A DNA stretch of 64,000 bases from Natronomonas moolapensis 8.8.11 (lineage in GTDB: Archaea; Halobacteriota; Halobacteria; Halobacteriales; Haloarculaceae). The DNA lies in contig NC_020388.1 in the NCBI RefSeq assembly GCF_000591055.1, positions 2,666,001 to 2,730,000 of the forward strand, in the 5' to 3' direction. Shown here one piece after another: positions 1 through 64,000 of the stretch (position 1 is its first letter; each line of letters begins with the position of its first letter). Under the pieces are notes generated by a model. That model was given only the letters and a program-made list of their open reading frames with translations, did not search any database and was not told the DNA's origin. The position numbers were made by a program, and so were the translations under genes.

Positions 1-159
1 GACGCGGAGGCCGCTTCTGGCCTCGACCCGATCGGCCGGCGTCACCGTTACCAATCGGGCGTCGACCCCGTCGCGCCGGGCGGCGAGTCGGAAAACCTCG
101 TAGGGAGCGATCGCGTCGAGTTCGTCGAACCCCTCGAAAAGGAGGACATCCACGCGCAT
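1..159 (-). CDS. DJ-1/PfpI-family protein, N-terminal part only
   Basis: The last 53 codons of this window edge, read on the minus strand from an ATG at 159, give a protein starting MRVDVLLFEGFDELDAIAPY. The hydrophobic strand followed by G-F-D-E-L-D-A is the typical start of DJ-1/PfpI class I glutamine-amidotransferase-like proteins, which include chaperone/deglycase-like proteins and AraC-type sensor domains. The rest, including the nucleophile-elbow cysteine, lies outside the window, so catalytic ability cannot be judged. The family call is good; the specific function is unknown. Confidence 0.75.
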   Translation of the reverse strand, partial: MRVDVLLFEGFDELDAIAPYEVFRLAARRDGVDARLVTVTPADRVEARSGLRV

Positions 160-612
160 ACGGTCGACTCGCCGCCTGGGAACATATACCCGCCGGACGG
201 TCGGTAAACCGTATTCAACGATATCAAATCGCCGTGTCCCAGAAGTTGAGACTGGCCGTCTCAATGCATATGGTTCCGAATCTACTGGGAGCAAGTTGTT
301 CTTGTCACTCGCTGAATCTTCTGAAGTGATCGCCCTCGAAAGATGCCAAGGTATCAATCACCAATTGTTTCTATATATCTGAAGAATTTATTGAACAGCG
401 GCACGAGCCTGTAGCAACGTTTTGGATCCGTCAAAGCGCCCAGATTACAAGAAAGTCAAGACGGCCTTAAGATTAGAAGAAAGTCAAGAAGATCATCAAA
501 TAGGGTGGATCGCGTTCGCTGTCACATACGGCTTATCGCCAACCACTCACCGACTACCCTGTTGATCCGCCCCTCTGATTGGGGACGGGTGTTGATATGA
601 TGAAAAGAACCT
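160..612. other. Gene-free interval with transposon-end-like sequence
   Basis: No convincing ORF is present. The interval is AT-rich compared with the core zone. It holds a copy of the sequence that also follows the IS4-type element near 11.5 kb (234-301) and a short direct repeat, AAGAAAGTCAAGA, near 449-461 and 476-488. It looks like an accumulation site for mobile-element debris between the DJ-1 gene and the NifU-like gene. Confidence 0.5.
234..301. repeat. Solo transposon-end-like repeat, copy 1
   Basis: About 68 bp beginning GTGTCCCAG and carrying AGTTGAGACT at 244-253 matches, with scattered differences, the 66 bp at 11509-11574 that directly follow the intact IS4-type element. AGTTGAGACT is the reverse complement of AGTCTCAACT, found at the 3' end of the intact element (11495-11504) and of its deletion derivative (21864-21873). 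This is what an opposite-end terminal repeat would look like. Reading it as a solo element end is an inference from these matches; no transposase is attached. Confidence 0.45.
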
Positions 613-978
613 TTAGAAGGGTGCGGTCGGGGTTCCATCGTCGTCTCCGCCGCTTTCTCCGCTGTCGGTTGTTTCTCCAGGGAATGAAGGGCTCTTGCCG
701 CCGTGCCCACTCCCACCACCACCGCCGGTATTAGCGTGAACGGTCTCTATTTCGGCAATCTCATTCACCATCCGTTTCTTGATAGCCTGGATCGTCATCG
801 GCGATATACCGCACCCGCTGCACGCACCCCCGAGCTGGATCGACACTTCGCCACTCTCGCGGTCAAGGTTCTGGATCGCTGCCGATCCCCCGTGCATTTC
901 GATTTGTGGGAAGTTTTTCTGTAGGAAAGTCCCGATTTCCTCGCGCAGGTCGTCCTCACTTTTGACTTCGGAATTCAT
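613..978 (-). CDS. NifU C-terminal-domain Fe-S scaffold protein
   Basis: This 121-residue protein consists of a NifU C-terminal (Nfu) domain over about residues 10-75. The hallmark C-S-G-C-G motif near residue 54 is the pair of cysteines that holds a transient Fe-S cluster between subunits in this family. After it comes a Gly/Ser/Asp-rich low-complexity tail of about 40 residues with no known role. Nfu proteins pass assembled clusters to apoproteins. In this window it is one of several Fe-S genes (SufB, A-type carrier, ferredoxin) in the first 10 kb, which suggests a shared job, although the strands and spacing show it is a separate transcription unit. Confidence 0.88.
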   Translation of the reverse strand: MNSEVKSEDDLREEIGTFLQKNFPQIEMHGGSAAIQNLDRESGEVSIQLGGACSGCGISPMTIQAIKKRMVNEIAEIETVHANTGGGGGSGHGGKSPSFPGETTDSGESGGDDDGTPTAPF

Positions 979-1247
979 ATTCTTCTGTTTCGACTCTGGC
1001 CGTATAACTCTGAATTAACATGATTTTTTGATTTGTTCCAAAGTGATATCATCAGCGGTATAACTGGTGCAGTCTCTTGCTGGATTAATATGGTTCGAAA
1101 AGGGATGAGGCGAGGTGCCACGCCTCCGTGATAGACTCTGGCCAACGCGTGTCCTCCAGGGGCCCCGACTCTCGAGTGGCCGGGGGGTGTAGTCACTGCC
1201 GGGTCCGGCCACTGAATCTTTTATTTTTTCCGACCGTCGATCCAGTG

Positions 1248-1568
1248 ATGACCGAATTCGATCGGGAGAAATTCGAAGAGAAATACGTGCACTATTTCGA
1301 GGAACTGGAGACGGCATACTCGAACGCGTATCAGCAACTCCACGGACAGGCTAACTCAGAGGTTCTCCGCGCTATCGACCGGCAGGTGCTCAACGAGAGT
1401 GAGCCGGTCTACGAGGGCGATGGACAATTTCGCGTCACTTTGCCCGACGATATCGAAGAACGGAGACAGACCTTGCCAGGCGACGAGGAGACCTTTGACG
1501 CCGTTCTCACGGAGTTCGTCGATCGGATTGAAAATGAATTGCGCCAAATTTTCGGATTTGAAGAGTAA
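1248..1568 (+). CDS. Haloarchaeal conserved protein, DUF5783-like
   Basis: The start was taken at the ATG beginning MTEFDREKFEEKYVHYFEEL, because the longer upstream reading has non-acidic, non-protein-like sequence. The 106-residue product is acidic, predicted mainly helical, and ends E-L-R-Q-I-F-G-F-E-E. It resembles the small haloarchaeal family I recall as DUF5783, which has no assigned function. No transmembrane segment or metal motif is visible. The stretch upstream is AT-rich (CTTTTATTTTTTC), giving a plausible TATA element about 25-30 bases before the start, as expected for a short-leader haloarchaeal gene. Confidence 0.75.
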   Translation: MTEFDREKFEEKYVHYFEELETAYSNAYQQLHGQANSEVLRAIDRQVLNESEPVYEGDGQFRVTLPDDIEERRQTLPGDEETFDAVLTEFVDRIENELRQIFGFEE

Positions 1569-1676
1569 GCGCGGGGTAGGGTCCTTTGATCTGGAGGTGG
1601 GATCAAAACACTAGTCGCCACGAATACAGCGGTAGCGATATCGTTGCGCTCTCAACCCCTGCTCTACTGAATTGAA

Positions 1677-1826
1677 TTATATCTGGTCGCTACGCTCGCG
1701 TGTGGCTTCTCCGATGCCAGCATTCGCTGAACAAGCAGGACACGCGTACACTACGCCTGACTCATCGCCAAACACTCGTATGAACCGATCCGAAACGTGC
1801 TCTCCGCAGGTGCTGCATTCTGGCAT
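1677..1826 (-). CDS. 49-residue zinc-finger mini-protein, DUF7563-like
   Basis: This gene is below the size most annotators call. Read from the ATG at 1826 it encodes MPECSTCGEHVSDRFIRVFG and continues to a second C-P-A-C pair, then the stop at 1677-1679. Two C-x2-C pairs about 25 residues apart in a 49-residue acidic protein indicate one structural zinc site. It closely resembles the haloarchaeal mini zinc-finger family I know as DUF7563. Such proteins are common near transcription and stress genes but their function is not known. Codon use is typical of the host and the frame is fully open. Confidence 0.78.
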   Translation of the reverse strand: MPECSTCGEHVSDRFIRVFGDESGVVYACPACSANAGIGEATRERSDQI

Positions 1827-1998
1827 GGTGTTATCGATACGGAAGGCGTCCAATTCTGGATCTGGGAGTATCGTCGTCTACGTGATTTAGAACACCTGCA
1901 ATATTGATCAGAGCGTCTGTGCACCCGTCATAGCTCGACACGACACCGGTTGGGACAGCGGGTGAACGGTGAACCGACATGTCAGTATCTGTCATCGC

Positions 1999-2862
1999 TC
2001 AGTAGAACTCCCGGACAAGGTCCATCGCGTCGTCCGGGGCGCCGTCGGGGATGTCGGCCATGTTCTCGGTGAGTCCTTCTCGCTGTTCCCAGGGGGTGGA
2101 GTTCTCGTCTCGGTAAATGATGCCTTGGTACTCCTTGTCGGCGTCGAGGATGGCGTCTTTTGCGTCGTCGTAGTCGGTCGGGTCGTGGTTGTTTTCTTGT
2201 AGGTCGACGATGGAGTCTCTGAAGTAGTCGTAGGTGTCCACGTCGTTGAACGTCACACACGGTGAATAGACGTTGACGAAGCCGAAGCCGTCGTGTTCCA
2301 CCGCCTGCTGGACGATCTCGGTGTGGCGCTGTGCGTCCGACGAGAACGACTGGGCAATGAACGTCCCGCCGGCAGCCAGCGCGAGCGCGAGTGGGTTGAC
2401 CGGCGGCTGTTTCGGACCATCTGGCGTCGTCGACGTCTCGAAGTCCTCACGCGACGTCGGCGAGGCTTGGCCCTTCGTCAGCCCGTAGATGCGGTTGTCC
2501 ATCACGATGTAGCTCATATCGACGTTGCGGCGGACGGCGTGGATGAAGTGGCCCGCACCGATGGAGTACCCGTCACCGTCACCACCGGCGACCATGACCT
2601 CCAAGTTCGGGTTGGCCAACTTCGTGCCGATACCGACGGAGAGCGCGCGGCCGTGGACACCGTGGAGCGCGTAGCTGTGCATGTAGGTGCCAATCTTTCC
2701 CGAACAGCCGATACCGGCGACGACGAACGTGTTGTCCGGGTCATTGCCGGTGTTTGCGAGCGCTTTCATCATCCCGTTCATCGTCCCGAAATCACCGCAG
2801 CCGGGACACCAGGTGGGCTGCTTGTCGGATTTGAAGTGGGTGAATCTGACGTCTGCACTCAT
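1999..2862 (-). CDS. korB: 2-oxoacid:ferredoxin oxidoreductase, beta subunit (orphan)
   Basis: The 287-residue protein is the thiamine-diphosphate-binding beta subunit of the 2-oxoacid:ferredoxin oxidoreductase family, which makes acyl-CoA from pyruvate or 2-oxoglutarate and reduces ferredoxin. It shows the N-terminal W-C-P-G-C-G-D motif (about residue 18), G-I-G-C-S-G (about 50), the ThDP/Mg motif G-G-D-G-D-G-Y-S-I-G-A near residue 93 followed by M-D-N-R-I-Y-G-L-T, and a later cysteine near 202; these cysteines bind the [4Fe-4S] cluster. Length is normal. The oddity is context: the gamma-alpha subunit that normally precedes it is absent, and a zinc-ribbon gene and a ferredoxin gene lie there instead. 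The substrate (pyruvate or 2-oxoglutarate) cannot be fixed from sequence. It may work with an alpha subunit encoded elsewhere. Confidence 0.85.
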   Translation of the reverse strand: MSADVRFTHFKSDKQPTWCPGCGDFGTMNGMMKALANTGNDPDNTFVVAGIGCSGKIGTYMHSYALHGVHGRALSVGIGTKLANPNLEVMVAGGDGDGYSIGAGHFIHAVRRNVDMSYIVMDNRIYGLTKGQASPTSREDFETSTTPDGPKQPPVNPLALALAAGGTFIAQSFSSDAQRHTEIVQQAVEHDGFGFVNVYSPCVTFNDVDTYDYFRDSIVDLQENNHDPTDYDDAKDAILDADKEYQGIIYRDENSTPWEQREGLTENMADIPDGAPDDAMDLVREFY

Positions 2863-2958
2863 ATTGTTATCTTCTTCGCCTCCCGATCTTGACAGCCGGG
2901 TTCGCTGCTGTGTTGTTTCTCATTCCCGATCACCAGTCGCTCAAGTGATTGCTTGTCA

Positions 2959-3345
2959 TCACTTCGATTGTGTGGGTGTATTGGGATCTACTCGTTCAAT
3001 TCCTGCGTCAGCGAGTTCGGTTTTCACTGCCGGGGGAAGCGCTTCGAGTGTCTCGTCTACTTGTGGAGCAACTGATATACCGTCGACTCTCAGTGCCACT
3101 AACTTTCCACGGTTGCCCTGTGCGGCGACCTCAAATTCGAACGGGCGATCTCGTTCGTCAAGCGCATAGACCCAGACTTTCGAGAGGCCGTTTGCACTCT
3201 CCCAGTGAGCGCTGTTGAGGACGCTGAGACTCCCTGCAGGGGGAACACACGGCGAGCCACACGCTTGGCACTGGCCTGGGTGAGGCGAGGTGCCAACGTA
3301 CTCGTAGTCGGCCCCGCACCGGTAACACTGCAATGTCAGAATCAT
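2959..3345 (-). CDS. Zinc-ribbon protein of unknown function
   Basis: The 128-residue product begins with a short zinc ribbon: C-Y-R-C-G near residue 7 and C-Q-A-C-G near residue 26. The remaining roughly 90 residues look like a small beta-rich domain (V-W-V-Y-A-L-D-E-R-D-R-P-F-E-F-E-V) with an acidic C-terminus. I do not recognise the family. It lies between the ferredoxin gene (24 bp upstream in transcription order) and the korB-like gene (96 bp downstream), all on the minus strand, so the three may be cotranscribed. A role tied to the ferredoxin or oxidoreductase is an inference from position only. Confidence 0.7.
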   Translation of the reverse strand: MILTLQCYRCGADYEYVGTSPHPGQCQACGSPCVPPAGSLSVLNSAHWESANGLSKVWVYALDERDRPFEFEVAAQGNRGKLVALRVDGISVAPQVDETLEALPPAVKTELADAGIERVDPNTPTQSK

Positions 3346-3369
3346 CGTCAGCGCTCATCCACCCCGATT

Positions 3370-3708
3370 TCAGAGCCTCCCCGCTCGCCCCGGGTCAACG
3401 TCGATGGCGTCGACAGGGCAGACATCGACACAGAGCATGCAGTCAATGCACTGGTCCTCGTAAGTGGGATCGGCCTTGATTTCGGACTCGGGGTGGCCAG
3501 GGGTATCGGTCCACTCAAACACGTCAACGGGGCAGTCCTCCAGACAGGCCCCGTCCGCAATACAGATGTCGAAATCCACTGCGACATGGGTTCCGTGGAT
3601 GCCCTGTTTGTCCTCCGTTGGTTCCTCGCCATCTGTCGTCCATACCCGGTGGTCCTCGTGGCGGTCAACTTCCTCGTAGGTGTTCTCGAAACTCGGATCG
3701 ATAGCCAT
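3370..3708 (-). CDS. fdx: Archaeal zinc-type 7Fe ferredoxin
   Basis: This 112-residue protein has an N-terminal extension with histidines (R-H-E-D-H and I-H-G-T-H) followed by two cluster motifs: C-I-A-D-G-A-C-L-E-D-C-P, in which the second cysteine of the usual C-x2-C-x2-C pattern is replaced, as in a [3Fe-4S] site, and the full C-I-D-C-M-L-C-V-D-V-C-P [4Fe-4S] motif. This layout matches the zinc-containing dicluster ferredoxins of archaea such as Sulfolobus and Thermoplasma, rather than the plant-type [2Fe-2S] ferredoxin that is usual in haloarchaea. It would be a natural electron acceptor for the korB-like oxidoreductase encoded two genes downstream. Confidence 0.87.
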   Translation of the reverse strand: MAIDPSFENTYEEVDRHEDHRVWTTDGEEPTEDKQGIHGTHVAVDFDICIADGACLEDCPVDVFEWTDTPGHPESEIKADPTYEDQCIDCMLCVDVCPVDAIDVDPGRAGRL

Positions 3709-3754
3709 CGAGATATCCTCTCGTACGTTGTGTAGCGGTCAGCCGACCTGGTCA

Positions 3755-5185
3755 CTACCCGAGCGATCCCTCCATCTCGAGTTCGATGAGCCGGTTCATT
3801 TCGACCGCGTACTCGATGGGCAGTTCCTCCGTGAGCGGCTCGATGAATCCGGCGACAATCATCTGCTTGGCGTCGTCGTCGTCCAGCCCACGTGATTCGA
3901 GGTAGAAGACGTCCTCGTCGCCGATCTTGCCGACGGTGGCCTCGTGGGCCACGTCGACCTTGTTCTCCTGGATCTCCATGTACGGCATCGTGTCCGACGT
4001 CGACTCGTTGTCGAACATCAACGCGTCACACTCCACGCTGGTCGAGGAGTTCTCGGCGCCGTCGGCGATGTGGACGAGGCCGCGGTAGTTGGTGCGGCCG
4101 CCGTCTTTCGAGATGGACTTCGACTCGATGGTCGACTTCGTGTCGGGCGCGTTGTGGTAGACCTTCGCGCCGGTGTCGATATTCTGTCCTTCGCCAGCCA
4201 TGGCGATGGTGATGTGGTTGTCCGTCGCGCCGGGGCCCTTGAGGATGGTCGACGGGTACAGCATCGTGGCTTTCGAGCCCATCGACCCGGACACCCACTC
4301 CATGGTGGCGTCCTTTTCTGCGATGGCACGTTTGGTGTTGAGGTTGTAGGTGTTCTTCGACCAGTTCTGGACGGTCGAGTACTGGACGTGAGCGTTCTCC
4401 TTGACGAACACTTCGACGCCACCGCTGTGCAGATTGAACGCCGAGTACTTCGGGGCCGAACAGCCCTCGATGTAGTGAACTTCGGAGTTCTCTTCGGCGA
4501 CGATGAGCGTGTGTTCGAACTGGCCCATCCCCTCGGAGTTCATCCGGAAGTACGCCTGGACGGGCATGTCTACGCTCGTGTCCTCAGGGACGTAGACGAA
4601 CGACCCGCCCGACCAGATCGCGCCGTGCAGCGCCGCGAACTTGTTGTCGCTGGGCGGCACAGCCTTGGTCATGAAGTACTCTTTGACGATCTCTTCGTGT
4701 TCCTGGACGGCCTTGTCCATGTCACAGAAGATGACGCCCTGCTCCTCCCACTGCTCCTGCATGTTCTGGTAGACGATCTCGGACTCGTACTGCGCGCCGA
4801 CGCCCGAGAGCGCGTTCTTCTCGGCCTCCGGGATGCCGAGCTTGTCGAAGGTGTCCTGGATCTCCTCGGGGAGGTCTTCCCAGTTCTCGGCGCCGCCGCG
4901 CGTCTCGATGTCCGGGCGAATGTAGGGGACGATCTCGTCGATGTCGACTTCCGAGAGGTCAGGCTGACCGGGCCAGTCGGTCGGCATCGGCATCTCCTGG
5001 AACTGCTTCAACGCTCGCAGCCGGCGCTGGAGCATCCACTCGGGCTCGTCTTTGTCTTCCGAGATCAGGCGGATGGTCTCCTCGGTGAGCCCTTTCTCAG
5101 CCTCGAAGGCCGACTTCTCCTCCTTCTTGAACTCGAAGCGAGCTTCGGTATCGGTGTCCTGAAGATGGTCTTGTTCTGAACTCAT
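3755..5185 (-). CDS. sufB: Fe-S cluster assembly protein SufB (orphan copy)
   Basis: The 476-residue product is a full-length SufB, the scaffold subunit of the SufBCD Fe-S assembly complex. I chose the ATG at 5185 (MSSEQDHLQDTDTEARFEFK) over an in-frame ATG nine codons upstream because the shorter form matches the usual haloarchaeal start. Family landmarks include N-A-L-S-G-V-G-A-Q-Y-E-S-E near residue 140, G-G-S-F-V-Y-V-P, the E-G-C-S-A-P-K-Y segment, the beta-helix core, and the C-terminal D-D-D-A-K-Q-M-I-V-A-G-F-I-E-P. The partner genes sufC (ATPase) and sufD, usually adjacent, are not in the window. It is upstream of the ferredoxin gene by 46 bp, so the two probably share a transcript. 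Confidence 0.93.
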   Translation of the reverse strand: MSSEQDHLQDTDTEARFEFKKEEKSAFEAEKGLTEETIRLISEDKDEPEWMLQRRLRALKQFQEMPMPTDWPGQPDLSEVDIDEIVPYIRPDIETRGGAENWEDLPEEIQDTFDKLGIPEAEKNALSGVGAQYESEIVYQNMQEQWEEQGVIFCDMDKAVQEHEEIVKEYFMTKAVPPSDNKFAALHGAIWSGGSFVYVPEDTSVDMPVQAYFRMNSEGMGQFEHTLIVAEENSEVHYIEGCSAPKYSAFNLHSGGVEVFVKENAHVQYSTVQNWSKNTYNLNTKRAIAEKDATMEWVSGSMGSKATMLYPSTILKGPGATDNHITIAMAGEGQNIDTGAKVYHNAPDTKSTIESKSISKDGGRTNYRGLVHIADGAENSSTSVECDALMFDNESTSDTMPYMEIQENKVDVAHEATVGKIGDEDVFYLESRGLDDDDAKQMIVAGFIEPLTEELPIEYAVEMNRLIELEMEGSLG

Positions 5186-5514
5186 GAACTTACGTTGAGA
5201 CTCTGGGCCCATAAGTTTGATTCATAACTATCTTTGATAGCTATCTGTACAAATAATCTCTTAATCTCCGATTCTGAGCACTTAAATTGGTAATAGATTT
5301 TTGCGATATAAAAACTTACTATCGCACAGACTCAAAAGCGGTATATGGTATCATTATCCACCGCTCGTCAGTCCAGGAAGCAGTCTGATAGCCGACCTCC
5401 GCTCAGAGTCGGTATACCCAGTTTGTCCGCTACTTTCCAGAGTTGCCGGGTTTGGGATATCCGCTTGCCCCGCCGGCAGCGACGCTCCCACTCTGTTAAC
5501 GGGGGGAGCTGAAC

Positions 5515-6507
5515 GTGACTGAGTCATTTACTACGCCAAGGGTTCGGGAAGAAGGCTCTCCCGAGGAACACGGTGAGACGGCCGAAAAAGAGCAGAATGA
5601 CCTGTCGGCCAAAACGTGTCCGGAGTGCAGTGGACGCATCGTCCACGACGAGGCACAAGCCGAAACCCACTGTCAAGACTGTGGTCGCGTACTCGAATCA
5701 GATCAGATTGACCGCGGACCTGAATGGCGTGCGTTCGATTCGCGCGAAAAGAATGATAAGTCGCGGGTTGGAGCCCCCCAAACCCAGCAATTACACGATC
5801 GTGGCCTGTCGACGGTTATCGACTGGCGAGACGAAGACGCGTATGGACGGTCGCTCTCGTCCCTTCAGCGAAAGAAAATGCGACGTCTTCGGAAATGGGA
5901 CGAGCGGTTTCGGACGAAAAACAATCGGGAACGGAATCTAAAGCAGGCGCTGGGGGAGATCAACCGGATGGCCTCCGCGCTTGGATGTCCCGATCCGATC
6001 AGGGAAACGACGAGTGTGTTGTATCGGCAGGCACTGGAAAAGGACATGCTCCGGGGCCGGTCGGTCGAGGGAATGGCGACAGCAGCCCTCTACGCCGGGT
6101 CACGTCTGGAGAATGCACCCCGGACACTCGATGACGTTGCTGCCGTGAGTCGTGTCGATAAAATCGAGATAGAGCGCACCTATCGCTATCTGGCAGATGA
6201 GTTGGAGCTAGAAATGACCCCGACGGATCCTGAAGCATACGTCGCTCGGTTCGCTTCCGAGCTGGGGTGTTCGGATGAAACGGAACGTCGAAGTCGGGAA
6301 CTGATTCAAGCCGCGGTCGAAGCGGGTGTTCACAGTGGGCGAAACCCTGTCGGGATTGCCGCATCAGCGCTATATGCGGCTGCCAAACTCACAAATCAAG
6401 ACGTCATCCAGGACGATCTGGCCGAAATCGCGAACGTCAGCAAGGTCACGATTCGGAACCGGTACACGGAAATTCTCGAAGCGGCAGACGAGGTGTCGAA
6501 CGGGTGA
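5515..6507 (+). CDS. tfb: Transcription initiation factor IIB (TFB paralogue)
   Basis: The 330-residue protein has the TFIIB layout: an N-terminal zinc ribbon (C-P-E-C near residue 36 and C-Q-D-C near 55), a B-finger/linker with the R-G-P-E-W-R-A-F and K-S-R-V-G-A-P stretches, and two cyclin-like repeats (about 130-220 and 225-320), the second with the N-V-S-K-V-T-I-R-N-R-Y recognition helix. TFB brings RNA polymerase to TBP-bound promoters and contacts the BRE. Haloarchaea carry many TFB paralogues with different promoter preferences, and one in an accessory region is typical of environment-specific copies. The start is GTG at 5515. Its stop overlaps the start of the next mini-gene (GTGA at 6504-6507), indicating translational coupling. 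Confidence 0.95.
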   Translation: MTESFTTPRVREEGSPEEHGETAEKEQNDLSAKTCPECSGRIVHDEAQAETHCQDCGRVLESDQIDRGPEWRAFDSREKNDKSRVGAPQTQQLHDRGLSTVIDWRDEDAYGRSLSSLQRKKMRRLRKWDERFRTKNNRERNLKQALGEINRMASALGCPDPIRETTSVLYRQALEKDMLRGRSVEGMATAALYAGSRLENAPRTLDDVAAVSRVDKIEIERTYRYLADELELEMTPTDPEAYVARFASELGCSDETERRSRELIQAAVEAGVHSGRNPVGIAASALYAAAKLTNQDVIQDDLAEIANVSKVTIRNRYTEILEAADEVSNG

Positions 6508-6653
6508 CCAGATCTAACCGGAAAGCAGTCCTCTTCTGTTCGTCATGTGGGCACGAAAGTCCTATTAAAGGCGATTGGAATATTCCTTCAGATAGTGACC
6601 AGTACCGACTCGAATGCCCAGACTGTGGATCTCGACTATTCGCCTTTAGCTAA
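6504..6653 (+). CDS. 49-residue zinc-ribbon mini-protein coupled to TFB
   Basis: A GTG at 6504 overlaps the TFB stop codon (GTGA), and the frame runs 50 codons to TAA at 6651. The product carries C-S-S-C-G-H-E-S-P-I-K-G-D-W and C-P-D-C-G, two C-x2-C pairs that would form one zinc ribbon. The C-x2-C-G-H-E-S-P-x-x-G-D-W signature resembles a small haloarchaeal zinc-ribbon family that I recall as DUF8106, with moderate certainty. The four-base overlap means it is probably made together with this TFB. A role as a TFB partner is an inference; no function is established. Confidence 0.75.
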   Translation: MTRSNRKAVLFCSSCGHESPIKGDWNIPSDSDQYRLECPDCGSRLFAFS

Positions 6654-6709
6654 AGTACTGTGAGGGTGCAGCCTGTATCTTAACAGTCTTGAGCCTCTAC
6701 TTGAAAATC

Positions 6710-6853
6710 ATGAGAGAAACCGATCCCGATCACTCTGAAGGAACGGTGTATGTGTGCCGAGAGTGTGGAACCGGTGTTAAAAGCGCGGGGCAGGGAAACA
6801 AGTGTCCTGATTGTGGTGGCCCAATGCGAAACACAGCTGTCCCGCATGACTAA
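6710..6853 (+). CDS. 47-residue rubredoxin/rubrerythrin-like zinc mini-protein
   Basis: The ATG at 6710 opens a 47-residue frame with V-C-R-E-C-G-T-G-V and K-C-P-D-C-G-G-P-M-R-N, then TAA at 6851. The pattern D-P-D...C-x2-C-G...C-P-D-C-G-G-x-M-R-N is that of the haloarchaeal small proteins annotated as rubrerythrin-like domain proteins, single zinc or iron knuckles without the rubrerythrin diiron domain. It follows the TFB and mini zinc-ribbon genes by 56 bp on the same strand and may belong to the same transcript. Confidence 0.75.
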   Translation: MRETDPDHSEGTVYVCRECGTGVKSAGQGNKCPDCGGPMRNTAVPHD

Positions 6854-6992
6854 TCGTTCATTATTCTGAACAGTACATCATAGCCAGTTGACTCAAACGA
6901 ACGCTCGTGACTCCGCCGATCAAGCGGAACCCACCGGAATCAAGGGCTTTATCGGATGCAATCAGGCATCTAAACAAGACCGTCTGTGTTCG

Positions 6993-8063
6993 CTAATCGA
7001 GTATGTCGGGGTCGTCTTGATCAAGTGGGTCTTCGACCTCACCAATAATGGTCTCCAGCAGGTCGGTGACAGTCACCTGCCCGACCACATCGCCCTCCTC
7101 GATGACGAGCGCGAGTTCCTGCCCTTCCGTCTGGAACTGATCGATCGCATCACTCACGTCGGTATCGGGTGAGAGCGTCATCGGCGGTGCTGCCAGTTCA
7201 GTGAATTCGCGGTCACCGGCGAACAGTTCTTCACGGTGGTTGAACAGCGCCGGACTGTAGACGACTCCACGGAAGTCGGTCAGGTTCTCACCAATCAGCG
7301 GATACCGCGTATGTGGGTGCTCTTCGAGTTTCCCGAAGTTCGATTCGAGATCGTCTTCAGTAGACAGTGCCACGATATCCTCGGGCGGAATCATGACCTC
7401 TTCAACCGATTGTTCGCCGATGGTCAAGGCGTTCATCACTTCCTCACGGCGGTCCTCAGCCACCTCGCCCTCTTTGAGTACCGATCCAAGCTGGTTCCGG
7501 AGGTCTGCACGGGTTTTGATGACTTCCTCACCGGTTTCTGTCCATGATTGGGTCATCTCGATGCCGAACAGGCCGAGTGTTGCCTTTGCAACCGAGTCAC
7601 CGACCCAGATGGCCGGAGCGAGTATTTTCGCAAACCAGTACAGTGGTCGTGCTCCATACTGGGCGACCTGTTTGGAGCGTTCAACGCCGAGGTACGTCGG
7701 TGTCTGTTCGCCGTGGGTGAGATGAAGTAAGTTGATAAGAAGAAATCCGAGGAGCGAACCAGCCCCGATCGATGCCAGGGTCGTGTTTTCGAACAGCGGT
7801 TCGAACAGGGCTGCGAGTCCGGGTTCGGCGATAATCCCCAGTGCAATACTGGTCCCGGAGATCCAGACCTGACACGTCGTCAAATAAAACTCCAGGTCGT
7901 TAGTCATCTCCCATGCGAGTTCGAGTCCGGGTGTGTTGAGCTCCGATTTGGGATACTGTCTGAGACGGGTCAGGGCGAATTCGATTGCAACAAAGTAGGC
8001 GTTCACCCCGATAAGAACGATTCCACCGAAAATCCGTAGTCCGATCTCGAGCGGTTCCATCAT
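6993..8063 (-). CDS. CNNM-domain/CBS-domain membrane protein (hemolysin C/CorC family)
   Basis: The 356-residue protein begins with a CNNM (DUF21) transmembrane domain of about 180 residues: a first helix (L-R-I-F-G-G-I-V-L-I-G-V-N-A-Y-F-V-A-I-E-F-A-L), a second near residue 75-100, and a third near 105-135 ending in H-G-E-Q-T-P. Then follow two CBS motifs (V-E-E-V-M-I-P-P-E-D-I-V-A-L and L-A-L-V-I-E-E-G-D-V-V-G-Q-V-T-V-T-D-L-L). The bacterial C-terminal CorC_HlyC domain is missing, which is common in shorter archaeal members. The family moves or senses Mg2+ or Na+ across the membrane, with CBS domains binding adenine nucleotides. The start codon could be either of two adjacent ATGs. Confidence 0.88.
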   Translation of the reverse strand: MMEPLEIGLRIFGGIVLIGVNAYFVAIEFALTRLRQYPKSELNTPGLELAWEMTNDLEFYLTTCQVWISGTSIALGIIAEPGLAALFEPLFENTTLASIGAGSLLGFLLINLLHLTHGEQTPTYLGVERSKQVAQYGARPLYWFAKILAPAIWVGDSVAKATLGLFGIEMTQSWTETGEEVIKTRADLRNQLGSVLKEGEVAEDRREEVMNALTIGEQSVEEVMIPPEDIVALSTEDDLESNFGKLEEHPHTRYPLIGENLTDFRGVVYSPALFNHREELFAGDREFTELAAPPMTLSPDTDVSDAIDQFQTEGQELALVIEEGDVVGQVTVTDLLETIIGEVEDPLDQDDPDILD

Positions 8064-8169
8064 CGGACCGTATTGACAGTAGACAGAAAATAGTGATCAC
8101 ATCGAGACAATGACGAAGACACAAAAAGCACGGTACACAGGCACACCCGGGTCACAAGATACGCGCGTT

Positions 8170-8328
8170 CTATTCATCACGGGCGATTTTGACACAAATC
8201 AGAGAGTACTGTTTCACTGAGTTCGGTAAGAGCCACTGGACGAACTCCCGTATTACGTCTGCAACCTCCTCCCCCGAGTGGGCACGTGCCGAGTCGTGGG
8301 CCGGGACATCGATGGTGCCATCACGCAT
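8170..8328 (-). pseudogene. Possible decayed coding sequence between CNNM and Lrp genes
   Basis: The 403-bp space 8064-8466 has no standard gene. On the minus strand an ATG at 8328 opens a 52-residue frame rich in plausible codons (it contains I-D-V-P-A-H-D-S-A-R-A-H-S-G-E-E-V). In a different frame just upstream in transcription order (roughly 8330-8440) an open stretch reads Y-R-V-T-F-Q-L-E at its end and continues past it. The two pieces together look like one former gene split by a frameshift, but I cannot name a family. It may equally be noncoding. Confidence 0.3.
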
Positions 8329-8466
8329 TCAAGCTGGAACGTCACCCGGTACACGGGCGTATCATCGGGCTGAGGGTGAACTCGGGTCTGCGCGGTACCG
8401 CTGTCGTGGGGGTAAATCTCGGTACGGCCACCTTCGCCGTATTCCCACTATCCACGTTGACCCGTC

Positions 8467-8895
8467 TTATTTGAGCCGTTCTTGAAGAACAGCTGGGCAG
8501 GCCGTAGTCACGCCCTGAATAGAGAGAATCTGATCGCTAACGATCTCATTGAGTTCGGTACTTCCTGTCGCCTCAAGTTCGGCCATCAACATGTGGTCCC
8601 CGGTCGCGGTATATAACGCAGTAAGCGAGTCGAGCTCCGTGAGTTTACTCGTCGCCTCAACGTACTGGTCGCTCTCGACGTCAATTCCCACCATCGCAAT
8701 GCTCTGGTGGTTGACTTTTTTTGGGTCGATTTCGACAGTGTACCCGACGATAGCGCCTTCCTTCTCGAGTTTCTCGATATACTTCCGGGCGGTAGGTCGT
8801 GCAACGCCAGCCTGGTCGGCGATCTTTCCGAGGGAAGCTTTCGGATCCTTTTTGAGAAGAGAGAGCAGACGATGCTCGAGTTCCTCAGCGTCCAT
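8467..8895 (-). CDS. Lrp/AsnC-family transcriptional regulator
   Basis: The 142-residue protein has an N-terminal winged helix (L-L-S-L-L-K-K-D-P-K-A-S-L-G-K-I-A followed by the recognition helix V-A-R-P-T-A-R-K-Y-I-E-K-L) and a C-terminal RAM/ligand-binding domain with G-I-V-G-Y-T-V-E-I-D-P and the G-D-H-M-L-M-A-E-L turn. Lrp/AsnC proteins are octameric regulators that respond to amino acids or other small effectors. It is 48 bp downstream of the A-type Fe-S carrier gene on the same strand, so cotranscription is possible. Its target is not evident. Confidence 0.92.
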   Translation of the reverse strand: MDAEELEHRLLSLLKKDPKASLGKIADQAGVARPTARKYIEKLEKEGAIVGYTVEIDPKKVNHQSIAMVGIDVESDQYVEATSKLTELDSLTALYTATGDHMLMAELEATGSTELNEIVSDQILSIQGVTTACPAVLQERLK

Positions 8896-8943
8896 CGTGT
8901 CTACTGTTATATGAAGCGGTAATCATCGTGCTGGCAGTCGTGT

Positions 8944-9306
8944 TCAGGTGCGGAAAGATTCGCCACAGCCACACTCCGAGACGATGTTGGGATTTTCAAC
9001 ATCAAAGCCTGCGGCTTGGAGACCCGTCTCATACTCAACAACACTCCCCCCAATATATTGGATACTCGCGGGATCAACGAACACTCGCAGGCCGTGGTGC
9101 TCGTAGATCATATCATCTTCGTCGGGACTCGTATCGAACCGCATCCCATATGACAGACCCGCGCATCCTCCTTGCTGGACGAATAGCCGAAGTCCTGCCG
9201 TGTCAGTGTCCAAGCTTTCTTGCTCCAAGAGAGCAAGAGCCTTATTCGAGGCAGCTTCTGAAACTTCGATCTCAGGTTGTTCACTCTCTTCGGCTGTCGT
9301 ACTCAT
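8944..9306 (-). CDS. A-type Fe-S carrier (HesB/IscA/ErpA family)
   Basis: The chosen ATG at 9306 (MSTTAEESEQPEIEVSEAAS) gives a 120-residue protein; a longer upstream in-frame start has poor sequence. The HesB-like domain shows Q-Q-G-G-C-A-G-L-S-Y-G-M near residue 50 and the C-terminal S-E-C-G-C-G-E-S-F. These three cysteines are the cluster ligands of A-type carriers, which transfer Fe-S clusters from SufBCD to target enzymes. Together with the SufB, Nfu and ferredoxin genes nearby it makes the first 10 kb look like an Fe-S supply group. Confidence 0.93.
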   Translation of the reverse strand: MSTTAEESEQPEIEVSEAASNKALALLEQESLDTDTAGLRLFVQQGGCAGLSYGMRFDTSPDEDDMIYEHHGLRVFVDPASIQYIGGSVVEYETGLQAAGFDVENPNIVSECGCGESFRT

Positions 9307-9640
9307 ACGTTGAACTGATTGGGCCAGGGTGTTAATCATGACGCTCAAAACTGTGACGTAGAGTTAAGGCTCGAAATTGTCGAGAGAGAGCTATACGCGT
9401 GGCCTCAGAGCGATAGATTCCGCTGAAGACTGCCAGCGCCGGACATCATAGAAACCGATCGTCGGACCGAGTTGACCGGATCATGGGCCGTGAGGCGACA
9501 AGCCACCCTGTTTCAACGTGATATCCGGCACATCGAATCGGGGGACGAACGCAGACACAGAGGATGATTTGTAATAGTCGTCTTCAGAATCCCATGACGA
9601 TGTGGATGATTCTTGAGCGCGTGTTGCTCAGTATCCCGTA
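9307..9640. other. Gene-free interval before the IS4-type element
   Basis: I see no convincing gene. The last roughly 30 bp (around 9612-9640) share short matches with the sequence before the deletion derivative near 21325-21351, for example TTGAGCG followed by TCCCGTAGTG versus TCTCGTAGTG, so the left part of the element reaches at least this far. A clear left terminal repeat matching the right end could not be found by eye. Confidence 0.5.
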
Positions 9641-11507
9641 GTGTGTTCGACTCCTGTATCTCGCCGAACCGTCTTTCGACGGATCGCCCAACGAAAGTAC
9701 GGTGAGTGGCCGGCGTATAAATCGACACCACTGTACGATCGAACGTCGCTCGCCGGACTGGAATCCGATATCCGGACAGTCTCAGAGACATGGTTCGATC
9801 ACGAAAGCCACGACTCGGTCAAGGAGTTCGTCTGTGCACTCCCCTTGGCCTACTTCCGGTTCAGTGCCCACGACCGGTATGCGGGGCCGACCCGCTACCA
9901 GATGGACACCCTCTTTCGGGTGTTCGTACTGAAAGAACTCCACGGGTGGGAACACGAAACAGCACTCGTCGACTACCTCGGGACCCGTCCTGAACTCTGC
10001 GAGCAACTCGGTTTCGAGGCGATCCCGGATCAGTCGACACTGTGGCGAAGCTGGCACGAGAGATTCACCGCTGACCTCAGGGAGACTGTCCAGACAACGG
10101 CTCGAACGATTCTCATCAAAGCACAGAATGCAGGTGTCGCGGTTCCGCGTGAGCCGGCACGAAAGCTCCGATACCACGGGAACGAGTCTGGTGAGTCAGA
10201 CCCGGATGATCAAACCACGTTGAAGCAGGCAGAGAAGGTCACTGACCACGTCAGCCGTGTCGTCTTTCCGGCGTTCTCGCTGGACCGTGGCGAGGGCTGT
10301 GAGATCCACGAGAACGCCTACTGGGGCCTACAGACATATCTCGGACTTCGCGAGCGGCTGGCTGCGAACGAAGGGGCTCGTAGCTTTACTTATGAGTCGA
10401 CTCGGGATCGGACACCGCTGGGGCACGCCCACCGGGAGCAGATTCGGGACATCTCGATTGAACAGGTTCGAGCGATGTACCGGCAGGCCATCACTCGGCT
10501 CCTAAGCGAAGTTGCGGAGACAGAGCAGTTCTTTCGAGCCGGAATCGTCGCGATCGACATTACCGAGGACGATCCCTTTACCGGCAACCGCACCGGCCGC
10601 GAGGACGAGATAATCGGAACGAAGGAGAAGAATGACCAATACGCCTACCAGTGGGCGACAGTCCAGTTAGTTGGGAATGCAGTTCCGATTGTACTGGACG
10701 CACGGCCAGTTCGGAAGGGTGATTCCCGCTTGGAAATCGTCAAGGATCTCTTGAATTCAGCCGAGGAATTGGTTCACGTCGATAACGTGCTGATGGACCG
10801 GGAGTTCGACAGCCAGCACATCCTAGAGATGCTCAGCCAGCGCGGACTCTCATACGTCGTCCCGAAACGGATGCAGACCAGCGAGAAAGCGCAGGCCAAG
10901 CGGTTGCTCCAACGAGACCGGAATCAATACGAGACTGACCGGAAGCTCCACCTCGGGAAGAACGAATGGCACGAGACGACGCTAATCTACCGTCGGAAAG
11001 AGGACTCCGAGCACGATGATCACCGGCAGTACTCGGTATTCATGACGAATCGAGAGAGTGGACAGCTCACGGAGTACGGCCACCGCTGGGAGATCGAGAG
11101 CGGGTACAAATCGATTAAGCGGTTCATGGCTGCGACGACCTCGAAAGATTTCGGGCTCAGGTTCTTTTATTTCGCATTCGCCTGTCTCCTCTACTCAATC
11201 TGGCGGGCTGTCGATCTACTCGTCCAAGCCGAGTTGACTGGCGAGTATGAGCACTCACCGGTGATTACAGCGGACAACACGCTGACGCTGCTGAAGAAGG
11301 AAACTGGAATCGGGTAGTGAGGAACTCTGTTCGGGTTAGCGTGCCGTCTGAGTGGCTACGCTGCTGTAAGTCTAGAAAATTTGTCCATATAGTTGGGTGT
11401 GTGACAAGAATAACCGCTTGGAGGGCCATCTGGGGCAGTACCCGCTGACCGAATCGGTCAAATTCACGCATCACAGCCCTGCTAAACCCGCTGTAGTCTC
11501 AACTTCC
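9612..11507 (+). mobile_element. IS4-type insertion element, left end uncertain
   Basis: The element contains the intact transposase. The right boundary is set by comparison with its deletion derivative: both share CATCACAGCCCTG, then AAACCC, then TGTAGTCTCAACTT and CCGT before diverging (to about 11507 and 21879). The left boundary is only a minimum. Directly after the right end, AGTTGAGACT at 11518-11527 forms a perfect 10-bp inverted repeat with AGTCTCAACT at 11495-11504. Confidence 0.65.
9641..11317 (+). CDS. IS4-type DDE transposase, full length
   Basis: The 558-residue protein has an N-terminal region with a helical domain (Y-Q-M-D-T-L-F-R-V-F-V-L-K-E-L-H-G-W-E-H-E-T-A-L) and a C-terminal RNase-H-fold DDE catalytic domain. 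The first Asp is in V-A-I-D-I-T-E-D-D (about residue 305), the second in L-M-D-R-E-F-D-S (about 387), and the Glu lies in Y-G-H-R-W-E-I-E-S-G-Y-K-S-I-K near residue 485. That last segment fits the Y-x2-R-x3-E-x6-K signature of the IS4 family. The frame is intact, so the element may be active. The start is GTG at 9641. Another copy with its middle deleted lies at 21352-21685. Confidence 0.92.
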   Translation: MCSTPVSRRTVFRRIAQRKYGEWPAYKSTPLYDRTSLAGLESDIRTVSETWFDHESHDSVKEFVCALPLAYFRFSAHDRYAGPTRYQMDTLFRVFVLKELHGWEHETALVDYLGTRPELCEQLGFEAIPDQSTLWRSWHERFTADLRETVQTTARTILIKAQNAGVAVPREPARKLRYHGNESGESDPDDQTTLKQAEKVTDHVSRVVFPAFSLDRGEGCEIHENAYWGLQTYLGLRERLAANEGARSFTYESTRDRTPLGHAHREQIRDISIEQVRAMYRQAITRLLSEVAETEQFFRAGIVAIDITEDDPFTGNRTGREDEIIGTKEKNDQYAYQWATVQLVGNAVPIVLDARPVRKGDSRLEIVKDLLNSAEELVHVDNVLMDREFDSQHILEMLSQRGLSYVVPKRMQTSEKAQAKRLLQRDRNQYETDRKLHLGKNEWHETTLIYRRKEDSEHDDHRQYSVFMTNRESGQLTEYGHRWEIESGYKSIKRFMAATTSKDFGLRFFYFAFACLLYSIWRAVDLLVQAELTGEYEHSPVITADNTLTLLKKETGIG

Positions 11508-11508
11508 C

Positions 11509-11574
11509 GTGTCCAGTAGTTGAGACTGCAGCTTTCAATGTATACGGGATAGAACCGATCTGAGCAGTTTGTCG
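11509..11574. repeat. Solo transposon-end-like repeat, copy 2
   Basis: This 66-bp stretch directly after the IS4-type element (GTGTCCAG, then AGTTGAGACT, CAATG, a TATA-like patch and GAACCGATCT) is related to 234-301 near the window start. Its position back to back with the right end resembles a right-end/left-end junction between two neighbouring elements. It also sits about 100 bp upstream of the PAS-GAF-HTH_10 gene and could affect its promoter. Confidence 0.45.
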
Positions 11575-11667
11575 AAAACGATGGTTAGACGGTGAAACGG
11601 AACTGCTGTTTCCGACGATTCCAGAGTCACGGAGTCGGTTATTTTTCAGTGACATAACCGAAGAGTC

Positions 11668-13341
<1,674 letters not shown>

Positions 13342-13615
13342 TCCGACGGCGCGTGGCTATCTGTTCTGACTAGTTGCCTCGTTGTCACTGTTGCGTATAT
13401 TTGTAAGCCAATTTTACACCAGCATGATGCGTACCAAAGATCGATATGTATTCGCTTCTATGCCTCTGTGGGCGTCGGTCGGTGGGTTCGGGCGCGGTCA
13501 GTTCCGCTGGCGGCCGGTACCGACCGACGGCGGCCGTCGGTGACAGACTACAGTCTCGTGTCGGTCTCGTGACCGCACCAGCGGGTAGCGCGAGCGGCCG
13601 GGCAGTGAGACGGCA

Positions 13616-16600
13616 GTGGTTCTGGCGGTGGTTGGCATAACGCGCACAGCGAGTCGACTGGCTGCGGTATATCTTGTCACAATCGTGGGGCTCGCGATGC
13701 TGGCGACCAGTGGTGGCTTTGTCGGGACCGCTACGACCGCGGCAGGCAATACGGCCCCGGACTGTGGCACAATCAGTTACACGACTAACAGTTCGGGCTG
13801 GCATGAGGTTACTAACGTCAGCCAGTTACAGTGTATCAATCAAAATCATAGCGATGCGACCAGTCTCTCAGACGCCCTGAGCAAAAACTACGTCCAGACC
13901 AGGGATATCGACGCCAGCGGAACAAGTAACTGGAATACTCGCAGCAGTTTCACCGACACGTTCTTTGTCTTTTCTGCCCCAGAGACCGTCGAACTCTCTT
14001 ACGCACCAATCGACAGTGGTTCGCTGACAGTCACTGATACGGCTGACGGCACCTCGCTTAGCTTCAATGTGGTCGATGCGAATTCGGGGGAAATCGACCT
14101 CACCGAAGAACCGGATGGCGATGTAAAGGTCTCCTACGATACACAGAGTCCGCGAACGCTCGGGTTCGAACCGATCGGAAACCGTACCGACGAATTCACT
14201 GGCGCGTTCGATGGAAGCAGCCACACGATATCGAATCTGTTCATCAATCGGTCCGGCCGTGATCAGATTGGCTTGTTCGGTAATATCCTTGGGGTCACGA
14301 TTACGAACGTCGGTCTCACGAGCGTCGATATCACTGGCAACGAAGATACCGGCGGGGTCGCTGGTGAAGTCGGTGGACGTAGTTCGCAGGTTAGCCACTC
14401 ATTCGTGACCGGCGACATCTCGGCTGACGGCAGTGCCGGTGGTGTCGTTGGAACAGTGACTCGGGGAACGCTCGAAGATTCATATGCAAACGTTACCGTC
14501 ACGTCTCCGGGTAACTTCATCGGTGGGGTCGTCGGGTTCGTAAACGTGGGGACGGTGCAGCGAACGTACGCCACAGGGGCGGTGTCGGGTCTCAACTCCG
14601 GCGGCGTCTCGGGGTTTTCGGGCTCCGGAACGGTCCAGAACTCCTACTGGGACAAAGGAACGACTGACCAGGGGAGCGTTATCGCCATTGACAACGGCGG
14701 AACAACCTCGGGACTCACGGGCTACGGGTCCACGAGTGACGCCACTCCTGCCCCGGAGATACAGGGGTCAAGCGCCTCCTCGAACATGGGGAATCTCGAT
14801 TTCACCAGCACATGGGAAACAGTCGAAAACGACGACGCCGGCACCACCGGAGACGGCTACCCGATTTTGCAGTCCATCGACAGACAGGCACAACTGGAAG
14901 CCCAGGACGTGCACGCCTACGCCGGCGGTGACGGCTCCACGGACAATCCATACGAAATCGCGAACTGGTATCACCTCAACAACACCCGAGAGAACCTCGA
15001 CGCGGAGTTCATCCTGACCGCCGACCTCGATTCGAACACCGCTGGCTACGACGACGTGGCGAGTTCGTCAGCCAACGGCGGCAACGGCTTCGATCCCATC
15101 GGCGACGGCGGCTCGCGGTTCACAGGCACGTTCAACGGCACCGGACACACGATTTCGAGCCTCTCCATCGACCGAGGGGGGACTTTTGATGTTGGACTGT
15201 TCGGGTACGTCAACGGTGGCATTATCGAGAACGTCGGCGTCAAGAACGCCGACATCACCGGTAAGGAACGAGTGGGAGGCCTCGTCGGGAAGAACTTCGG
15301 CACAGTCAGCAACTCCTACGCGACCGGCAACGTCTACGGAGACAAGGAAGTGGGCGGCCTCGTCGGGTTCAATTTCGGCAACACGACTGCGTCCTACGCG
15401 ACCAGCGATGTCTCCGGGACGGGCAACGACCTGGGCGGCCTCGTCGGGTCCAACGTTGGCAACACGAGTGGGTCCTACGCGACCGGCAATGTCTCCGGAA
15501 CCGGAATCAAAAATGTGGGGGGCCTCGCCGGGATTAGCGAAGGGGAGATTACGGAGTCGTACGCGACCGGCACCATCTCTGGAAACAATCTCGTCGGTGG
15601 CCTCGTCGGAGTGAACACCGGCACGGTCACCGAGTCGTACGCGACCGGCAACGTCTCCGGAACCGGCGACGTCGTGGGCGGCCTTGTCGCACGAAACTTC
15701 GGGGCAACAGTCACCAAGTCGTACGCGACTGGGTCCGTCACTGGGATCAAAGGCGTTGGAGGTCTCGTCGGCGTAAACAGCGGTATAAGTAGCGCAAAAG
15801 TCTCGGAATCGTACGCGGCCGGCTCCGTCACTGGGACCGACGACGTGGGTGGTCTCGTCGGAGTGAACAATCGCACAGTCAGCGACAGCTACTGGGACAC
15901 GGCGAGGACCAACCAGTCTGACGGCGTCGGGAGAGATGCCGGTGGCACCGCCAACAACTTGATTGGCCTCACGACTGCCGAGATGACCGGGACTCGCGCA
16001 CCGGGAAACATGGGACCGTTTGACTTCTCCAGCACCTGGCAGACGACCGGAGACGACGGCTCCGTCAAGGGCTACGGCGTCTTCTACCCGACGCTGCAGA
16101 ACAACACTCAGCAGCCCGCACCCAGTGCCACACTCTACGCTGGCGGTGACGGCTCCGCGGGAGCGCCCTACGAAATCGCGAACTGGTACCACCTCGACAA
16201 CGTCCGCCAGAACCTCGGGTCGGAGTTCGTCCTGACCGCCGACCTCGATTCGAACACCGCTGGCTACGACGACGTGGCGAGTTCGTCAGCCAACGGCGGT
16301 AATGGCTTCGACCCCATCGGCGACGACAGCTCGCGATTCACAGGCACGTTCAACGGCACCGGGCACACGATTTCGGACCTTTTCATCGACCGGAGCGTTT
16401 ACGTCGGACTGTTCGGGTACGTGGACGGTGGCCGTGTCGAGAACGTCGGCGTCGTGGACGCCGATATCAGCGTAACCATTCAGTGGATGGGCGGCCTCGT
16501 CGGGTACAACGACCAAGGCACGGTGAGCGGTTCATACGCGACTGGGCATGTATCCGGCGGGACAAATGACGGAAACCACGTAGGCGGCCTCGTTGGGGAG

Positions 16601-19600
16601 AACAACGGAGGCACGGTCACCGAGTCGCACGCAGCCAGTTCCGTCGGCGGACTCGTTTGGATTGGCGGCCTCGTCGGGACAAACGAGGGCGGCTTGATCA
16701 CCGAGTCGTACGCGACCGGCGATGTATCCAGCGGCTCTGGTGCGGGCGGTCTCATCGGGAAAAACAGCGGCACAGTCACTGAGTCTTACGCAACGGGCGA
16801 TGCCTCCGGAGTCATCACCGTTGTAGGTGGCCTCGCCGGACAAAACAGCGGCACAATCAACGAGTCGTACGCGACCGGCGATGTCGAAGCAGCCGCCATC
16901 GTGGGCGGCCTCGTCGGGCGTATCAAGAGCGGCACAGTCAGCGGCTCGTACGCAATTGGCGATGTCACCGGAGACAACGACCGCGCTGGTGGCTTCGCCG
17001 GAGAGAAAAACGGTGGCACGATCACCGACGGCTACTGGGACGACGAGGCGGCGACGGTCACGGAAGGTGGCAGCACAGTCGACAACCAGGGTGTCAGTGA
17101 CGGTGGGGGTGACGTGATCGCGCTCACGACAACCGAGATGCAACGCTTCGCCCCGCTCGCCAACATGGACGGGTTCTCCTTCGAGAGCCCCGAGACGTGG
17201 CTCGTCACGAGCGGCTACCCCGCCCTGGCCTGGGAGTCAGTCACCGAGCTCACCGTCGACAGCGCCGAATCCACATCGCCGACCGTCGGCGAGAACGAAT
17301 CGGGAACCATCACGGTCACCGCAAAGGAGAGCGGGACCGACACCGGTGAGGGCGTCACCATCGAAGTCGTCTCCGACGACGGCCTCGACGGTTTCGGGAC
17401 GGGCGAGACGAAGGTCACCGATACCAGTGGCCAGGTCATCTTCACCTTCGACGAACCGGACGACGGCACCTACAACCCCAAGTTCGCGTGGGCCGACGAT
17501 ACGACTGTCTCGGCAACACCGACCGTCACCATCGACACGACTGCGCCGACTATCGACAGCGCCACCAGGGTCGACGACACCACCATCGACGTGGATTTCT
17601 CCGACGGTGGAGCCGGGATCGAGAAGAACAGTATCAGCTCGGGGGACTTCTCGCTCGATTCCGGCTCGATTTCGACTATCGACACCAGCGGCGTCACCGA
17701 CGGCGGAACCGGAACCCAGACGGTGACGATCAACCTCAACTCAGCGGTCGACAGCGACACGGTGACGGTGAGCCTCCAGTCCGATGGCATCGACGACATA
17801 GCTCGCAACACGCAGACGAGCGGGTCGGCTGACGCCTCGAATATGGACGGCGTCGCACCCACCTTCGACAGCGTCTCGAAAACCGACGACACAACCATCA
17901 CCGCCACCATCGCCGATGGTGTCAACGTCGACGAATCCAGTATTGCCAGATCCGACTTCTCACTGAGCACTGGCTCGATTTCCTCTATCTCGACGACTGA
18001 GAACGGTGCAAACACCGACGTGACGCTGAACCTGGACTCAGCGGTCGATGTCAACACCGTCGACGTCTCCATCGCTGGTTCCATCGCCGACACGAGCGGC
18101 AATGTCCTGTCGTCCGCCACCAAAACCGTCTTTAGCATGGATGGCGTCGCACCCACGATTTCCGGCGGTTCGCTGGCGTCCGATAATGGCCACGTCGACG
18201 TGACGTTCAGCGAGGGCGTCTTCCAGAGCGACGGCAGTAGCGCGCTGGCGGCCGGCGACCTGACAGCGACGGTCACACAGAACGGCGGAACAGTCTCGTC
18301 GGCGTCCGTCTCCAGTCTCACGAAGACCGACGGCTCGGCGCTGGCCGGTGGCGAGACGACGATTCGCGCCCAACTCTCGCTGATCGGGACGCCAGCCGAC
18401 GGGGTCGAATCCGTCGCCATCCAGCCCATAGACGGCAGTTCCGTCGGTGACGACGACACGAACCTGATGGCTGGCAGCGACACCACGGGATCGATCACCC
18501 TGAACGACCGGACCCCTCCGTCGCTGTCGGATGACTCTGGGGGTACCGACGAGGAGACGAGCGGCGAGATCGTCGCGGACCTGACGAGCAACGACAACGA
18601 TCAGGGGGCGCTGAGCGTGACCAAAGTCAAGGGCAACGCCGCGAACGTCGGGAGTCCGACCGCCGGCGACAGCGGCGGGCTGTTCACGATCGCCAGCGAC
18701 GGGACAGTGAGTTTCGATCCGAACGGTGAGTTTGAGTCCGAGTCGGATGCTGACTCCAGCACGACACAGATCACCGTTGTCATCTCCGACGCAGCCGGGA
18801 ACACGAACACCCAGACCGTCACAGCGACGATAAACGGCGTCAACGACCCACCGGCGTTCGACATGGCGTCGCCGTCACTGTCCGTGAGTCAGGACGCCTC
18901 AGCCACGAGTATCGACGAGAAACTCAGCGTGACTGACCCCGACGACGAGGAGACAGTGACGTGGACCGTCTTGAGTAAACCCAGTCATGGATCACTCTCG
19001 GGGCTCCCGGCTAGCGAGCCAACCGGCACAGACTCGGTTACACCCAGCGGCCTGACCTACGAACCCGACCGTGACTACGCCGGCAGCGACAGTTTCGACA
19101 TCCAAGTCAGCGACCCCAACGGCGGGACGGATACTGTAACCGTGAGCGTGATCACTTCACAGGTCAACGACGCACCGACGGCCATCAGCCTGACCAGCAC
19201 CAACGTTACCCAGTCCGGTGGCACCAACGCAGTAGTCGGGAGACTTTCGGCCGCGGACGTTGACGATAGCAGCCATACGTTCTCGCTGGTCAGCGGGGGC
19301 GGTGATGGTGACAATGCCGAATTCAACGTCGACAGCGGCGACCTGCGTGCGGACGACGCCGGCTCGCTCGCCGAAGGGGACTACGACGTTCGCCTCGAAG
19401 CCGACGACGGCAGTGGTGGCACGTACGAGAAAGCAGTCACAATCAGCGTGGCCGACGATATCGCGCCTACCATCACGTCGAGTACGCCGACCGACGACGC
19501 CACTGGTGTCAGCGAGACCACCGACATCACGATCACGTTCAGTGAGGATGTCGTCTTTGGGTCGGGATCAGTTATCTTGCGGGAGGACGATGGCGGCTTC

Positions 19601-21286
19601 AGCGACTCGGAGACGTTCGACGTGAGTACTGATACCGGGAGTGGCGACGGAACGGTCTCGATCTCCGGACGCAACCTGACGATCACTCCCACGAGCGAGT
19701 TTATTTCAAGCACGGGGTATGCCGTCCAGATTGACACGGGAACACTCACCGACACGGCCGCGTCGCCGAACGACTTCGGCGGCATCGGTGACGATGCTAC
19801 CGTGAACTTCATCACGACCGACTCGATGCCACCGACCGCAAGCGTCGACCCGGATGCGACCGTCGACAAGGGAGAATCGGTGAGTTTCGACGGGACCGGC
19901 TCGACCGACAACGTCGGGATTGTCAGCCACGACTGGGACTTCGACGACGGTGACACGGCCAGCGGCGCAACAACCACACACACGTTCGACAACGCTGGTA
20001 CCTACGAGGTGGAATTGACCGTCGCCGACGCCCTAAACAACGAGGCGACTGCTATCCGGACGATCACTGTCGAATCGAGTGGCGGCGGTGGTGGCGACAG
20101 TAGTGGTGGGAGCAGCGGCCCCGACGACACTGATGCTGGCCAGCCTTCCGCGGACGAGGACACCACCCACGTCGTCACCGGAACCCGCTCGGAAGACGGG
20201 ACAACCTCATTCAAAGTGGCCGACTCCGGTGGGAATGGGTCCATCACACTTGACCTCCGCGGGACCGCCACCGGTAACTCCCTGTCTGGGGCCGGGAGTG
20301 ACGGCAGCGACGCGGGCGATGGCGCGGATACGGACGCAGTCGTGGTCGACCGCCTGTCGATCATCCCGACAGAGAGTGCCACCCGCGAGTTCGAACTGTC
20401 GGTGCGGACGTGGCCAGCCGACAGCATCGAATCCGAGAACGAGACCGATGACACTGGGACGGACGTGACAGCACCTGCCAATCAGGAGGAAACGAACGAC
20501 AGCGTCCGCACCCGCACGGACCCGCAGGCGTCCCTCGACACGACTGGGTCAGTACCTGTGGGCTACGTTGAGGTGACCCACACGAACCCAGACACAGACA
20601 TTGAGAACGTCACGTTCCGGTTCCGGATCCAGAAATCTTATTTAGATGAGAGGGATGTCGCCCCGAGTGCTGTTGCGCTCTATCGCAACGAAACCGACGG
20701 GATAGTCCGTCTTCCAACTGAAAATGTCGGTGACAACACCAGTCACCACGTCTTCGAGGCCGAATCGCCCGGCCTCTCGCTGTTCGCTATCGGTTCCAGC
20801 GGACCGGCGTTCGCCATCGAGCGTGCCAGCGGCCCAGCGGACACGCTCACCGTCTCCGAGCCGGTCACTGTCGACGCGACAGTCCGTAATCTCGGCAGGG
20901 CGGCTGGGGCCTACACTGCCGAGTTGCAATCTAACGGAGCGGTCGTTGCCGCCAGAGAAGTCGAACTTGCCCCGAATTCGACGCGGACTGTGTCGCTCTC
21001 GTTCACGCCAGCGGATCCTGGCGAGTACACGCTCACGGTCGGCACAGTTGTAGCTGGGACGGTCTCGGTCCAGTCAGATGAGGCTCTGAACGCGTCGACA
21101 CAAGCCCCAACAGAGCAAGCGAACCCACAACAGATCCCAGGGACCACAGGGGAATCGACCCAGCCAGCAGGTGACAACGGGGACACGGAATCGGCCACCG
21201 ACGCGAGTGGGCCCGGGTTCGGCGTCGCTGTGGCGTTCGGTGTACTCTTGACGGTGGTCGTCGTCTTAGCTCGGCGGCAGTCGTAA
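13616..21286 (+). CDS. Giant GLUG-repeat surface protein with PKD and PGF-CTERM
   Basis: The 2556-residue protein is built for export and cell-surface display. A Sec-type signal segment lies at about residues 10-40. GLUG-type repeats (G-G-L-V-G...S-Y-A-T-G) fill about residues 190-1190 in three blocks. Ig-like domains follow: one invasin-like near 1210, several bacterial-surface type to about 1650, cadherin/VCBS-like near 1680-1930, and SbsA-like near 1950-2065. A PKD domain lies at about 2070-2150, then a Gly/Ser linker, a PGF-pre-PGF-like domain (about 2180-2395), a CARDB-like domain (2400-2490), a Thr/Gln-rich stalk and the tail G-P-G-F-G-V-A-V-A-F, a hydrophobic run and A-R-R-Q-S. That tail fits PGF-CTERM, the signal cut by archaeosortase A and replaced by a lipid. 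A role in adhesion or aggregation is inferred. Confidence 0.9.
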   Translation: MVLAVVGITRTASRLAAVYLVTIVGLAMLATSGGFVGTATTAAGNTAPDCGTISYTTNSSGWHEVTNVSQLQCINQNHSDATSLSDALSKNYVQTRDIDASGTSNWNTRSSFTDTFFVFSAPETVELSYAPIDSGSLTVTDTADGTSLSFNVVDANSGEIDLTEEPDGDVKVSYDTQSPRTLGFEPIGNRTDEFTGAFDGSSHTISNLFINRSGRDQIGLFGNILGVTITNVGLTSVDITGNEDTGGVAGEVGGRSSQVSHSFVTGDISADGSAGGVVGTVTRGTLEDSYANVTVTSPGNFIGGVVGFVNVGTVQRTYATGAVSGLNSGGVSGFSGSGTVQNSYWDKGTTDQGSVIAIDNGGTTSGLTGYGSTSDATPAPEIQGSSASSNMGNLDFTSTWETVENDDAGTTGDGYPILQSIDRQAQLEAQDVHAYAGGDGSTDNPYEIANWYHLNNTRENLDAEFILTADLDSNTAGYDDVASSSANGGNGFDPIGDGGSRFTGTFNGTGHTISSLSIDRGGTFDVGLFGYVNGGIIENVGVKNADITGKERVGGLVGKNFGTVSNSYATGNVYGDKEVGGLVGFNFGNTTASYATSDVSGTGNDLGGLVGSNVGNTSGSYATGNVSGTGIKNVGGLAGISEGEITESYATGTISGNNLVGGLVGVNTGTVTESYATGNVSGTGDVVGGLVARNFGATVTKSYATGSVTGIKGVGGLVGVNSGISSAKVSESYAAGSVTGTDDVGGLVGVNNRTVSDSYWDTARTNQSDGVGRDAGGTANNLIGLTTAEMTGTRAPGNMGPFDFSSTWQTTGDDGSVKGYGVFYPTLQNNTQQPAPSATLYAGGDGSAGAPYEIANWYHLDNVRQNLGSEFVLTADLDSNTAGYDDVASSSANGGNGFDPIGDDSSRFTGTFNGTGHTISDLFIDRSVYVGLFGYVDGGRVENVGVVDADISVTIQWMGGLVGYNDQGTVSGSYATGHVSGGTNDGNHVGGLVGENNGGTVTESHAASSVGGLVWIGGLVGTNEGGLITESYATGDVSSGSGAGGLIGKNSGTVTESYATGDASGVITVVGGLAGQNSGTINESYATGDVEAAAIVGGLVGRIKSGTVSGSYAIGDVTGDNDRAGGFAGEKNGGTITDGYWDDEAATVTEGGSTVDNQGVSDGGGDVIALTTTEMQRFAPLANMDGFSFESPETWLVTSGYPALAWESVTELTVDSAESTSPTVGENESGTITVTAKESGTDTGEGVTIEVVSDDGLDGFGTGETKVTDTSGQVIFTFDEPDDGTYNPKFAWADDTTVSATPTVTIDTTAPTIDSATRVDDTTIDVDFSDGGAGIEKNSISSGDFSLDSGSISTIDTSGVTDGGTGTQTVTINLNSAVDSDTVTVSLQSDGIDDIARNTQTSGSADASNMDGVAPTFDSVSKTDDTTITATIADGVNVDESSIARSDFSLSTGSISSISTTENGANTDVTLNLDSAVDVNTVDVSIAGSIADTSGNVLSSATKTVFSMDGVAPTISGGSLASDNGHVDVTFSEGVFQSDGSSALAAGDLTATVTQNGGTVSSASVSSLTKTDGSALAGGETTIRAQLSLIGTPADGVESVAIQPIDGSSVGDDDTNLMAGSDTTGSITLNDRTPPSLSDDSGGTDEETSGEIVADLTSNDNDQGALSVTKVKGNAANVGSPTAGDSGGLFTIASDGTVSFDPNGEFESESDADSSTTQITVVISDAAGNTNTQTVTATINGVNDPPAFDMASPSLSVSQDASATSIDEKLSVTDPDDEETVTWTVLSKPSHGSLSGLPASEPTGTDSVTPSGLTYEPDRDYAGSDSFDIQVSDPNGGTDTVTVSVITSQVNDAPTAISLTSTNVTQSGGTNAVVGRLSAADVDDSSHTFSLVSGGGDGDNAEFNVDSGDLRADDAGSLAEGDYDVRLEADDGSGGTYEKAVTISVADDIAPTITSSTPTDDATGVSETTDITITFSEDVVFGSGSVILREDDGGFSDSETFDVSTDTGSGDGTVSISGRNLTITPTSEFISSTGYAVQIDTGTLTDTAASPNDFGGIGDDATVNFITTDSMPPTASVDPDATVDKGESVSFDGTGSTDNVGIVSHDWDFDDGDTASGATTTHTFDNAGTYEVELTVADALNNEATAIRTITVESSGGGGGDSSGGSSGPDDTDAGQPSADEDTTHVVTGTRSEDGTTSFKVADSGGNGSITLDLRGTATGNSLSGAGSDGSDAGDGADTDAVVVDRLSIIPTESATREFELSVRTWPADSIESENETDDTGTDVTAPANQEETNDSVRTRTDPQASLDTTGSVPVGYVEVTHTNPDTDIENVTFRFRIQKSYLDERDVAPSAVALYRNETDGIVRLPTENVGDNTSHHVFEAESPGLSLFAIGSSGPAFAIERASGPADTLTVSEPVTVDATVRNLGRAAGAYTAELQSNGAVVAAREVELAPNSTRTVSLSFTPADPGEYTLTVGTVVAGTVSVQSDEALNASTQAPTEQANPQQIPGTTGESTQPAGDNGDTESATDASGPGFGVAVAFGVLLTVVVVLARRQS
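14918..15156 (+). repeat. Intragenic module repeat, copy 1
   Basis: This stretch of the surface-protein gene starts each long GLUG block. It recurs 1218 bp (406 codons) downstream at 16136-16374 with few changes; the part from CCTGACCGCCGACCTCGATT (15013) to the CCCATCGGCGAC segment is almost identical. It encodes Y-A-G-G-D-G-S, then I-A-N-W-Y-H-L, then L-T-A-D-L-D-S-N-T-A-G-Y-D-D-V-A-S-S-S. The low divergence compared with the surrounding GLUG units points to a recent duplication or gene conversion of a whole module. Confidence 0.88.
16136..16374 (+). repeat. Intragenic module repeat, copy 2
   Basis: This is the second copy of the module-opening sequence of the surface protein, in frame and 1218 bp after copy 1. 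The GLUG units that follow in this copy differ more from those in copy 1, so the opening segment is conserved while the repeat arrays vary. Such direct repeats allow length change of the protein by recombination. Confidence 0.88.
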
Positions 21287-21324
21287 CGCTGCCTCCCCGC
21301 TGTGTCGCGAAGAAGACGCGTGTT

Positions 21325-21879
21325 TGAGCGAGTCGTGTTCTGCGTCTCGTAGTGACTGCAACTCGTGAGTCTCGCTGGAGTGTCTTTGGACGGATTGCCC
21401 GCCGACCACACGCTGATTGGCCAGTATACGATGCGACGCCGCTGTACGAGCAAAGCTCGCTCGACGGGCTGGAATCGGATATCAGAATTGTCTCGCAGAT
21501 CTGGTTCAGACACGACCGCCACGAGTCGGTCGATTTACTTCGCGTTCGCGTGTCTGCTGTACTCGATTTGGCGAGCGGTCGATTTGCTCGTGCGGGTCGA
21601 GTTGACCGGTGAGTACGAGCATTCGCCGATTGTGACGGCCGATAATACGCTGACGCTGCTGAAGAAGGGAACAGGAATGGGGTAGTAGAGTGTTCAATCT
21701 GGGTCAGCGCAGATTTCCGAGTAGCAACGCTATCGGGACTCTCGGGAAAGCGGCGATCTGGTTGTTGGTACGACAGGAAGACGCGAACGAAGGGCGATCT
21801 GAAGCAGTTTTTGTTCACTGATTCGGCTGAAACTACGCATCACAGCCCTGCGAAACCCGGTGTAGTCTCAACTTGCCGT
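21325..21879 (+). mobile_element. Deletion derivative of the IS4-type element
   Basis: The unit of about 550 bp keeps both ends of the element and loses the middle, which is the structure of a non-autonomous element. It is in the same orientation as the intact copy and the two bracket the HTH_10 regulator and the giant surface-protein gene. The left limit is approximate. Confidence 0.65.
21352..21685 (+). pseudogene. Internally deleted IS4-type transposase
   Basis: The GTG at 21352 starts a frame that matches residues 1-60 of the intact transposase (for example T-P-L-Y-E-Q-S-S-L-D-G-L-E-S-D-I). At about 21535 the homology jumps, in another frame, to the last roughly 50 residues (Y-F-A-F-A-C-L-L-Y-S-I-W-R-A-V-D-L-L-V), ending at 21685. 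About 445 residues with all catalytic residues are gone. The 3' flank to about 21879 is also homologous to that of the intact copy, including the AGTCTCAACT end at 21864-21873. It cannot encode a transposase but may still be mobilised in trans. Sequence differences show it is not a very recent derivative of the intact copy. Confidence 0.9.
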
Positions 21880-21907
21880 CGTGTGTCAACCCGAACGAGA
21901 TAGCGGG

Positions 21908-22244
21908 TGACATCCTCCCGCGGCTAAAGGCGCGGGCCTCCCACCCGGTGTTGACCGGGCAGGTCAATCCTGAACGTTGGGAGTCTCAGGTTTGCTGGAC
22001 AGTCAGCCAGTGGCTCTGCCACGAAGCCGTTACTCGTACCCGCTGAAGGGCTCCGAGTTACCTGATTGTTTTACGACTGTCGGCGTGGTCGGCTTACTTT
22101 TTGATTCCGGTTAGAAACCGTGGCAAACACCGAGTCAACTGCCAGTTCCCCACGCACAATTATACGTACTGTGTCTATACATAAACTTTTCTCGGATTCA
22201 TCTGGTGGCTAAAGCCACCAGTATTCTCCTTGTATCTCTATAAA
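21908..22244. mobile_element. Non-autonomous element with IS200/IS605-like palindromic ends, copy 1
   Basis: This 337-bp unit starts TGACATCCTCCCGCGGCTAA with GCGGGC following (a subterminal imperfect palindrome) and ends with the perfect hairpin CTGGTGGC-TAAA-GCCACCAG at 22202-22221, then a conserved tail ending CTCTATAAA. A second copy lies at 30845-31180. Terminal hairpins without inverted repeats are typical of IS200/IS605-type elements, and transposase-less versions are known in haloarchaea as palindrome-associated elements (PATEs). There is no open tnpA or tnpB frame. In tnpB elements the right-end hairpin forms the end of the guide RNA; whether that applies here is unknown. Confidence 0.8.
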
Positions 22245-22303
22245 CGGAAGAGAGGTTTCCGAATCTTCCGAGTAATTTTATATAGTAACCATCGCAGGTG
22301 AAT

Positions 22304-22475
22304 ACACGTCGATCGCGCTGTCGTCGTGCGATCGAGTGTGCAGTGTCTTCCGATCGCTACCATAGCTCGGTCGGGGGCCGTACTGGCACGACCCACACCC
22401 CCACCGCCTCGCACGAGTGGGGAACCCCCAACCGTGGCCCGCCCGGCCTGTGGCCGGAAACCACGGCGTTACCGT
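22304..22475 (+). ncRNA. Candidate structured noncoding RNA
   Basis: The space between the mobile element and the next gene holds three strong stem-loops. The first is TCGATCGC/GCGATCGA, extended by ACAC/GTGT (22304-22339). The second is GGGGG/CCCCC within CGGT...ACCG (about 22368-22407). The third is CCGTGG-CCGGCC-TGT-GGCCGG-CCACGG with small internal loops (22432-22466). A TATA-like TTTTATATAG (22277-22286) lies about 25 bases before the first stem, the spacing expected for an archaeal transcription start. No ORF is credible. I do not recognise SRP RNA, RNase P RNA or a tRNA. The minus strand could equally be the functional one. Confidence 0.4.
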
Positions 22476-22484
22476 AGAAGAATG

Positions 22485-22670
22485 TCAGACGCCCGTGCCG
22501 ATCTCCGAGAGGCCGACGAGCAGCGCGCCGGCGGCGAGAGCGAGCGCCGCGACGGCGGCGACCGGACCGTCGGGAAGCGGAGTATCGAGGATCCCCACGG
22601 CGAAGATGAGGACGCTGCCGACGGAGAGTGCGACCGCGCCGAGGACGAGTTTCCGCGTGTCGGTTGTCAT
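22485..22670 (-). CDS. Small two-helix membrane protein
   Basis: From the ATG at 22670 the frame gives 61 residues: a short charged N-terminus (M-T-T-D-T-R-K), a hydrophobic helix (L-V-L-G-A-V-A-L-S-V-G-S-V-L-I-F-A-V-G-I), a short loop (D-T-P-L-P-D-G) and a second helix (V-A-A-V-A-A-L-A-L-A-A-G-A-L-L-V-G-L). It is a small integral membrane protein of unknown function. A longer upstream reading in the same frame was rejected because it is Arg/His-rich and overlaps the region before the divergent PUA gene. The divergent arrangement with that gene suggests a shared intergenic promoter region. Confidence 0.7.
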   Translation of the reverse strand: MTTDTRKLVLGAVALSVGSVLIFAVGILDTPLPDGPVAAVAALALAAGALLVGLSEIGTGV

Positions 22671-22767
22671 ACCCACAGATCGACAGTTATGCGGCATAAA
22701 GCCTGTGAATCGAGGGCGAGCGAGAGCCGAGCGAAAGGCGTATTCGCTCCGGTGCCGACCGTGGGGT

Positions 22768-23226
22768 ATGGCAAGCGACATCGACGCGCTCCGGACGGTC
22801 GCGGACTACCAGTTCGAGGCGGGCGCGGGGGCGGCGCTCTTCGAGGGCGACGTCGCCATCCAGCGGACGGGATCGGGTCGCCCACAGCAGGTCATCGCCG
22901 GCGGCGAGCGCGTCGTCTCCTACGGGACCGACGGTCGGTTCACGCTCGGCGTTGCTGGCGGCGCGCGCCTCCAGCGTGCGCTCGAGGCACCCGCCTACCG
23001 CGTCGTCGTCGGCGACGACAGCGAGCCGTTCGTCCGCGAGGAGCGAAACGTCTTCGCGAAGTTCGTCCGGCGCGTCGACCCCGGCGTGCGGCCGGGCGAC
23101 GAGGTCCTCGTCGAGCACGACCGTGGCGACCTCCTCGCCGTCGGACGGGCGGAGCTGTCGGCGGAGGCGATGTCCGACTTCAACACCGGGATGGCCGTCA
23201 AAGTCCGAGACGGCCGCCCGGCGTAG
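22768..23226 (+). CDS. PUA-domain protein
   Basis: The 152-residue protein begins M-A-S-D-I-D-A-L-R-T-V-A-D-Y-Q-F and carries a C-terminal PUA domain (about residues 70-148) with V-F-A-K-F-V, the G-D-E-V-L-V-E turn and the L-A-V-G-R-A-E-L-S strand pattern. PUA domains bind structured RNA in tRNA and rRNA modification enzymes such as archaeosine transglycosylase. This protein has no catalytic domain, so it may be an accessory RNA-binding subunit or resemble the stand-alone C-terminal part of ArcTGT. The ATG was chosen because upstream sequence in the frame is not protein-like. Confidence 0.85.
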   Translation: MASDIDALRTVADYQFEAGAGAALFEGDVAIQRTGSGRPQQVIAGGERVVSYGTDGRFTLGVAGGARLQRALEAPAYRVVVGDDSEPFVREERNVFAKFVRRVDPGVRPGDEVLVEHDRGDLLAVGRAELSAEAMSDFNTGMAVKVRDGRPA

Positions 23227-23251
23227 CCGGGGCGGGGAGATGCGGCCGGGA

Positions 23252-23299
23252 TATATAAACACCGACCGCGATTCCCACCACAGTATATAAACACCGACC
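23252..23299 (+). promoter_or_regulatory. Duplicated TATA-type promoter segment
   Basis: The 16-mer TATATAAACACCGACC occurs at 23252-23267 and again at 23284-23299, 32 bp apart, just before the gene starting at 23345. Each contains a good archaeal TATA box. The tandem arrangement gives either two start sites about three helical turns apart or a binding site overlapping the TATA box. No other gene in the window shows this duplication. Confidence 0.6.
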
Positions 23300-23344
23300 A
23301 TTTGCAGGCGGATCGATATTGCGGTCGGGACCGGACGTTCCCGG

Positions 23345-23638
23345 ATGAACGCCGGATCGCTCGGCGACCGACTCGAACGGACGCGGATCGACGCCGACGC
23401 GACGCATCTCCCCGTCGAGTCGACGGACGGGTTCCGCGTCTGCGTCCCGGTCGCGGCGGCCATCGAGGGGGTCCTCGCCGTCGACCGGGTCGGCACCGAC
23501 GTCTTCCCGCGGTTGGTCGCGCCGTCGCTGTCGGGGACGCGGTTCGTGCGCCGCGTCGCCACCATCGGGGGCAGGCGGCTCGCGCCGTCGGCCGACCCGG
23601 CGGACCACGAGGACCTGCTGCTCGCGGCGGCGCCGTGA
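23345..23638 (+). CDS. Conserved haloarchaeal hypothetical protein
   Basis: The 97-residue product begins M-N-A-G-S-L-G-D-R-L-E-R-T-R-I-D and looks like a compact alpha/beta domain with no cysteine pair, signal or membrane segment. I do not recognise it as a named family. It lies between the PUA gene and the alpha-NAC gene on the same strand, with its own TATA-type promoter duplication upstream, so it probably starts a transcription unit that includes the NAC gene 84 bp downstream. Confidence 0.65.
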   Translation: MNAGSLGDRLERTRIDADATHLPVESTDGFRVCVPVAAAIEGVLAVDRVGTDVFPRLVAPSLSGTRFVRRVATIGGRRLAPSADPADHEDLLLAAAP

Positions 23639-23722
23639 ACGCTCGGGGGACGCGCTTCGGTCGGTCGCGGCCGACAGATCGTAACATCAGGCTTTTTGCG
23701 GCGTCGGCCCCTCGGTAGGGGT

Positions 23723-24124
23723 ATGTTTGGAGGAGGCGGCGGGCTGAACCCGCGCAAGATGAAGCAGATGATGAACCAGATGGGCATCGACCTCGAGGAC
23801 ATCGACGCCGAAGAGGTCATTATCCGCACCCCCGAGGAGGAACTCGTCTTCCACGACGCCGAGGTCCAGCGGATGGACGCCCAGGGCCAACAGACCTACC
23901 AGGTCGTCGGCGACCCCGATACCCGCCCCCGCGGCGAGGCGGGCAGCATCGAGGAAGCGGACGCCGGTAGTGACGCCGAGGCGGCCGACGACGCGATCGA
24001 AAGCGGGTTTTCCGAGGACGACGTCGAGATCGTCGCTACCCGAACCGGCGTCTCCGAGGCGGAAGCCAGGGAGGCCTTAGAGGAGACCGGCGACCTCGCG
24101 GCCGCCGTTCAGAAACTCGAGTGA
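23723..24124 (+). CDS. nac: Nascent polypeptide-associated complex protein (archaeal alpha-NAC)
   Basis: The ATG at 23723 gives a 133-residue protein starting [16 protein letters not shown], the normal start of archaeal NAC. It has the NAC domain (about residues 10-65, with [12 protein letters not shown]) and a C-terminal UBA domain (about 95-133, with [16 protein letters not shown]). Archaeal NAC forms a homodimer that binds ribosomes and emerging chains. The central acidic linker is typical of halophiles. The stop overlaps the start of the methyltransferase gene (GTGA), indicating coupled translation. Confidence 0.95.
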
Positions 24125-24954
24125 CGGGCGCCGGTTCCGACGGGGATCGAGGCGACCCGAACGGGAACGAACGCGACCCGAACGGGGCGGGGACCCCCGA
24201 ACCGGCCGACCAGCCGGCTCGGGTGCTCGTCGTTCGTGGCTCCCGCGCGTTCGTGCTCGCGCCGGGGGAGACTCAAGAGACGGACCTCGGCGTGATCGAA
24301 CTCCCGGCCGACGTGACGCCGGGGACGGTCGTCGAGACGCATCTCGGCGAGGCCTTCGAGGTGCGGCGGCTCCGTGGCCCGGACTTGTTCGAACACCTGG
24401 AGCGCACCGGTGCGCCGATGATGCCCCGCGACATCGGACTCGTGATCGGGCACACGGGCGTCGCCGCGGGCGATCGCGCCCTCGACGCCGGGACCGGAAC
24501 CGGCGTCCTCGCGGCGTATCTCGGCCGTCTCGGCGTCGAGGTGACGACCTACGAGCGCGACGCCGAGTTCGCCGCGGTCGCCCGCGAGAACATGGCGACC
24601 GCGGGCGTCGCCGAGCAAATCGACGTCAGGACCGGCGATCTGACCGACGAACTCGACGCCGTCGAGGGCGGGTACGACCTGCTCACGCTCGATACGGGCG
24701 ACGCGGCGGCGGTCGTCGAGCGCGCCGACGAACTGTTGGCCCCCGGTGGCTTCCTCGCGGTGTACTCGCCGTTCGTCGAGTCGGCCCGCGCGTGCGTCGA
24801 GGCCGCCCGGTCGGCGGGCCTCGCCGACATCGAGACGCTGGAGACCATCCAGCGCCGGATGGACTTCGACGACCGCGGGTCGCGGCCCTCGACCGCGGGC
24901 GTCGGCCACACCGGCTATCTCGTCTTCGCGCGGTTCCTCCCCGACGTCGGGTAG
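24121..24954 (+). CDS. trmI: TrmI-like tRNA (adenine-N1) methyltransferase
   Basis: The 277-residue protein starts with a disordered, charged stretch, then a small beta domain (about 35-110) and a class I SAM-dependent methyltransferase fold. Motif I is [14 protein letters not shown] near residue 120, and the acidic end of motif II is Y-E-R-D. The order of domains and the [10 protein letters not shown] segment fit archaeal TrmI, which makes m1A at tRNA positions 57/58. The expected motif IV residues are present as L-D-T-G-D, somewhat different from the L-D-L-P-x-P seen in many homologues. It starts with GTG overlapping the NAC stop codon. Confidence 0.82.
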
Positions 24955-24961
24955 GTCAGGG

Positions 24962-25588
24962 CTACTCGGGGATCCGCACCCGGCTGCCCACCCAAAACAG
25001 CGTGAAAAGAAGCGACACCACCGCCAGCGGCACCATCCACTGCATCGCGGCGACGAGCCCCGCCGAGGCCTGCAACCCGATGACGACGAGCAGTTGCGGT
25101 CCACAGCAGGCGAACCCAGAGAGGAGCCCCGGGACGCCAGCCGTCGCGCCCGCGCCGGCTCCGATCCGGCAGGCGTCGGGCCCGCGCCAGGAGACGACCG
25201 AAACCGAAAGCGTCACGCCGACGAGCAGCCCCAACCCGAGCCCCAAGGCGACGTTGACCGGCCGGAACAGGTAGACGATCGGCCCGGCCTCGATGCGTGC
25301 GACGGCCTCGAAGAGGAACGGCGAGAGCGGGGTCAGCGCGGTCGAAACCGGCTCGGCGACGACGAAGACGTCGAGGCCACCGGGGCCGCTCGCGGTCAGG
25401 TCCCGCAACGCCCAGAGGTAGGTGAGCAGATACAGCACCGCCACGACGACGAGCGTCGCCCGACCGTCGCGTCGGCCCACCGCGCCGCGGATCGCGACGC
25501 CGGTCCGGGCGAGGAGGCCTCTGATCCGGGCGATCGGGGGCGGCGTCCCCGGACCGGTTCCGGCGCGGCCGTCGGGTCGCGTCGTCAT
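24962..25588 (-). CDS. Membrane protein with Cys-Cys helix, coupled to DUF3179 gene
   Basis: From the ATG at 25588 the protein has 208 residues with about five hydrophobic segments: one near residue 45-65, one near 85-110, one near 115-135, one around S-G-F-A-C-C-G-P-Q-L-L-V-V-I-G-L near 160-175, and a last one near 180-200. The family is not one I can name. The Cys-Cys pair in a helix recalls metal-transport proteins such as MerT, but that is weak evidence. Its start overlaps the stop of the DUF3179 gene (ATGA), so the two are translated together and probably act in one process at the cell envelope. Confidence 0.7.
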   Translation of the reverse strand: MTTRPDGRAGTGPGTPPPIARIRGLLARTGVAIRGAVGRRDGRATLVVVAVLYLLTYLWALRDLTASGPGGLDVFVVAEPVSTALTPLSPFLFEAVARIEAGPIVYLFRPVNVALGLGLGLLVGVTLSVSVVSWRGPDACRIGAGAGATAGVPGLLSGFACCGPQLLVVIGLQASAGLVAAMQWMVPLAVVSLLFTLFWVGSRVRIPE

Positions 25589-26805
25589 ATCCCCACCCGT
25601 TCGGTGTCCGGATAGAAGCCGTGCCAGGCGAACCACATGGCGTCGAACGCGAGGTGCCGATCGAGCGGCAACGCGTCGGGCGGTGCGGACGTCCCGTCGA
25701 CCGCGTAGGCGTCGCCGTCGCGTTCGACGTCGAGACCGTCCGGGTTCGCGTAGACGTAGCCCGTGGTTATCCCCTCGTCGGCGACCGCGACGACCGGCGT
25801 ATCGCCGAGTTTCCCCGACAGCACCGACGCCTCCATCAGCGTCCGCTTGTCGAAGGCAACCGCACCCGCCGCCGTCCGCGCGCCGACGACGACCCGCTTG
25901 GACTCGGCGTCGTCGTAGGCCAACAGCGGGAAGTTGGGCTGTCTCCCGGCGTCGGTCGAGTAGTGCCCCGCGACGGGCGGCTCGTAGGATCCGTAGGGAT
26001 CGCGGTTGTAGTTTTTCGCCGAGCCGGTCTCCTCGGTCAACACGAGCGTGTCCGGGTGGCGGTTCCGCCAGCGACGCCAGGTCGTCCAGACGACCCGGAA
26101 CTCCCGAAGCGACTGCCCGAGATACTGGTCGGCGTCTTCGGCGTCGCGTTGCCCGCCGACCTCGATCCCGGTGGCCGCGATCTGGGACCACCGGACGTCC
26201 GCGGCCCGGTCCCACATGATGAGATTCGAGTTGACGAGTCGCCCCGAGACGCCGAACTCGGTCCCCCCGCGGTAGAAGCCCTGAGCGGTTCCGGTCAGAG
26301 GACAGTACGTCACCGCGACCGGTTCGCCGCCGACGACGTCGTTGACGATCTCGTGTCGGACGAGGATGCGCTGTGGGTACGCCCGGACGTCGCCGTCCAG
26401 CGCGACGCCGAAGACGCGCTCGCAGTCGGGGAGGTTGACGTCCGTGGCCCGGGCGAACCGCGGTTCGTCGATCGACGGGATGCCGTCGTGGCCGACGCCG
26501 CCGCTCATGTCGCCGTCGACGAAGGCGGACCGGTCGTGGCCCAACTGAAGCGGCACCTCCTGGAGCGGGAGGTCGCCGTCGTACGCCGTTTCGGACGTCG
26601 CTCGGGTCTCCTCGAACGCCGTCGCCGGGCGTCCCCCGGAGAGGTCGACGCTCCCGCCGGAGTTCACACACGGGAGACCGAGATCGACGAGCGGTTCCCC
26701 GCCCGGTTCGGCGCCGGAGGACGGCCCACCGCGACCGAGACACCCGGCGCTCGCCCCCGTCGCGACTGCCAGCGTCGTCAGGAACGTCCGGCGCGTGTGA
26801 GACAT
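25585..26805 (-). CDS. DUF3179 lipoprotein
   Basis: The 406-residue protein starts M-S-H-T-R-R-T-F-L-T-T-L-A-V-A-T, a twin-arginine type signal, followed by the lipobox A-S-A-G-C near residue 21, so it should be exported folded and lipid-anchored. The DUF3179 domain fills about residues 90-390, with Y-C-P-L-T-G-T-A-Q-G-F and N-Y-N-R-D-P-Y-G-S-Y. The family is widespread in haloarchaea and bacteria and has no known reaction, although its conserved Y-C-P-L motif suggests a functional cysteine. Translation is coupled to the downstream membrane protein. Confidence 0.88.
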   Translation of the reverse strand: MSHTRRTFLTTLAVATGASAGCLGRGGPSSGAEPGGEPLVDLGLPCVNSGGSVDLSGGRPATAFEETRATSETAYDGDLPLQEVPLQLGHDRSAFVDGDMSGGVGHDGIPSIDEPRFARATDVNLPDCERVFGVALDGDVRAYPQRILVRHEIVNDVVGGEPVAVTYCPLTGTAQGFYRGGTEFGVSGRLVNSNLIMWDRAADVRWSQIAATGIEVGGQRDAEDADQYLGQSLREFRVVWTTWRRWRNRHPDTLVLTEETGSAKNYNRDPYGSYEPPVAGHYSTDAGRQPNFPLLAYDDAESKRVVVGARTAAGAVAFDKRTLMEASVLSGKLGDTPVVAVADEGITTGYVYANPDGLDVERDGDAYAVDGTSAPPDALPLDRHLAFDAMWFAWHGFYPDTERVGI

Positions 26806-26946
26806 CTGTTCTCGTAGTGTTCCAAGTGAACAGATAACATAAGCGCGAAGCGATCGTGTACGCCGGACACACGCGAGAGGGGGCGTCCGTGGTCGGAACC
26901 GTTCTACGCCACCCGGAGGCGCCTCGGCGGACGCGCGTGGACGGTC

Positions 26947-27273
26947 TCAGTGGTCGTCCTCGCGCCACTTGTGATCGCACTCGACGCAGGTGAAAAAGCG
27001 GGTCTCGGACTCGTCGGCGGCCCGGATCTGCTTCATTTCGTAGCGCGCGCGGTCGTGGCCGCAGTTGGGACAGTTCACCGTCGTCGTGGGGCCGATCTCG
27101 GCGTCGTCGACCTCCGACATGTCGACGGGGCCGCTGTCGGTGTCTTGGCCCTCCGTCGTGACCATGTCGGCCTCGCTGTCGGCGTCGCGAGCCTTCTCGA
27201 AGCCGCAGGAGCCACACACCCACACCCCCTCCTGGCTGTGCATCATCGACCCGCACTCGTCGCAAAATTCCAT
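26947..27273 (-). CDS. tfs: Transcription factor S (TFS), RNA cleavage factor
   Basis: The 108-residue protein has an N-terminal zinc ribbon (C-D-E-C-G near residue 4 and C-G-S-C-G near 20) and a C-terminal TFIIS-type ribbon (C-P-N-C-G-H and, 24 residues on, C-V-E-C-D-H-K-W). The tip of the second ribbon carries A-D-E-S-E-T-R-F-F, the acidic D-E pair that enters the polymerase active site to trigger cleavage of backtracked RNA. The acidic linker is long, as is usual in halophiles. It is a single-gene unit transcribed toward the DUF3179 operon. Confidence 0.95.
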   Translation of the reverse strand: MEFCDECGSMMHSQEGVWVCGSCGFEKARDADSEADMVTTEGQDTDSGPVDMSEVDDAEIGPTTTVNCPNCGHDRARYEMKQIRAADESETRFFTCVECDHKWREDDH

Positions 27274-27528
27274 ATCGGAGGTTCAATCGGGCAGCGTATT
27301 TAACCGGCGGGGTTCGGGGCGGCAGCCACAGATGGAGGGCGAGGGCCCAGCCACGGGCGAGGTCACGCCGCCGACGGGCGGGGTCGGAAACGTCGATCGC
27401 AGCGTGGAGTGTCCGTCGCGTGTCGGTCGATTCCGCCCCCGCCGTGGGGACTATATGTTCTCTGGGCGTATTCGACGCCGTATGCTATTGAGGACCACTG
27501 CCGGCGGCCCGACGAGTGGACGGAAGCG

Positions 27529-29562
27529 ATGAGCGTCCGGCTTCCGGTCGTCGAGTCGGCCGCCCCAGCGTCGGACGACCGCGTCGGCCTCCCGCGGTCG
27601 GTGCTGGTCGATCTCGGCCTCGACGGCGGCGGGACGGTCGACGTTCGCGGCGGGCACCGGATCGCAGTGCCCGCGGTCGCCGCCGACGTGGACGGGATCG
27701 CCGTTCCGGAGCCGCTGCGCCGGCGGGCTGGCCTCGAAATAGGGGATTCCGTGCGGGTCGCCGAAAACGAGGCTCCGACGGCGTCGAGCGTGACCCTCCG
27801 CCTCCGGGACTCGATCGCGATTACGCACAGCGAGAGCGCGCTTCGACGGCGGCTCGGCCGGCGGATCGTCGCGACCGGTGACGGGATCGAAGTCAGCCAT
27901 CTCGACGGCGCGTTGACGCTTCGGTTCGTCGTCGAAGGGATCGCGCCGTCGTCGCCGGCGGTCGTCACCGACGCGACCGGCATCGACGTCGCGACGGATG
28001 ACGCCGAACCCGTCTCGGAGCCGTCCGTTCGCGGCGAGGACGCCCTTCCGAGGGAAACGTATCGCCGGCTCCGCGAGACGGTCACAGCGCGGTTCGAGAG
28101 CCCGGACGCGTTCGCGTCGATCGGTCGGCCGACGCTCGGTGTGCTCCTCTGTGGGCCGCACGGATCCGGAAAGACGACGCTCGTCGAAGCGGTCGCGTCC
28201 GCGACCGACGCGGCGTTCGTTCGGACCTCGGCTGCGCGGCTCGAAGCCGAGAGCGCAGCCGACCGGGACGATCGACTCGACCGGGTCGTCGAGGGAGCCA
28301 CAGGGCGGGATCGGGCGGTCGTCCTGCTCGACGACTTGGACGTCCTCGGTGGCGAGGGGGCCTCCGGCTCGACGCTCGGAGGCCGCCTGCGATCGACCGT
28401 AGACGAGCTTCGGACCGTCGATGGGACCGTCGTCGTCGGCGCGACCGTCGACGCCGGATCCGTCCCGGAGGCGCTCCGGCGCGGCGGCCGGTTCGACCGC
28501 GAGCTTCGCGTCTCGCCGCTGACCGACGACGACAGGCGGGCGGCGCTAGAGGCGATCTGTGACGACGCCGCCCTCGCCGACGACGTCGACCTCGGGACGA
28601 TCACGGAGGGGCTCGGTGGGTTCTCGCTCGCCGATCTGGGTGTGTTCGTCGACGTGGCCTTAGAGCGGACGGTGCGCCGCGGCGGCCGGGCGATCCGACG
28701 GGCGGACTTCGATCACGCGGCCGGGACCGTCGATCCCAGCGGACTCCGGGACGTCTCGGTCGAACTCCCCGAGGTCGCCTGGGACGATGTGGGCGGACTC
28801 GAGGCCGCAAAGCGCGAGATCGTCCGGGCGGTGTATTGGCCCTTAGAACACCCGGAGCGTTTCGAGCAGGCCGGTATCGAACCGCCCTCGGGCGTGTTGT
28901 TGTACGGCCCGCCCGGAACCGGCAAGACGCTGCTCGCCCGGGCCGTAGCGAGTCTCAGTAACGCGAATTTCATTCCCGTGAACGGCCCGGAGCTTCTGGA
29001 CAAATACGTCGGCGAGAGCGAACGGGCGGTCCGGGACCTGTTCGCGACCGCCCGCGAGAACGCCCCGTCGATCGTCTTCTTCGACGAGGTGGACGCGATA
29101 TCGCCGACGCGCCGGGGCGACGACACGGGGGCGGGCGAGCGCGTCGTCTCGCAGTTGTTGACGGAACTCGATGGGCTCGAGCCGTTGACCGACGTCGCGG
29201 TCGTCGCGGCGACGAACCGTCCGGACGCGATCGACGGGGCACTCCTCCGACCGGGGCGCATCGAGACGGCCGTCGAGACCCCGCTGCCGGATCGCGCGGC
29301 GCGGCGAGACGTTCTCGGGATACACGTCAGAGAGACCCCGACGACCGCGGACGTCGACCTCGACGCACTCGCCGACCGAACCGACGGTTACAGCGGGGGC
29401 GACCTGGCCGCGCTGGTCCGCGAGGCTGCGATGATCGCGATCGAGGACGGGATCGTCGGGGAAGACGCCACGGCGCGTGTGTCCGTCGACGCGGAGCACT
29501 TCGAGCGTGCGCTGGCGGAGACGGCGCCGTCGGCGGGCGACTCCGAACCGTTTCGTGGGTGA
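27529..29562 (+). CDS. Cdc48-like tandem AAA+ ATPase with divergent first AAA domain
   Basis: The ATG at 27529 (M-S-V-R-L-P-V-V-E-S) gives 677 residues: an N-domain (about 1-190, double-psi barrel-like), a first AAA domain and a second AAA domain. The second is canonical, with G-P-P-G-T-G-K-T-L and V-F-F-D-E-V-D-A-I and an arginine-finger region (L-L-R-P-G-R-I-E). The first keeps Walker A (G-P-H-G-S-G-K-T-T) but has L-L-D-D-L-D in place of the normal D-E Walker B, so its ATP hydrolysis may be weak or absent. The protein is shorter than classical Cdc48 (about 740). Haloarchaea encode several such paralogues that unfold proteins for the proteasome or remodel complexes; the substrate of this one is unknown. 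Confidence 0.9.
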   Translation: MSVRLPVVESAAPASDDRVGLPRSVLVDLGLDGGGTVDVRGGHRIAVPAVAADVDGIAVPEPLRRRAGLEIGDSVRVAENEAPTASSVTLRLRDSIAITHSESALRRRLGRRIVATGDGIEVSHLDGALTLRFVVEGIAPSSPAVVTDATGIDVATDDAEPVSEPSVRGEDALPRETYRRLRETVTARFESPDAFASIGRPTLGVLLCGPHGSGKTTLVEAVASATDAAFVRTSAARLEAESAADRDDRLDRVVEGATGRDRAVVLLDDLDVLGGEGASGSTLGGRLRSTVDELRTVDGTVVVGATVDAGSVPEALRRGGRFDRELRVSPLTDDDRRAALEAICDDAALADDVDLGTITEGLGGFSLADLGVFVDVALERTVRRGGRAIRRADFDHAAGTVDPSGLRDVSVELPEVAWDDVGGLEAAKREIVRAVYWPLEHPERFEQAGIEPPSGVLLYGPPGTGKTLLARAVASLSNANFIPVNGPELLDKYVGESERAVRDLFATARENAPSIVFFDEVDAISPTRRGDDTGAGERVVSQLLTELDGLEPLTDVAVVAATNRPDAIDGALLRPGRIETAVETPLPDRAARRDVLGIHVRETPTTADVDLDALADRTDGYSGGDLAALVREAAMIAIEDGIVGEDATARVSVDAEHFERALAETAPSAGDSEPFRG

Positions 29563-29655
29563 CCCACCCGGCACGACCGGAGGGCCCAGCCGTCGTCGGT
29601 CAGCGCCCGAGCGCTCGCGGGCGCGTCGCTCCCCTCGAGTAGTACCGAGGCGAGT

Positions 29656-29880
29656 TCATACTCGCTCCTCGTGTAGGTTCAACACGAAGTAGGCGATCCC
29701 GAGCGCGGTGATCAACTCGACCCCCGCAGCGAGCCAGAACGCGGTGTCGAAGCTCAGGCCGGACTCCTGCAGCGTCGGCAACGAGAACAGCGCTGCGACG
29801 GCGAGTACGGCACAGACGGCGATCCCGACGACGGAGTAGGTGTTCAATACAGCGACGGGTTCGGATGGTTCGTCGGTCAT
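29656..29880 (-). CDS. Two-helix membrane protein downstream of bacteriorhodopsin
   Basis: From the ATG at 29880 the product has 74 residues with two transmembrane segments (V-V-G-I-A-V-C-A-V-L-A-V-A-A-L-F-S-L and F-W-L-A-A-G-V-E-L-I-T-A-L-G-I-A-Y-F-V-L), each end acidic. It lies 52 bp downstream of the rhodopsin gene on the same strand, so it is probably cotranscribed with it. I do not recognise the family. A role as a small partner or assembly factor of the rhodopsin is only a positional inference. Confidence 0.7.
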   Translation of the reverse strand: MTDEPSEPVAVLNTYSVVGIAVCAVLAVAALFSLPTLQESGLSFDTAFWLAAGVELITALGIAYFVLNLHEERV

Positions 29881-29932
29881 AAAAAAACTGAGTTCGGCTG
29901 GTTCGGCCGCGGTACGTTCGATCGGCGTCCGT

Positions 29933-30709
29933 TCAGTCCGCGGTCGACGACCCGGCGGTCGACGGTTCCGGGGCGTCGGTGTCACCGAGGATCGCGCGGC
30001 TGCGGAGCAGGACGAAGCCGAACCCGACCTTCGCGGAGACGTCGAGGACCATGAACGCGAGGGTCTCGACGCCGAGACCGACGATGCCGGCGCCCTCGGT
30101 GCCGACGATCCAGAGGATCGGGTAGGCCGTCCAGAGAACGGCCGTTATAACGATCAGTTTGTTGAGCGTCGCGCGAACCTCGTCGGAGCGCTCCTTCGCG
30201 GCGTTGCGCAGGATCGTCAGCAGGTAGTACAGCACGAACAGGAACGCGATCGTGCTGACCAGCCACCACGAGTAGCGCGCGAGTTGGGTCTGCGAGAGCG
30301 CGCCGACGAGACCGGTGACGATCATGAGCGCGTCGACGCCGATGAGCGTGCCGATGGTGACCCGGTCCACCTTGGCGAGCAGACACAGGTCAAGCAACAG
30401 CAACGGCGTCGTGAACAGCCAGTCGGCATACCGGGCGTAGTATATGTCGAGGGCGCCGCGTCCCACAACCTCAACCTCTGTCAGGCCGGTGCCGAAGAAC
30501 ATCGACAGGTACGCGGCGGTCGCGATACCCGGCACGAGGATCGTGATCGCGTAGTACTCTCGGGCCTCCCGGTCCGTGACACCCCAGCCACGGACGATGA
30601 AGTAGAAGGTCCCAAGCAGCATTAGTAGTGTACCGATACCCAGCCAGATCGTCTCGGGCCGACCGTCCCCCAGGACGTCGAACCCTGCTTGTAGTACTGT
30701 TGGCTCCAT
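29933..30709 (-). CDS. bop: Bacteriorhodopsin-type outward proton pump
   Basis: The 258-residue protein is a seven-helix retinal protein. Counting from the ATG at 30709, helix C reads [18 protein letters not shown] with Asp96 (equivalent to proton acceptor D85 of H. salinarum BR), Thr100 (T89) and Asp107 (proton donor D96); Arg93 corresponds to R82. Helix G has [10 protein letters not shown] with Lys227 as the retinal Schiff-base lysine (K216). Glu205 and Glu215 match the proton-release pair E194 and E204. All residues of a light-driven proton pump are therefore present, unlike a halorhodopsin or sensory rhodopsin. A GTG two codons upstream is an alternative start. A Bat-type element precedes it. 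Confidence 0.97.
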
Positions 30710-30750
30710 ACGCACCTAAAAGTACGACGGGGATGGTAATGTGATCTATA

Positions 30751-30765
30751 CCAACCTAGTTGGGT
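30751..30765 (-). promoter_or_regulatory. Bat-type upstream activating sequence of bop
   Basis: Read on the minus strand the sequence is ACCCAACTAGGTTGG. It agrees at nearly every fixed position with the bop UAS described for Halobacterium salinarum (ACC, then ACTAG, then TT and GG). It lies 42-56 bases upstream of the bop start codon, close to its position in H. salinarum, where transcription begins a couple of bases before the ATG. The inner CCAAC-TAG-GTTGG is an inverted repeat. Activation by a Bat-like protein is inferred; the PAS-GAF-HTH_10 gene at 11668 is one candidate but lies far away. Confidence 0.8.
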
Positions 30766-30844
30766 ATTCGGGATCGGCGCCGTGTGGCCGGCCGGCGCGT
30801 GGGGTGGCTCCTGTCGCGCGCACGACGAAGGAGTCGGTCGCGTG

Positions 30845-31180
30845 TGACATCCTCCCGCGGTTAAAGGCGCGGGCCTCCCACCCGGTGTTGGCCGAGCAGG
30901 TCAATCCTGACGGTTGGGAGTCTACGGTTTGCTGGACAGTCAGCCAGTGGCTTTGCCACGAAGCCGTTACTCGTACCCCGGAGAGGGCTCCGAGTTACCT
31001 GATTGTTTAATGACTGTCGGCGTGGTCGGCTTACTGTTTGTTTCCGGCTATGAACCGTGGCGAACACCGAGTCAACCGCCAGTTCTCCACGCACGACGTA
31101 CGGCACGATGGCTTGTAATGTAAATTGTCGGATTCATCTGGTGGCTAAAGCCACCAGTACTCTCCTCGAATCTCTATAAA
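30845..31180. mobile_element. Non-autonomous element with IS200/IS605-like palindromic ends, copy 2
   Basis: This 336-bp unit aligns over its whole length with 21908-22244: the left palindrome (CCTCCCGCGGTTAA then GCGCGGG), the interior (for example GCTGGACAGTCAGCCAGTGG) and the right hairpin CTGGTGGC-TAAA-GCCACCAG (31138-31157) followed by the same tail to CTCTATAAA. The least similar part is the roughly 40 bp before the right hairpin. It is inserted 80 bp upstream of the bop activating element, on the promoter side, and immediately before the coiled-coil zinc-ribbon gene. No tnpA or tnpB frame remains. Confidence 0.82.
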
Positions 31181-31229
31181 AAGAGGGACCAACCACGAAT
31201 TAATACCGATGCGTTCCGTATCGACCCGC

Positions 31230-31610
31230 ATGAGCGACAAACAGACCGATTCGGACGCGGAATCGACAGCCGAAACCGAACGGACCGAACGGGAGGCCGC
31301 CGTCGACGACGAGGAGGCCGCCATCGACGTCGAGGCGATCGACGCCTACCAGGGCCGGATCGAGGAGATGTCGGCCGAGATAGAACAGCGCGAACAAACC
31401 ATCGGGGAGTTGGAGTCCGTGATCGAAGCCCAATCGGAGCGCATCGACGAGCTCGAAAACCAGTTTCTGGACCTCTCGGCCCGCGTCGCCGACGGCAGGA
31501 ACTTCGGGGTCTGTCCGGAGTGCAACGGCCCGACCGAACGGAAGGGTCGGCTGCTTCGCAGCGACACGATCGAGTGTATCCGGTGCGGAAACGTCGTCCA
31601 CACGTACTGA
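31230..31610 (+). CDS. Coiled-coil protein with C-terminal zinc ribbon
   Basis: From the ATG at 31230 (M-S-D-K-Q-T-D-S-D) the 126-residue product has an acidic disordered start (to about 35), a coiled coil (about 40-90, with repeated E-I-E-Q-R-E-Q-T-I-G-E-L and S-E-R-I-D-E-L-E) and a zinc ribbon (C-P-E-C-N-G near 95 and C-I-R-C-G-N near 117). It is probably a small DNA- or protein-binding adaptor in the cytoplasm. I do not know a named family. Its promoter region is formed in part by the tail of the mobile element that ends at 31180. Confidence 0.75.
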   Translation: MSDKQTDSDAESTAETERTEREAAVDDEEAAIDVEAIDAYQGRIEEMSAEIEQREQTIGELESVIEAQSERIDELENQFLDLSARVADGRNFGVCPECNGPTERKGRLLRSDTIECIRCGNVVHTY

Positions 31611-31736
31611 ATCGTTCGCTCGGGCGGTGCTGGGCACCGGACGCTGGTCTCGGCGCGTCGGTCCCGGACCGGCCGGTACATCCGTCTCGGCGGGCAGGAG
31701 TCCCTCCTGTCCGGGGTCTCAGGGCCGTCCCGTCGG

Positions 31737-32750
31737 CTACGACCCCGACAACCGTTCGTACAGGGCGTCGGTGACGCTCCGGTCTGCGTCGACGACGTCG
31801 CGTCGATACTGCATGTACACGGCGCCGAGCGGCGGTTGGACGAGGTACGCGAGCGCGATCGGCAACACCGATTCCGCGGGCGGGAACCCCGGGGCGGCCG
31901 CGATAGCGAGCGCGATCGAGAGGTTTCGCATGCTCGTCGCGTACACGAGCGCGACCGACTGCGTCTCCGGGAGCAGTAGGCGACCGACGCCCGCGCCGAC
32001 GGCGAGGACAAGCCCATAGAAGGCGACGAGCGGGACGATCGTAGCCACGGAGGAGACCGGGTCGGCGAGGATGCTCTCGGCGCGGATCGCCATCGCGACG
32101 AAGACGATGAGCATCACGCCGAACGAGGAGACGCCGCCGAAGGTGGGTTTGAGCGCCTCGAATCGCTCGGGACCGTACCGCCGGAGGAGCAACCGCCGGG
32201 TCAGGGTGCCGACCACCATCGGAATCACGACGACGATCGCCAGCTGGCGATACAGCGCGTTCGGGTCGAAGCCGACGTCGCCGCCGACGAGCGCGGAGAG
32301 ATACACCGGGAGGACGAACACCGCGGCGACGAGGTTGACCGCGATCGCGACGAGGGCAGCCTCTAGATCCCCACCGGCGAGACCGGTCCAGGCGGCCGTC
32401 ATCCCGGAGGTGGGGATGAGCGCGATCAGGTAGAGCCCGATCGCGTAGGCGGGGTCGCCGGCGAAGAACAGCCGGGCGAGCCCGATCGCGACGACCGGCG
32501 CGATGCCGAAGTTCACGGCCAAACTCGCCCCGACAGGTGCGACGTGCTCGCGCGCGGCGAGCACTTCCCGGAGGTCGATGTTGATCATCATCGGGTAGAT
32601 CATCACGAAGAGGATCGGGACGACGGCCGCCTGTAGCAGGTTCCGGGCGTCGGAGCCGACGGCTTGCCCGACGAGCAGGCCCGCGAGAAGTGAGCCCACG
32701 ACGACGTATATGAGGTTCCGCTTCAGGTACCGCAACGACGCACCGATCAT
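31737..32750 (-). CDS. BASS-superfamily transporter, ACR3-like
   Basis: From the ATG at 32750 (M-I-G-A-S-L-R-Y-L-K-R) the 337-residue protein has about ten transmembrane helices with the bile acid/sodium symporter and arsenical-resistance fold. It resembles haloarchaeal proteins annotated as arsenic resistance proteins. However, the helix that in ACR3 carries the essential cysteine (R-C-I-A-M-V) reads P-T-S-G-M-T-A-A-W-T-G-L-A here, with no cysteine, so arsenite export is doubtful and another organic or inorganic anion is possible. No arsR, arsC or arsA gene is nearby. It is divergent from a thiol-disulfide oxidoreductase gene across a perfect palindrome. Confidence 0.85.
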   Translation of the reverse strand: MIGASLRYLKRNLIYVVVGSLLAGLLVGQAVGSDARNLLQAAVVPILFVMIYPMMINIDLREVLAAREHVAPVGASLAVNFGIAPVVAIGLARLFFAGDPAYAIGLYLIALIPTSGMTAAWTGLAGGDLEAALVAIAVNLVAAVFVLPVYLSALVGGDVGFDPNALYRQLAIVVVIPMVVGTLTRRLLLRRYGPERFEALKPTFGGVSSFGVMLIVFVAMAIRAESILADPVSSVATIVPLVAFYGLVLAVGAGVGRLLLPETQSVALVYATSMRNLSIALAIAAAPGFPPAESVLPIALAYLVQPPLGAVYMQYRRDVVDADRSVTDALYERLSGS

Positions 32751-32862
32751 GTGCCGTCGCCTCCGGCGATCGGGGCGACAGCGCGCGGTCGCGGCCCGCT
32801 CGCGCGCGGTTCGGTGGGGCATCCACGCCTGGAGGTCGTTCGCTCGCGTTGGTTCATTACTG

Positions 32863-32883
32863 TATTGTATAACTTATACAATA
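32863..32883. promoter_or_regulatory. Perfect 10+1+10 palindrome between divergent genes
   Basis: TATTGTATAA (32863-32872), one C, then TTATACAATA (32874-32883) form a perfect inverted repeat with a one-base centre. It lies 113 bp upstream of the BASS transporter start and 86 bp before the DCC-type gene. It is AT-only apart from a few G/C, strongly different from the GC-rich surroundings. This is the expected form of an operator for a dimeric winged-helix repressor. Which regulator binds it is unknown; no regulator gene is adjacent. Confidence 0.7.
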
Positions 32884-32968
32884 TAGAGTGTTACGGTCGG
32901 GCGAGCGGGCCGTCGGGGACGGCCCCACACCCGAGGCATCTATTTATCCCCCGCCCGAACGCCCGGAC

Positions 32969-33337
32969 ATGAGCGGCGACGTACTCGTCTACGACGACGA
33001 TTGTGGCTTCTGTACGTGGTGGGCCGACTACTTCGCCCGGCGGAGTGACCTCGACGCAGTCGGGTTCGGCGGACTCACCGACGAACAACGCGACCGGCTC
33101 CCCGAGGACTTCGAGTCGTGTGCGCACCTCCTGACCGACGATGCGGTATACTCCTGTGGCGCGGCGGCCGAGGAGGCGTTCGCCCGGGCCGATATTCCAC
33201 CGGGGTCGCGCGATCTCACCCGCTTTTTCCGGCAGTTCGACGACTACCGGCGGCTTCGCGAGCGGCTCTATCGCGAGGTCGCGGATCGACGCGACGTGTT
33301 GGGGCTTTTCGTCTCGAAGGACGGCCTCGACGACTAG
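32969..33337 (+). CDS. DCC-type thiol-disulfide oxidoreductase (DUF393)
   Basis: From the ATG at 32969 the 122-residue protein reads M-S-G-D-V-L-V-Y-D-D-D-C-G-F-C-T-W-W. The D-x-x-C-x-x-C motif is the signature of DUF393/DCC family proteins, thioredoxin-fold thiol-disulfide oxidoreductases. A further C-G pair lies near residue 62. The family has no firmly assigned substrate. A TATA-like TCTATTTATC is about 27 bases before the ATG, fitting a very short leader. Confidence 0.85.
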   Translation: MSGDVLVYDDDCGFCTWWADYFARRSDLDAVGFGGLTDEQRDRLPEDFESCAHLLTDDAVYSCGAAAEEAFARADIPPGSRDLTRFFRQFDDYRRLRERLYREVADRRDVLGLFVSKDGLDD

Positions 33338-33359
33338 CGGGGAGAACGCCCGAGAGAGG

Positions 33360-33977
33360 TCAAAAGAACTTGAACAGGTCGTCGCGGCCAGCCTCGTGGA
33401 GGTGGTGTCTGACGGCCGCCTCGAGCGGTTCGATCGACCCGCGCTTCGCCGAAATCGGCGCGAGGGTCTCCTCGAACTGCTGCCAGGGCGGGTAGAGGCC
33501 GAGCCGTTCGGCCAGCGCGTCCAGCCGCTCGTCGCGGTCGTCGACCTTGTCCATCTTGTTGACCGCGACGACGACGGGGACACCGAGTTCCTCGAAGAAC
33601 CCGAACAACTCGACGTCGTGGGGGATCTCGTCGGGGCCCGAGTGGCGGTCGATGATGTCGACGACCGACTTGCCGTCGACGACCAACACGCCGACGAGAA
33701 TCCTCTCGGCGTTGGCCTCGACGTAGCGCACCACGTCGGTCTTGATCCGTTCGCGGACGTCCTCGGGGACGCCGGCCATGAACCCGAAGCCGGGGAGATC
33801 CGTGATCACGAAGTCCTCAGCGGCCCAGTCGTAGTGGTTCGGTTTCGTCGTGACGCCGGGGCTGCCGCCGGTGTCGAAGCTGTGGCCCGTGATCTCGCGC
33901 ATCAACGTCGACTTCCCGACGTTCGACCGCCCGACGAGGACGACTTCCGCGTCGCGGTCCGGACGCGTCTCGAACAT
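33360..33977 (-). CDS. engB: EngB/YihA-family GTPase
   Basis: The 205-residue protein is a compact P-loop GTPase with all G motifs: G1 G-R-S-N-V-G-K-S-T (about residue 16), G2 T-T in G-V-T-T-K-P, G3 D-L-P-G-F-G-F, G4 N-K-M-D and G5 S-A-K. The P-G-V-T-T-K-P and D-L-P-G-F-G patterns are diagnostic for EngB, a ribosome-assembly GTPase. It is convergent with the DCC-type gene and divergent from the DUF389 gene; the ATG is at 33977. Confidence 0.94.
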
Positions 33978-34135
33978 GCCTCTGGTTGTCCGCGTCGGGT
34001 CATAAACCGCCCGGTCGGTGGGACACCCTTACCCGATGCGGTCGCCGACCGAGGGGGCGAACGCTCGGAGGGCGACCAGACGCGGCGGGCGGGCCAACAG
34101 TTGGGTTTATCGGCCCGGACGGCGACGGTCATCGC

Positions 34136-35479
34136 GTGCGACTCGTCCAGGTGACGATCCCGACCGGAAAACGCGAGACCGTACTCTCGATCCTCGACGA
34201 CGAAGGGATCGACTACGTCGTCACCGACGAGTCCAGCGGGCGGGAGTACACCGCGGTCGCGTACTTCCCGCTGCCGACGAACGCTGTCGAGCCTATCCTC
34301 GAGACGCTTCGGGAGGCCGGTCTCGAACGGGAGGCCTACACGGTCGTTCTGAAGGCCGAAACGGTCGAATCGGAGCGCTTCGAGGCGCTCGCCGAGAGCT
34401 ACGCCGAGACGGGTGACAGCGAGGAGCGAATCGCCAGGCAGGAACTCGAATCGAGGGCGGAGGAACTCGCCTCCGCGCTTCCGGCGTACGTGGTCATGAC
34501 TGCCGTCTCGGCGGTGATCGCGACCGCCGGCCTCCTCCTCGATTCGCCCGCCACGGTGGTCGGCTCGATGGTCATCGCGCCGCTCATCGGTCCCGCGATG
34601 GCGGCGGCGGTCGGCAGCGTCATCGACGACGGCGAGTTGTTCCGGCGGGGTGTGGGTCTCCAGTTGTTCGGCGTCGCCCTCGCCGTCGTCTCCTCGACGC
34701 TGTTCGCGGCGTTCGTCCAAGCGACGAACCTCGTCCCGCCGGGGCTCGACCCCCTGTCGCTGTCGGAGATCGAGGAGCGACTCGCCCCCAGCGTCCTCTC
34801 GTTGGCCGTCGCCTTGGGTGCCGGGGTCGCGGGGGCCGTGAGCCTGATGACGGGCGTGTCGACCGCGCTCGTCGGTGTCATGATCGCCGTCGCGTTGATC
34901 CCGCCGGCCGCGACGGTCGGTATCGGGATCGCCTACGGGGAGCCGGCCCTGGCGGTCGGTTCGGCGGTCCTCGTCGCGGTCAACGTCCTCTCGATCAACC
35001 TCGCCGCGCTCGTCGTGTTGTGGTACGCCGGCTACCGCCCCGGGCAGTTCTTCAAACACGACCGCGCGAGGATCGCGACGCTAAAACGGATCGGCGTTCT
35101 CGTCGCGGCCATCGCGTTGCTGTCGGTGTTTCTCGGCGGCGTCACGTACGACTCCTACCGGATGGCAAACACCGAACAGGACATCAGAGACGGCGTGGCG
35201 ACGGAACTCGAGGAACCGGCGTACTCCGGGTACGAATTGGTCGACCTCGAGATCGAGACCGAAACCGAGCGGCTCCTCTTTCACCGCCCCACGGCGGTCG
35301 TCGGGACGGTCGCGGCCCCGCCAGGGGAGACGCGGGGCGAACTGGCCGAAGGGGTCCGGACGCGGCTCGCCGCGGAACACGGGATCGAGGTCGACGTCCG
35401 GATCCTCTACGTCGAAATCGAGCGGAGCAGCGATCGGTCGCTCTCCCCGGAACGGCGGGTGGGTCAAACGCCCGTTTGA
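34136..35479 (+). CDS. TIGR00341/DUF389-family membrane protein
   Basis: The likely start is GTG at 34136 (M-R-L-V-Q-V-T-I-P-T-G-K-R-E-T-V), the conserved beginning of the family; the longer frame upstream is implausible. The 447-residue protein has an N-terminal ACT-like soluble domain of about 100 residues, a coiled stretch, then about six transmembrane helices with the conserved S-P-A-T-V-V-G-S-M-V-I-A-P-L-I-G-P segment, and a C-terminal soluble domain of about 100 residues. The role of this family is not known. It is followed after 42 bp by the SIMPL gene. Confidence 0.88.
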   Translation: MRLVQVTIPTGKRETVLSILDDEGIDYVVTDESSGREYTAVAYFPLPTNAVEPILETLREAGLEREAYTVVLKAETVESERFEALAESYAETGDSEERIARQELESRAEELASALPAYVVMTAVSAVIATAGLLLDSPATVVGSMVIAPLIGPAMAAAVGSVIDDGELFRRGVGLQLFGVALAVVSSTLFAAFVQATNLVPPGLDPLSLSEIEERLAPSVLSLAVALGAGVAGAVSLMTGVSTALVGVMIAVALIPPAATVGIGIAYGEPALAVGSAVLVAVNVLSINLAALVVLWYAGYRPGQFFKHDRARIATLKRIGVLVAAIALLSVFLGGVTYDSYRMANTEQDIRDGVATELEEPAYSGYELVDLEIETETERLLFHRPTAVVGTVAAPPGETRGELAEGVRTRLAAEHGIEVDVRILYVEIERSSDRSLSPERRVGQTPV

Positions 35480-35521
35480 CTTTCCGGCGAATATAGTAGC
35501 GCGGCCGGTGTCGGAGCGGAT

Positions 35522-36265
35522 ATGCGACGCGAAGGACTCGCAGTGTTGATAATCCTCGTTTCCCTGTTGGCGATGACGCTCGTGGGCGTCGCGGTCGTCT
35601 CGCCGATCGGCGCACAGTCACCCGACGCCGCCGCCGACCGAGTCGTCTCGGTCGAGGCGACCGGCGGCGCGTCGGCGGTCCCGGACCGGGCGGCCGTCCG
35701 GGTTCGGGCCGTTGCTGAGGGCGACGATCCGGGCGCGGTTCGGGACGAACTCGCGGCCGAGACCGACACGCTCCGGTCGAACTTCGAGAGGCTCGGTCTC
35801 TCGGAGGACGACTACGGGACGGACGAATACCGGGTTCGCTCGCCGCGGGTCCCGCCGAGGGAGTCGGAGAACGTCCCGGCGTTCCGCGGCGTCCACGGCT
35901 TCGAGGTGACCCTCGAGGACCCCGACCGCGTCGGGGCGGTCGTCGACGCGGCCGCCGACGCGGACGTCGAGGTCGACACCATCGAGTTCACCCTCTCGGA
36001 CGCCGTCCGAACTGATCTCCGCGAGGAGGCCATCGCGAACGCGATGAGCGACGCGCGCGCGCAAGCCGACGCCATCGCGCGCAACGGCGACCTCCACGTG
36101 ACGAGCGCCGCGAGCGTCGACGCGACCCAGCGGAACGTCAGCCCGGTGCGCTACGAGGCGGCCGCGATGGCGACGCCGACGCCGGAGTCGGCCGACACGA
36201 GCGTCGAGACCGGCGACGTCGCCGTCGAGTACGCGGTGGAAGTGACGTACAACGCGACCGCCTGA
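35522..36265 (+). CDS. SIMPL-domain (DUF541) exported protein
   Basis: The 247-residue protein starts with an uncleaved or cleavable membrane segment (L-A-V-L-I-I-L-V-S-L-L-A-M-T-L-V-G-V-A-V-V) and then a SIMPL domain (about residues 42-245) with V-S-V-E-A-T-G-G-A-S-A-V-P-D and the central A-R-A-Q-A-D-A-I-A helix. SIMPL/BP26-type proteins form ring or channel-like oligomers in bacteria; in haloarchaea they are surface or secreted proteins without a defined role. It lies 42 bp after the DUF389 gene. Confidence 0.88.
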   Translation: MRREGLAVLIILVSLLAMTLVGVAVVSPIGAQSPDAAADRVVSVEATGGASAVPDRAAVRVRAVAEGDDPGAVRDELAAETDTLRSNFERLGLSEDDYGTDEYRVRSPRVPPRESENVPAFRGVHGFEVTLEDPDRVGAVVDAAADADVEVDTIEFTLSDAVRTDLREEAIANAMSDARAQADAIARNGDLHVTSAASVDATQRNVSPVRYEAAAMATPTPESADTSVETGDVAVEYAVEVTYNATA

Positions 36266-36271
36266 GCCGCC

Positions 36272-36721
36272 TTATTCGGCCTCCGCCCGCCGGACCAGAA
36301 AGTTGTTGACCCAGGAGACGACGACCTCGCCGTCGCCGTTCTCGCCGACCGTTTCGGCGCGGACGTCGCCCAGCGTCGGGTTCCCGTCGCCGGCGTCGGT
36401 CCGGAGGACGCGGATCCGCGTCCCGACCCGGTCGCCCGGCCGGACCGGCCGTTTCCACCGGAGGTCGTCGATCCCGCGGGCCCCCATACACGCCACATCG
36501 GCGAGAAAGCCATCGACCATCGTCCGCATGGTGAGCGCGACCGTCTGCCATCCGCTGGCGATGAGGCCGTTGTAGATTGACGCCTCAGCCGCGTCGGGGT
36601 CGACGTGGAACGGCTGTGGATCGTACCGCTCGGCGAACTCGACGATCTCCGACTCGGAGACCGTCCACCCGCCGAGGTCGTGCGTCTCGTCCGGTTCGAG
36701 GTCCTCGAAGTGTCTCGGCAT
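36272..36721 (-). CDS. MaoC-family hot-dog dehydratase
   Basis: The 149-residue protein is a single hot-dog fold domain with the MaoC pattern: F-A-E-R-Y-D-P-Q-P-F-H-V-D-P-D-A-A near residue 30, containing the catalytic Asp and His of the hydratase-2 motif, followed by G-L-I-A-S-G-W-Q-T. Family members hydrate or dehydrate (R)-specific enoyl thioesters in fatty-acid or polyhydroxyalkanoate routes. No other lipid gene is adjacent, so the substrate is open. Confidence 0.9.
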   Translation of the reverse strand: MPRHFEDLEPDETHDLGGWTVSESEIVEFAERYDPQPFHVDPDAAEASIYNGLIASGWQTVALTMRTMVDGFLADVACMGARGIDDLRWKRPVRPGDRVGTRIRVLRTDAGDGNPTLGDVRAETVGENGDGEVVVSWVNNFLVRRAEAE

Positions 36722-36767
36722 CGTACGCCGTTCGGTCGGAGGGCATCCTAACAGTTCCGCCGGCGCG

Positions 36768-37745
36768 TCAGCCCTCGAACGGCAACTCCGGCTCGTAGCC
36801 GACGGCCTCGATCGCCGCGTCGAGGACCGCCTCGACGCCCTCGCCGGTCTCGACGCTCATGTAGTGGTCGGCATCGGCCTCGGTCGAGCGGTCGGCCTTG
36901 TTGCAGACGACGAGGACGGGGGCCTCGAAGGTCGACTCGATGTCGGCGAGCAACTCGAGTTGCTCGTCGAGGGGGTAGCCGCACTCGCCGCTGGCGTCGA
37001 GCACGAAGAGGACGGCGTCGGCCAGGTGCGTCAGCGCGGAGACGGCCTGGGACTCTATCGCGTTTCGGTCCTCGGCGGGCCGATCGAGCAGGCCGGGCGT
37101 ATCGATCAGTTGATACCGGACGTGATCCCGTTCGAGGTGGCCGACGTTGAGATTCGTGGTCGTGTAGGGGTAGGCGGCCGTCTCGTTTTTCGCGTTCGTC
37201 ACGCCGTTGACAAACGAGGACTTGCCGACGTTGGGGTAGCCGGCGACGACGACCGCGGGTTCGTCGGCGCGGATGTCGGGCAGCGTCTTCAGAGCGTCGC
37301 GGGCCGTGCCGATCGCGAGGAGGTCTGTTTCGACCTGCTCGGTGATGTCGGCGAGGCGGGCGAAGGCCTGCTTGCGGAGTTTGCGCGCGGTGTCCGTGTC
37401 GGCGTTTCTGATCCGGCCGTGGTACTCGCCCCGGATCTCGTCCGTCCGCCGGGAGGCCCACATCACCTCCGAGAGGTGCTGTCTGAGCCGGTCGACGCCC
37501 CCGACGTCGGTGTCGGAAAGCGTCGCGTCGGCGAGTTCGTAATAAAAACGGTCGACGAGATCGAAGTCGGGCCAGGAGGTGACGACGTTTCCGAGGTTGT
37601 CCGAGAGGATGTTCGAGGCCGTCTGCAGCATCGACTCTTGGGCCTCCTTGCCCGACTTCGCCCGCCCCGCCCGCGCCGCCCGAGAGAACGCCTTGTCGAC
37701 CAGCTCCTCCGACCGGGGCGTCGTCGGAAGGTCTTCGAAGTGCAT
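36768..37745 (-). CDS. NOG1-type GTPase
   Basis: The 325-residue protein begins M-H-F-E-D-L-P-T-T-P-R-S-E-E-L-V-D-K-A and has an N-terminal helical domain of about 150 residues followed by an Obg/NOG1-like G domain: G1 G-Y-P-N-V-G-K-S-S near 170, G3 D-T-P-G-L-L-D-R-P, G4 N-K-A-D. Together these identify the archaeal NOG1 group, linked to large-subunit ribosome assembly. It is 68 bp upstream of the Hjc gene, which lies toward the other side, and has its own start. Confidence 0.93.
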   Translation of the reverse strand: MHFEDLPTTPRSEELVDKAFSRAARAGRAKSGKEAQESMLQTASNILSDNLGNVVTSWPDFDLVDRFYYELADATLSDTDVGGVDRLRQHLSEVMWASRRTDEIRGEYHGRIRNADTDTARKLRKQAFARLADITEQVETDLLAIGTARDALKTLPDIRADEPAVVVAGYPNVGKSSFVNGVTNAKNETAAYPYTTTNLNVGHLERDHVRYQLIDTPGLLDRPAEDRNAIESQAVSALTHLADAVLFVLDASGECGYPLDEQLELLADIESTFEAPVLVVCNKADRSTEADADHYMSVETGEGVEAVLDAAIEAVGYEPELPFEG

Positions 37746-37813
37746 ACATCCGTTTGTGCGCCGTCACGTATAAGCGGCGTGTCTCCCGTCGAGAGGGGGC
37801 CTGTGGCCCGAAC

Positions 37814-38335
37814 TCACAGCATCTCGACGGCGTCGTCGACGGAGATGTCGCCGCGTTCGAGCGCGCCGAGGACCTCGCGGGTGTCCCCGTCGGCCTCGTC
37901 GTCATCGGCGGCGATCTCCTCGAGGGTCACCTTCCGGGAGTCGCCGGTGAACTCGGCGAAATCGGTCCCATCGGCGAGGGCGGTCTCCTTTTTGACCCGG
38001 TAGTTGCCGCCGGGGGTCTCGTAGAGATCGCCGGGGTGGAAAAAATACCAGTCCTCGCGGTCGAAGCGGACGCCGACGCGGGGGTTCGCGCCGAAGTTTC
38101 GCGCGAAGTAGACGAGGGCCTCGATTTCCTCGCCGGAGAGGTAGATCGGGTCGCCGGCGGAGGACTTCGCCTCGATCGCGTAGAACGTCTCGCCGTCGCC
38201 GGCGAGGACGTCCGGGAGTTCGCGCTCGGTCGCGCTACCGGAGGCTGGCGCGCGCATTACCGCGAAACCGGCTCCGTCCAGCGCCGTGACGAGCTCGCGC
38301 TCGCGGCGGTCGCCCTTCGCGTTCGGGTTCGCCAT
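37814..38335 (-). CDS. hjc: Holliday junction resolvase Hjc
   Basis: The 173-residue protein carries the PD-(D/E)XK nuclease core of archaeal Hjc: K-G-D-R-R-E-R-E-L near residue 7, [13 protein letters not shown] near 23-35, P-D-V-L-A and A-I-E-A-K-S-S near 41-58. Hjc cuts four-way junctions during recombination and repair. The C-terminal roughly 45 residues form an acidic extension with a short helical end beyond the normal fold, common in haloarchaeal versions. Confidence 0.95.
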
Positions 38336-38418
38336 CGGCGGCTCTGGGAGGCGGAGCGATTTAAGCGAGGCGGTCGGCGGTTGTGGGGTTTATCATCCGA
38401 CCGGGCCGTAGAGGAACT

Positions 38419-38883
38419 ATGTCCGATCCCGGGTTCGACGCGTTCGATCACGATGCCCACATGCGGCGTGCGTTCGACCTCGCCCGCGAGGCCACCGAGC
38501 GCGGGGACGAACCGTTCGGCAGCGTCCTGGTCCGCGACGACGCGGTTGTCGCGGCCGAATCGAACCGGATCGTCACCGAGGACGACGTCCGCCGCCACCC
38601 CGAACTGCATCTCGCCTACCGAGCGTGTCGGGAGACCTCGCCCGCCGAGCGGGCCGAGACGGTCATGTACACGAGCACCGAGCCCTGTCCGATGTGCGCA
38701 GGCGGGATGGCCCGGGCCGGCTTCGGGCGGGTCGTCTACAGCGTCGGCGGCGGCGAGATCGCCGAATTCACCGGTCGGGAGCCGTCGGTCCGGTCGGCCG
38801 AGATCCTCGAGGGGATCACGGAGGTCGTCGGTCCCGTGCTGAACGACGAGGGGCGGGCGGTCCACGAGGCGTTCGGGTGGTAG
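38419..38883 (+). CDS. CMP/dCMP-deaminase-fold nucleoside or base deaminase
   Basis: From the ATG at 38419 (M-S-D-P-G-F-D-A-F-D) the 154-residue protein has the zinc-deaminase motifs: H-P-E-L near residue 64, where most relatives have H-A-E, and P-C-P-M-C-A-G-G-M near 92. It belongs to the guanine/tRNA-adenosine deaminase-like group of cytidine-deaminase-fold enzymes. The actual substrate cannot be fixed. The Ala-to-Pro change next to the catalytic Glu is unusual but occurs in the family. Confidence 0.85.
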   Translation: MSDPGFDAFDHDAHMRRAFDLAREATERGDEPFGSVLVRDDAVVAAESNRIVTEDDVRRHPELHLAYRACRETSPAERAETVMYTSTEPCPMCAGGMARAGFGRVVYSVGGGEIAEFTGREPSVRSAEILEGITEVVGPVLNDEGRAVHEAFGW

Positions 38884-38970
38884 ACGCGTTCGAGTAGCAA
38901 TCGGCTTCGGCCACGCGGTACGACGCCCTTGTGTGTGCCGGCGTAAAAACGACCGGCGAATCGACGCCGA

Positions 38971-40809
38971 TCAGTTCGCGTCCGTCGGCGCGTAGTAGTA
39001 CTCGCCGGCGTTTTTTTGCTCGCGGTCCTTCTGGGAGCCGGGTTTGTTGATCCGGGGGCGGCCCGTCCGCTCGTCGCGGCGGAACGTGACGTCGAGGTTC
39101 GAGAGGAAGGCGTTCATGCCCTCGCGCATCCCGACCGGTCGGCCGGCGTGGCCGCGCTCGGCGGGCGTCCCCTCGAAGACCTGCAGACGGTCCGAGAGCA
39201 GATCGATCATGTAGATGTCGTGGTCGATCACCATCGCCGTCTTGTCGTGGGCCTCGGTGTAGCGGCGGATGGCCCGCGTCGCGAGGACGCGCTGTTCGAC
39301 GTCGAGGTGTGCGGAGGGCTCGTCGAGCAAGTAGAGGTCGGCCTCCTCGGAGAGACACGCGGCGATGGCGACACGCTGGCGCTCGCCGCCCGAGAGGTCC
39401 GTGAGCTGTTGTTCCATGATCCGGTCGAGCTGGAGCGGGCCCGCGATCTCGGTGTTCCAGTAGGAAGTGCCGAAGTCGTCGGTGATCGATGCGAGGAAGG
39501 CGTCGACCCGCATCGGCCGGTCGATCTCGACGTACTGCGGTTTGTAGGAGATGTCGAGGCGGGCGTCGAAGCTGCCCTCGTCGGGGTCGAGGCGCCCGGC
39601 GAGCAGCTTCGCGAAGGTCGATTTGCCGATCCCGTTGGGACCGACGATGCCGAGCACCTCGTTCTCGCGGATCTCGCCCGAGTCGACCTCGAGGGCGAAC
39701 TCGCCCTCGCCGTAGGACTTCCGCATCTCGGGGTACTCGACGAGCGTCTCGCCGTAGCCTTCGACGCGGGGGGCGTGTTCCTCGAACTCGATGGCCTCCG
39801 GACGGATCCGCATGTTCTCGTTTTCGAGGTAGCCGCCGAGATACTGGTTGATGCCGCCCTTCGTCGATTTCGGCGGCGTGACGACGCCGAAGACGCCGGG
39901 TTCGCCGTAGGCGACGTGGAGCGCGTCGGCGAGCAGATCCAACACCGCGAGGTCGTGCTCGACGACGAGCATCGAGCGGTCGTCCGCGGACAGTTCCTGG
40001 ATGAGCCGCGCCGCGGTCACGCGCTGGCCGATGTCGAGATACGGCGTGATCTCGTCGAGGAAGTAGAAGTCGGCGTCCCGCACGAGCGTCGCCGCGAGAG
40101 CGACGCGCTGGAGTTCCCCGCCGGAGAGTGTATCGATCGGCTGGTCGACGACGGAGGCGATCCCGAGCCGTTCGGTGAGGTCGTCGGCGACGCCGCGCTC
40201 GTCGACGCCCGCGAGTAGTTCGCTCGTCTTCCCGTCGAACGTGTCGGGAATCTTGTCGACGTACTGCGGTTTGCGGGCGACGGTTACCTCCGCCTCCTGG
40301 AGGTCCTCGAGGTATCCTTGCAGCGCGGTGCCCCGGTAGGCCTCGAGGACCCGCTCCCAGTCCGGGTCGGCCTCGAAGTCCCCGAGGTTCGGCGTGATCT
40401 CGTCGGCGAGGATGTGAACCGCGGTCGTCTTTCCGATCCCGTTGGGACCGAGAATTCCGGTGACGCGGCCGTCCTCCGGGGCGGGAAGCCCGTACAGCGC
40501 GAAGCTGTTTTCGCCGTAGCGGTGGGTCGGCTCCTCGTCGAGTTCCTGGGGGAGGTTGATGATCTCGATCGCGTCGAAGGGGCACTTCTCGACGCAGATA
40601 CCGCAGGTTTCGCCGAGACACAACTCCTCGGAGATCGAGATCTGGTCGGGACCGCCGGCGTAGTGCTCGCCCTCGTCGTGGCGCTCCTCGCGGGTGACGA
40701 TACACTCCTCGCCGGTCCGGTTCGGCGGGCAGAAGTTCGCACACTCGTAGTTACACCGGTCCGGCTGGCAGCGATCTAGGTCCACGACGGCGATGCTGTC
40801 GTCGGCCAT
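38971..40809 (-). CDS. ABCE1/RLI ribosome-recycling ATPase
   Basis: The ATG at 40809 (M-A-D-D-S-I-A-V-V-D-L-D-R-C) starts a 612-residue protein: an N-terminal Fe-S region (C-Q-P-D-R-C-N-Y-E-C-A-N-F-C and C-L-G-E-T-C-G-I-C-V-E-K-C-P) and two ABC ATPase domains (Walker A G-P-N-G-I-G-K-T-T with signature L-S-G-G-E-L-Q-R, and G-P-N-G-I-G-K-S-T with L-S-G-G-E-R-Q-R). The family splits ribosomes after termination in archaea and eukaryotes. Longer readings to 41271 were rejected because they run through the overlapping upstream gene. The start overlaps that gene's stop (ATGA). Confidence 0.97.
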   Translation of the reverse strand: MADDSIAVVDLDRCQPDRCNYECANFCPPNRTGEECIVTREERHDEGEHYAGGPDQISISEELCLGETCGICVEKCPFDAIEIINLPQELDEEPTHRYGENSFALYGLPAPEDGRVTGILGPNGIGKTTAVHILADEITPNLGDFEADPDWERVLEAYRGTALQGYLEDLQEAEVTVARKPQYVDKIPDTFDGKTSELLAGVDERGVADDLTERLGIASVVDQPIDTLSGGELQRVALAATLVRDADFYFLDEITPYLDIGQRVTAARLIQELSADDRSMLVVEHDLAVLDLLADALHVAYGEPGVFGVVTPPKSTKGGINQYLGGYLENENMRIRPEAIEFEEHAPRVEGYGETLVEYPEMRKSYGEGEFALEVDSGEIRENEVLGIVGPNGIGKSTFAKLLAGRLDPDEGSFDARLDISYKPQYVEIDRPMRVDAFLASITDDFGTSYWNTEIAGPLQLDRIMEQQLTDLSGGERQRVAIAACLSEEADLYLLDEPSAHLDVEQRVLATRAIRRYTEAHDKTAMVIDHDIYMIDLLSDRLQVFEGTPAERGHAGRPVGMREGMNAFLSNLDVTFRRDERTGRPRINKPGSQKDREQKNAGEYYYAPTDAN

Positions 40810-41126
40810 CAGAGGCCCGCCCCGGTTGTGAGCAGGATCCCCCAGCAAACGAACCAGAGCGAAAACGTCATGAAGACGACGTAGAGGTAATCTTTCGCCC
40901 CGAAGTCGTCGGTGTCGAGCTCGATTCCGGCTTTTTCCAGGAGCTGGTGGACGGGGAACTGCACGACGACGGCGCTCGCGAGAATGTAGACGCCGAGCGT
41001 ATCCCCGGCTCCGTCGGCGACGGCCGACGAGACGAGGGCGGCGACGACGCCGGCCAGACACGCGATCGCCGTGACCGTGATACCACGGACGTGTGCGGTC
41101 CGGCGCTCGGCCGTATCGGTTGCCAT
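40809..41126 (-). CDS. EMC6-like small membrane protein
   Basis: From the ATG at 41126 (M-A-T-D-T-A-E-R-R) the 105-residue protein has three hydrophobic helices, the last ending F-S-L-W-F-V-C-W-G-I-L-L-T-T-G-A. The D-D-F-G-A-K-D-Y-L-Y-V-V-F-M-T-F segment matches haloarchaeal proteins annotated as EMC6-like, distant relatives of the ER membrane complex subunit. A link to membrane-protein biogenesis is suggested by that homology and by coupling (ATGA) to the ribosome-recycling factor. Confidence 0.82.
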   Translation of the reverse strand: MATDTAERRTAHVRGITVTAIACLAGVVAALVSSAVADGAGDTLGVYILASAVVVQFPVHQLLEKAGIELDTDDFGAKDYLYVVFMTFSLWFVCWGILLTTGAGL

Positions 41127-41307
41127 ACGTACCGTTCGGCCATCCGGCATCAAAAGCGGTTCGTTCCCGCGGCGCCGGCGGGGCGGCCGCCAGCGGCTCG
41201 GATCGGGTCGGGTCGGTGTCCACTGTGCCGACTCCGTCCGGGGTGGACGATACCTGCCATGTTTGGATCAACGTTTATACCCGTGGGGGCACTTTTATAC
41301 TGTAGAG

Positions 41308-41589
41308 ATGGCTCACTCCGACGGGGAAACACTCACCGATCTCCCGCCCAGCGCGAAACTCGTCTACAAAGTCCTCGAATACAACGGCGCGATGACTCAA
41401 AAGAGCATCGTCGAGGAGTCGATGCTTTCGGCTCGAACGGTTCGGTACGCGCTCGAACGACTCGAGGGCATCGACATCGTCTCCGAAGACGTGTACTTCG
41501 CCGACGCGCGCCAGAACCTCTACGAACTGACCGACGCCGGCGAAGCGGCCGTCGAGGGCGCCAGCGAGGCGGCCGCGTCCGACGACTGA
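41308..41589 (+). CDS. Small winged-helix DNA-binding protein
   Basis: The ATG at 41308 (M-A-H-S-D-G-E-T-L-T) gives a 93-residue protein consisting of one winged helix: L-P-P-S-A-K-L-V-Y-K-V-L-E-Y-N-G-A-M-T, then S-M-L-S-A-R-T-V-R-Y-A-L-E-R-L as the recognition helix, and a wing ending N-L-Y-E-L-T-D-A-G. It resembles MarR-type minimal regulators widespread in haloarchaea. Two TATA-like TTTATAC elements (41273-41279 and 41293-41299) lie upstream, the closer one only about 10 bases before the ATG, so the distal one is the more likely TATA box and the closer one may be an operator. A T-rich run after the stop (around 41611) may terminate transcription. Confidence 0.85.
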   Translation: MAHSDGETLTDLPPSAKLVYKVLEYNGAMTQKSIVEESMLSARTVRYALERLEGIDIVSEDVYFADARQNLYELTDAGEAAVEGASEAAASDD

Positions 41590-41757
41590 ACCGCTCCCGT
41601 CGTCCGTTTTTTCTCCGATTACCCACGACAGCGACGGCTGGGGCCTGTCCCTCGCCGACGCGTTCGGCGCGAGTACGCCGGGCGACCGACAACACCGAGG
41701 ACGTGCGTCCGGACCGCGCGCGACCCGCACCGTCGCTCGGGGCCGGGAAACGGTGGC

Positions 41758-41807
41758 TCGGAAAAAATCCTCATCACAAGGGGCTCAGAGGGGGTAACTG
41801 TCGTCAC
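41758..41807 (-). ncRNA. Possible C/D-box guide RNA
   Basis: Read on the minus strand, the order is GTGACGA (C-like, 41801-41807), 12 bases, CTGA (D', 41785-41788), 7 bases, GTGATGA (perfect C', 41771-41777), 9 bases, CCGA (D-like, 41758-41761). The C-to-D' distance of 12 and the D'-to-C' distance of 7 fit archaeal C/D guide RNAs for 2'-O-methylation. Two of the four boxes have one mismatch, so this is only a candidate. Confidence 0.25.
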
Positions 41808-42274
41808 CGCCACCACCGGTCGTTCTCGCTTCAGTGTTAAGAACCCACGCCTTCTCGGGGAGTGTACACCAGCCCGGGGCAACACCGAATTGCTTCGCGA
41901 GGCGCACCCCCGGCTGGTGGCGTTGGCGTACAATACATGTTTGCGATCCATTCCGCGCCGACGCACGCGCGTTTTGAGCCGAGTTCCTATAACAAAGGAA
42001 TTATGTAGCATAACTATAAATTCAGTTTTGTTGGTCGGTAGCTGCGGCCAACAGCCAGCGAAACAACCGAGAGGGGTGGCTTGGTGCCTTGCGTCACTCC
42101 TCTTTTCTAAAACCGTATTCACGATGCTTCTACGCCAGTTTCCGGCGCGAATACAGACAGTTCTGAGTGCCCCCAGATTCGTGAATTTTCTCTTATACTT
42201 TCATTTTAAACGTACGAACGCGTAATGTATACTTTCGTATATATCTGGAAAGTTCCGGACGCACTGTAACATAG

Positions 42275-42364
42275 CGGTACGTACCACCACATAGAGTATA
42301 TACCAGCCGACGATACTCCGTACCGAACATACCGCCAGAGGTTGTTCCGTACCGGAACGTACCG
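42275..42364 (+). promoter_or_regulatory. Repeated CGTACCG-type motifs upstream of pstS
   Basis: CGGTACGTACC (42275-42285), CCGTACCGAACATACCG (42318-42334) and CCGTACCGGAACGTACCG (42347-42364) share the half-site TACCG, which in the last two is repeated at an 11-12-bp interval, about one helical turn. They lie 90-180 bases before the pstS start, upstream of the TATA-like CATATAAATTTC. Such phased direct repeats are plausible operators for phosphate control. The regulator is not known from the sequence. Confidence 0.6.
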
Positions 42365-42456
42365 CTCAAGAACACCCTGTTCGACACATGTCACTCCGGT
42401 GTGTTCTGTACCTCTCATATAAATTTCTTTTATTATATCGTATCTACCTTCTCGTG

Positions 42457-43629
42457 ATGTCAAGCGACGCGGAGCACCAGAGCAAGGGAGTATCACGGCG
42501 AAAGTATCTGTTGACGTCTGCCGCTGCTGTCGGCGGCGTCGGCCTCGCCGGGTGTAGCAGCAGCGACACGGGTAACGCCAACAGCGGCGACAGCGGAAAC
42601 GGCGACTCCGACAGCAGCGCCGATTCGGACTCCGGATCGTCGAGCCCGTCGACGGTGACTGCCGAAGGGTCGTCGACGGTGTACCCCATCTCGAACAAGG
42701 GAAGTTCCTACTGGAACTCGAACTCGCCGGCGAGCGACGGCGAGTACTGGGGATCCAACGACGAGGGATCGGTCACCGGGTGGGATCAGATCGGGACCGA
42801 CCAGAACATCGCCGACTACTTCGCCGGCCTGTACGGCTTCGAAACGACCGGCGAGCGCTCGAACCCGCCGTTCGCCACCCGCGTGGCGCTGAGCCACTCG
42901 GGGACCGGCTGTGAGGCCGTGCGAGACGGGCTGGTCGACATCGGTAATTCCTCGGGACCGATCACGGCCGAACTGGATATCAGCGAGGACGAGCGCGACG
43001 AGAACTACGTCGACCACGTCGTCGGCCGCGACGGCCAGCCGGTGTTCGTCAGTCAGGCGATCTACGACGCCGGTGTCGAACAGCTCACCGGCGAGCAGAT
43101 CCGCAGTATCTACCAGGGCGACATCTCCAACTGGAGTGAGGTCGGCGGTCCGGACCAGGAGATCTACGTGGTCGGCCGCGCCGAGGGCTCCGGGACGGAC
43201 ACCTCCTTCCGATTGAATATGCTCGGCGACGCCGACGCGCCGATGGACGTCGACACGCGCTTCGGGCAGAACCAGCAGGTCCAACAGGTCCTCCAGGACA
43301 ACGACAACGCCATCGGCTACATGGCGCTGGCGTTCTCCGGATCGGGGATTCAGGCGATCGCCATCGACTTCGAGGGCACCGTCTTCCGTCCGGACCCCGA
43401 CGCCGAGAACACCATCTTCGACTCCGAGTACCCGCTGAATCGCGACCTGCATATGTACACCCGGATCAACGAGGAGACGCCCGACGGAACCGACATGCGC
43501 GAGGCGGCGTTCCTCAACATGTTCCTGACCGAGTTCGGCCAGAAGACGTTCGTCGAGGACGTCAACTACATCACGCTGCCGACCTCCGATATCGAGGCCG
43601 AAAAGCAAAAGCTCCCCGAGCAGGTGTAG
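42457..43629 (+). CDS. pstS: Phosphate ABC transporter substrate-binding protein PstS
   Basis: The ATG at 42457 gives a 390-residue protein with a twin-arginine type signal (S-R-R-K-Y-L-L-T-S-A-A-A-V-G-G-V) and lipobox G-L-A-G-C, followed by an Asp/Ser-rich linker. The PstS domain shows A-E-G-S-S-T-V-Y-P-I-S near the start of the mature part, I-G-N-S-S-G-P-I near 180, and R-A-E-G-S-G-T-D-T-S-F near 265, the phosphate-binding loops. It captures phosphate outside the membrane for PstCA. A GTG one codon upstream is an alternative start. Confidence 0.95.
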   Translation: MSSDAEHQSKGVSRRKYLLTSAAAVGGVGLAGCSSSDTGNANSGDSGNGDSDSSADSDSGSSSPSTVTAEGSSTVYPISNKGSSYWNSNSPASDGEYWGSNDEGSVTGWDQIGTDQNIADYFAGLYGFETTGERSNPPFATRVALSHSGTGCEAVRDGLVDIGNSSGPITAELDISEDERDENYVDHVVGRDGQPVFVSQAIYDAGVEQLTGEQIRSIYQGDISNWSEVGGPDQEIYVVGRAEGSGTDTSFRLNMLGDADAPMDVDTRFGQNQQVQQVLQDNDNAIGYMALAFSGSGIQAIAIDFEGTVFRPDPDAENTIFDSEYPLNRDLHMYTRINEETPDGTDMREAAFLNMFLTEFGQKTFVEDVNYITLPTSDIEAEKQKLPEQV

Positions 43630-43672
43630 GCCGATCGACCGCGACACGCCTGTCTCCGACAGGTAATACACA

Positions 43673-44809
43673 ATGGATTCATTCACTGATACAGCGGTCG
43701 GCGGCTTGGAGGCCCGTGCGGAACGATACTCGGGCCGTGTTCGAACGTTCGTTTCCGAGACGGATTCGGGTGCGCTGGCCGTCGTCGCGCTATCGATGGG
43801 GTCGTTGCTGCTCGCCTTCGCCGGGTTCCTGCTGGCGTCATCCGTAGCGGCGGTGCCGTTCGGCGTGTTCGTCCTCTCGACCGGGTACGGCTGGGTTCGG
43901 CATCAGGCGCTCATCGCCCGTGCCGTCACGTTCGCTATGACGACGGTAACGCTCGTCACGCTCGGGTTGATCATCGTCTTCATCTTCGTCGAATCGATCG
44001 CCGCCTTCCAGTACGAAAGCATGACCGTCTTCGGCGTTTCCGTCCCGGGGGCGGGGATGTTCGTGCAGACGCGGTGGGACGCAGTTTCGGACCCGGTCCG
44101 GTATTCGTTGGTACCGATGATCCACGGGACGGCGATGGTAACCGCCATCGCGACGCTCGTCGCGGCACCGCTTGGTGTCGCCGCTGCGCTCTTCATTTCC
44201 GAGATCGCCCCGCCGGTCGTTCGGGAGGCCGTCAAGCCCGGGATCGAGATTTTGGCCGGGATCCCCTCGATCGTGTACGGCTTCATCGGGTTCACGATTA
44301 TCAACCCGTGGGCGGGCGAGGAGTTCGCCCTGAACGGCGGCTCGACGTATTTGTTCGTCGGGATCGTCGTGGGGCTCATGGCACTGCCGACAGTCGTCTC
44401 TGTCGCGGAGGACGCGCTGACGAGCGTTCCGGATGCGATGAAGGATGGATCGCTCGCACTCGGGGCGACGGAGTGGCAGTCGATGACATCGATCACGTTG
44501 CCGGCGGCGTTCTCCGGCGTGTCGGCGGCCGTGTTGCTCGGCGTCGGCCGAGCCATCGGCGAGACGATGGCCGCGACCGTCATGTTGGCGGGCGTACAGA
44601 AGGTCCCCGAGCCAATAACCAACGTGTTCTACGGCTACGAGACGCTCACGTCCCTGATCGCCGCCAATTACGGGAACGCGAGCGGCGTCCAAGAGAGCGC
44701 GCTGTTCGCGGCCGGCGTTGTCCTGTTCGTAACGGTGCTGTGTCTCAGCGTCGCCTCGCAGTACATCGAGGCGCGTATGCGCCGGCGTCTCGGAGGTGAG
44801 CAGGCGTGA
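43673..44809 (+). CDS. pstC: Phosphate ABC transporter permease PstC
   Basis: The 378-residue membrane protein has about seven hydrophobic helices and the permease loop G-A-T-E-W-Q-S-M-T-S-I-T-L-P-A-A-F-S-G-V near residue 265, which docks with the ATPase PstB, as well as G-I-P-S-I-V-Y-G-F typical of PstC. It has an N-terminal extension of about 60 residues including an extra hydrophobic segment. Its stop overlaps the start of pstA (GTGA at 44806-44809). Confidence 0.94.
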   Translation: MDSFTDTAVGGLEARAERYSGRVRTFVSETDSGALAVVALSMGSLLLAFAGFLLASSVAAVPFGVFVLSTGYGWVRHQALIARAVTFAMTTVTLVTLGLIIVFIFVESIAAFQYESMTVFGVSVPGAGMFVQTRWDAVSDPVRYSLVPMIHGTAMVTAIATLVAAPLGVAAALFISEIAPPVVREAVKPGIEILAGIPSIVYGFIGFTIINPWAGEEFALNGGSTYLFVGIVVGLMALPTVVSVAEDALTSVPDAMKDGSLALGATEWQSMTSITLPAAFSGVSAAVLLGVGRAIGETMAATVMLAGVQKVPEPITNVFYGYETLTSLIAANYGNASGVQESALFAAGVVLFVTVLCLSVASQYIEARMRRRLGGEQA

Positions 44810-46374
44810 GTCGCGCGACGCAGAACGCGCTCGTCCGCGAGGACCGAAGCGGATACGAAGCGGTCGCCGCGTCCGCGGTCGGGCTCTCCGGTGTCTCCTT
44901 CGCCGTCGGTCTGATCGCGCTCGTCGATCTCGTCTCGATCACTGCCCCCATCGGGAACGGCACGCTGTCTGTGGCTCTCGGTGCGGTACTTTTGGGACTC
45001 GGCCTGGGGACCAGTGGGTTGGGTCTCACCTCGCGGCTCGGCTACGTCGATACGAGCCCCCAACCGACCGCGGGCGCCGTCGCGGCGACCGCGTTTGCGG
45101 GCGTCTGGTTTGTCGTCGGCGCATTCACCGCACAGGAGGTTGGGCTCGGAACGCCGGGGTGGCTGGCGGTCGGCGTCGCCTCGGGCGCCGCCGCGTTCTC
45201 GGTGACGGCGCTTCGGCGGGAGGACATCGGGTCGACGCTCCCGGCGGGGGGTGTCGCCGTTCTCTTCGGGATGGCGCTCGCGACCGGGATCGTAGGACCG
45301 GGGTGGGAGCGCGTTCTCGTCGAGTACAACGCGACGCTGTTCGGGGACACGGTCGTCCCGGTCGTCACGATGGTCGGGTCGCTTTTGACCGGGTGGGCGG
45401 CCGCGAAGTCCTACGGGGGCTTCGGTGCCCGGGGACGCAATATCGGTGCGTACGTGCTGATCTATCTGATCGTTCTCTCGATTCTGGCGGTCCTCGTCGG
45501 TCTTCTCGCGTTCGTCACCGTTCGGGGACTTCCCGGGCTGTTGAACGGGATGACTGTCGGTGGCGATCGGCTCATCAGGTGGCCGTTCCTGACGAACGGG
45601 GCGTCGCTGCTGGCTGAGATTCCCGGCGTGTTCCCCGCATTGCTCGGCACGGTCTGGTTGGTTATCGGTGCCGTCCTCTTTGCGGTGCCGACCGGCGTCG
45701 GTGCGGCGGTGTTTCTCAGCGAGTTCGCGGATCAAGGGCGGTTCACTGGAATAGTCGAGGTCGCAACCAACGGTCTCTGGAGTACGCCGAGCATCGTCTT
45801 CGGGCTGTTCGGGGCCGCGTTCCTCATTCCCCGCTTCGGCAATCAGAAGTCGCTGATCGCGGGGATGTTGACGCTCGGATTCATGTTGTTGCCGCTGGTA
45901 CTCATCACGAGCCGGGAGGCCATTTTGGCGGTCCCGGACGAGTACCGTGACGCGAGTGCGGCACTCGGCGTCTCCAAGTGGGAGACGATCCGGAGCGTCG
46001 TTCTGCCGGCTGCGATCCCGGGGATCACGACCGGCGTCATCCTCGGTGTCGGTCGGATCGCCGGCGAGACGGCACCGATCCTGTTGACGACCGGCGGTGG
46101 TGTCCTTCCGGGGCGATCGGCCGCTCCGAACGTGCTCGATGGATTCCAGCTGAGCGCGTCTCCGCCGTTCGTCACGAACCCCGCGCTGCTCGAGGCCACA
46201 AGCGCGCTCCCGTATCAACTGTACGCGCTCATCACGGCCGGGCTGAGCGGGAACATCGAGGATCCCCAGCAGTTCGCGTGGGGGCTAGCATTGACCCTGC
46301 TGCTCGTCGTGTTGTTGTTCTACGCGGGGGGCATCGCGACGCGGTACTACTTCAGGAGGAAACTGCATCAATGA
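44806..46374 (+). CDS. pstA: Phosphate ABC transporter permease PstA, long form
   Basis: The 522-residue protein is much longer than bacterial PstA (about 290). The N-terminal roughly 220 residues contain additional transmembrane helices, and the C-terminal part is the true PstA permease with [11 protein letters not shown] near 330 and the coupling loop [16 protein letters not shown] near 385. The long form is usual in haloarchaea. The start is GTG within the pstC stop, and the stop overlaps pstB (ATGA), so the operon is translationally coupled. Confidence 0.93.
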
Positions 46375-47291
46375 GTCAGATAGATCAAAAAAACGCTGCC
46401 GAGTCGGAGCACCAAACCAACGATCAGTCGGTCTCGACGACCGACGGCGAGACGGTCGAGGAAACGCGCCCGGAGTGGACGGAGTACGACACTGACGCCG
46501 AGACGAAGCTCGCTGTCGAGGGGTTAGACGTCTACTACGACGACGACCACGCGCTGAAGGACGTCTCGATGGAGATCCCCGAACGGAGCGTGACTGCGCT
46601 TATCGGTCCGTCCGGCTGCGGCAAGTCGACGTTTTTGCGGTGTCTGAACCGCATGAACGATCGGATCCGGAGCGCCAACGTCGACGGGACCGTCGAGCTC
46701 GACGGGACGGACATCTACGACGGCGATGTCGACCTCGTCGAGTTGCGCAAGCGCGTGGGCATGGTGTTCCAAAGCCCCAATCCGTTTCCGAAGTCGATTC
46801 GCGACAACGTCTCCTACGGCCCGCGGAAACACGGGGATATCGAGACGGGGGTTCTCTCGCGGCTGACGGGGCGTGACGGGTCCGAACGCGAAGCGGAACT
46901 CGTCGAACGGTCGTTGAGGCAAGCCGCACTCTGGAGCGAGGTCGAGGATCGACTGTCCGACAACGCTCTCGGGCTGTCCGGCGGCCAACAACAGCGGCTC
47001 TGTATCGCACGATGTCTGGCGGTCGACCCGGAGGTCATCCTGATGGACGAGCCGGCGTCGGCACTCGACCCGATCGCTACCTCGAGGATCGAAGACCTCA
47101 TCGCGGAGCTCTCGGAGGAGTACACCGTCGTGATCGTCACGCACAGTATGCAACAGGCCGCCCGCGTCTCCGATCAGACCGCCGTCTTTCTCACCGGAGG
47201 CGAGCTCGTCGAATACGACGACACGGAGCGGATCTTCGAGGCCCCGGAGAGCCAACGGGTCGCAGACTACATCAGCGGCAAGTTCGGGTAA
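46371..47291 (+). CDS. pstB: Phosphate ABC transporter ATPase PstB
   Basis: The ATG at 46371 ([10 protein letters not shown]) overlaps the pstA stop and is preceded by AGGAGGA (46354-46360), one of the few clear Shine-Dalgarno sequences in the window. The 306-residue protein has an acidic start of about 45 residues, then Walker [10 protein letters not shown], the PstB-type [10 protein letters not shown] motif, signature L-S-G-G-Q-Q-Q-R and Walker B V-I-L-M-D-E-P. No phoU follows; the next gene is on the other strand. Confidence 0.96.
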
Positions 47292-47387
47292 GGTCGCTCC
47301 AGGAGTCGTCTCCGCAGCGGCCTCCCGCGGCGTGTCGGGGTCGAAGCATGGGGGTTCGACCGTCGGCTCCCGGCTGTCGCCGAACGC

Positions 47388-48338
47388 TCAATCTCCGTCG
47401 GGGTCGGGTCGATATCGCTGTATCGTCTCCTCGAGGTCGGCCCACTCGACGGGGAGTTCTACGTCTTCGAGTTCGTCCTCGAAGGAGCCGAGCCGATCCC
47501 CGAACCGGGTCCGCCAGGCGGGGTCGGCGACATCGGCGAGCCGCTGGCCGACGCGGTCCCGACGCGTCGTCAGCTCGTCGAGTTGCGGTTCGACGGCCGA
47601 CGGCTGCTCTGTGTCCTCGCGGTCGGCCCACTCCCGGAGCGCTGTCAGTTCCGCTCGCAGGTCCGCGATCAACAGCGCAGCGACGCGGTGTTGGATCGAC
47701 GCCGCGGCCCACGCGACCGCCGGTTCGGTCCCGATATCGGTGCCGTCCGCCGAGAGCGTCTCGACGGTGGCTTCGATCTCCCCGAGGGACTCCCCGACCG
47801 CGTCGATGTCTTCGGTGAGTGCTTCGACGCGACGGTCGGGGGTTTCGAGCCACGCCTCCACGGAGTCCAGTTCGAGCTGGATGTCGTCCGCGTCGCGTTG
47901 GACCGCATTTGCTGTGGCCGTGAGCCGCCGGATCTCCACGGCGAGTTCGTAGAGACCGCTCTCGTCTCTGTCGTCGACGATCCCCTGGAGGTGCTCGCCG
48001 AGGGTGGTCGTTCGCTCCTGGACGGATTCGACCCGGGTCTCGAAGCGATCCAGCCGCGCCTCGACAGGGGCCAAATCGGAGACGGGAGCGGCAGTCTCTC
48101 GAACGTCGTTGAGCTTCCCGGCCGCCAGTTCGGCCCGTGTTTCGGCGGTCGTCACTATCTTCGACGCGTTCGCGAGCGCGTCGTCGACGGCCGCCCGGCG
48201 AACGGTCCCCTCGTCGGAGACGATAGCGAGCGTCTCGCGGATCGTTTCGCGGTCGGCCGAGTCCGCGACGTCGTCGACAGCTGCCTCCAGCGATAGTCCG
48301 TCGAGCTCCGTTCGGTCACCGTCCTGTCGTCGACTCAT
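47388..48338 (-). CDS. Coiled-coil protein, halo-transducer-like
   Basis: The 316-residue, strongly acidic protein is predicted almost entirely helical, with heptad-like stretches throughout (for example V-E-A-R-L-D-R-F-E-T-R-V-E-S-V and T-E-D-I-D-A-V-G-E-S-L-G-E-I-E-A-T-V). It begins with what looks like a compact helical domain (residues 10-70). It has no membrane segment or HAMP domain. It resembles haloarchaeal proteins loosely annotated as halo transducer proteins, although no signalling role is shown. It lies between the pst and tup operons on the opposite strand, in the place where phoU is often found. Confidence 0.65.
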   Translation of the reverse strand: MSRRQDGDRTELDGLSLEAAVDDVADSADRETIRETLAIVSDEGTVRRAAVDDALANASKIVTTAETRAELAAGKLNDVRETAAPVSDLAPVEARLDRFETRVESVQERTTTLGEHLQGIVDDRDESGLYELAVEIRRLTATANAVQRDADDIQLELDSVEAWLETPDRRVEALTEDIDAVGESLGEIEATVETLSADGTDIGTEPAVAWAAASIQHRVAALLIADLRAELTALREWADREDTEQPSAVEPQLDELTTRRDRVGQRLADVADPAWRTRFGDRLGSFEDELEDVELPVEWADLEETIQRYRPDPDGD

Positions 48339-48629
48339 ATGGGATCGATGTGGTCGGTGTGGTGTTAGTCATTCGATGTGGAGCACGATCGGCGATACGA
48401 CAGCGCGATCGAGCGCGACCGGGCTAGACGGTTTTAATTAACACAGAACTGCACATCCCGGATACGAGGCTCCCGAGACGCGTCGACATACGCGGCCTAC
48501 GACTACACTCGAAACGAAATGACGGGCACGAGCGTTCGGTAATGCGGATCGCGACCCGCCTGGGTGGTTATCGATACCGGTTACTCGCGCAACAAAAGGT
48601 ATAAAAGATGTCGAATCAATGGTGTGTCC

Positions 48630-49616
48630 ATGACGATACAACGACGACGGTTCATTGCGGCAATCGGGACGGGAGCGCTGGCGGGGGTAGCCGGGTGCTC
48701 ACAGCAGTCCGGCGGCGGCGACGAATCCGACGACTCAGACGACTCCGGTGAGATGGACGGATCGGACTCGTCAAGCAACGGCGGTAGCGACGACGGACCC
48801 GGCGTCGCCGGCGAGACGCTGACGCTCACCACGACGACGAGTACCTACGACACGGGGCTGCTCGACGCGATCCATCCCGACTTCGAAGAAATGTACGGCG
48901 TCTCGGTCGACGCGGTCGCACAGGGGACCGGGGCGGCCCTCGAGACGGCCCGCAACGGGGACTCGGATATCGTGATGGTCCACGCCCGCGGCCTCGAGGA
49001 CGAGTTCATGCGCAACGGCTACGGTGTCAACCGCCGCGACCTGATGTTCAACGACTTTGTCATCGTCGGCCCGACAGACGATCCGGCGGGCATCGAGGGG
49101 ATGGGGTCGGCAACCGAGGCGCTCACCGCAATCGCGGACGCGGAGGCGGCGTTCGTCTCGCGGGGGGACAACTCCGGGACACACACCAAAGAGCTCAATC
49201 TCTGGGACGCCGCCGATACCGATCCGGGCGGCGATTGGTATCAGGAAACCGGCTCGGGGATGGGCGAGGCGCTGAACATCGCCAATCAGCAGGGCGCCTA
49301 CACGCTCTCGGACCGCGGCACCTTCATCTCCCAGCGCTCGGAGATCGACCTCACCATCCTGGTGCAGGGTCCGATCGAGGACGGCCCGGAGATCCTCGCG
49401 AACCCCTACGGCGTCATGGCTGTCAACCCGGGCGTCCACGACAACGCCAACTACGACCTCGCGATGGCCTACATCGGCTGGATCACCAGTCCGGGCGTCC
49501 AGGGGATGATCTCGGAGTACGAAGCCAACGGGGAGCAGTTGTTCTTTCCCGAGGCTATCTCCGAAGACCCCGACTTCCAGCAGTACGTTCCGGACGGCTG
49601 GAGCAGCGACGAGTAA
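48630..49616 (+). CDS. tupA: Tungstate-type ABC transporter substrate-binding protein TupA
   Basis: The ATG at 48630 ([13 protein letters not shown]) gives a 328-residue lipoprotein with a twin-arginine-like start and lipobox G-V-A-G-C, followed by an Asp/Ser/Gly linker. The mature domain has [11 protein letters not shown] near residue 70, and the TupA hallmarks [19 protein letters not shown] and [13 protein letters not shown] near 185. TupA binds tungstate, and to a lesser extent molybdate, outside the cell. Many haloarchaea need these metals for tungsten or molybdenum oxidoreductases. Confidence 0.9.
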
Positions 49617-49622
49617 AACGAC

Positions 49623-50342
49623 GTGCCGCTCGAGCCAGCCGTCGAACTGCTGCCGGCACTGCTCGAGGTCCCGTTCAGAGAGGGGTACGTCTCGAGTATC
49701 ATCTACGTCTCGCTGTACGTGAGCGTCATTGCGGTCTCGTTGAGCACGCTGTTTAGCGTTCCGGTCGCCATCGTGATGGGGTTCGTCGACTTCCGCGGCA
49801 AACAGCTCCTGAAATCGGTAATAAACACCGGCATGGGGTTTCCGAGCGTGGTCGTCGGCCTGCTCGTCCTGTTCGCCGTCTCGAATCAGGGTCCTCTCGG
49901 CTCTCTCGAGTTGATTTTCACCAAGGAGGCGATGATCATCTCGCAGTTCGTGCTCGCGACGCCACCGATCACGGCGATCAGCCTCGCGGCCGTCTCCGGC
50001 GTGGAGGGAAACGTTCGCGACGCGGCCCGGGTCCTCGGCGGGACGCGCCTCGATGTGGCGTTGGTCGTCATCAAGGAAGCACGCTACGGGATCGCGACCG
50101 CAGTGCTCGCGGGGTTCGGGCGCGCGATCAGCGAGGTCGGCTCCGTGCTCATCGTCGGCGGGAACATCACGAGTGCCGACGGGATCTCGAAGACGCGTAC
50201 CCTGACGACCGCGGTCCAACTCGAGGCCCGCCAGGGACGATACGAGACCGCGATGGTGCTCGGGGCGGTGCTGGTCGGGATCGTACTGCTCGTCAACGCC
50301 GTCGTCGTTCGGCTCGGCGATACCGGTGGAGTGGGCCGATGA
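49623..50342 (+). CDS. tupB: Tungstate-type ABC transporter permease TupB
   Basis: The 239-residue protein has about five transmembrane helices and the coupling loop [15 protein letters not shown] near residue 140, preceded by D-A-A-R-V-L. The start is GTG at 49623, six bases after the tupA stop. Its stop overlaps the tupC start (ATGA). The [12 protein letters not shown] segment is typical of the TupB/ModB group. Confidence 0.9.
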
Positions 50343-51103
50343 TACGCCTCTCGAACGTGTCACACGCCTACGGGGACGCTGCCGTACTCGAGGATCTCTC
50401 GATGTCCGTCGGTCCCGGGGAGGTGCTCGCGATCATCGGTCCCTCGGGCGTCGGAAAGACGACGCTGTTGCGGATCCTCGCGCTGTTCGTTCGGCCGAGT
50501 TCGGGGACCATCGAGTTGGACGGGCAGGCGGTGTGGTCGGCCGGCGAGAGCGAGCGACTGGCGCTCCGCCGCCAAATCGGCATGGTGTTTCAGGAGGCGA
50601 GTCTCTTCGACGCCTCGGTCGCCCGAAACGTCGAGTACGGCCTACGGGTCCGGGAGTCGTGGCCCGATCGGCTCCGGAGCCAGTTGTGGTCGGTGCTCGG
50701 GTCGAGCGGGACGTCCGAGGCAGTCACGGAGGCCCTCGAGGTCGTCGGGCTCGAGGACAGACTCGAACAGGACGCCGACTCGCTCTCCGGGGGGGAAGCA
50801 CAGCGGGTCTCGTTCGCGCGGGCGCTGGCGTACGAACCGGAATACCTCATGCTCGACGAGCCGACGTCGGATCTCGACCCCCGGAACACGGGGTTGATCG
50901 AGGCGGCGATCGGCGAGGCCCGCGAGCGCGGCATCGGCGTCGCGGTCGCGACCCACGACATGCACCAAGCCGAGCGGGTCGCTGACCGAGTGGGAGTGCT
51001 TCTCGGTGACGGCTTCACCGAAGTCGGTCCCACGGGGAGGGTGTTCGAGGACCCGGCCGACGACCGGACGCGGAAGTTCATCGCCGGCGAGTTGGTGTAT
51101 TGA
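50339..51103 (+). CDS. tupC: Tungstate-type ABC transporter ATPase TupC
   Basis: The 254-residue protein is a complete ABC ATPase: Walker [10 protein letters not shown] near 38, Q-loop M-V-F-Q-E-A-S-L-F, signature L-S-G-G-E-A-Q-R, Walker B Y-L-M-L-D-E-P-T and H-loop A-T-H-D-M. There is no C-terminal TOBE domain, in contrast to ModC. It powers the TupAB importer and is the third gene of a tightly packed operon. Confidence 0.93.
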
Positions 51104-51211
51104 TCCGGGGAGTCGAACCGACGCCGTCGCGTCCCCGGGTGCCGGGAAACCGACCCGACGACCGCCGGAACGAACACAACGGTTTTTATTCCCGGTCGGT
51201 CGAGACATCGC

Positions 51212-51967
51212 ATGGACGTCGGTGTCGAAGCACATTTGCGGGCCGGCGAGGTGACGTTCGGGGCGGACGACGCCGAGTTGCTTCGCTCGATCGGGGCACA
51301 CGGGTCGGTTCGGGGTGCGGCCGAGGCGCTCGGGCGCTCGCGAGCGCGAGCGTTAAACCGGGTCGCGGCGTTGGAGGAGGGCTATGGATCGCTGGTCGAG
51401 CGCCAGCGCGGCGGCGCTGACGGCGGAGGGAGTCGACTCACCGCGGACGCCGAGGCGCTTCTCGCCCGGTTCGGCCGCCTGCGGGCGACGCTCTCCGAGA
51501 CGGCGGCGGTCCCCGAATCGGTCCTCTCCGGGGAGATACGCGACCGCGAGGGCGAGTTCGGATCGGTCGGGACCGACGCGGGGATCCTTCGAGCGCTGCT
51601 TGTCGACCGGGTACTCGCGACCGACGACGGCGGGAGCGAAGGGGACGCGACCGGCGACGGGTCGGCGAAACTCGGCGTCGGCACGGGGGTACAACTGAGC
51701 GTCCAGGCCGATGCGATCACGCTGTATCGTCCCGCTGAGGCGCCCGACGGCGGGGCGACGAGCGCTCGGAACCGCCTCCACGGAACGGTCACCGACGTAA
51801 CGTCGGGCGAGTCGATCGTTCGCGTCGGGATCGACGTGGGCGCCGAGGCACCCCTCCTGGCGCTCGTGACGCAGGAAAGCCGTCGCCGGCTCGGTATCGA
51901 ACCGGAACTGGAGGTCGTCGCGTCGTTCAAAACCACGGCGACACGGGCCACGGCGAACGACTACTGA
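51212..51967 (+). CDS. ModE-like molybdate/tungstate regulator with TOBE domain
   Basis: The 251-residue protein combines an N-terminal LysR/ModE-type winged helix (about residues 10-85, with S-I-G-A-H-G-S-V-R-G-A-A-E-A-L-G) and a C-terminal TOBE-like region (about 185-250, with N-R-L-H-G-T-V-T-D-V-T-S-G-E-S and L-L-A-L-V-T) that binds oxyanions in ModE. It follows tupC by 108 bp and likely represses the tup operon when tungstate or molybdate is plentiful. The TGA stop at 51965-51967 lies inside the end of a 116-bp mobile element, so the last residues may have been altered by the insertion. Confidence 0.87.
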   Translation: MDVGVEAHLRAGEVTFGADDAELLRSIGAHGSVRGAAEALGRSRARALNRVAALEEGYGSLVERQRGGADGGGSRLTADAEALLARFGRLRATLSETAAVPESVLSGEIRDREGEFGSVGTDAGILRALLVDRVLATDDGGSEGDATGDGSAKLGVGTGVQLSVQADAITLYRPAEAPDGGATSARNRLHGTVTDVTSGESIVRVGIDVGAEAPLLALVTQESRRRLGIEPELEVVASFKTTATRATANDY

Positions 51968-52079
51968 TACTGGTGGACGAAATCAAACGAAACCGGATCA
52001 CGAGTGATCCGCCGGTCGTTCCGTCGAACGGCGTGATCCTCGTGTGTCGTGTGTACGTTCGTTTGTCTATCAGTATGAG
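51964..52079. mobile_element. 116-bp miniature element, copy 1
   Basis: The unit runs from CTGATACTGGTGGACGAA to CAGTATGAG. The ends are imperfect inverted repeats (CTGATACTG... against CTCATACTGATAG on the other strand). The interior CGCCGTTCGACGG with a near-palindromic GATCACGAGTGATC region matches the copy at 61252-61367 on the opposite strand, while the ends match in both directions. Both copies are exactly 116 bp by my reading. This is the structure of a MITE. Its parent transposase is not in the window. Confidence 0.75.
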
Positions 52080-52147
52080 TCGACCGGAGCGATATATATC
52101 GGTATTAGCAAGCCACTGGTGTCGCCGTATCGACGGACGACCATCGC

Positions 52148-53212
52148 ATGGGAAGCGAGAAACGAGCCACGTTGCCGCCGGCGTACGACGACCTCCACGT
52201 CGGCGTCGCGCTGTTCGACCCGGAGGCAGGTACCGTCTCGGACGCGAACAGCTGGGTAGAGACGATACTCGGTTACACCGTCTCGGAACTGCGCGGGCTC
52301 CCGATCGAGGCGTACACCGCGAACACCTACCCACGCTCGGGCGAGGAGCTACTGGCCCGACTCCGGGCGAGCACCGGGGGGCGCCTTCGGGAACTCGTCT
52401 GGCGGGCGAAGCGATCGGACGGGGAGCTCGTCTGGGTGCGGATCCGCTTCGCGCGCCGGCAGGTGGACGGACGCGAGTGCGTGTACGCCGAGCTGCAGGA
52501 CATAACGGAGTACTACGACACGTACCACCGGGCGGAGCTGTTCTGGCGGGTCCTCAGACACAACCTGCGGAACGAGGCGACCGTCATCGCGGGGAACGCG
52601 ACCCCGGTCGCGGAGTGCGCCGACGCGGAACGCCTGCGGACGGCCGCCGAGACGATCCGAGTGCGCGCGGAGAAACTCGGGCAGATGGCCGATTCCGTCG
52701 AGGAGATTCAACAAGCAGTCGCCGGGGGCGAGACACAACGCGTCCGAAAGCACGCGACCGTCGCCGTGCGAACAGTCGCAAAGGAGATCGCCGCCGAACA
52801 CCCCGACGCGGAGATCGTCGTCACCGAACGCGACAGTATGTGGGTCGACGTCGACGACGCGTTCGTCAACGCGCTCTCGCACGCCATCGAGAACGCCGTC
52901 GTTCACACCGAGTCGCCGGAGCCGACCGTCGAGGTCGCCGTCGGCCCCTCCCCCAACACCGGGCGTGTCGAAGTCAGGATCAGCGACGCGAACCCGCCGA
53001 TACCCGAGGGCGAACTCGACGCGCTGTTCGATCCGGACATAACGACGAGTACGTCCCACGGCACCGGGATCGGCCTGTTCGTCATGAAGTGGTGCGTGGA
53101 ATCCCTCGGCGGCGAGGTCAGATTCGAACGCTCCGAGGAGGGAAACGACGTCTACTTTTATTTGCCGCCGGAGGCGTCCCCCGACGAAGGGGGAGCCCAG
53201 ACCGAGGGGTGA
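52148..53212 (+). CDS. PAS-domain sensor histidine kinase
   Basis: The 354-residue protein has a PAS domain (about 15-135, with G-V-A-L-F-D-P-E-A-G-T-V and E-L-Q-D-I-T-E-Y-Y), a histidine-containing helix F-W-R-V-L-R-H-N-L-R-N-E-A near residue 137-150 of the haloarchaeal HisKA type, and a HATPase domain with N-box H-A-I-E-N-A-V-V-H, a G-box T-S-H-G-T-G-I-G-L-F and the final Y-F-Y-L-P. No transmembrane segment is present, so it senses a cytoplasmic signal. No receiver protein is next to it. The miniature element ends 69 bp upstream. Confidence 0.92.
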   Translation: MGSEKRATLPPAYDDLHVGVALFDPEAGTVSDANSWVETILGYTVSELRGLPIEAYTANTYPRSGEELLARLRASTGGRLRELVWRAKRSDGELVWVRIRFARRQVDGRECVYAELQDITEYYDTYHRAELFWRVLRHNLRNEATVIAGNATPVAECADAERLRTAAETIRVRAEKLGQMADSVEEIQQAVAGGETQRVRKHATVAVRTVAKEIAAEHPDAEIVVTERDSMWVDVDDAFVNALSHAIENAVVHTESPEPTVEVAVGPSPNTGRVEVRISDANPPIPEGELDALFDPDITTSTSHGTGIGLFVMKWCVESLGGEVRFERSEEGNDVYFYLPPEASPDEGGAQTEG

Positions 53213-53258
53213 GTATAAATCAGGGAGTAGGCCGAGGGAGCTCCGGACGGGGCGACCG

Positions 53259-55952
53259 TCAGTTCCCGGTGTCCGCGTCGCCCGTGTCACCCATATCGTC
53301 CGCGTCGGCGGTCTCGGTCGCGTCGCCGTCCGCCTCGTTCGCGTTGTCGTCCGCTCCATCCGCGTCGCCAGTGCCACCTGCGCTGTCGGCATCGTCCACG
53401 TCGTAGAGCCGGCGAAGCGCCGCCTCGGCGCCCGAGCGTGTCTTCAAATACCGGCGGTCGCCGTCCGGCGTCCGAACCGCAAACCGGTACGTCCCGCTGT
53501 CGGGGCGGTACCACCGATCCCGGTGACGCGCCAGCGGTCCCTCGGGGAGGGTGGCTCCGTCCGGCGGCTCCCCGCTCGGGTCCGTCGGTCCCGGCGGGGC
53601 GGCTTCCTTCGGGACGCCGGACGGCCGTCCGTGGTCGCTCCCGGTCGGCCGTTCCGCGTCCCCGTCGGCCGTCGCGACGAGGATATCGCTCTCGGGGACC
53701 GAGGCCGCGCCGGGGGCGGTGTCGTGCGCTTCGTTCGTCACGGCCGTTCGGGTCCGTTCCATCAGGACCGCTTGTGTGTCGACGACGCGTTCGCCGTCTT
53801 CGGGACGCTGCTGGTCGTAGCTCCCGTCGGGGTTCATCGTCCAGCGCCGCCGGTTGTCCGCGAGGATCAACTCGAGGTTGAACTTCAACTGCCGGCGGAT
53901 GTCGGGGTCCTCGACCGGGGTGACCGCCTCGACGCGGCTGTCGAGGTTCCGGGCCATCCAGTCGGCGCTCCCGAGGTAGTACTCCGGGTGTCCCCAGTCG
54001 ACGTCGGCCCCCTCCGGGTCGGAGGCCGCCCCGTCGTCCGCGTCGGCCGCACGGGCACCGTTCTCGAAGTAGAAGATCCGGGAGTGTTCGAGGAACCGAC
54101 CCACGACCGAGTGGATCGAGACGGTCTCGCTGATTCCCTCTACTCCGGGGCGCAGCCGGCAGATGTCCCGGACGATGAGGTCGATGTCGACGCCGGCCAT
54201 CGACGCCCGGTACAGTTCCGCGACGATGCCGGGATCCTCGAGGCCGTTGACCTTCGCCACGATGCGGGCCGGGCGGCCGGCCCGGGCGTGTCGCGCCTCG
54301 CGGCGGATATAGCGGGTGAACTCCTCGCGCATCGTCACGGGGGCGACGAGCAGCTTTCGGAACTGTTCGTCCAGCCCCGGCCCAGTGAAGGAGTTGAAAA
54401 GCGTAACGAGGTCCTGCCCGATGTCGCGGTCGGCGGTCAACAGCCCGAGGTCGACGTAGCCCTTTGCCGTCTCGGAGTGGTAGTTGCCGGTGCCGACGTG
54501 TGAATAGAGGGTGACGTCGTTGTCGTCGTCCTCCCGGACGACGAGGGCGGTCTTCGTGTGGGTCTTCAGCCCGATGGTGCCGTAGGCGACGTGGATGCCG
54601 TTTTCCTCCAGACGGCGGACCCACTCGAGGTTGTTCTGCTCGTCGAAACGGGCCTTCAGTTCGACCATCACCGCGACCTGCTTGCCGTTCTCGGCGGCCT
54701 CGATGAGCGATTGGATGACCTGGGAGTCGCTCGCCGTCCGATAGATCGCCGCCTTCACCGCCAGCACGTCGGGATCGTTGGCCGCCTCGGTGAGAAACCG
54801 CTGGACCGTCTCGCCGAAATCGTGATACGGGTGATGTAGGAGGATGTCGTCCTCGTCGATGTGCTCGAAGACGCTCCGGGACTCCCCGTCGCCCTCGTCG
54901 GCTTCGAACGCCGGGCGAGCGTCCTCGCGGAGCCGCGGGTGCGACTGCGGCGACCAGGGATCGGGTTTCAGCTCGGGGCGGTCCAGTTCCGCCAGCGAGG
55001 CGAAATCGCGGTAGTCGATCGGTCCCTCGAGGTCGTATATTTCGCGCTCGTCGAGATCCAGTTCCTCGCGGAGCGTCTCCCGGATGTGCGGGTTGGCGTC
55101 CGATTCGATCTCCATCCGAACCGCGCTGGCGAAGCGGCGCTGTTCGAGCACGTCCTCGATCATCTCGATGAGATCCTCGGCCACCTCCTCGTTGCGGCGC
55201 ACCTCGGCGTTGCGCGTCAGGCGGAACAGCGCCGTGTCGAGTATGTCCACGTTCGGCAGGAGGAGATCGAGGTTGTGCTCGATTAGTTCCTCGACCAAGA
55301 CGTACCGCGAACTCTCTCCGACCTCGATCAGACGGGGACGGTTCGGCGGGATCTTGATCCGGGTGAACGTCGGATCGTCGCCTCCGTGCGGGCGGGTGAG
55401 TACCGCAAGCGACAGCGATCGGTTCGAAATGAACGGGAACGGGTGGGCCGGATCGAACGACAACGGCGTCAGCGTCGGCTTGATCGACCGCTCGAAGTGC
55501 TCGCGCAGCCCCGAACGCGCCCCGGCGCCGAGGTCGTCGTAGGCGACGATCTCGATGCCCGCCCGGGCCAGCGCCGGGCGGAGTTCCGTCTCATAACAGT
55601 CGGCCTGCTTGCGCAGCATCGGCTCGAGTTGTTCGTGGATCTCCTCCCACTGCTCGAGTGGGGTTCGGCCGTCGACGGTCGTCTCCGTGACCCCGGCCTC
55701 GATCTGCTGTTTGAGACCCCCGACCCGCTTCATGACGAACTCGTCTAAATTCCGGGTGACGATGGAGAGAAACCGGATCCGTTCGAGCAGGGGGGTCCGG
55801 TCGTCGAGGACTTCCCGAAGCACTCGCCGTTGGAATGCGAGTTCGCTCAGTTCGCGGTTCAGATACAGATCCGGGTCGGTCAGATCGACGTCTTCGGGTT
55901 CGTACGGCTCGATATCGACGTCGAGGGGTGGGATGTCCTGGTCGTCGCTCAT
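53259..55952 (-). CDS. ppk1: Polyphosphate kinase 1 with C-terminal extension
   Basis: The ATG at 55952 (M-S-D-D-Q-D-I-P-P-L-D-V) overlaps the stop of the metallophosphoesterase gene (ATGA). The 897-residue protein has the PPK1 domains: N-terminal helical part, head domain and two PLD-like catalytic domains. Y-S-H-V-G-T-G-N-Y-H carries the phosphorylated histidine and I-H-S-V-V-G-R-F-L-E-H the second histidine. The core ends near residue 705. The remaining roughly 190 residues are unusual: a Pro/Asp-rich linker, a small conserved-looking piece (R-D-R-W-Y-R-P-D-S-G-T-Y-R-F-A-V) and a Gly/Asp tail. The enzyme makes polyphosphate from ATP. Confidence 0.94.
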   Translation of the reverse strand: MSDDQDIPPLDVDIEPYEPEDVDLTDPDLYLNRELSELAFQRRVLREVLDDRTPLLERIRFLSIVTRNLDEFVMKRVGGLKQQIEAGVTETTVDGRTPLEQWEEIHEQLEPMLRKQADCYETELRPALARAGIEIVAYDDLGAGARSGLREHFERSIKPTLTPLSFDPAHPFPFISNRSLSLAVLTRPHGGDDPTFTRIKIPPNRPRLIEVGESSRYVLVEELIEHNLDLLLPNVDILDTALFRLTRNAEVRRNEEVAEDLIEMIEDVLEQRRFASAVRMEIESDANPHIRETLREELDLDEREIYDLEGPIDYRDFASLAELDRPELKPDPWSPQSHPRLREDARPAFEADEGDGESRSVFEHIDEDDILLHHPYHDFGETVQRFLTEAANDPDVLAVKAAIYRTASDSQVIQSLIEAAENGKQVAVMVELKARFDEQNNLEWVRRLEENGIHVAYGTIGLKTHTKTALVVREDDDNDVTLYSHVGTGNYHSETAKGYVDLGLLTADRDIGQDLVTLFNSFTGPGLDEQFRKLLVAPVTMREEFTRYIRREARHARAGRPARIVAKVNGLEDPGIVAELYRASMAGVDIDLIVRDICRLRPGVEGISETVSIHSVVGRFLEHSRIFYFENGARAADADDGAASDPEGADVDWGHPEYYLGSADWMARNLDSRVEAVTPVEDPDIRRQLKFNLELILADNRRRWTMNPDGSYDQQRPEDGERVVDTQAVLMERTRTAVTNEAHDTAPGAASVPESDILVATADGDAERPTGSDHGRPSGVPKEAAPPGPTDPSGEPPDGATLPEGPLARHRDRWYRPDSGTYRFAVRTPDGDRRYLKTRSGAEAALRRLYDVDDADSAGGTGDADGADDNANEADGDATETADADDMGDTGDADTGN

Positions 55953-56662
55953 GGCTGTCCGTCGGGCGTCGCGAGCCGCGGCTCGACGATGCTGTCGGTC
56001 GAGCGAGAACGGTAGGTTTCGGGCGGTTCGACGCTTCGGAACGCCGAGTCGCGGTAGTCGTAGGCGGTCAACCGGCCGCCGTAGACACAGCCCGTATCGA
56101 GGCCGACGGCGTGGTCGCTCGCGAACGGCTCCGCGAGGACGGTGTGGCCGAAGAAGATCCGGGGGGACTCCCGGCGGGTCTCGAACCAGTAGGGTCGTTC
56201 GTACCCGCCCTCGGGGGCGAGCGAGCGGGTGTTCAGGACGTCGGTGAGCGTGTGCTCGGCGACCGGCTTCCGGTGGTCGATCCCGCCGTGGACGACTGCG
56301 ACGTCGTCCCACGAGATAACCGCCGGCAGCGAGTCGAGGTACGCGAGGTCGTCGTCGCTCAGCGAGTCGATCGATTTTCGCCCGTCGACGAGTTTCTGCT
56401 CGTTGTTGCCCCGGACCGAAAGGAGGTTCGAGCGCGATCTGAGGACGTCGATGACGCCCTCGCTGTCGGGGCCCTTCCGAACCAGGTCACCGACGAAGAC
56501 GACGAGGTCGTTCCGGTCCGGAGCCAACGAGTCGAGGAGCCGTTCGAGCGTCGCCCGACAGCCGTGAACGTCGCCGACGACGTAGATGTCGTCCCAGTCG
56601 TCGCTGTCGAGGCGTCGGTGGGCCGCGTCAAGGTCCGTATCGAGTAGTAGTTCGAGAGACAT
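55949..56662 (-). CDS. PPP-type metallophosphoesterase
   Basis: The 237-residue protein has the calcineurin-type motifs: V-V-G-D-V-H-G-C near 30, V-G-D-L-V-R-K-G-P-D-S near 58, V-R-G-N-N-E near 84, where most relatives have G-N-H-E, V-V-H-G-G near 124 and F-G-H-T near 172. It is related to bacterial PrpE/ApaH and protein phosphatases. The change of the catalytic-site His to Asn in the G-N-H-E motif occurs in the ApaH/diadenosine tetraphosphatase and PrpE branches. Coupling with ppk1 suggests a role in polyphosphate or nucleotide-polyphosphate turnover, which is an inference. Confidence 0.88.
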   Translation of the reverse strand: MSLELLLDTDLDAAHRRLDSDDWDDIYVVGDVHGCRATLERLLDSLAPDRNDLVVFVGDLVRKGPDSEGVIDVLRSRSNLLSVRGNNEQKLVDGRKSIDSLSDDDLAYLDSLPAVISWDDVAVVHGGIDHRKPVAEHTLTDVLNTRSLAPEGGYERPYWFETRRESPRIFFGHTVLAEPFASDHAVGLDTGCVYGGRLTAYDYRDSAFRSVEPPETYRSRSTDSIVEPRLATPDGQP

Positions 56663-56763
56663 GAATGAACTCCGTGCCGTGTGGCGGATATCGGAGGAAC
56701 CGGCGTCGACTATTTACACCGTTATATGAGCTGTATATAGTAGTATGTACCGATATGTTGTAT

Positions 56764-56813
56764 TTTAGGTATGCCTAAATTATTTACGCGAGGGTTTTTT
56801 AGGCGTGCCTAAA
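56764..56813 (+). promoter_or_regulatory. Two DtxR-type palindromes flanking a TATA box
   Basis: TTTAGGTATGCCTAAA (56764-56779) and TTTAGGCGTGCCTAAA (56798-56813) share the perfect frame TTTAGG-N4-CCTAAA, the form of operators for DtxR/MntR/IdeR-family metal-dependent repressors. They are 34 bp apart. An AT-rich TATA candidate (AAATTATTTA, 56777-56786) lies between them, and the second box overlaps the place where transcription would start. Binding there should block initiation when the metal is abundant. Confidence 0.75.
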
Positions 56814-56914
56814 TGGCTCCGAACACGCCGCGACCGACGAATCGATCGGTCGCCGCCAACGGAAAGAGATCGCTGATGGGCCGCGAACCCGACGGAAACG
56901 GCGGTGGTCGCTGA
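56813..56914 (+). CDS. 33-residue leader ORF coupled to DUF7260-like gene
   Basis: The ATG at 56813 is about 28 bases after the TATA candidate and directly at the end of the second palindrome, as in a leaderless transcript. The 33-residue product is basic (several Arg and Lys, ending G-N-G-G-G-R), which is unusual for a haloarchaeon. Its TGA stop overlaps the next start (TGATG at 56912-56916). It may be a true small protein or simply a device for coupled translation. The peptide itself shows no motif. Confidence 0.45.
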   Translation: MAPNTPRPTNRSVAANGKRSLMGREPDGNGGGR

Positions 56915-57717
56915 TGAAGCGGCGACCGATCGGCCACCTCGGGGACGCACGCGAGCGCGTCGTGGCCGAATCGGACCACGTCGAGGGAAAGCTCGCGGCG
57001 TTCGATCGGTTCGAGCGGAGGGTTCGCGGGATCGACCCGGTCGAGACCGGAACGGCCGCCACGGCGCGGGTGGCCGGCGGCGGAACGGTGTCCAGCAGGC
57101 TCATCGCAGAGCGATCGGGCGACGACCGATGTCGGCGGGTTCGGGAGGGGTTCGCGGAGACGGTTCGCCCCTACAGCGTCGAGGACGTCACGGAGGCCGA
57201 GTCGGTCGTCGCGACGATCGGCGAGGAGCTCGGCGAGGAGGTCGCACTCGCCGTCTCTCCCGGTGGCGGCGGGGCGTTCACCCCGGCGATTCGGGAGGTC
57301 GTCCTCTCTGCGGTCGGGGACCGTCGCTCCGAACTCCGGGCGATGTCGGCGGCGCTCGAGCGCGAGCACGGCTCCATCCGGACGACCGTCGACGAACTCG
57401 ACGCGGCGCTCGAGGCGGTGGAGGCGCTCGGGAGCCGGCGGCTCTACCGATGCGGGTTCGGGGAGCTCCGCGAGCGTCACGAGCGGTTGGCTCGCTTCCG
57501 AGAGCGCAACGAGCGCCTCGCCCGGGAACGCCAGAAACTCGTCGGCTCGACGACGAGCCACGGAGCGGCGACGGGGATCCGACACCGAACGCTGCTCGAG
57601 TACCTGTACCGGGATCTATCGGTCGACCATCCCGTACTGACGGCGGTCGTCGACTTCGAGAAGAGGTGCCTCGAGCGACAGCGGGCGATCCGAGACCAGT
57701 TGACCCGGCGGGTGTGA
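56914..57717 (+). CDS. DUF7260-like helical protein
   Basis: The 267-residue protein begins M-K-R-R-P-I-G-H-L-G-D-A-R-E-R-V-V-A-E-S-D and is predicted largely helical, with coiled-coil regions at about 25-45 and 145-220. The pattern resembles the haloarchaeal family I recall as DUF7260, which has no known function. It has no membrane segment. Its promoter region holds two DtxR-type boxes, so it is probably controlled by iron or manganese. The convergent neighbour is a Bat-type HTH_10 regulator. Confidence 0.72.
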   Translation: MKRRPIGHLGDARERVVAESDHVEGKLAAFDRFERRVRGIDPVETGTAATARVAGGGTVSSRLIAERSGDDRCRRVREGFAETVRPYSVEDVTEAESVVATIGEELGEEVALAVSPGGGGAFTPAIREVVLSAVGDRRSELRAMSAALEREHGSIRTTVDELDAALEAVEALGSRRLYRCGFGELRERHERLARFRERNERLARERQKLVGSTTSHGAATGIRHRTLLEYLYRDLSVDHPVLTAVVDFEKRCLERQRAIRDQLTRRV

Positions 57718-57762
57718 GCCACCCGCCCGGGACCGGACGGCGCACCGACGCCAGCCACGACC

Positions 57763-58422
57763 TCAGTCGGCGGCGACTGGGCCGTCGGCCCTCGCGAGTT
57801 CGGCGACGAGTTTCGATTCGACGGCCGCGAGCCGCTGAGAGATTGCCGACCGCGAAACGCCGAGTTCGGCCGCGAGGTCCGCGAGGTCGGCGTCCCGCGG
57901 GGTCTCGTAGTAGCCGGCCGAGACGGCGGTTCGAACCGCCTCGCGCTGTTTGCCGGTGACCGTGTCCGCGGCGAGTTCGAGAGAGCGGCCGTCCGAGTCG
58001 CCGCCCGGCGACGTCGAGAGCCGATCGACCCGGACGGTCGCGTCACGCGCCCTGAGCGCAGCGACGACGGCCACCAGTTCCTCGCGATCCGGGACAACGA
58101 CGGACACCGAAAGCGTGTCGCCCTCGAACCCATCTATGGACGCGACGCAGTCGTACTCGCGAAACGCCGGACAGATACAACGGTCCGCGACCTCGCCGGT
58201 CAGGAGCTTCGGTTCGGCGTCCGAGTCGGCGGTCGCCTCGGCCCGACACTGGGCACGACAGCCGCCGTCGCAATCACCCGACTCGGGCGTTGTGTGCATC
58301 GAGACCGTACCGCTTGAGCCGGAACCGAGGACGACGCAGTCGGCTGCGGACGACGGCGTCACAGAAAGCGTCACGCGGAGGTGGCCGTCGGTCTCTCGGT
58401 CGGTGGGTCGGGGATCGGGCAT
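57763..58422 (-). CDS. HTH_10 (Bat-type) transcriptional regulator
   Basis: From the ATG at 58422 (M-P-D-P-R-P-T-D-R-E-T-D) the 219-residue protein has an N-terminal sensor-like region with a cysteine cluster (D-C-D-G-G-C-R-A-Q-C near residue 52-62 and C-I-C-P near 83) and a C-terminal HTH_10 domain (L-T-G-K-Q-R-E-A-V-R type start T-V-T-G-K-Q-R-E-A-V, A-G-Y-Y-E-T-P-R, S-R-S-A-I-S-Q-R-L). Six or more cysteines in the sensor could bind a metal or Fe-S cluster, so it may respond to metal or redox state. Confidence 0.87.
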   Translation of the reverse strand: MPDPRPTDRETDGHLRVTLSVTPSSAADCVVLGSGSSGTVSMHTTPESGDCDGGCRAQCRAEATADSDAEPKLLTGEVADRCICPAFREYDCVASIDGFEGDTLSVSVVVPDREELVAVVAALRARDATVRVDRLSTSPGGDSDGRSLELAADTVTGKQREAVRTAVSAGYYETPRDADLADLAAELGVSRSAISQRLAAVESKLVAELARADGPVAAD

Positions 58423-58532
58423 GGTTCGCTCGCGTGAGCGTAAACGCCGGCCACATAACTCTGCCGGGGGCGTTCCCAGTCCCCGGGACAGTGCCGGAAC
58501 GAAACCGAGCGCTCGTACGGTTCGGGCGGCTC

Positions 58533-58892
58533 TCAAGTGGAGAACTCGACGTCCGTCCGATCACCGACCTCGATCTCGATTCGCTCGACGGACCGCCGGT
58601 ACTCGGTCGCGTGGCCGGTGTCGCCGACGGGGCGGTCGGTCGGGACCAGCAGGTCCGCTTCGACGAGTCGGTTCACCTTCCGGTAGGCGGTCGAGCGCGC
58701 GACGTCGCACTCGGCCGCCAGTTCGGGGATCGTCCGGGGCCTGCCGGCCCGCTCGAACAGTTCCCGTGCGTCGTCGTCCGCGAGTAACTCCAGTAGGGAC
58801 TCCGGTTCCGAGTCCGGGGTCGCGTCCGCGTCCGGGGGCGCAACCGGGCTTCGATCCGAGTCGGCGGGGCGTCCGTCGGCGTTCTGGCTCAC
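58533..58892 (-). CDS. Winged-helix transcriptional regulator
   Basis: A GTG at 58892 starts a 119-residue protein: a disordered acidic N-terminus of about 30 residues, then an ArsR-type winged helix (L-L-E-L-L-A-D-D-D-A-R-E-L-F, T-I-P-E-L-A-A-E-C-D-V-A-R-S-T-A-Y-R-K-V-N-R-L) with the wing G-H-A-T-E-Y-R-R-S-V. The family is common in haloarchaea, often as a sensor-less regulator. A TATA-like TTATATACTA is about 45 bases upstream. It is 80 bp after the ZIP transporter gene on the same strand. Confidence 0.83.
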   Translation of the reverse strand: MSQNADGRPADSDRSPVAPPDADATPDSEPESLLELLADDDARELFERAGRPRTIPELAAECDVARSTAYRKVNRLVEADLLVPTDRPVGDTGHATEYRRSVERIEIEVGDRTDVEFST

Positions 58893-58972
58893 AGTTATCG
58901 TTCGATGTCCACGCCGAAGAGTCCCGTTCGAAAGAATACAGTAGTATATAAGCGACGACGGGGACGCGGCGA

Positions 58973-59815
58973 TCACACGTACAAAAGCGGAACCATCGCC
59001 GCGACGCCCGCGAGGAGGCCGGCGAGCAGTTCGCGGCGACCCCCGCCGGGCAGGTCCGCACCGGTGTCGAGCGCCTCCGGGATGAACTCCGTCACGACCA
59101 GATACACCATCGCGCCCGCGGCGAAGCCGAACCCGAAGGGCAGGAACTCCCGGGCCCAGGTGACGAACACGAACGCGATGGCGGCGCCGATCGGCTGCGG
59201 GAGACTCGAAAAGACGGCGGCCCCGACCATCCGCCACTTCGAGAGCCCCATCGCCCGCATCGGGATGGCGATGGCCGTCCCCTCCGGAACGTTGTGGATC
59301 GAGATGGCGACGGTCATGAACACCGCAAGCAGCGGGACCGAAACCCCGAGGATCGGGAGGCCACCCTCCAGACCGAGTTCGGCGAAGGAGACCCCGACAG
59401 CGACGCCTTCGGGGAAGCTGTGGACCGTGAGGATGCCGAGGATGAGGACGAGTTTCTTCAGGTCGGCCTGGGCGAACGCGGCGGCCCCGAGAGGGGCCTC
59501 TTCGCCCTCGCGGGTCGGATCGTCGACCCCGCCGATGTCGACCGAGTCGAGCACCCGATCGGCGGCCTCGACCAAGGCGACACCGACGAGCAGGCCGCCG
59601 ATCAGAAGCGTCGGGAGCCCCGCCGTGGCGTAGGCCAGCCCCTCGTTTATCAGTCCGAAGAGCGACGCCGAGACCATGATCCCCGAGGCGATGCCCCACA
59701 GCGCGACGTTCCACCGGTCGCTGAAATCCTCGACAAAAAAGAACGGGATAGCGCCGAGACCGGTAGCGAGCGCCGTGATCAGGCCGGCGACGAAGACGAA
59801 GACGATGTTCTCCAC
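58973..59815 (-). CDS. ZIP-family metal transporter
   Basis: The 280-residue protein has eight predicted transmembrane helices and the ZIP metal-binding pairs H-S-F-P-E-G-V-A-V-G in helix IV (near residue 131) and H-N-V-P-E-G in helix V (near 173). ZIP proteins import Zn2+, Fe2+ or Mn2+. Helix III/IV connection is acidic rather than His-rich. A DtxR-type box is found at 59871-59886, 56-71 bases upstream of the start, which points to iron or manganese control. Confidence 0.93.
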   Translation of the reverse strand: MENIVFVFVAGLITALATGLGAIPFFFVEDFSDRWNVALWGIASGIMVSASLFGLINEGLAYATAGLPTLLIGGLLVGVALVEAADRVLDSVDIGGVDDPTREGEEAPLGAAAFAQADLKKLVLILGILTVHSFPEGVAVGVSFAELGLEGGLPILGVSVPLLAVFMTVAISIHNVPEGTAIAIPMRAMGLSKWRMVGAAVFSSLPQPIGAAIAFVFVTWAREFLPFGFGFAAGAMVYLVVTEFIPEALDTGADLPGGGRRELLAGLLAGVAAMVPLLYV

Positions 59816-59870
59816 GTGTATCTCTGTGTTAGGTCGTATAGCAAAAAGCCTTTCTAATATGCAAATATAT

Positions 59871-59886
59871 TTTTGGTTATCCTAAA
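59871..59886 (-). promoter_or_regulatory. DtxR-type box upstream of the ZIP gene
   Basis: On the minus strand the sequence reads TTTAGGATAACCAAAA. It fits TTTAGG-N4-CCTAAA at 11 of 12 defined positions. It lies in the AT-rich promoter region of the ZIP transporter, just upstream of the TATA-like ATATATTTG. Its likeness to the two boxes at 56764-56813 suggests the same metal-dependent repressor. Confidence 0.65.
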
Positions 59887-60005
59887 ACAGGCCGGCCGTT
59901 CGCGACAGCGACACGTCCGTCGTGTCGACGCGGCCGGTTCGGCCGTCCCGTTTCCCCATTCCGAACGAGGGCGAGGTCGGACGCCACGCCGACGCGCCGA
60001 CTACC

Positions 60006-60758
60006 TCAGCCGGTCAGTTCGAGTTCGATGACGTTGCCGGCCTCCTCTAGGACGGTTCGGATCGTGGCCTCCGTCCCGCCGCTCGAAACCCGGCTCACGG
60101 GGCCGGTGATGCTGATCGCGGCCGGGCGCTCGCTCGGCGTCGACAGCGGGCGGGCGATACAGGCCATTCCCTCGACGCACTCCTCGCGGTCGTAGGCGAT
60201 CCCCGCGGCGCGGATCTTCTCGAGTTCCGCGAGCAGCTCCGTCCGGTCGGTGATCGTGTGCTCTGTCACGCCCGGGAGCCCCCGAGAATCGACGATCTCC
60301 TCGACGCGCTCCTCCGGGAGCGTCGCGAGGATCGCCTTGCCGAGTCCCGTCGCGTGGAGGTGGGCGCGGCGGCCAGTCTGGGTGTCGATGTCGACGGCGT
60401 CCTCTCCGCGGGAGGTGTGGACGTAGACGCCCCAGCCGTCCTCCTCGAACATGAGATTCGCGAGTTCGCCCGTCTCGTCCGCCATCTTCCGGAGTTGCGG
60501 GCGGGCGGTGTCGTAGACGCCGTCGTAGCGTTGTGCGTACCCGCCGAACTCCAGGGCCCGGAGCCCGATCCGGTAGCTGTCGCCGTGTTTGACGACGAGA
60601 CCGCTGGATTCGAGCGTGTTGAGGTGTTTATAAACGGTGCTCTTGGCGACCGAGAGGTGCGTCGCGAGTTCCGTGATACCTGCTTCCCCACCGAGGTCGA
60701 TGAGCCCCTCGAGCATCCGGATCGAGGTCTCGGTCGCCCGGACGCGGTCGTCGTCCAT
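60006..60758 (-). CDS. IclR-family transcriptional regulator
   Basis: The 250-residue protein has an N-terminal winged helix (L-E-G-L-I-D-L-G-G-E-A-G-I-T-E-L-A-T-H-L with recognition helix A-K-S-T-V-Y-K-H-L-N-T-L) and an IclR effector domain (about 80-245) with the C-V-E-G-M-A-C-I-A-R-P-L signature near 190. Haloarchaeal members control sugar and aromatic catabolism genes, but none is nearby, so the target is unknown. It is transcribed away from the valS side. Confidence 0.94.
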   Translation of the reverse strand: MDDDRVRATETSIRMLEGLIDLGGEAGITELATHLSVAKSTVYKHLNTLESSGLVVKHGDSYRIGLRALEFGGYAQRYDGVYDTARPQLRKMADETGELANLMFEEDGWGVYVHTSRGEDAVDIDTQTGRRAHLHATGLGKAILATLPEERVEEIVDSRGLPGVTEHTITDRTELLAELEKIRAAGIAYDREECVEGMACIARPLSTPSERPAAISITGPVSRVSSGGTEATIRTVLEEAGNVIELELTG

Positions 60759-61012
60759 ACCCGTTCTTCGATAGCTCCGCTGATAAGCGTTGTTCGATCC
60801 CCGGTTCGGGGGGGCGTTCGCGTCTGCGAAACGGCCGCCGGTCTCCGCTCGTTGACCGTGTCGTTTCAGACTCCGTAGATGAGTGGCCGAGCGGCCGTAT
60901 TATCCCAAAATTCCGACTTCAGCGGTCGTGTAACCCGTCCAGCAACCGTTCGCCAGGGAGAAACATATATTATTCGACATATTAATAGGGATCCAGCCCG
61001 TAGCTGTATTCG
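60759..61012. other. Interval with AT-rich promoter for the 38-residue mini-gene
   Basis: Apart from the IclR promoter at the left, I see only a marked AT-rich patch at about 60963-60989 (AAACATATATTATTCG, then ACATATTAATAG), just 25-50 bases upstream of the mini-gene start at 61013. This gives two TATA-like elements with suitable spacing. Confidence 0.5.
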
Positions 61013-61129
61013 ATGGCACAGAAGCAACCCGAAGAAGCCGACCTGCTGCGACTGAAGGACAGCCCCCGACGAACCGACCTACAGAAGGCGACCCGACCGA
61101 TCGACCGACTGCTCGAGCTGTTCCGGTAA
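61013..61129 (+). CDS. 38-residue mini-protein of unknown function
   Basis: The ATG at 61013 opens 38 codons to TAA at 61127. The product has a balanced mix of acidic and basic residues and reads like a helix with a Leu pattern (A-D-L-L-R-L-K-D and I-D-R-L-L-E-L-F-R). Codon use is strongly host-like (C/G third positions), and a strong AT-rich promoter stands 25-50 bases upstream. It was not long enough for normal gene callers. I recognise no family. It could be a small regulatory or binding peptide, or a leader before the next element. Confidence 0.5.
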   Translation: MAQKQPEEADLLRLKDSPRRTDLQKATRPIDRLLELFR

Positions 61130-61251
61130 CCGGCGGAGGCGGCGTTGATGGCCCCCTCGCGGTACCGGTTTTTTCCTTCGAACGCCGATACTGACCCCGA
61201 GAGCATCGGGTCCGTCCCGACGCGTCTCGTATGTGACCCGGACGACGACGG

Positions 61252-61367
61252 CTGATACTGATGGACGAACTCACATGACACCGACGCACGAGGCGCACGC
61301 CGTTCGACGGCGCGACCGGCGGCTCACTCGTGTGTCGTGTGTCCGTTCGTTTGTCCGTCAGTATGAC
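61252..61367. mobile_element. 116-bp miniature element, copy 2
   Basis: The unit runs from CTGATACTGATGGACGAA to CAGTATGAC. Its ends match those of 51964-52079 directly, while its central part (CACGCCGTTCGACGG, then CGACCGGCGG and TCACTCGTG) matches the reverse complement of that copy's centre. Such behaviour is expected for a nearly palindromic element. It lies 198 bp upstream of valS. Confidence 0.75.
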
Positions 61368-61565
61368 TCGGCGGCTACGCGAACGCGGCGAAAGGACGCT
61401 GTATGGCTGGATTCCACGCATCGCCGTAAGCGAAGCTTTTTATCGGGAACGGACTACTCGGGTGGTATGAGCGCGATCCGGTCCGTAGTACGCTGACCCC
61501 GAGCGCGCCACATTTATAGCGCGCACGTGTTCTGCGACTACCGGCCGGTCTCCGCGAGACCAATC

Positions 61566-64000
61566 ATGAGCGAGGTTCCAGACAGCTACGACCCCGAGGC
61601 GGCGGAGCGGAAATGGCGCGACGAGTGGCTCGACTCGGACGTCTACGGCTACGACGACGACCCCGAGCGCCCCGACTACATCATCGACACGCCGCCGCCG
61701 TACCCGACCGGCAACCTCCACATCGGCAACGCGCTGGGGTGGTGTTACATGGATTATGCGGCCCGGTATCACCGCCTCCGGGGCGACGACGTGCTCTTCC
61801 CGCAGGGGTGGGACTGTCACGGCCTCCCGACCGAGGTGAAAGTCGAGGAGAACCGCGAGATCCACCGGACGGACGTCTCCCGCGAGCAGTTCCGCGAGTG
61901 GTGCGTCGAACACACCGACGCACAGATCGGCGCGATGAAGGAGACGATGCTGACGCTCGGATTCTCCCAGGACTGGGACCACGAGTTCCGCACGATGGAC
62001 GACGACTACTGGAGAGAGACCCAGCGCTCGTTCGTCGAGATGGCCGACTCGGGCTACGTCTACCAGGACGAACACCCGGTCAACTGGTGTCCGCGGTGTG
62101 AGACCGCCATCGCCGACGCGGAGGTCGAAAACGAGGACCGGGAGGGAACGCTGTATTACGTCACCTTCGAGGGAGTCGACAACGACGACAGCGAGGGGCA
62201 AAGCTCCTCTGGCCCTGCGGCGGAGCCACAGGACATCGAAATCGCGACGACACGCCCGGAACTGCTCGCCGCTTGCGTCTCGATGGCCGTCGACCCCGAC
62301 GACGAGCGCTACGGGGACCGAATCGGCGACACCTTCGAGGTGCCGCTGTTCGGCCAGGAGATCGAGTTGATCGCCGACGACGACGTCGACAGCGACTTCG
62401 GGACCGGCGCGGTGATGATCTGTACGTTCGGCGACAAACAGGACGTCGATTGGTGGATCGAACACGACCTCGACCTCCGCCCCGTGTTCACGGAGGACGG
62501 CCGCCTCAACGAGCTGGCGGGCGAGTTCGAGGGACTCTCGATCGACGCGGCCAAGACCGAGATCGCGGCGGCGCTGGACGACGCGGGACAGCTCAACGAC
62601 ACCGAAGCGACCGAACAGTCCGTCGGGCAGTGTTGGCGCTGCGATACGCCGATCGAGATCCTCTCGAAGGAGCAGTGGTTCGTCGAGGTCGATCGAAACG
62701 AGATCCTCGAGTCCGCCCGGGAGATCGAGTGGTTCCCCGAGCACATGTACACCCGTCTGGAGGAGTGGACCGAGGGGATGGAGTGGGACTGGGTGATCTC
62801 CAGACAGCGCGTCTTCGCGACGCCGATCCCTGCCTGGGAATGTACCGACTGCGGCCACGTCGAGATCGCCACGGGCGAGGAAGTCCCCGTCGACCCGACG
62901 ACCGAGGAGCCGGGCGTCGGCGAGTGTCCCGAGTGCGGTAGCGACGAGTGGACCGGCGAGACGGACGTGATGGACACCTGGATGGACTCCTCGATCTCGC
63001 CGATGTACGTCGCCGGCTGGCCCGAGGAGAGCTTCGAGCCGGTGGGGCTGCGCGAGCAGGGCCACGACATCATTCGGACGTGGGCGTTCTATACCATCCT
63101 CCGGACGACGGCGGTCACGGGCGAGATTCCCTGGGAGGACGCACTGATAAACGGGATGGTGTTCGGCGACGACGGCAACAAGATGTCGAAGTCCCGCGGG
63201 AACTTCGTCCAGCCCGAGGAGGTCGTCGAGGAGCACTCCGCGGACGCCTTCCGGCAGGCGATGGCGCTCGGGGGACAGCCCGGAAGCGACATTCAGTTCC
63301 AGTGGAAAGAGGTGACCTCGGCGACCCGGTTCCAGACGAAGCTGTGGAACATCACGAAGTTCGCCGCCGAGCACGTCGACGAGTCGACGCCGGGCATCGA
63401 GAACCCCGCGTACAGGGATGCCGACGCGTGGATCCGCTCGAAGTGCGACCGGGTCGCCGAGGAGGTCGCCGCGGACATGGACGAGTACCGCTTCGACAGC
63501 GCGCTCCGCCGGGTTCGGGAGTTCGTCTGGCACGACCTGGCCGACGACTACCTCGAATTAATAAAGGGTCGGCTCTACGAGGGCCGCCCCGGCGAACGGC
63601 GTGCCGCCGAGTACACGCTTTACACCGCGTTGAGCGCGTCCTTGCGGATGTTGTCGCCGTTTGCGCCCTTTATTACAGAGGAAGCCTGGGAGCAGCTTCC
63701 CACGGAAGGAAGCGTCCACGGGGCCTCTTGGCCCGAGATCGGCGAGCGCGACCGTGACGCCGAGGTCCGCGGGGAGTTGGTCGCGGAGATCGCCGCGACG
63801 ATCCGCGGCTGGAAGTCCGACGAGGGGAAACCCCTGAACGCCGACCTCGACCGCGTCGAGGTGTATCTCGACGAGGAACGCCCCCTGGACACGTACGATC
63901 TGGCCGACACGATCAACGGCCCGGTGTACGTCGAGACGGGGGCGCCGAACATCGAGCTAGTCCCGGTGGCGGTCGACATCGACCACAGCGAACTCGGCCC
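61566..64000 (+). CDS. valS: Valyl-tRNA synthetase, C-terminus beyond window
   Basis: The ATG at 61566 ([10 protein letters not shown]) begins a class I aminoacyl-tRNA synthetase of which 811 codons are present. It has [13 protein letters not shown] (HIGH motif), an editing domain (about 190-380) with T-T-R-P-E-L-L, a W-D-W-V-I-S-R-Q-R motif, two zinc C-x2-C pairs (about 425-455), the K-M-S-K-S motif near 540, and the anticodon-binding domain. A short Ser/Asp-rich insert ([12 protein letters not shown]) lies in the editing domain. A TATA-like CATTTATAG is about 45 bases upstream. Only the last part of the gene is missing. Confidence 0.97.

Follow-up and report, generated by a model that had tools for sequence, protein, structure and literature searches.

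The window, by which we mean the whole 64-kb stretch of Natronomonas moolapensis 8.8.11 that was analysed, contains a gene of the DUF7260 family preceded by two copies of the palindrome TTTAGG-N4-CCTAAA and, on the opposite strand, a gene for a ZIP-family metal transporter preceded by a near copy (Table 1). A pattern scan that allowed up to two mismatches found exactly three such sites in the window, and they are the ones that an earlier sequence-only reading had pointed out: two perfect sites before the DUF7260-like gene and one with a single mismatch before the ZIP gene. The gene assignments of that reading hold as well. The first protein matches PF23921 with E = 1.4e-67 (228 bits against a cut-off of 27, residues 8-256, nearly the whole profile), and the transporter matches PF02535 with E = 4.4e-15, over the cut-off.

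Table 1. Features of the DUF7260 and ZIP loci, in positions of the window.
Feature	Position	Strand	Remarks
Operator O1	56764..56779	.	TTTAGGTATGCCTAAA; 0 mismatches, perfect palindrome; paired layout conserved in relatives
Candidate TATA box between O1 and O2	56780..56787	+	TTATTTAC; putative, read from the letters
Operator O2	56798..56813	.	TTTAGGCGTGCCTAAA; 0 mismatches, perfect palindrome
33-aa leader ORF	56813..56914	+	TGATG: its TGA overlaps the DUF7260 ATG
DUF7260 gene	56914..57717	+	267 aa, intact, PF23921
ZIP-family metal transporter	58973..59815	-	PF02535, GTG start
Candidate ZIP TATA box	59862..59870	-	directly beside the operator; putative, read from the letters
ZIP operator	59871..59886	.	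minus strand reads TTTAGGATAACCAAAA; 1 mismatch from the palindrome

The two operators O1 and O2 are spaced 34 bp apart. The right half of O1 abuts the presumed BRE/TATA region, with the candidate TATA box about 30 bp 5' of the first ATG, and the final base of O2 is the A of the ATG of the leader ORF, so that a leaderless transcript would start within O2. The same order of operator, TATA-like stretch, operator and ATG is found at the relative loci L087, L146 and L132, and the overlap of operator and ATG recurs at the first two of these. Because the leader ORF joins DUF7260 through the TGATG overlap, the operon in the window consists of leader and DUF7260, and a comparison of positions shows the leader in the place that a DUF7552(/7551) gene occupies in relatives. 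We also considered that O1 and O2 serve the divergent metallophosphatase gene (55949-56662), and rejected it: in relatives the sites remain with DUF7260 or its operon, and the metallophosphatase gene is not among the conserved neighbours there.

The DUF7260 protein is predicted to be all-helical with a small beta hairpin (model pLDDT 86). Compared with solved structures the model gave no match at E <= 0.001, the best being long-helix proteins, and a search of the PDB with the sequence profile gave nothing meaningful. Our literature search found no mention of DUF7260, DUF7551 or DUF7552.

Distribution of the motif in the genome

The operator is palindromic, its spacing is fixed at N4 and its frequency is far beyond chance. 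Shuffled versions of the window held 0.29 sites on average against the three real ones, and none of 100 shuffles reached three. The genome-wide scan that the sequence-only reading had called for gave seven perfect and three one-mismatch sites in the 2.91-Mb genome; base composition would predict about 0.03 perfect ones. The 15 Natronomonas genomes scanned contain 90 perfect sites, against 0 for the pattern read backwards. In the 1.16 Mb of sequence surrounding DUF7260 genes there were 66 matches with the N4 spacing; spacings of N2, N3 and N5-N8 matched 0-1 times, and so did four control patterns, control palindromes among them.

Most of the perfect sites elsewhere in the genome are found at genes for an ABC transporter and glycosyltransferases. 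Four of them belong to one cluster, which encodes a solute-binding protein, a BPD-type permease, a reversibly-glycosylated-polypeptide-like protein, a dolichyl-phosphate hexose transferase and a GMC oxidoreductase with its small subunit; much of this cluster, sites included, recurs in other Natronomonas genomes. One more perfect site lies 5' of a truncated flippase-like gene. No iron-specific model matched the binding protein and permease of the cluster, and their best NCBIfam matches were weak and mixed; it is its place in the regulon that suggests that this transporter may carry iron. The sites act like true operators of metal uptake in their placement on the promoters of uptake genes, here those for an ABC binding protein and permease of putative substrate and in relatives those for siderophore-binding proteins and FecCD.

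One clade of DUF7260 is linked to the operator

Among the 116 genomes that share the GTDB family of this strain, 91 contain DUF7260. Our first set comprised 100 fetched neighbourhoods with 101 DUF7260 genes, and a gene was called linked when a site lay between -3000 and +1500 bp of it. This was so for 27 of the 101 genes and for 0 of the remaining 74. A single branch of the maximum-likelihood tree, with a support of 100/100, separates all 27 from the other 74, and the operator trait needs one change on the tree, compared with 23.9 for shuffled labels. The window gene belongs to the operator-linked clade by that 100/100 branch, its exact position within the clade being weak (88/1). The suggestion in the sequence-only reading that DUF7260 takes part in metal homeostasis can therefore be kept for one clade, on the strength of operators, tree and operon partners, and not for the 74 of 101 members that have no site.

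A second set covered named genomes (Halorubrum, Natrinema, Haladaptatus, Haloquadratum, Halogeometricum and others) and comprised 29 loci. A site was found in the same range at 20 of these, seven further loci had one at -3.2 to -3.9 kb, heading the gene run, and two had none. Clade members served as the query for this set, so that it tests the operator link and not the boundary of the clade. Among the 23 loci absent from the first set (the other six match, by length, contigs already in it) 21 are operator-linked.

In relatives, the genes 5' of the clade members encode siderophore-binding proteins (PF01497, Peripla_BP_2), a FecCD permease (PF01032) and an FAD oxidoreductase, and DUF7552, with or without DUF7551, directly overlaps DUF7260 upstream. 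A short DtxR-family regulator (PF01325 and PF02742) frequently follows on the 3' side, and after it come an amphi-Trp protein with a site of its own and then DpsA. Gene order and overlap suggest that these genes are co-transcribed. The predicted model of DUF7552/7551 (pLDDT 61) was too poor for a comparison of folds. Among 45 non-redundant operator pairs the distance is 34-37 bp in 42 and exactly 36 bp in 30, and the simplest reading would be repression by occupying both flanks of the TATA box.

The window gene has no adjoining siderophore-uptake or DUF7552 genes. DUF7552 was not found anywhere in the genome, which has only one clear FecCD gene, and DUF7260 thus stands alone here, without siderophore partners. 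Neither this FecCD gene nor the binding protein near it has an operator among the sites listed. In the nearest relative examined (G009), there was no operator-linked DUF7260 among the fetched loci.

The ZIP site is a variant of the operator

A relative of the ZIP transporter is present in 80 of 81 good genomes of the family. The protein scores below the equivalog cut-off of ZupT (96.8 against 252 bits). Its operator ends 55 bp 5' of the start of the gene, and a site at about the same upstream distance was found in 28 of the 30 best orthologues, with conserved half-sites and a variable spacer. The form seen here, TTTAGG-N4-CCAAAA, or one close to it, is usual in the orthologues. None of the 28 ZIP promoters has the perfect right half CCTAAA, since position 12 is A in 26 of them and G in two, and the promoter falls outside the class of perfect palindromes when tested for it. 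The variant occurs at 22 sites in ten Natronomonas genomes, against two in controls, and it recurs 5' of an ABC ATPase (ABC_tran and TOBE_2) and of a small gene beside dpsA. We also considered that CCAAAA is conserved for a second function as a BRE, which agrees with the window but not with the orthologues in which the likely TATA box is farther off.

The ZIP site is therefore real, but it belongs to a sub-class of the operator motif. What had been described as operators shared by ZIP and DUF7260 turns out to be a conserved site of the same motif family in an asymmetric variant, and not an identical site or one proven to bind the same regulator. The closeness of the two genes, 3 kb, is not conserved and is not what links them: sites are scattered over the genome, and G009 has the ZIP gene without a neighbouring DUF7260.

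Candidate regulators

A DtxR-family protein with DNA-binding and metal-binding domains is encoded in the genome. There are two clear ones, one full-length with a FeoA domain and one short, at G000 662985; the regulator at L016 has PF01325, PF02742 and FeoA, and that at L017 PF01325 and PF02742. Nearly every well-assembled Natronomonas genome encodes both types, whereas the type encoded in the operons is patchy. The full-length protein resembles solved regulators of the DtxR, IdeR and SloR types, its best NCBIfam model is MntR, below the cut-off, and its metal-ligand residues are what we take to be a mixture of iron and manganese types. This FeoA-domain (Idr-type) regulator, at G000 1170110, is our first candidate, and the most likely one, for binding O1 and O2.

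Discussion

We think that the window DUF7260 gene is under iron-type DtxR control, and would give this a probability of roughly 80%; the regulator, the metal and the direction of regulation are putative. O1 and O2 are in that case predicted sites of a metal-dependent DtxR-family repressor. When iron is plentiful, the repressor would flank the TATA box, covering the transcription start as well as the BRE side, and keep the polymerase from assembling. Under iron shortage it would come off, and the leader-DUF7260 transcript would be produced along with the ABC uptake system; the ABC ATPase and ZIP would then also be expressed, through the related variant site. The operator-linked clade of DUF7260 would accordingly be an iron-limitation protein, and in many haloarchaea its position places it in an iron (siderophore) regulon.

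The alternative that deserves most attention divides the sites between the two DtxR paralogues, so that the FeoA-domain regulator reads the perfect palindromes, those of DUF7260 and of the iron cluster, and the short paralogue, or a regulator that responds to manganese or zinc, reads the asymmetric ones (ZIP, the ABC ATPase and the small gene beside dpsA); in that case ZIP and DUF7260 would be controlled separately. We consider this rather unlikely. It could account for the symmetry-breaking position, which keeps A or G and never T in 28 ZIP promoters in spite of variable spacers, but these promoters have a common ancestry. The variant has a conserved gene set of its own (the 22 sites against two), and two DtxR types are indeed at hand in nearly all well-assembled Natronomonas genomes. 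Against this, variant half-sites also form one member of the pairs before siderophore operons. The ABC ATPase with a variant site may plausibly work together with the binding protein and permease that have perfect sites, and another variant site lies beside dpsA, and with such a context for the variant sites the targets look like one iron regulon.

A regulon that answers mainly to manganese, or to both metals, is improbable. ZIP proteins can carry manganese, zinc and iron, the sub-threshold MntR match of the candidate regulator leans the same way, and haloarchaeal DtxR-family mutants have been catalogued for manganese as well as iron homeostasis (PMC5605881). The partners of the clade are on the other hand siderophore-binding proteins, FecCD and Dps and not manganese transporters, and the fhu proteins of Haloferax volcanii respond to iron (PMC11349517). 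Of the iron and manganese control first suggested for this locus, iron is hence the part that the neighbouring genes favour, and manganese less so. That chance or generic promoter sequence without a regulatory role explains the sites, which are AT-rich and overlap promoter positions, is hardly credible in view of the spacing and pattern controls (66 matches against 0-1), the backwards pattern in the 15 genus genomes (90 against 0), the complete association with one DUF7260 clade within the sample, the second set of loci and the conserved spacing of the pairs.

Returning to iron control by a DtxR-family repressor, the clade sits in operons with siderophore-uptake genes in relatives, and a role in the handling of imported iron or siderophore is for that reason probable. 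That this role is cytoplasmic, with DUF7260 helping to use or handle what has been imported, is a tentative proposal to which we give somewhat less than even odds. More speculative, and in our opinion doubtful, is the idea that the operator-linked clade and DUF7552/7551 form an unrecognised cytoplasmic module of iron acquisition (e.g. for siderophore handling or the release of iron after uptake), which could outlive the siderophore transporter as here, and in which two sub-classes of operator would split the regulon between two DtxR paralogues. A family without an assigned function gains a condition under which one of its clades should matter, and its role can thus be tested in haloarchaea that are amenable to genetics. 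With one operator on each side of the TATA box at 34-37 bp, the paired layout also makes a simple model of archaeal repression.

Much of this has parallels in known systems. In Haloferax volcanii the fhu operons follow an iron-regulon signal, which is credited to Leyn and Rodionov 2015, and the fhu proteins and a UPF0104 protein increase on iron starvation (PMC11349517). The archaeal DtxR-family iron regulons (FetR/ferR, and in haloarchaea Idr, SirR and TroR) share a short palindrome of the TTAGG type, and have in common with the present case that sites lie before siderophore and other ABC uptake genes and that DtxR-family regulators are present. The FetR/ferR regulons described by Leyn and Rodionov in 2015 reportedly include ZIP among their targets. 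The bacterial DtxR/IdeR box has the half-sites TTAGG...CCTAA and the family of metal-dependent repressors in common with the window sites; it spans about 19 bp, more than the window sites do, and its spacer differs, whereas the half-sites here are fixed at N4. The window protein matches the Pfam family DUF7260 (PF23921), but the operator is found only in one clade of it, and the larger clade is without. The DUF7260 clade would be an addition to an already known type of regulon, and what comes from this analysis is its clade-specific link to the operator and the paired operator layout.

Other genes and operator sites

Because the glycosyltransferases and the GMC oxidoreductase of one cluster in this genome (L025) have the DtxR-type operator in common with an ABC transporter, the arrangement suggests that iron shortage leads to altered surface glycosylation. 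A dolichyl-phosphate hexose transferase is among these glycosyltransferases. Both asymmetric sites of another locus (L027) are kept in Natronomonas; one lies ahead of an ABC ATPase, the other ahead of a 45-aa ORF adjoining dpsA.

In relatives, the uncharacterised families DUF7552 and DUF7551 may be candidate members of whatever pathway the operator-linked DUF7260 serves. Paired operators precede the gene for a large and probably secreted protein, which is found upstream of DUF7260 and whose C-terminal end, read by eye, resembles a plastocyanin/halocyanin domain. We found no operator at the second DUF7260 gene of the genome, and no operator-like site near the two window HTH regulators, one being HTH_10 with a DmsR_N-like part and the other HTH_20.

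Coordinates of the features discussed (G000 is the genome of the window)
Feature	Locus	Genome or window
Glycosyltransferases, GMC oxidoreductase, ABC transporter; common operator	L025:5852-15494	G000:C1:2505851-2515493
TTTAGG-N4-CCAAAA sites (n=2)	L027:5043-5058, L027:7435-7450	G000:C1:1695042, 1697434
Perfect operator before flippase-like (LPG_synthase_TM/UPF0104-type) frame	L026:5746-5761	G000:C1:395745-395760
DUF7552 and DUF7551, overlapping start of operator-linked DUF7260	L078:6406-7317, L062:4681-5598, and relatives	
Large, seemingly secreted protein	L069:6740-9193; also Halorubrum loci L191, L193, L196	
Second DUF7260 gene, other clade	L072	G000:C1:1771082-1771798
Two HTH regulators between DUF7260 and ZIP, minus strand		window 57763-58422, 58533-58892

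The flippase-like frame behind a perfect operator appears truncated past about 85 residues and is adjoined by an ATPase-resembling fragment. In iron-starved Haloferax volcanii a UPF0104 protein, of the type that this frame resembles, was 11.6-fold up (PMC11349517).
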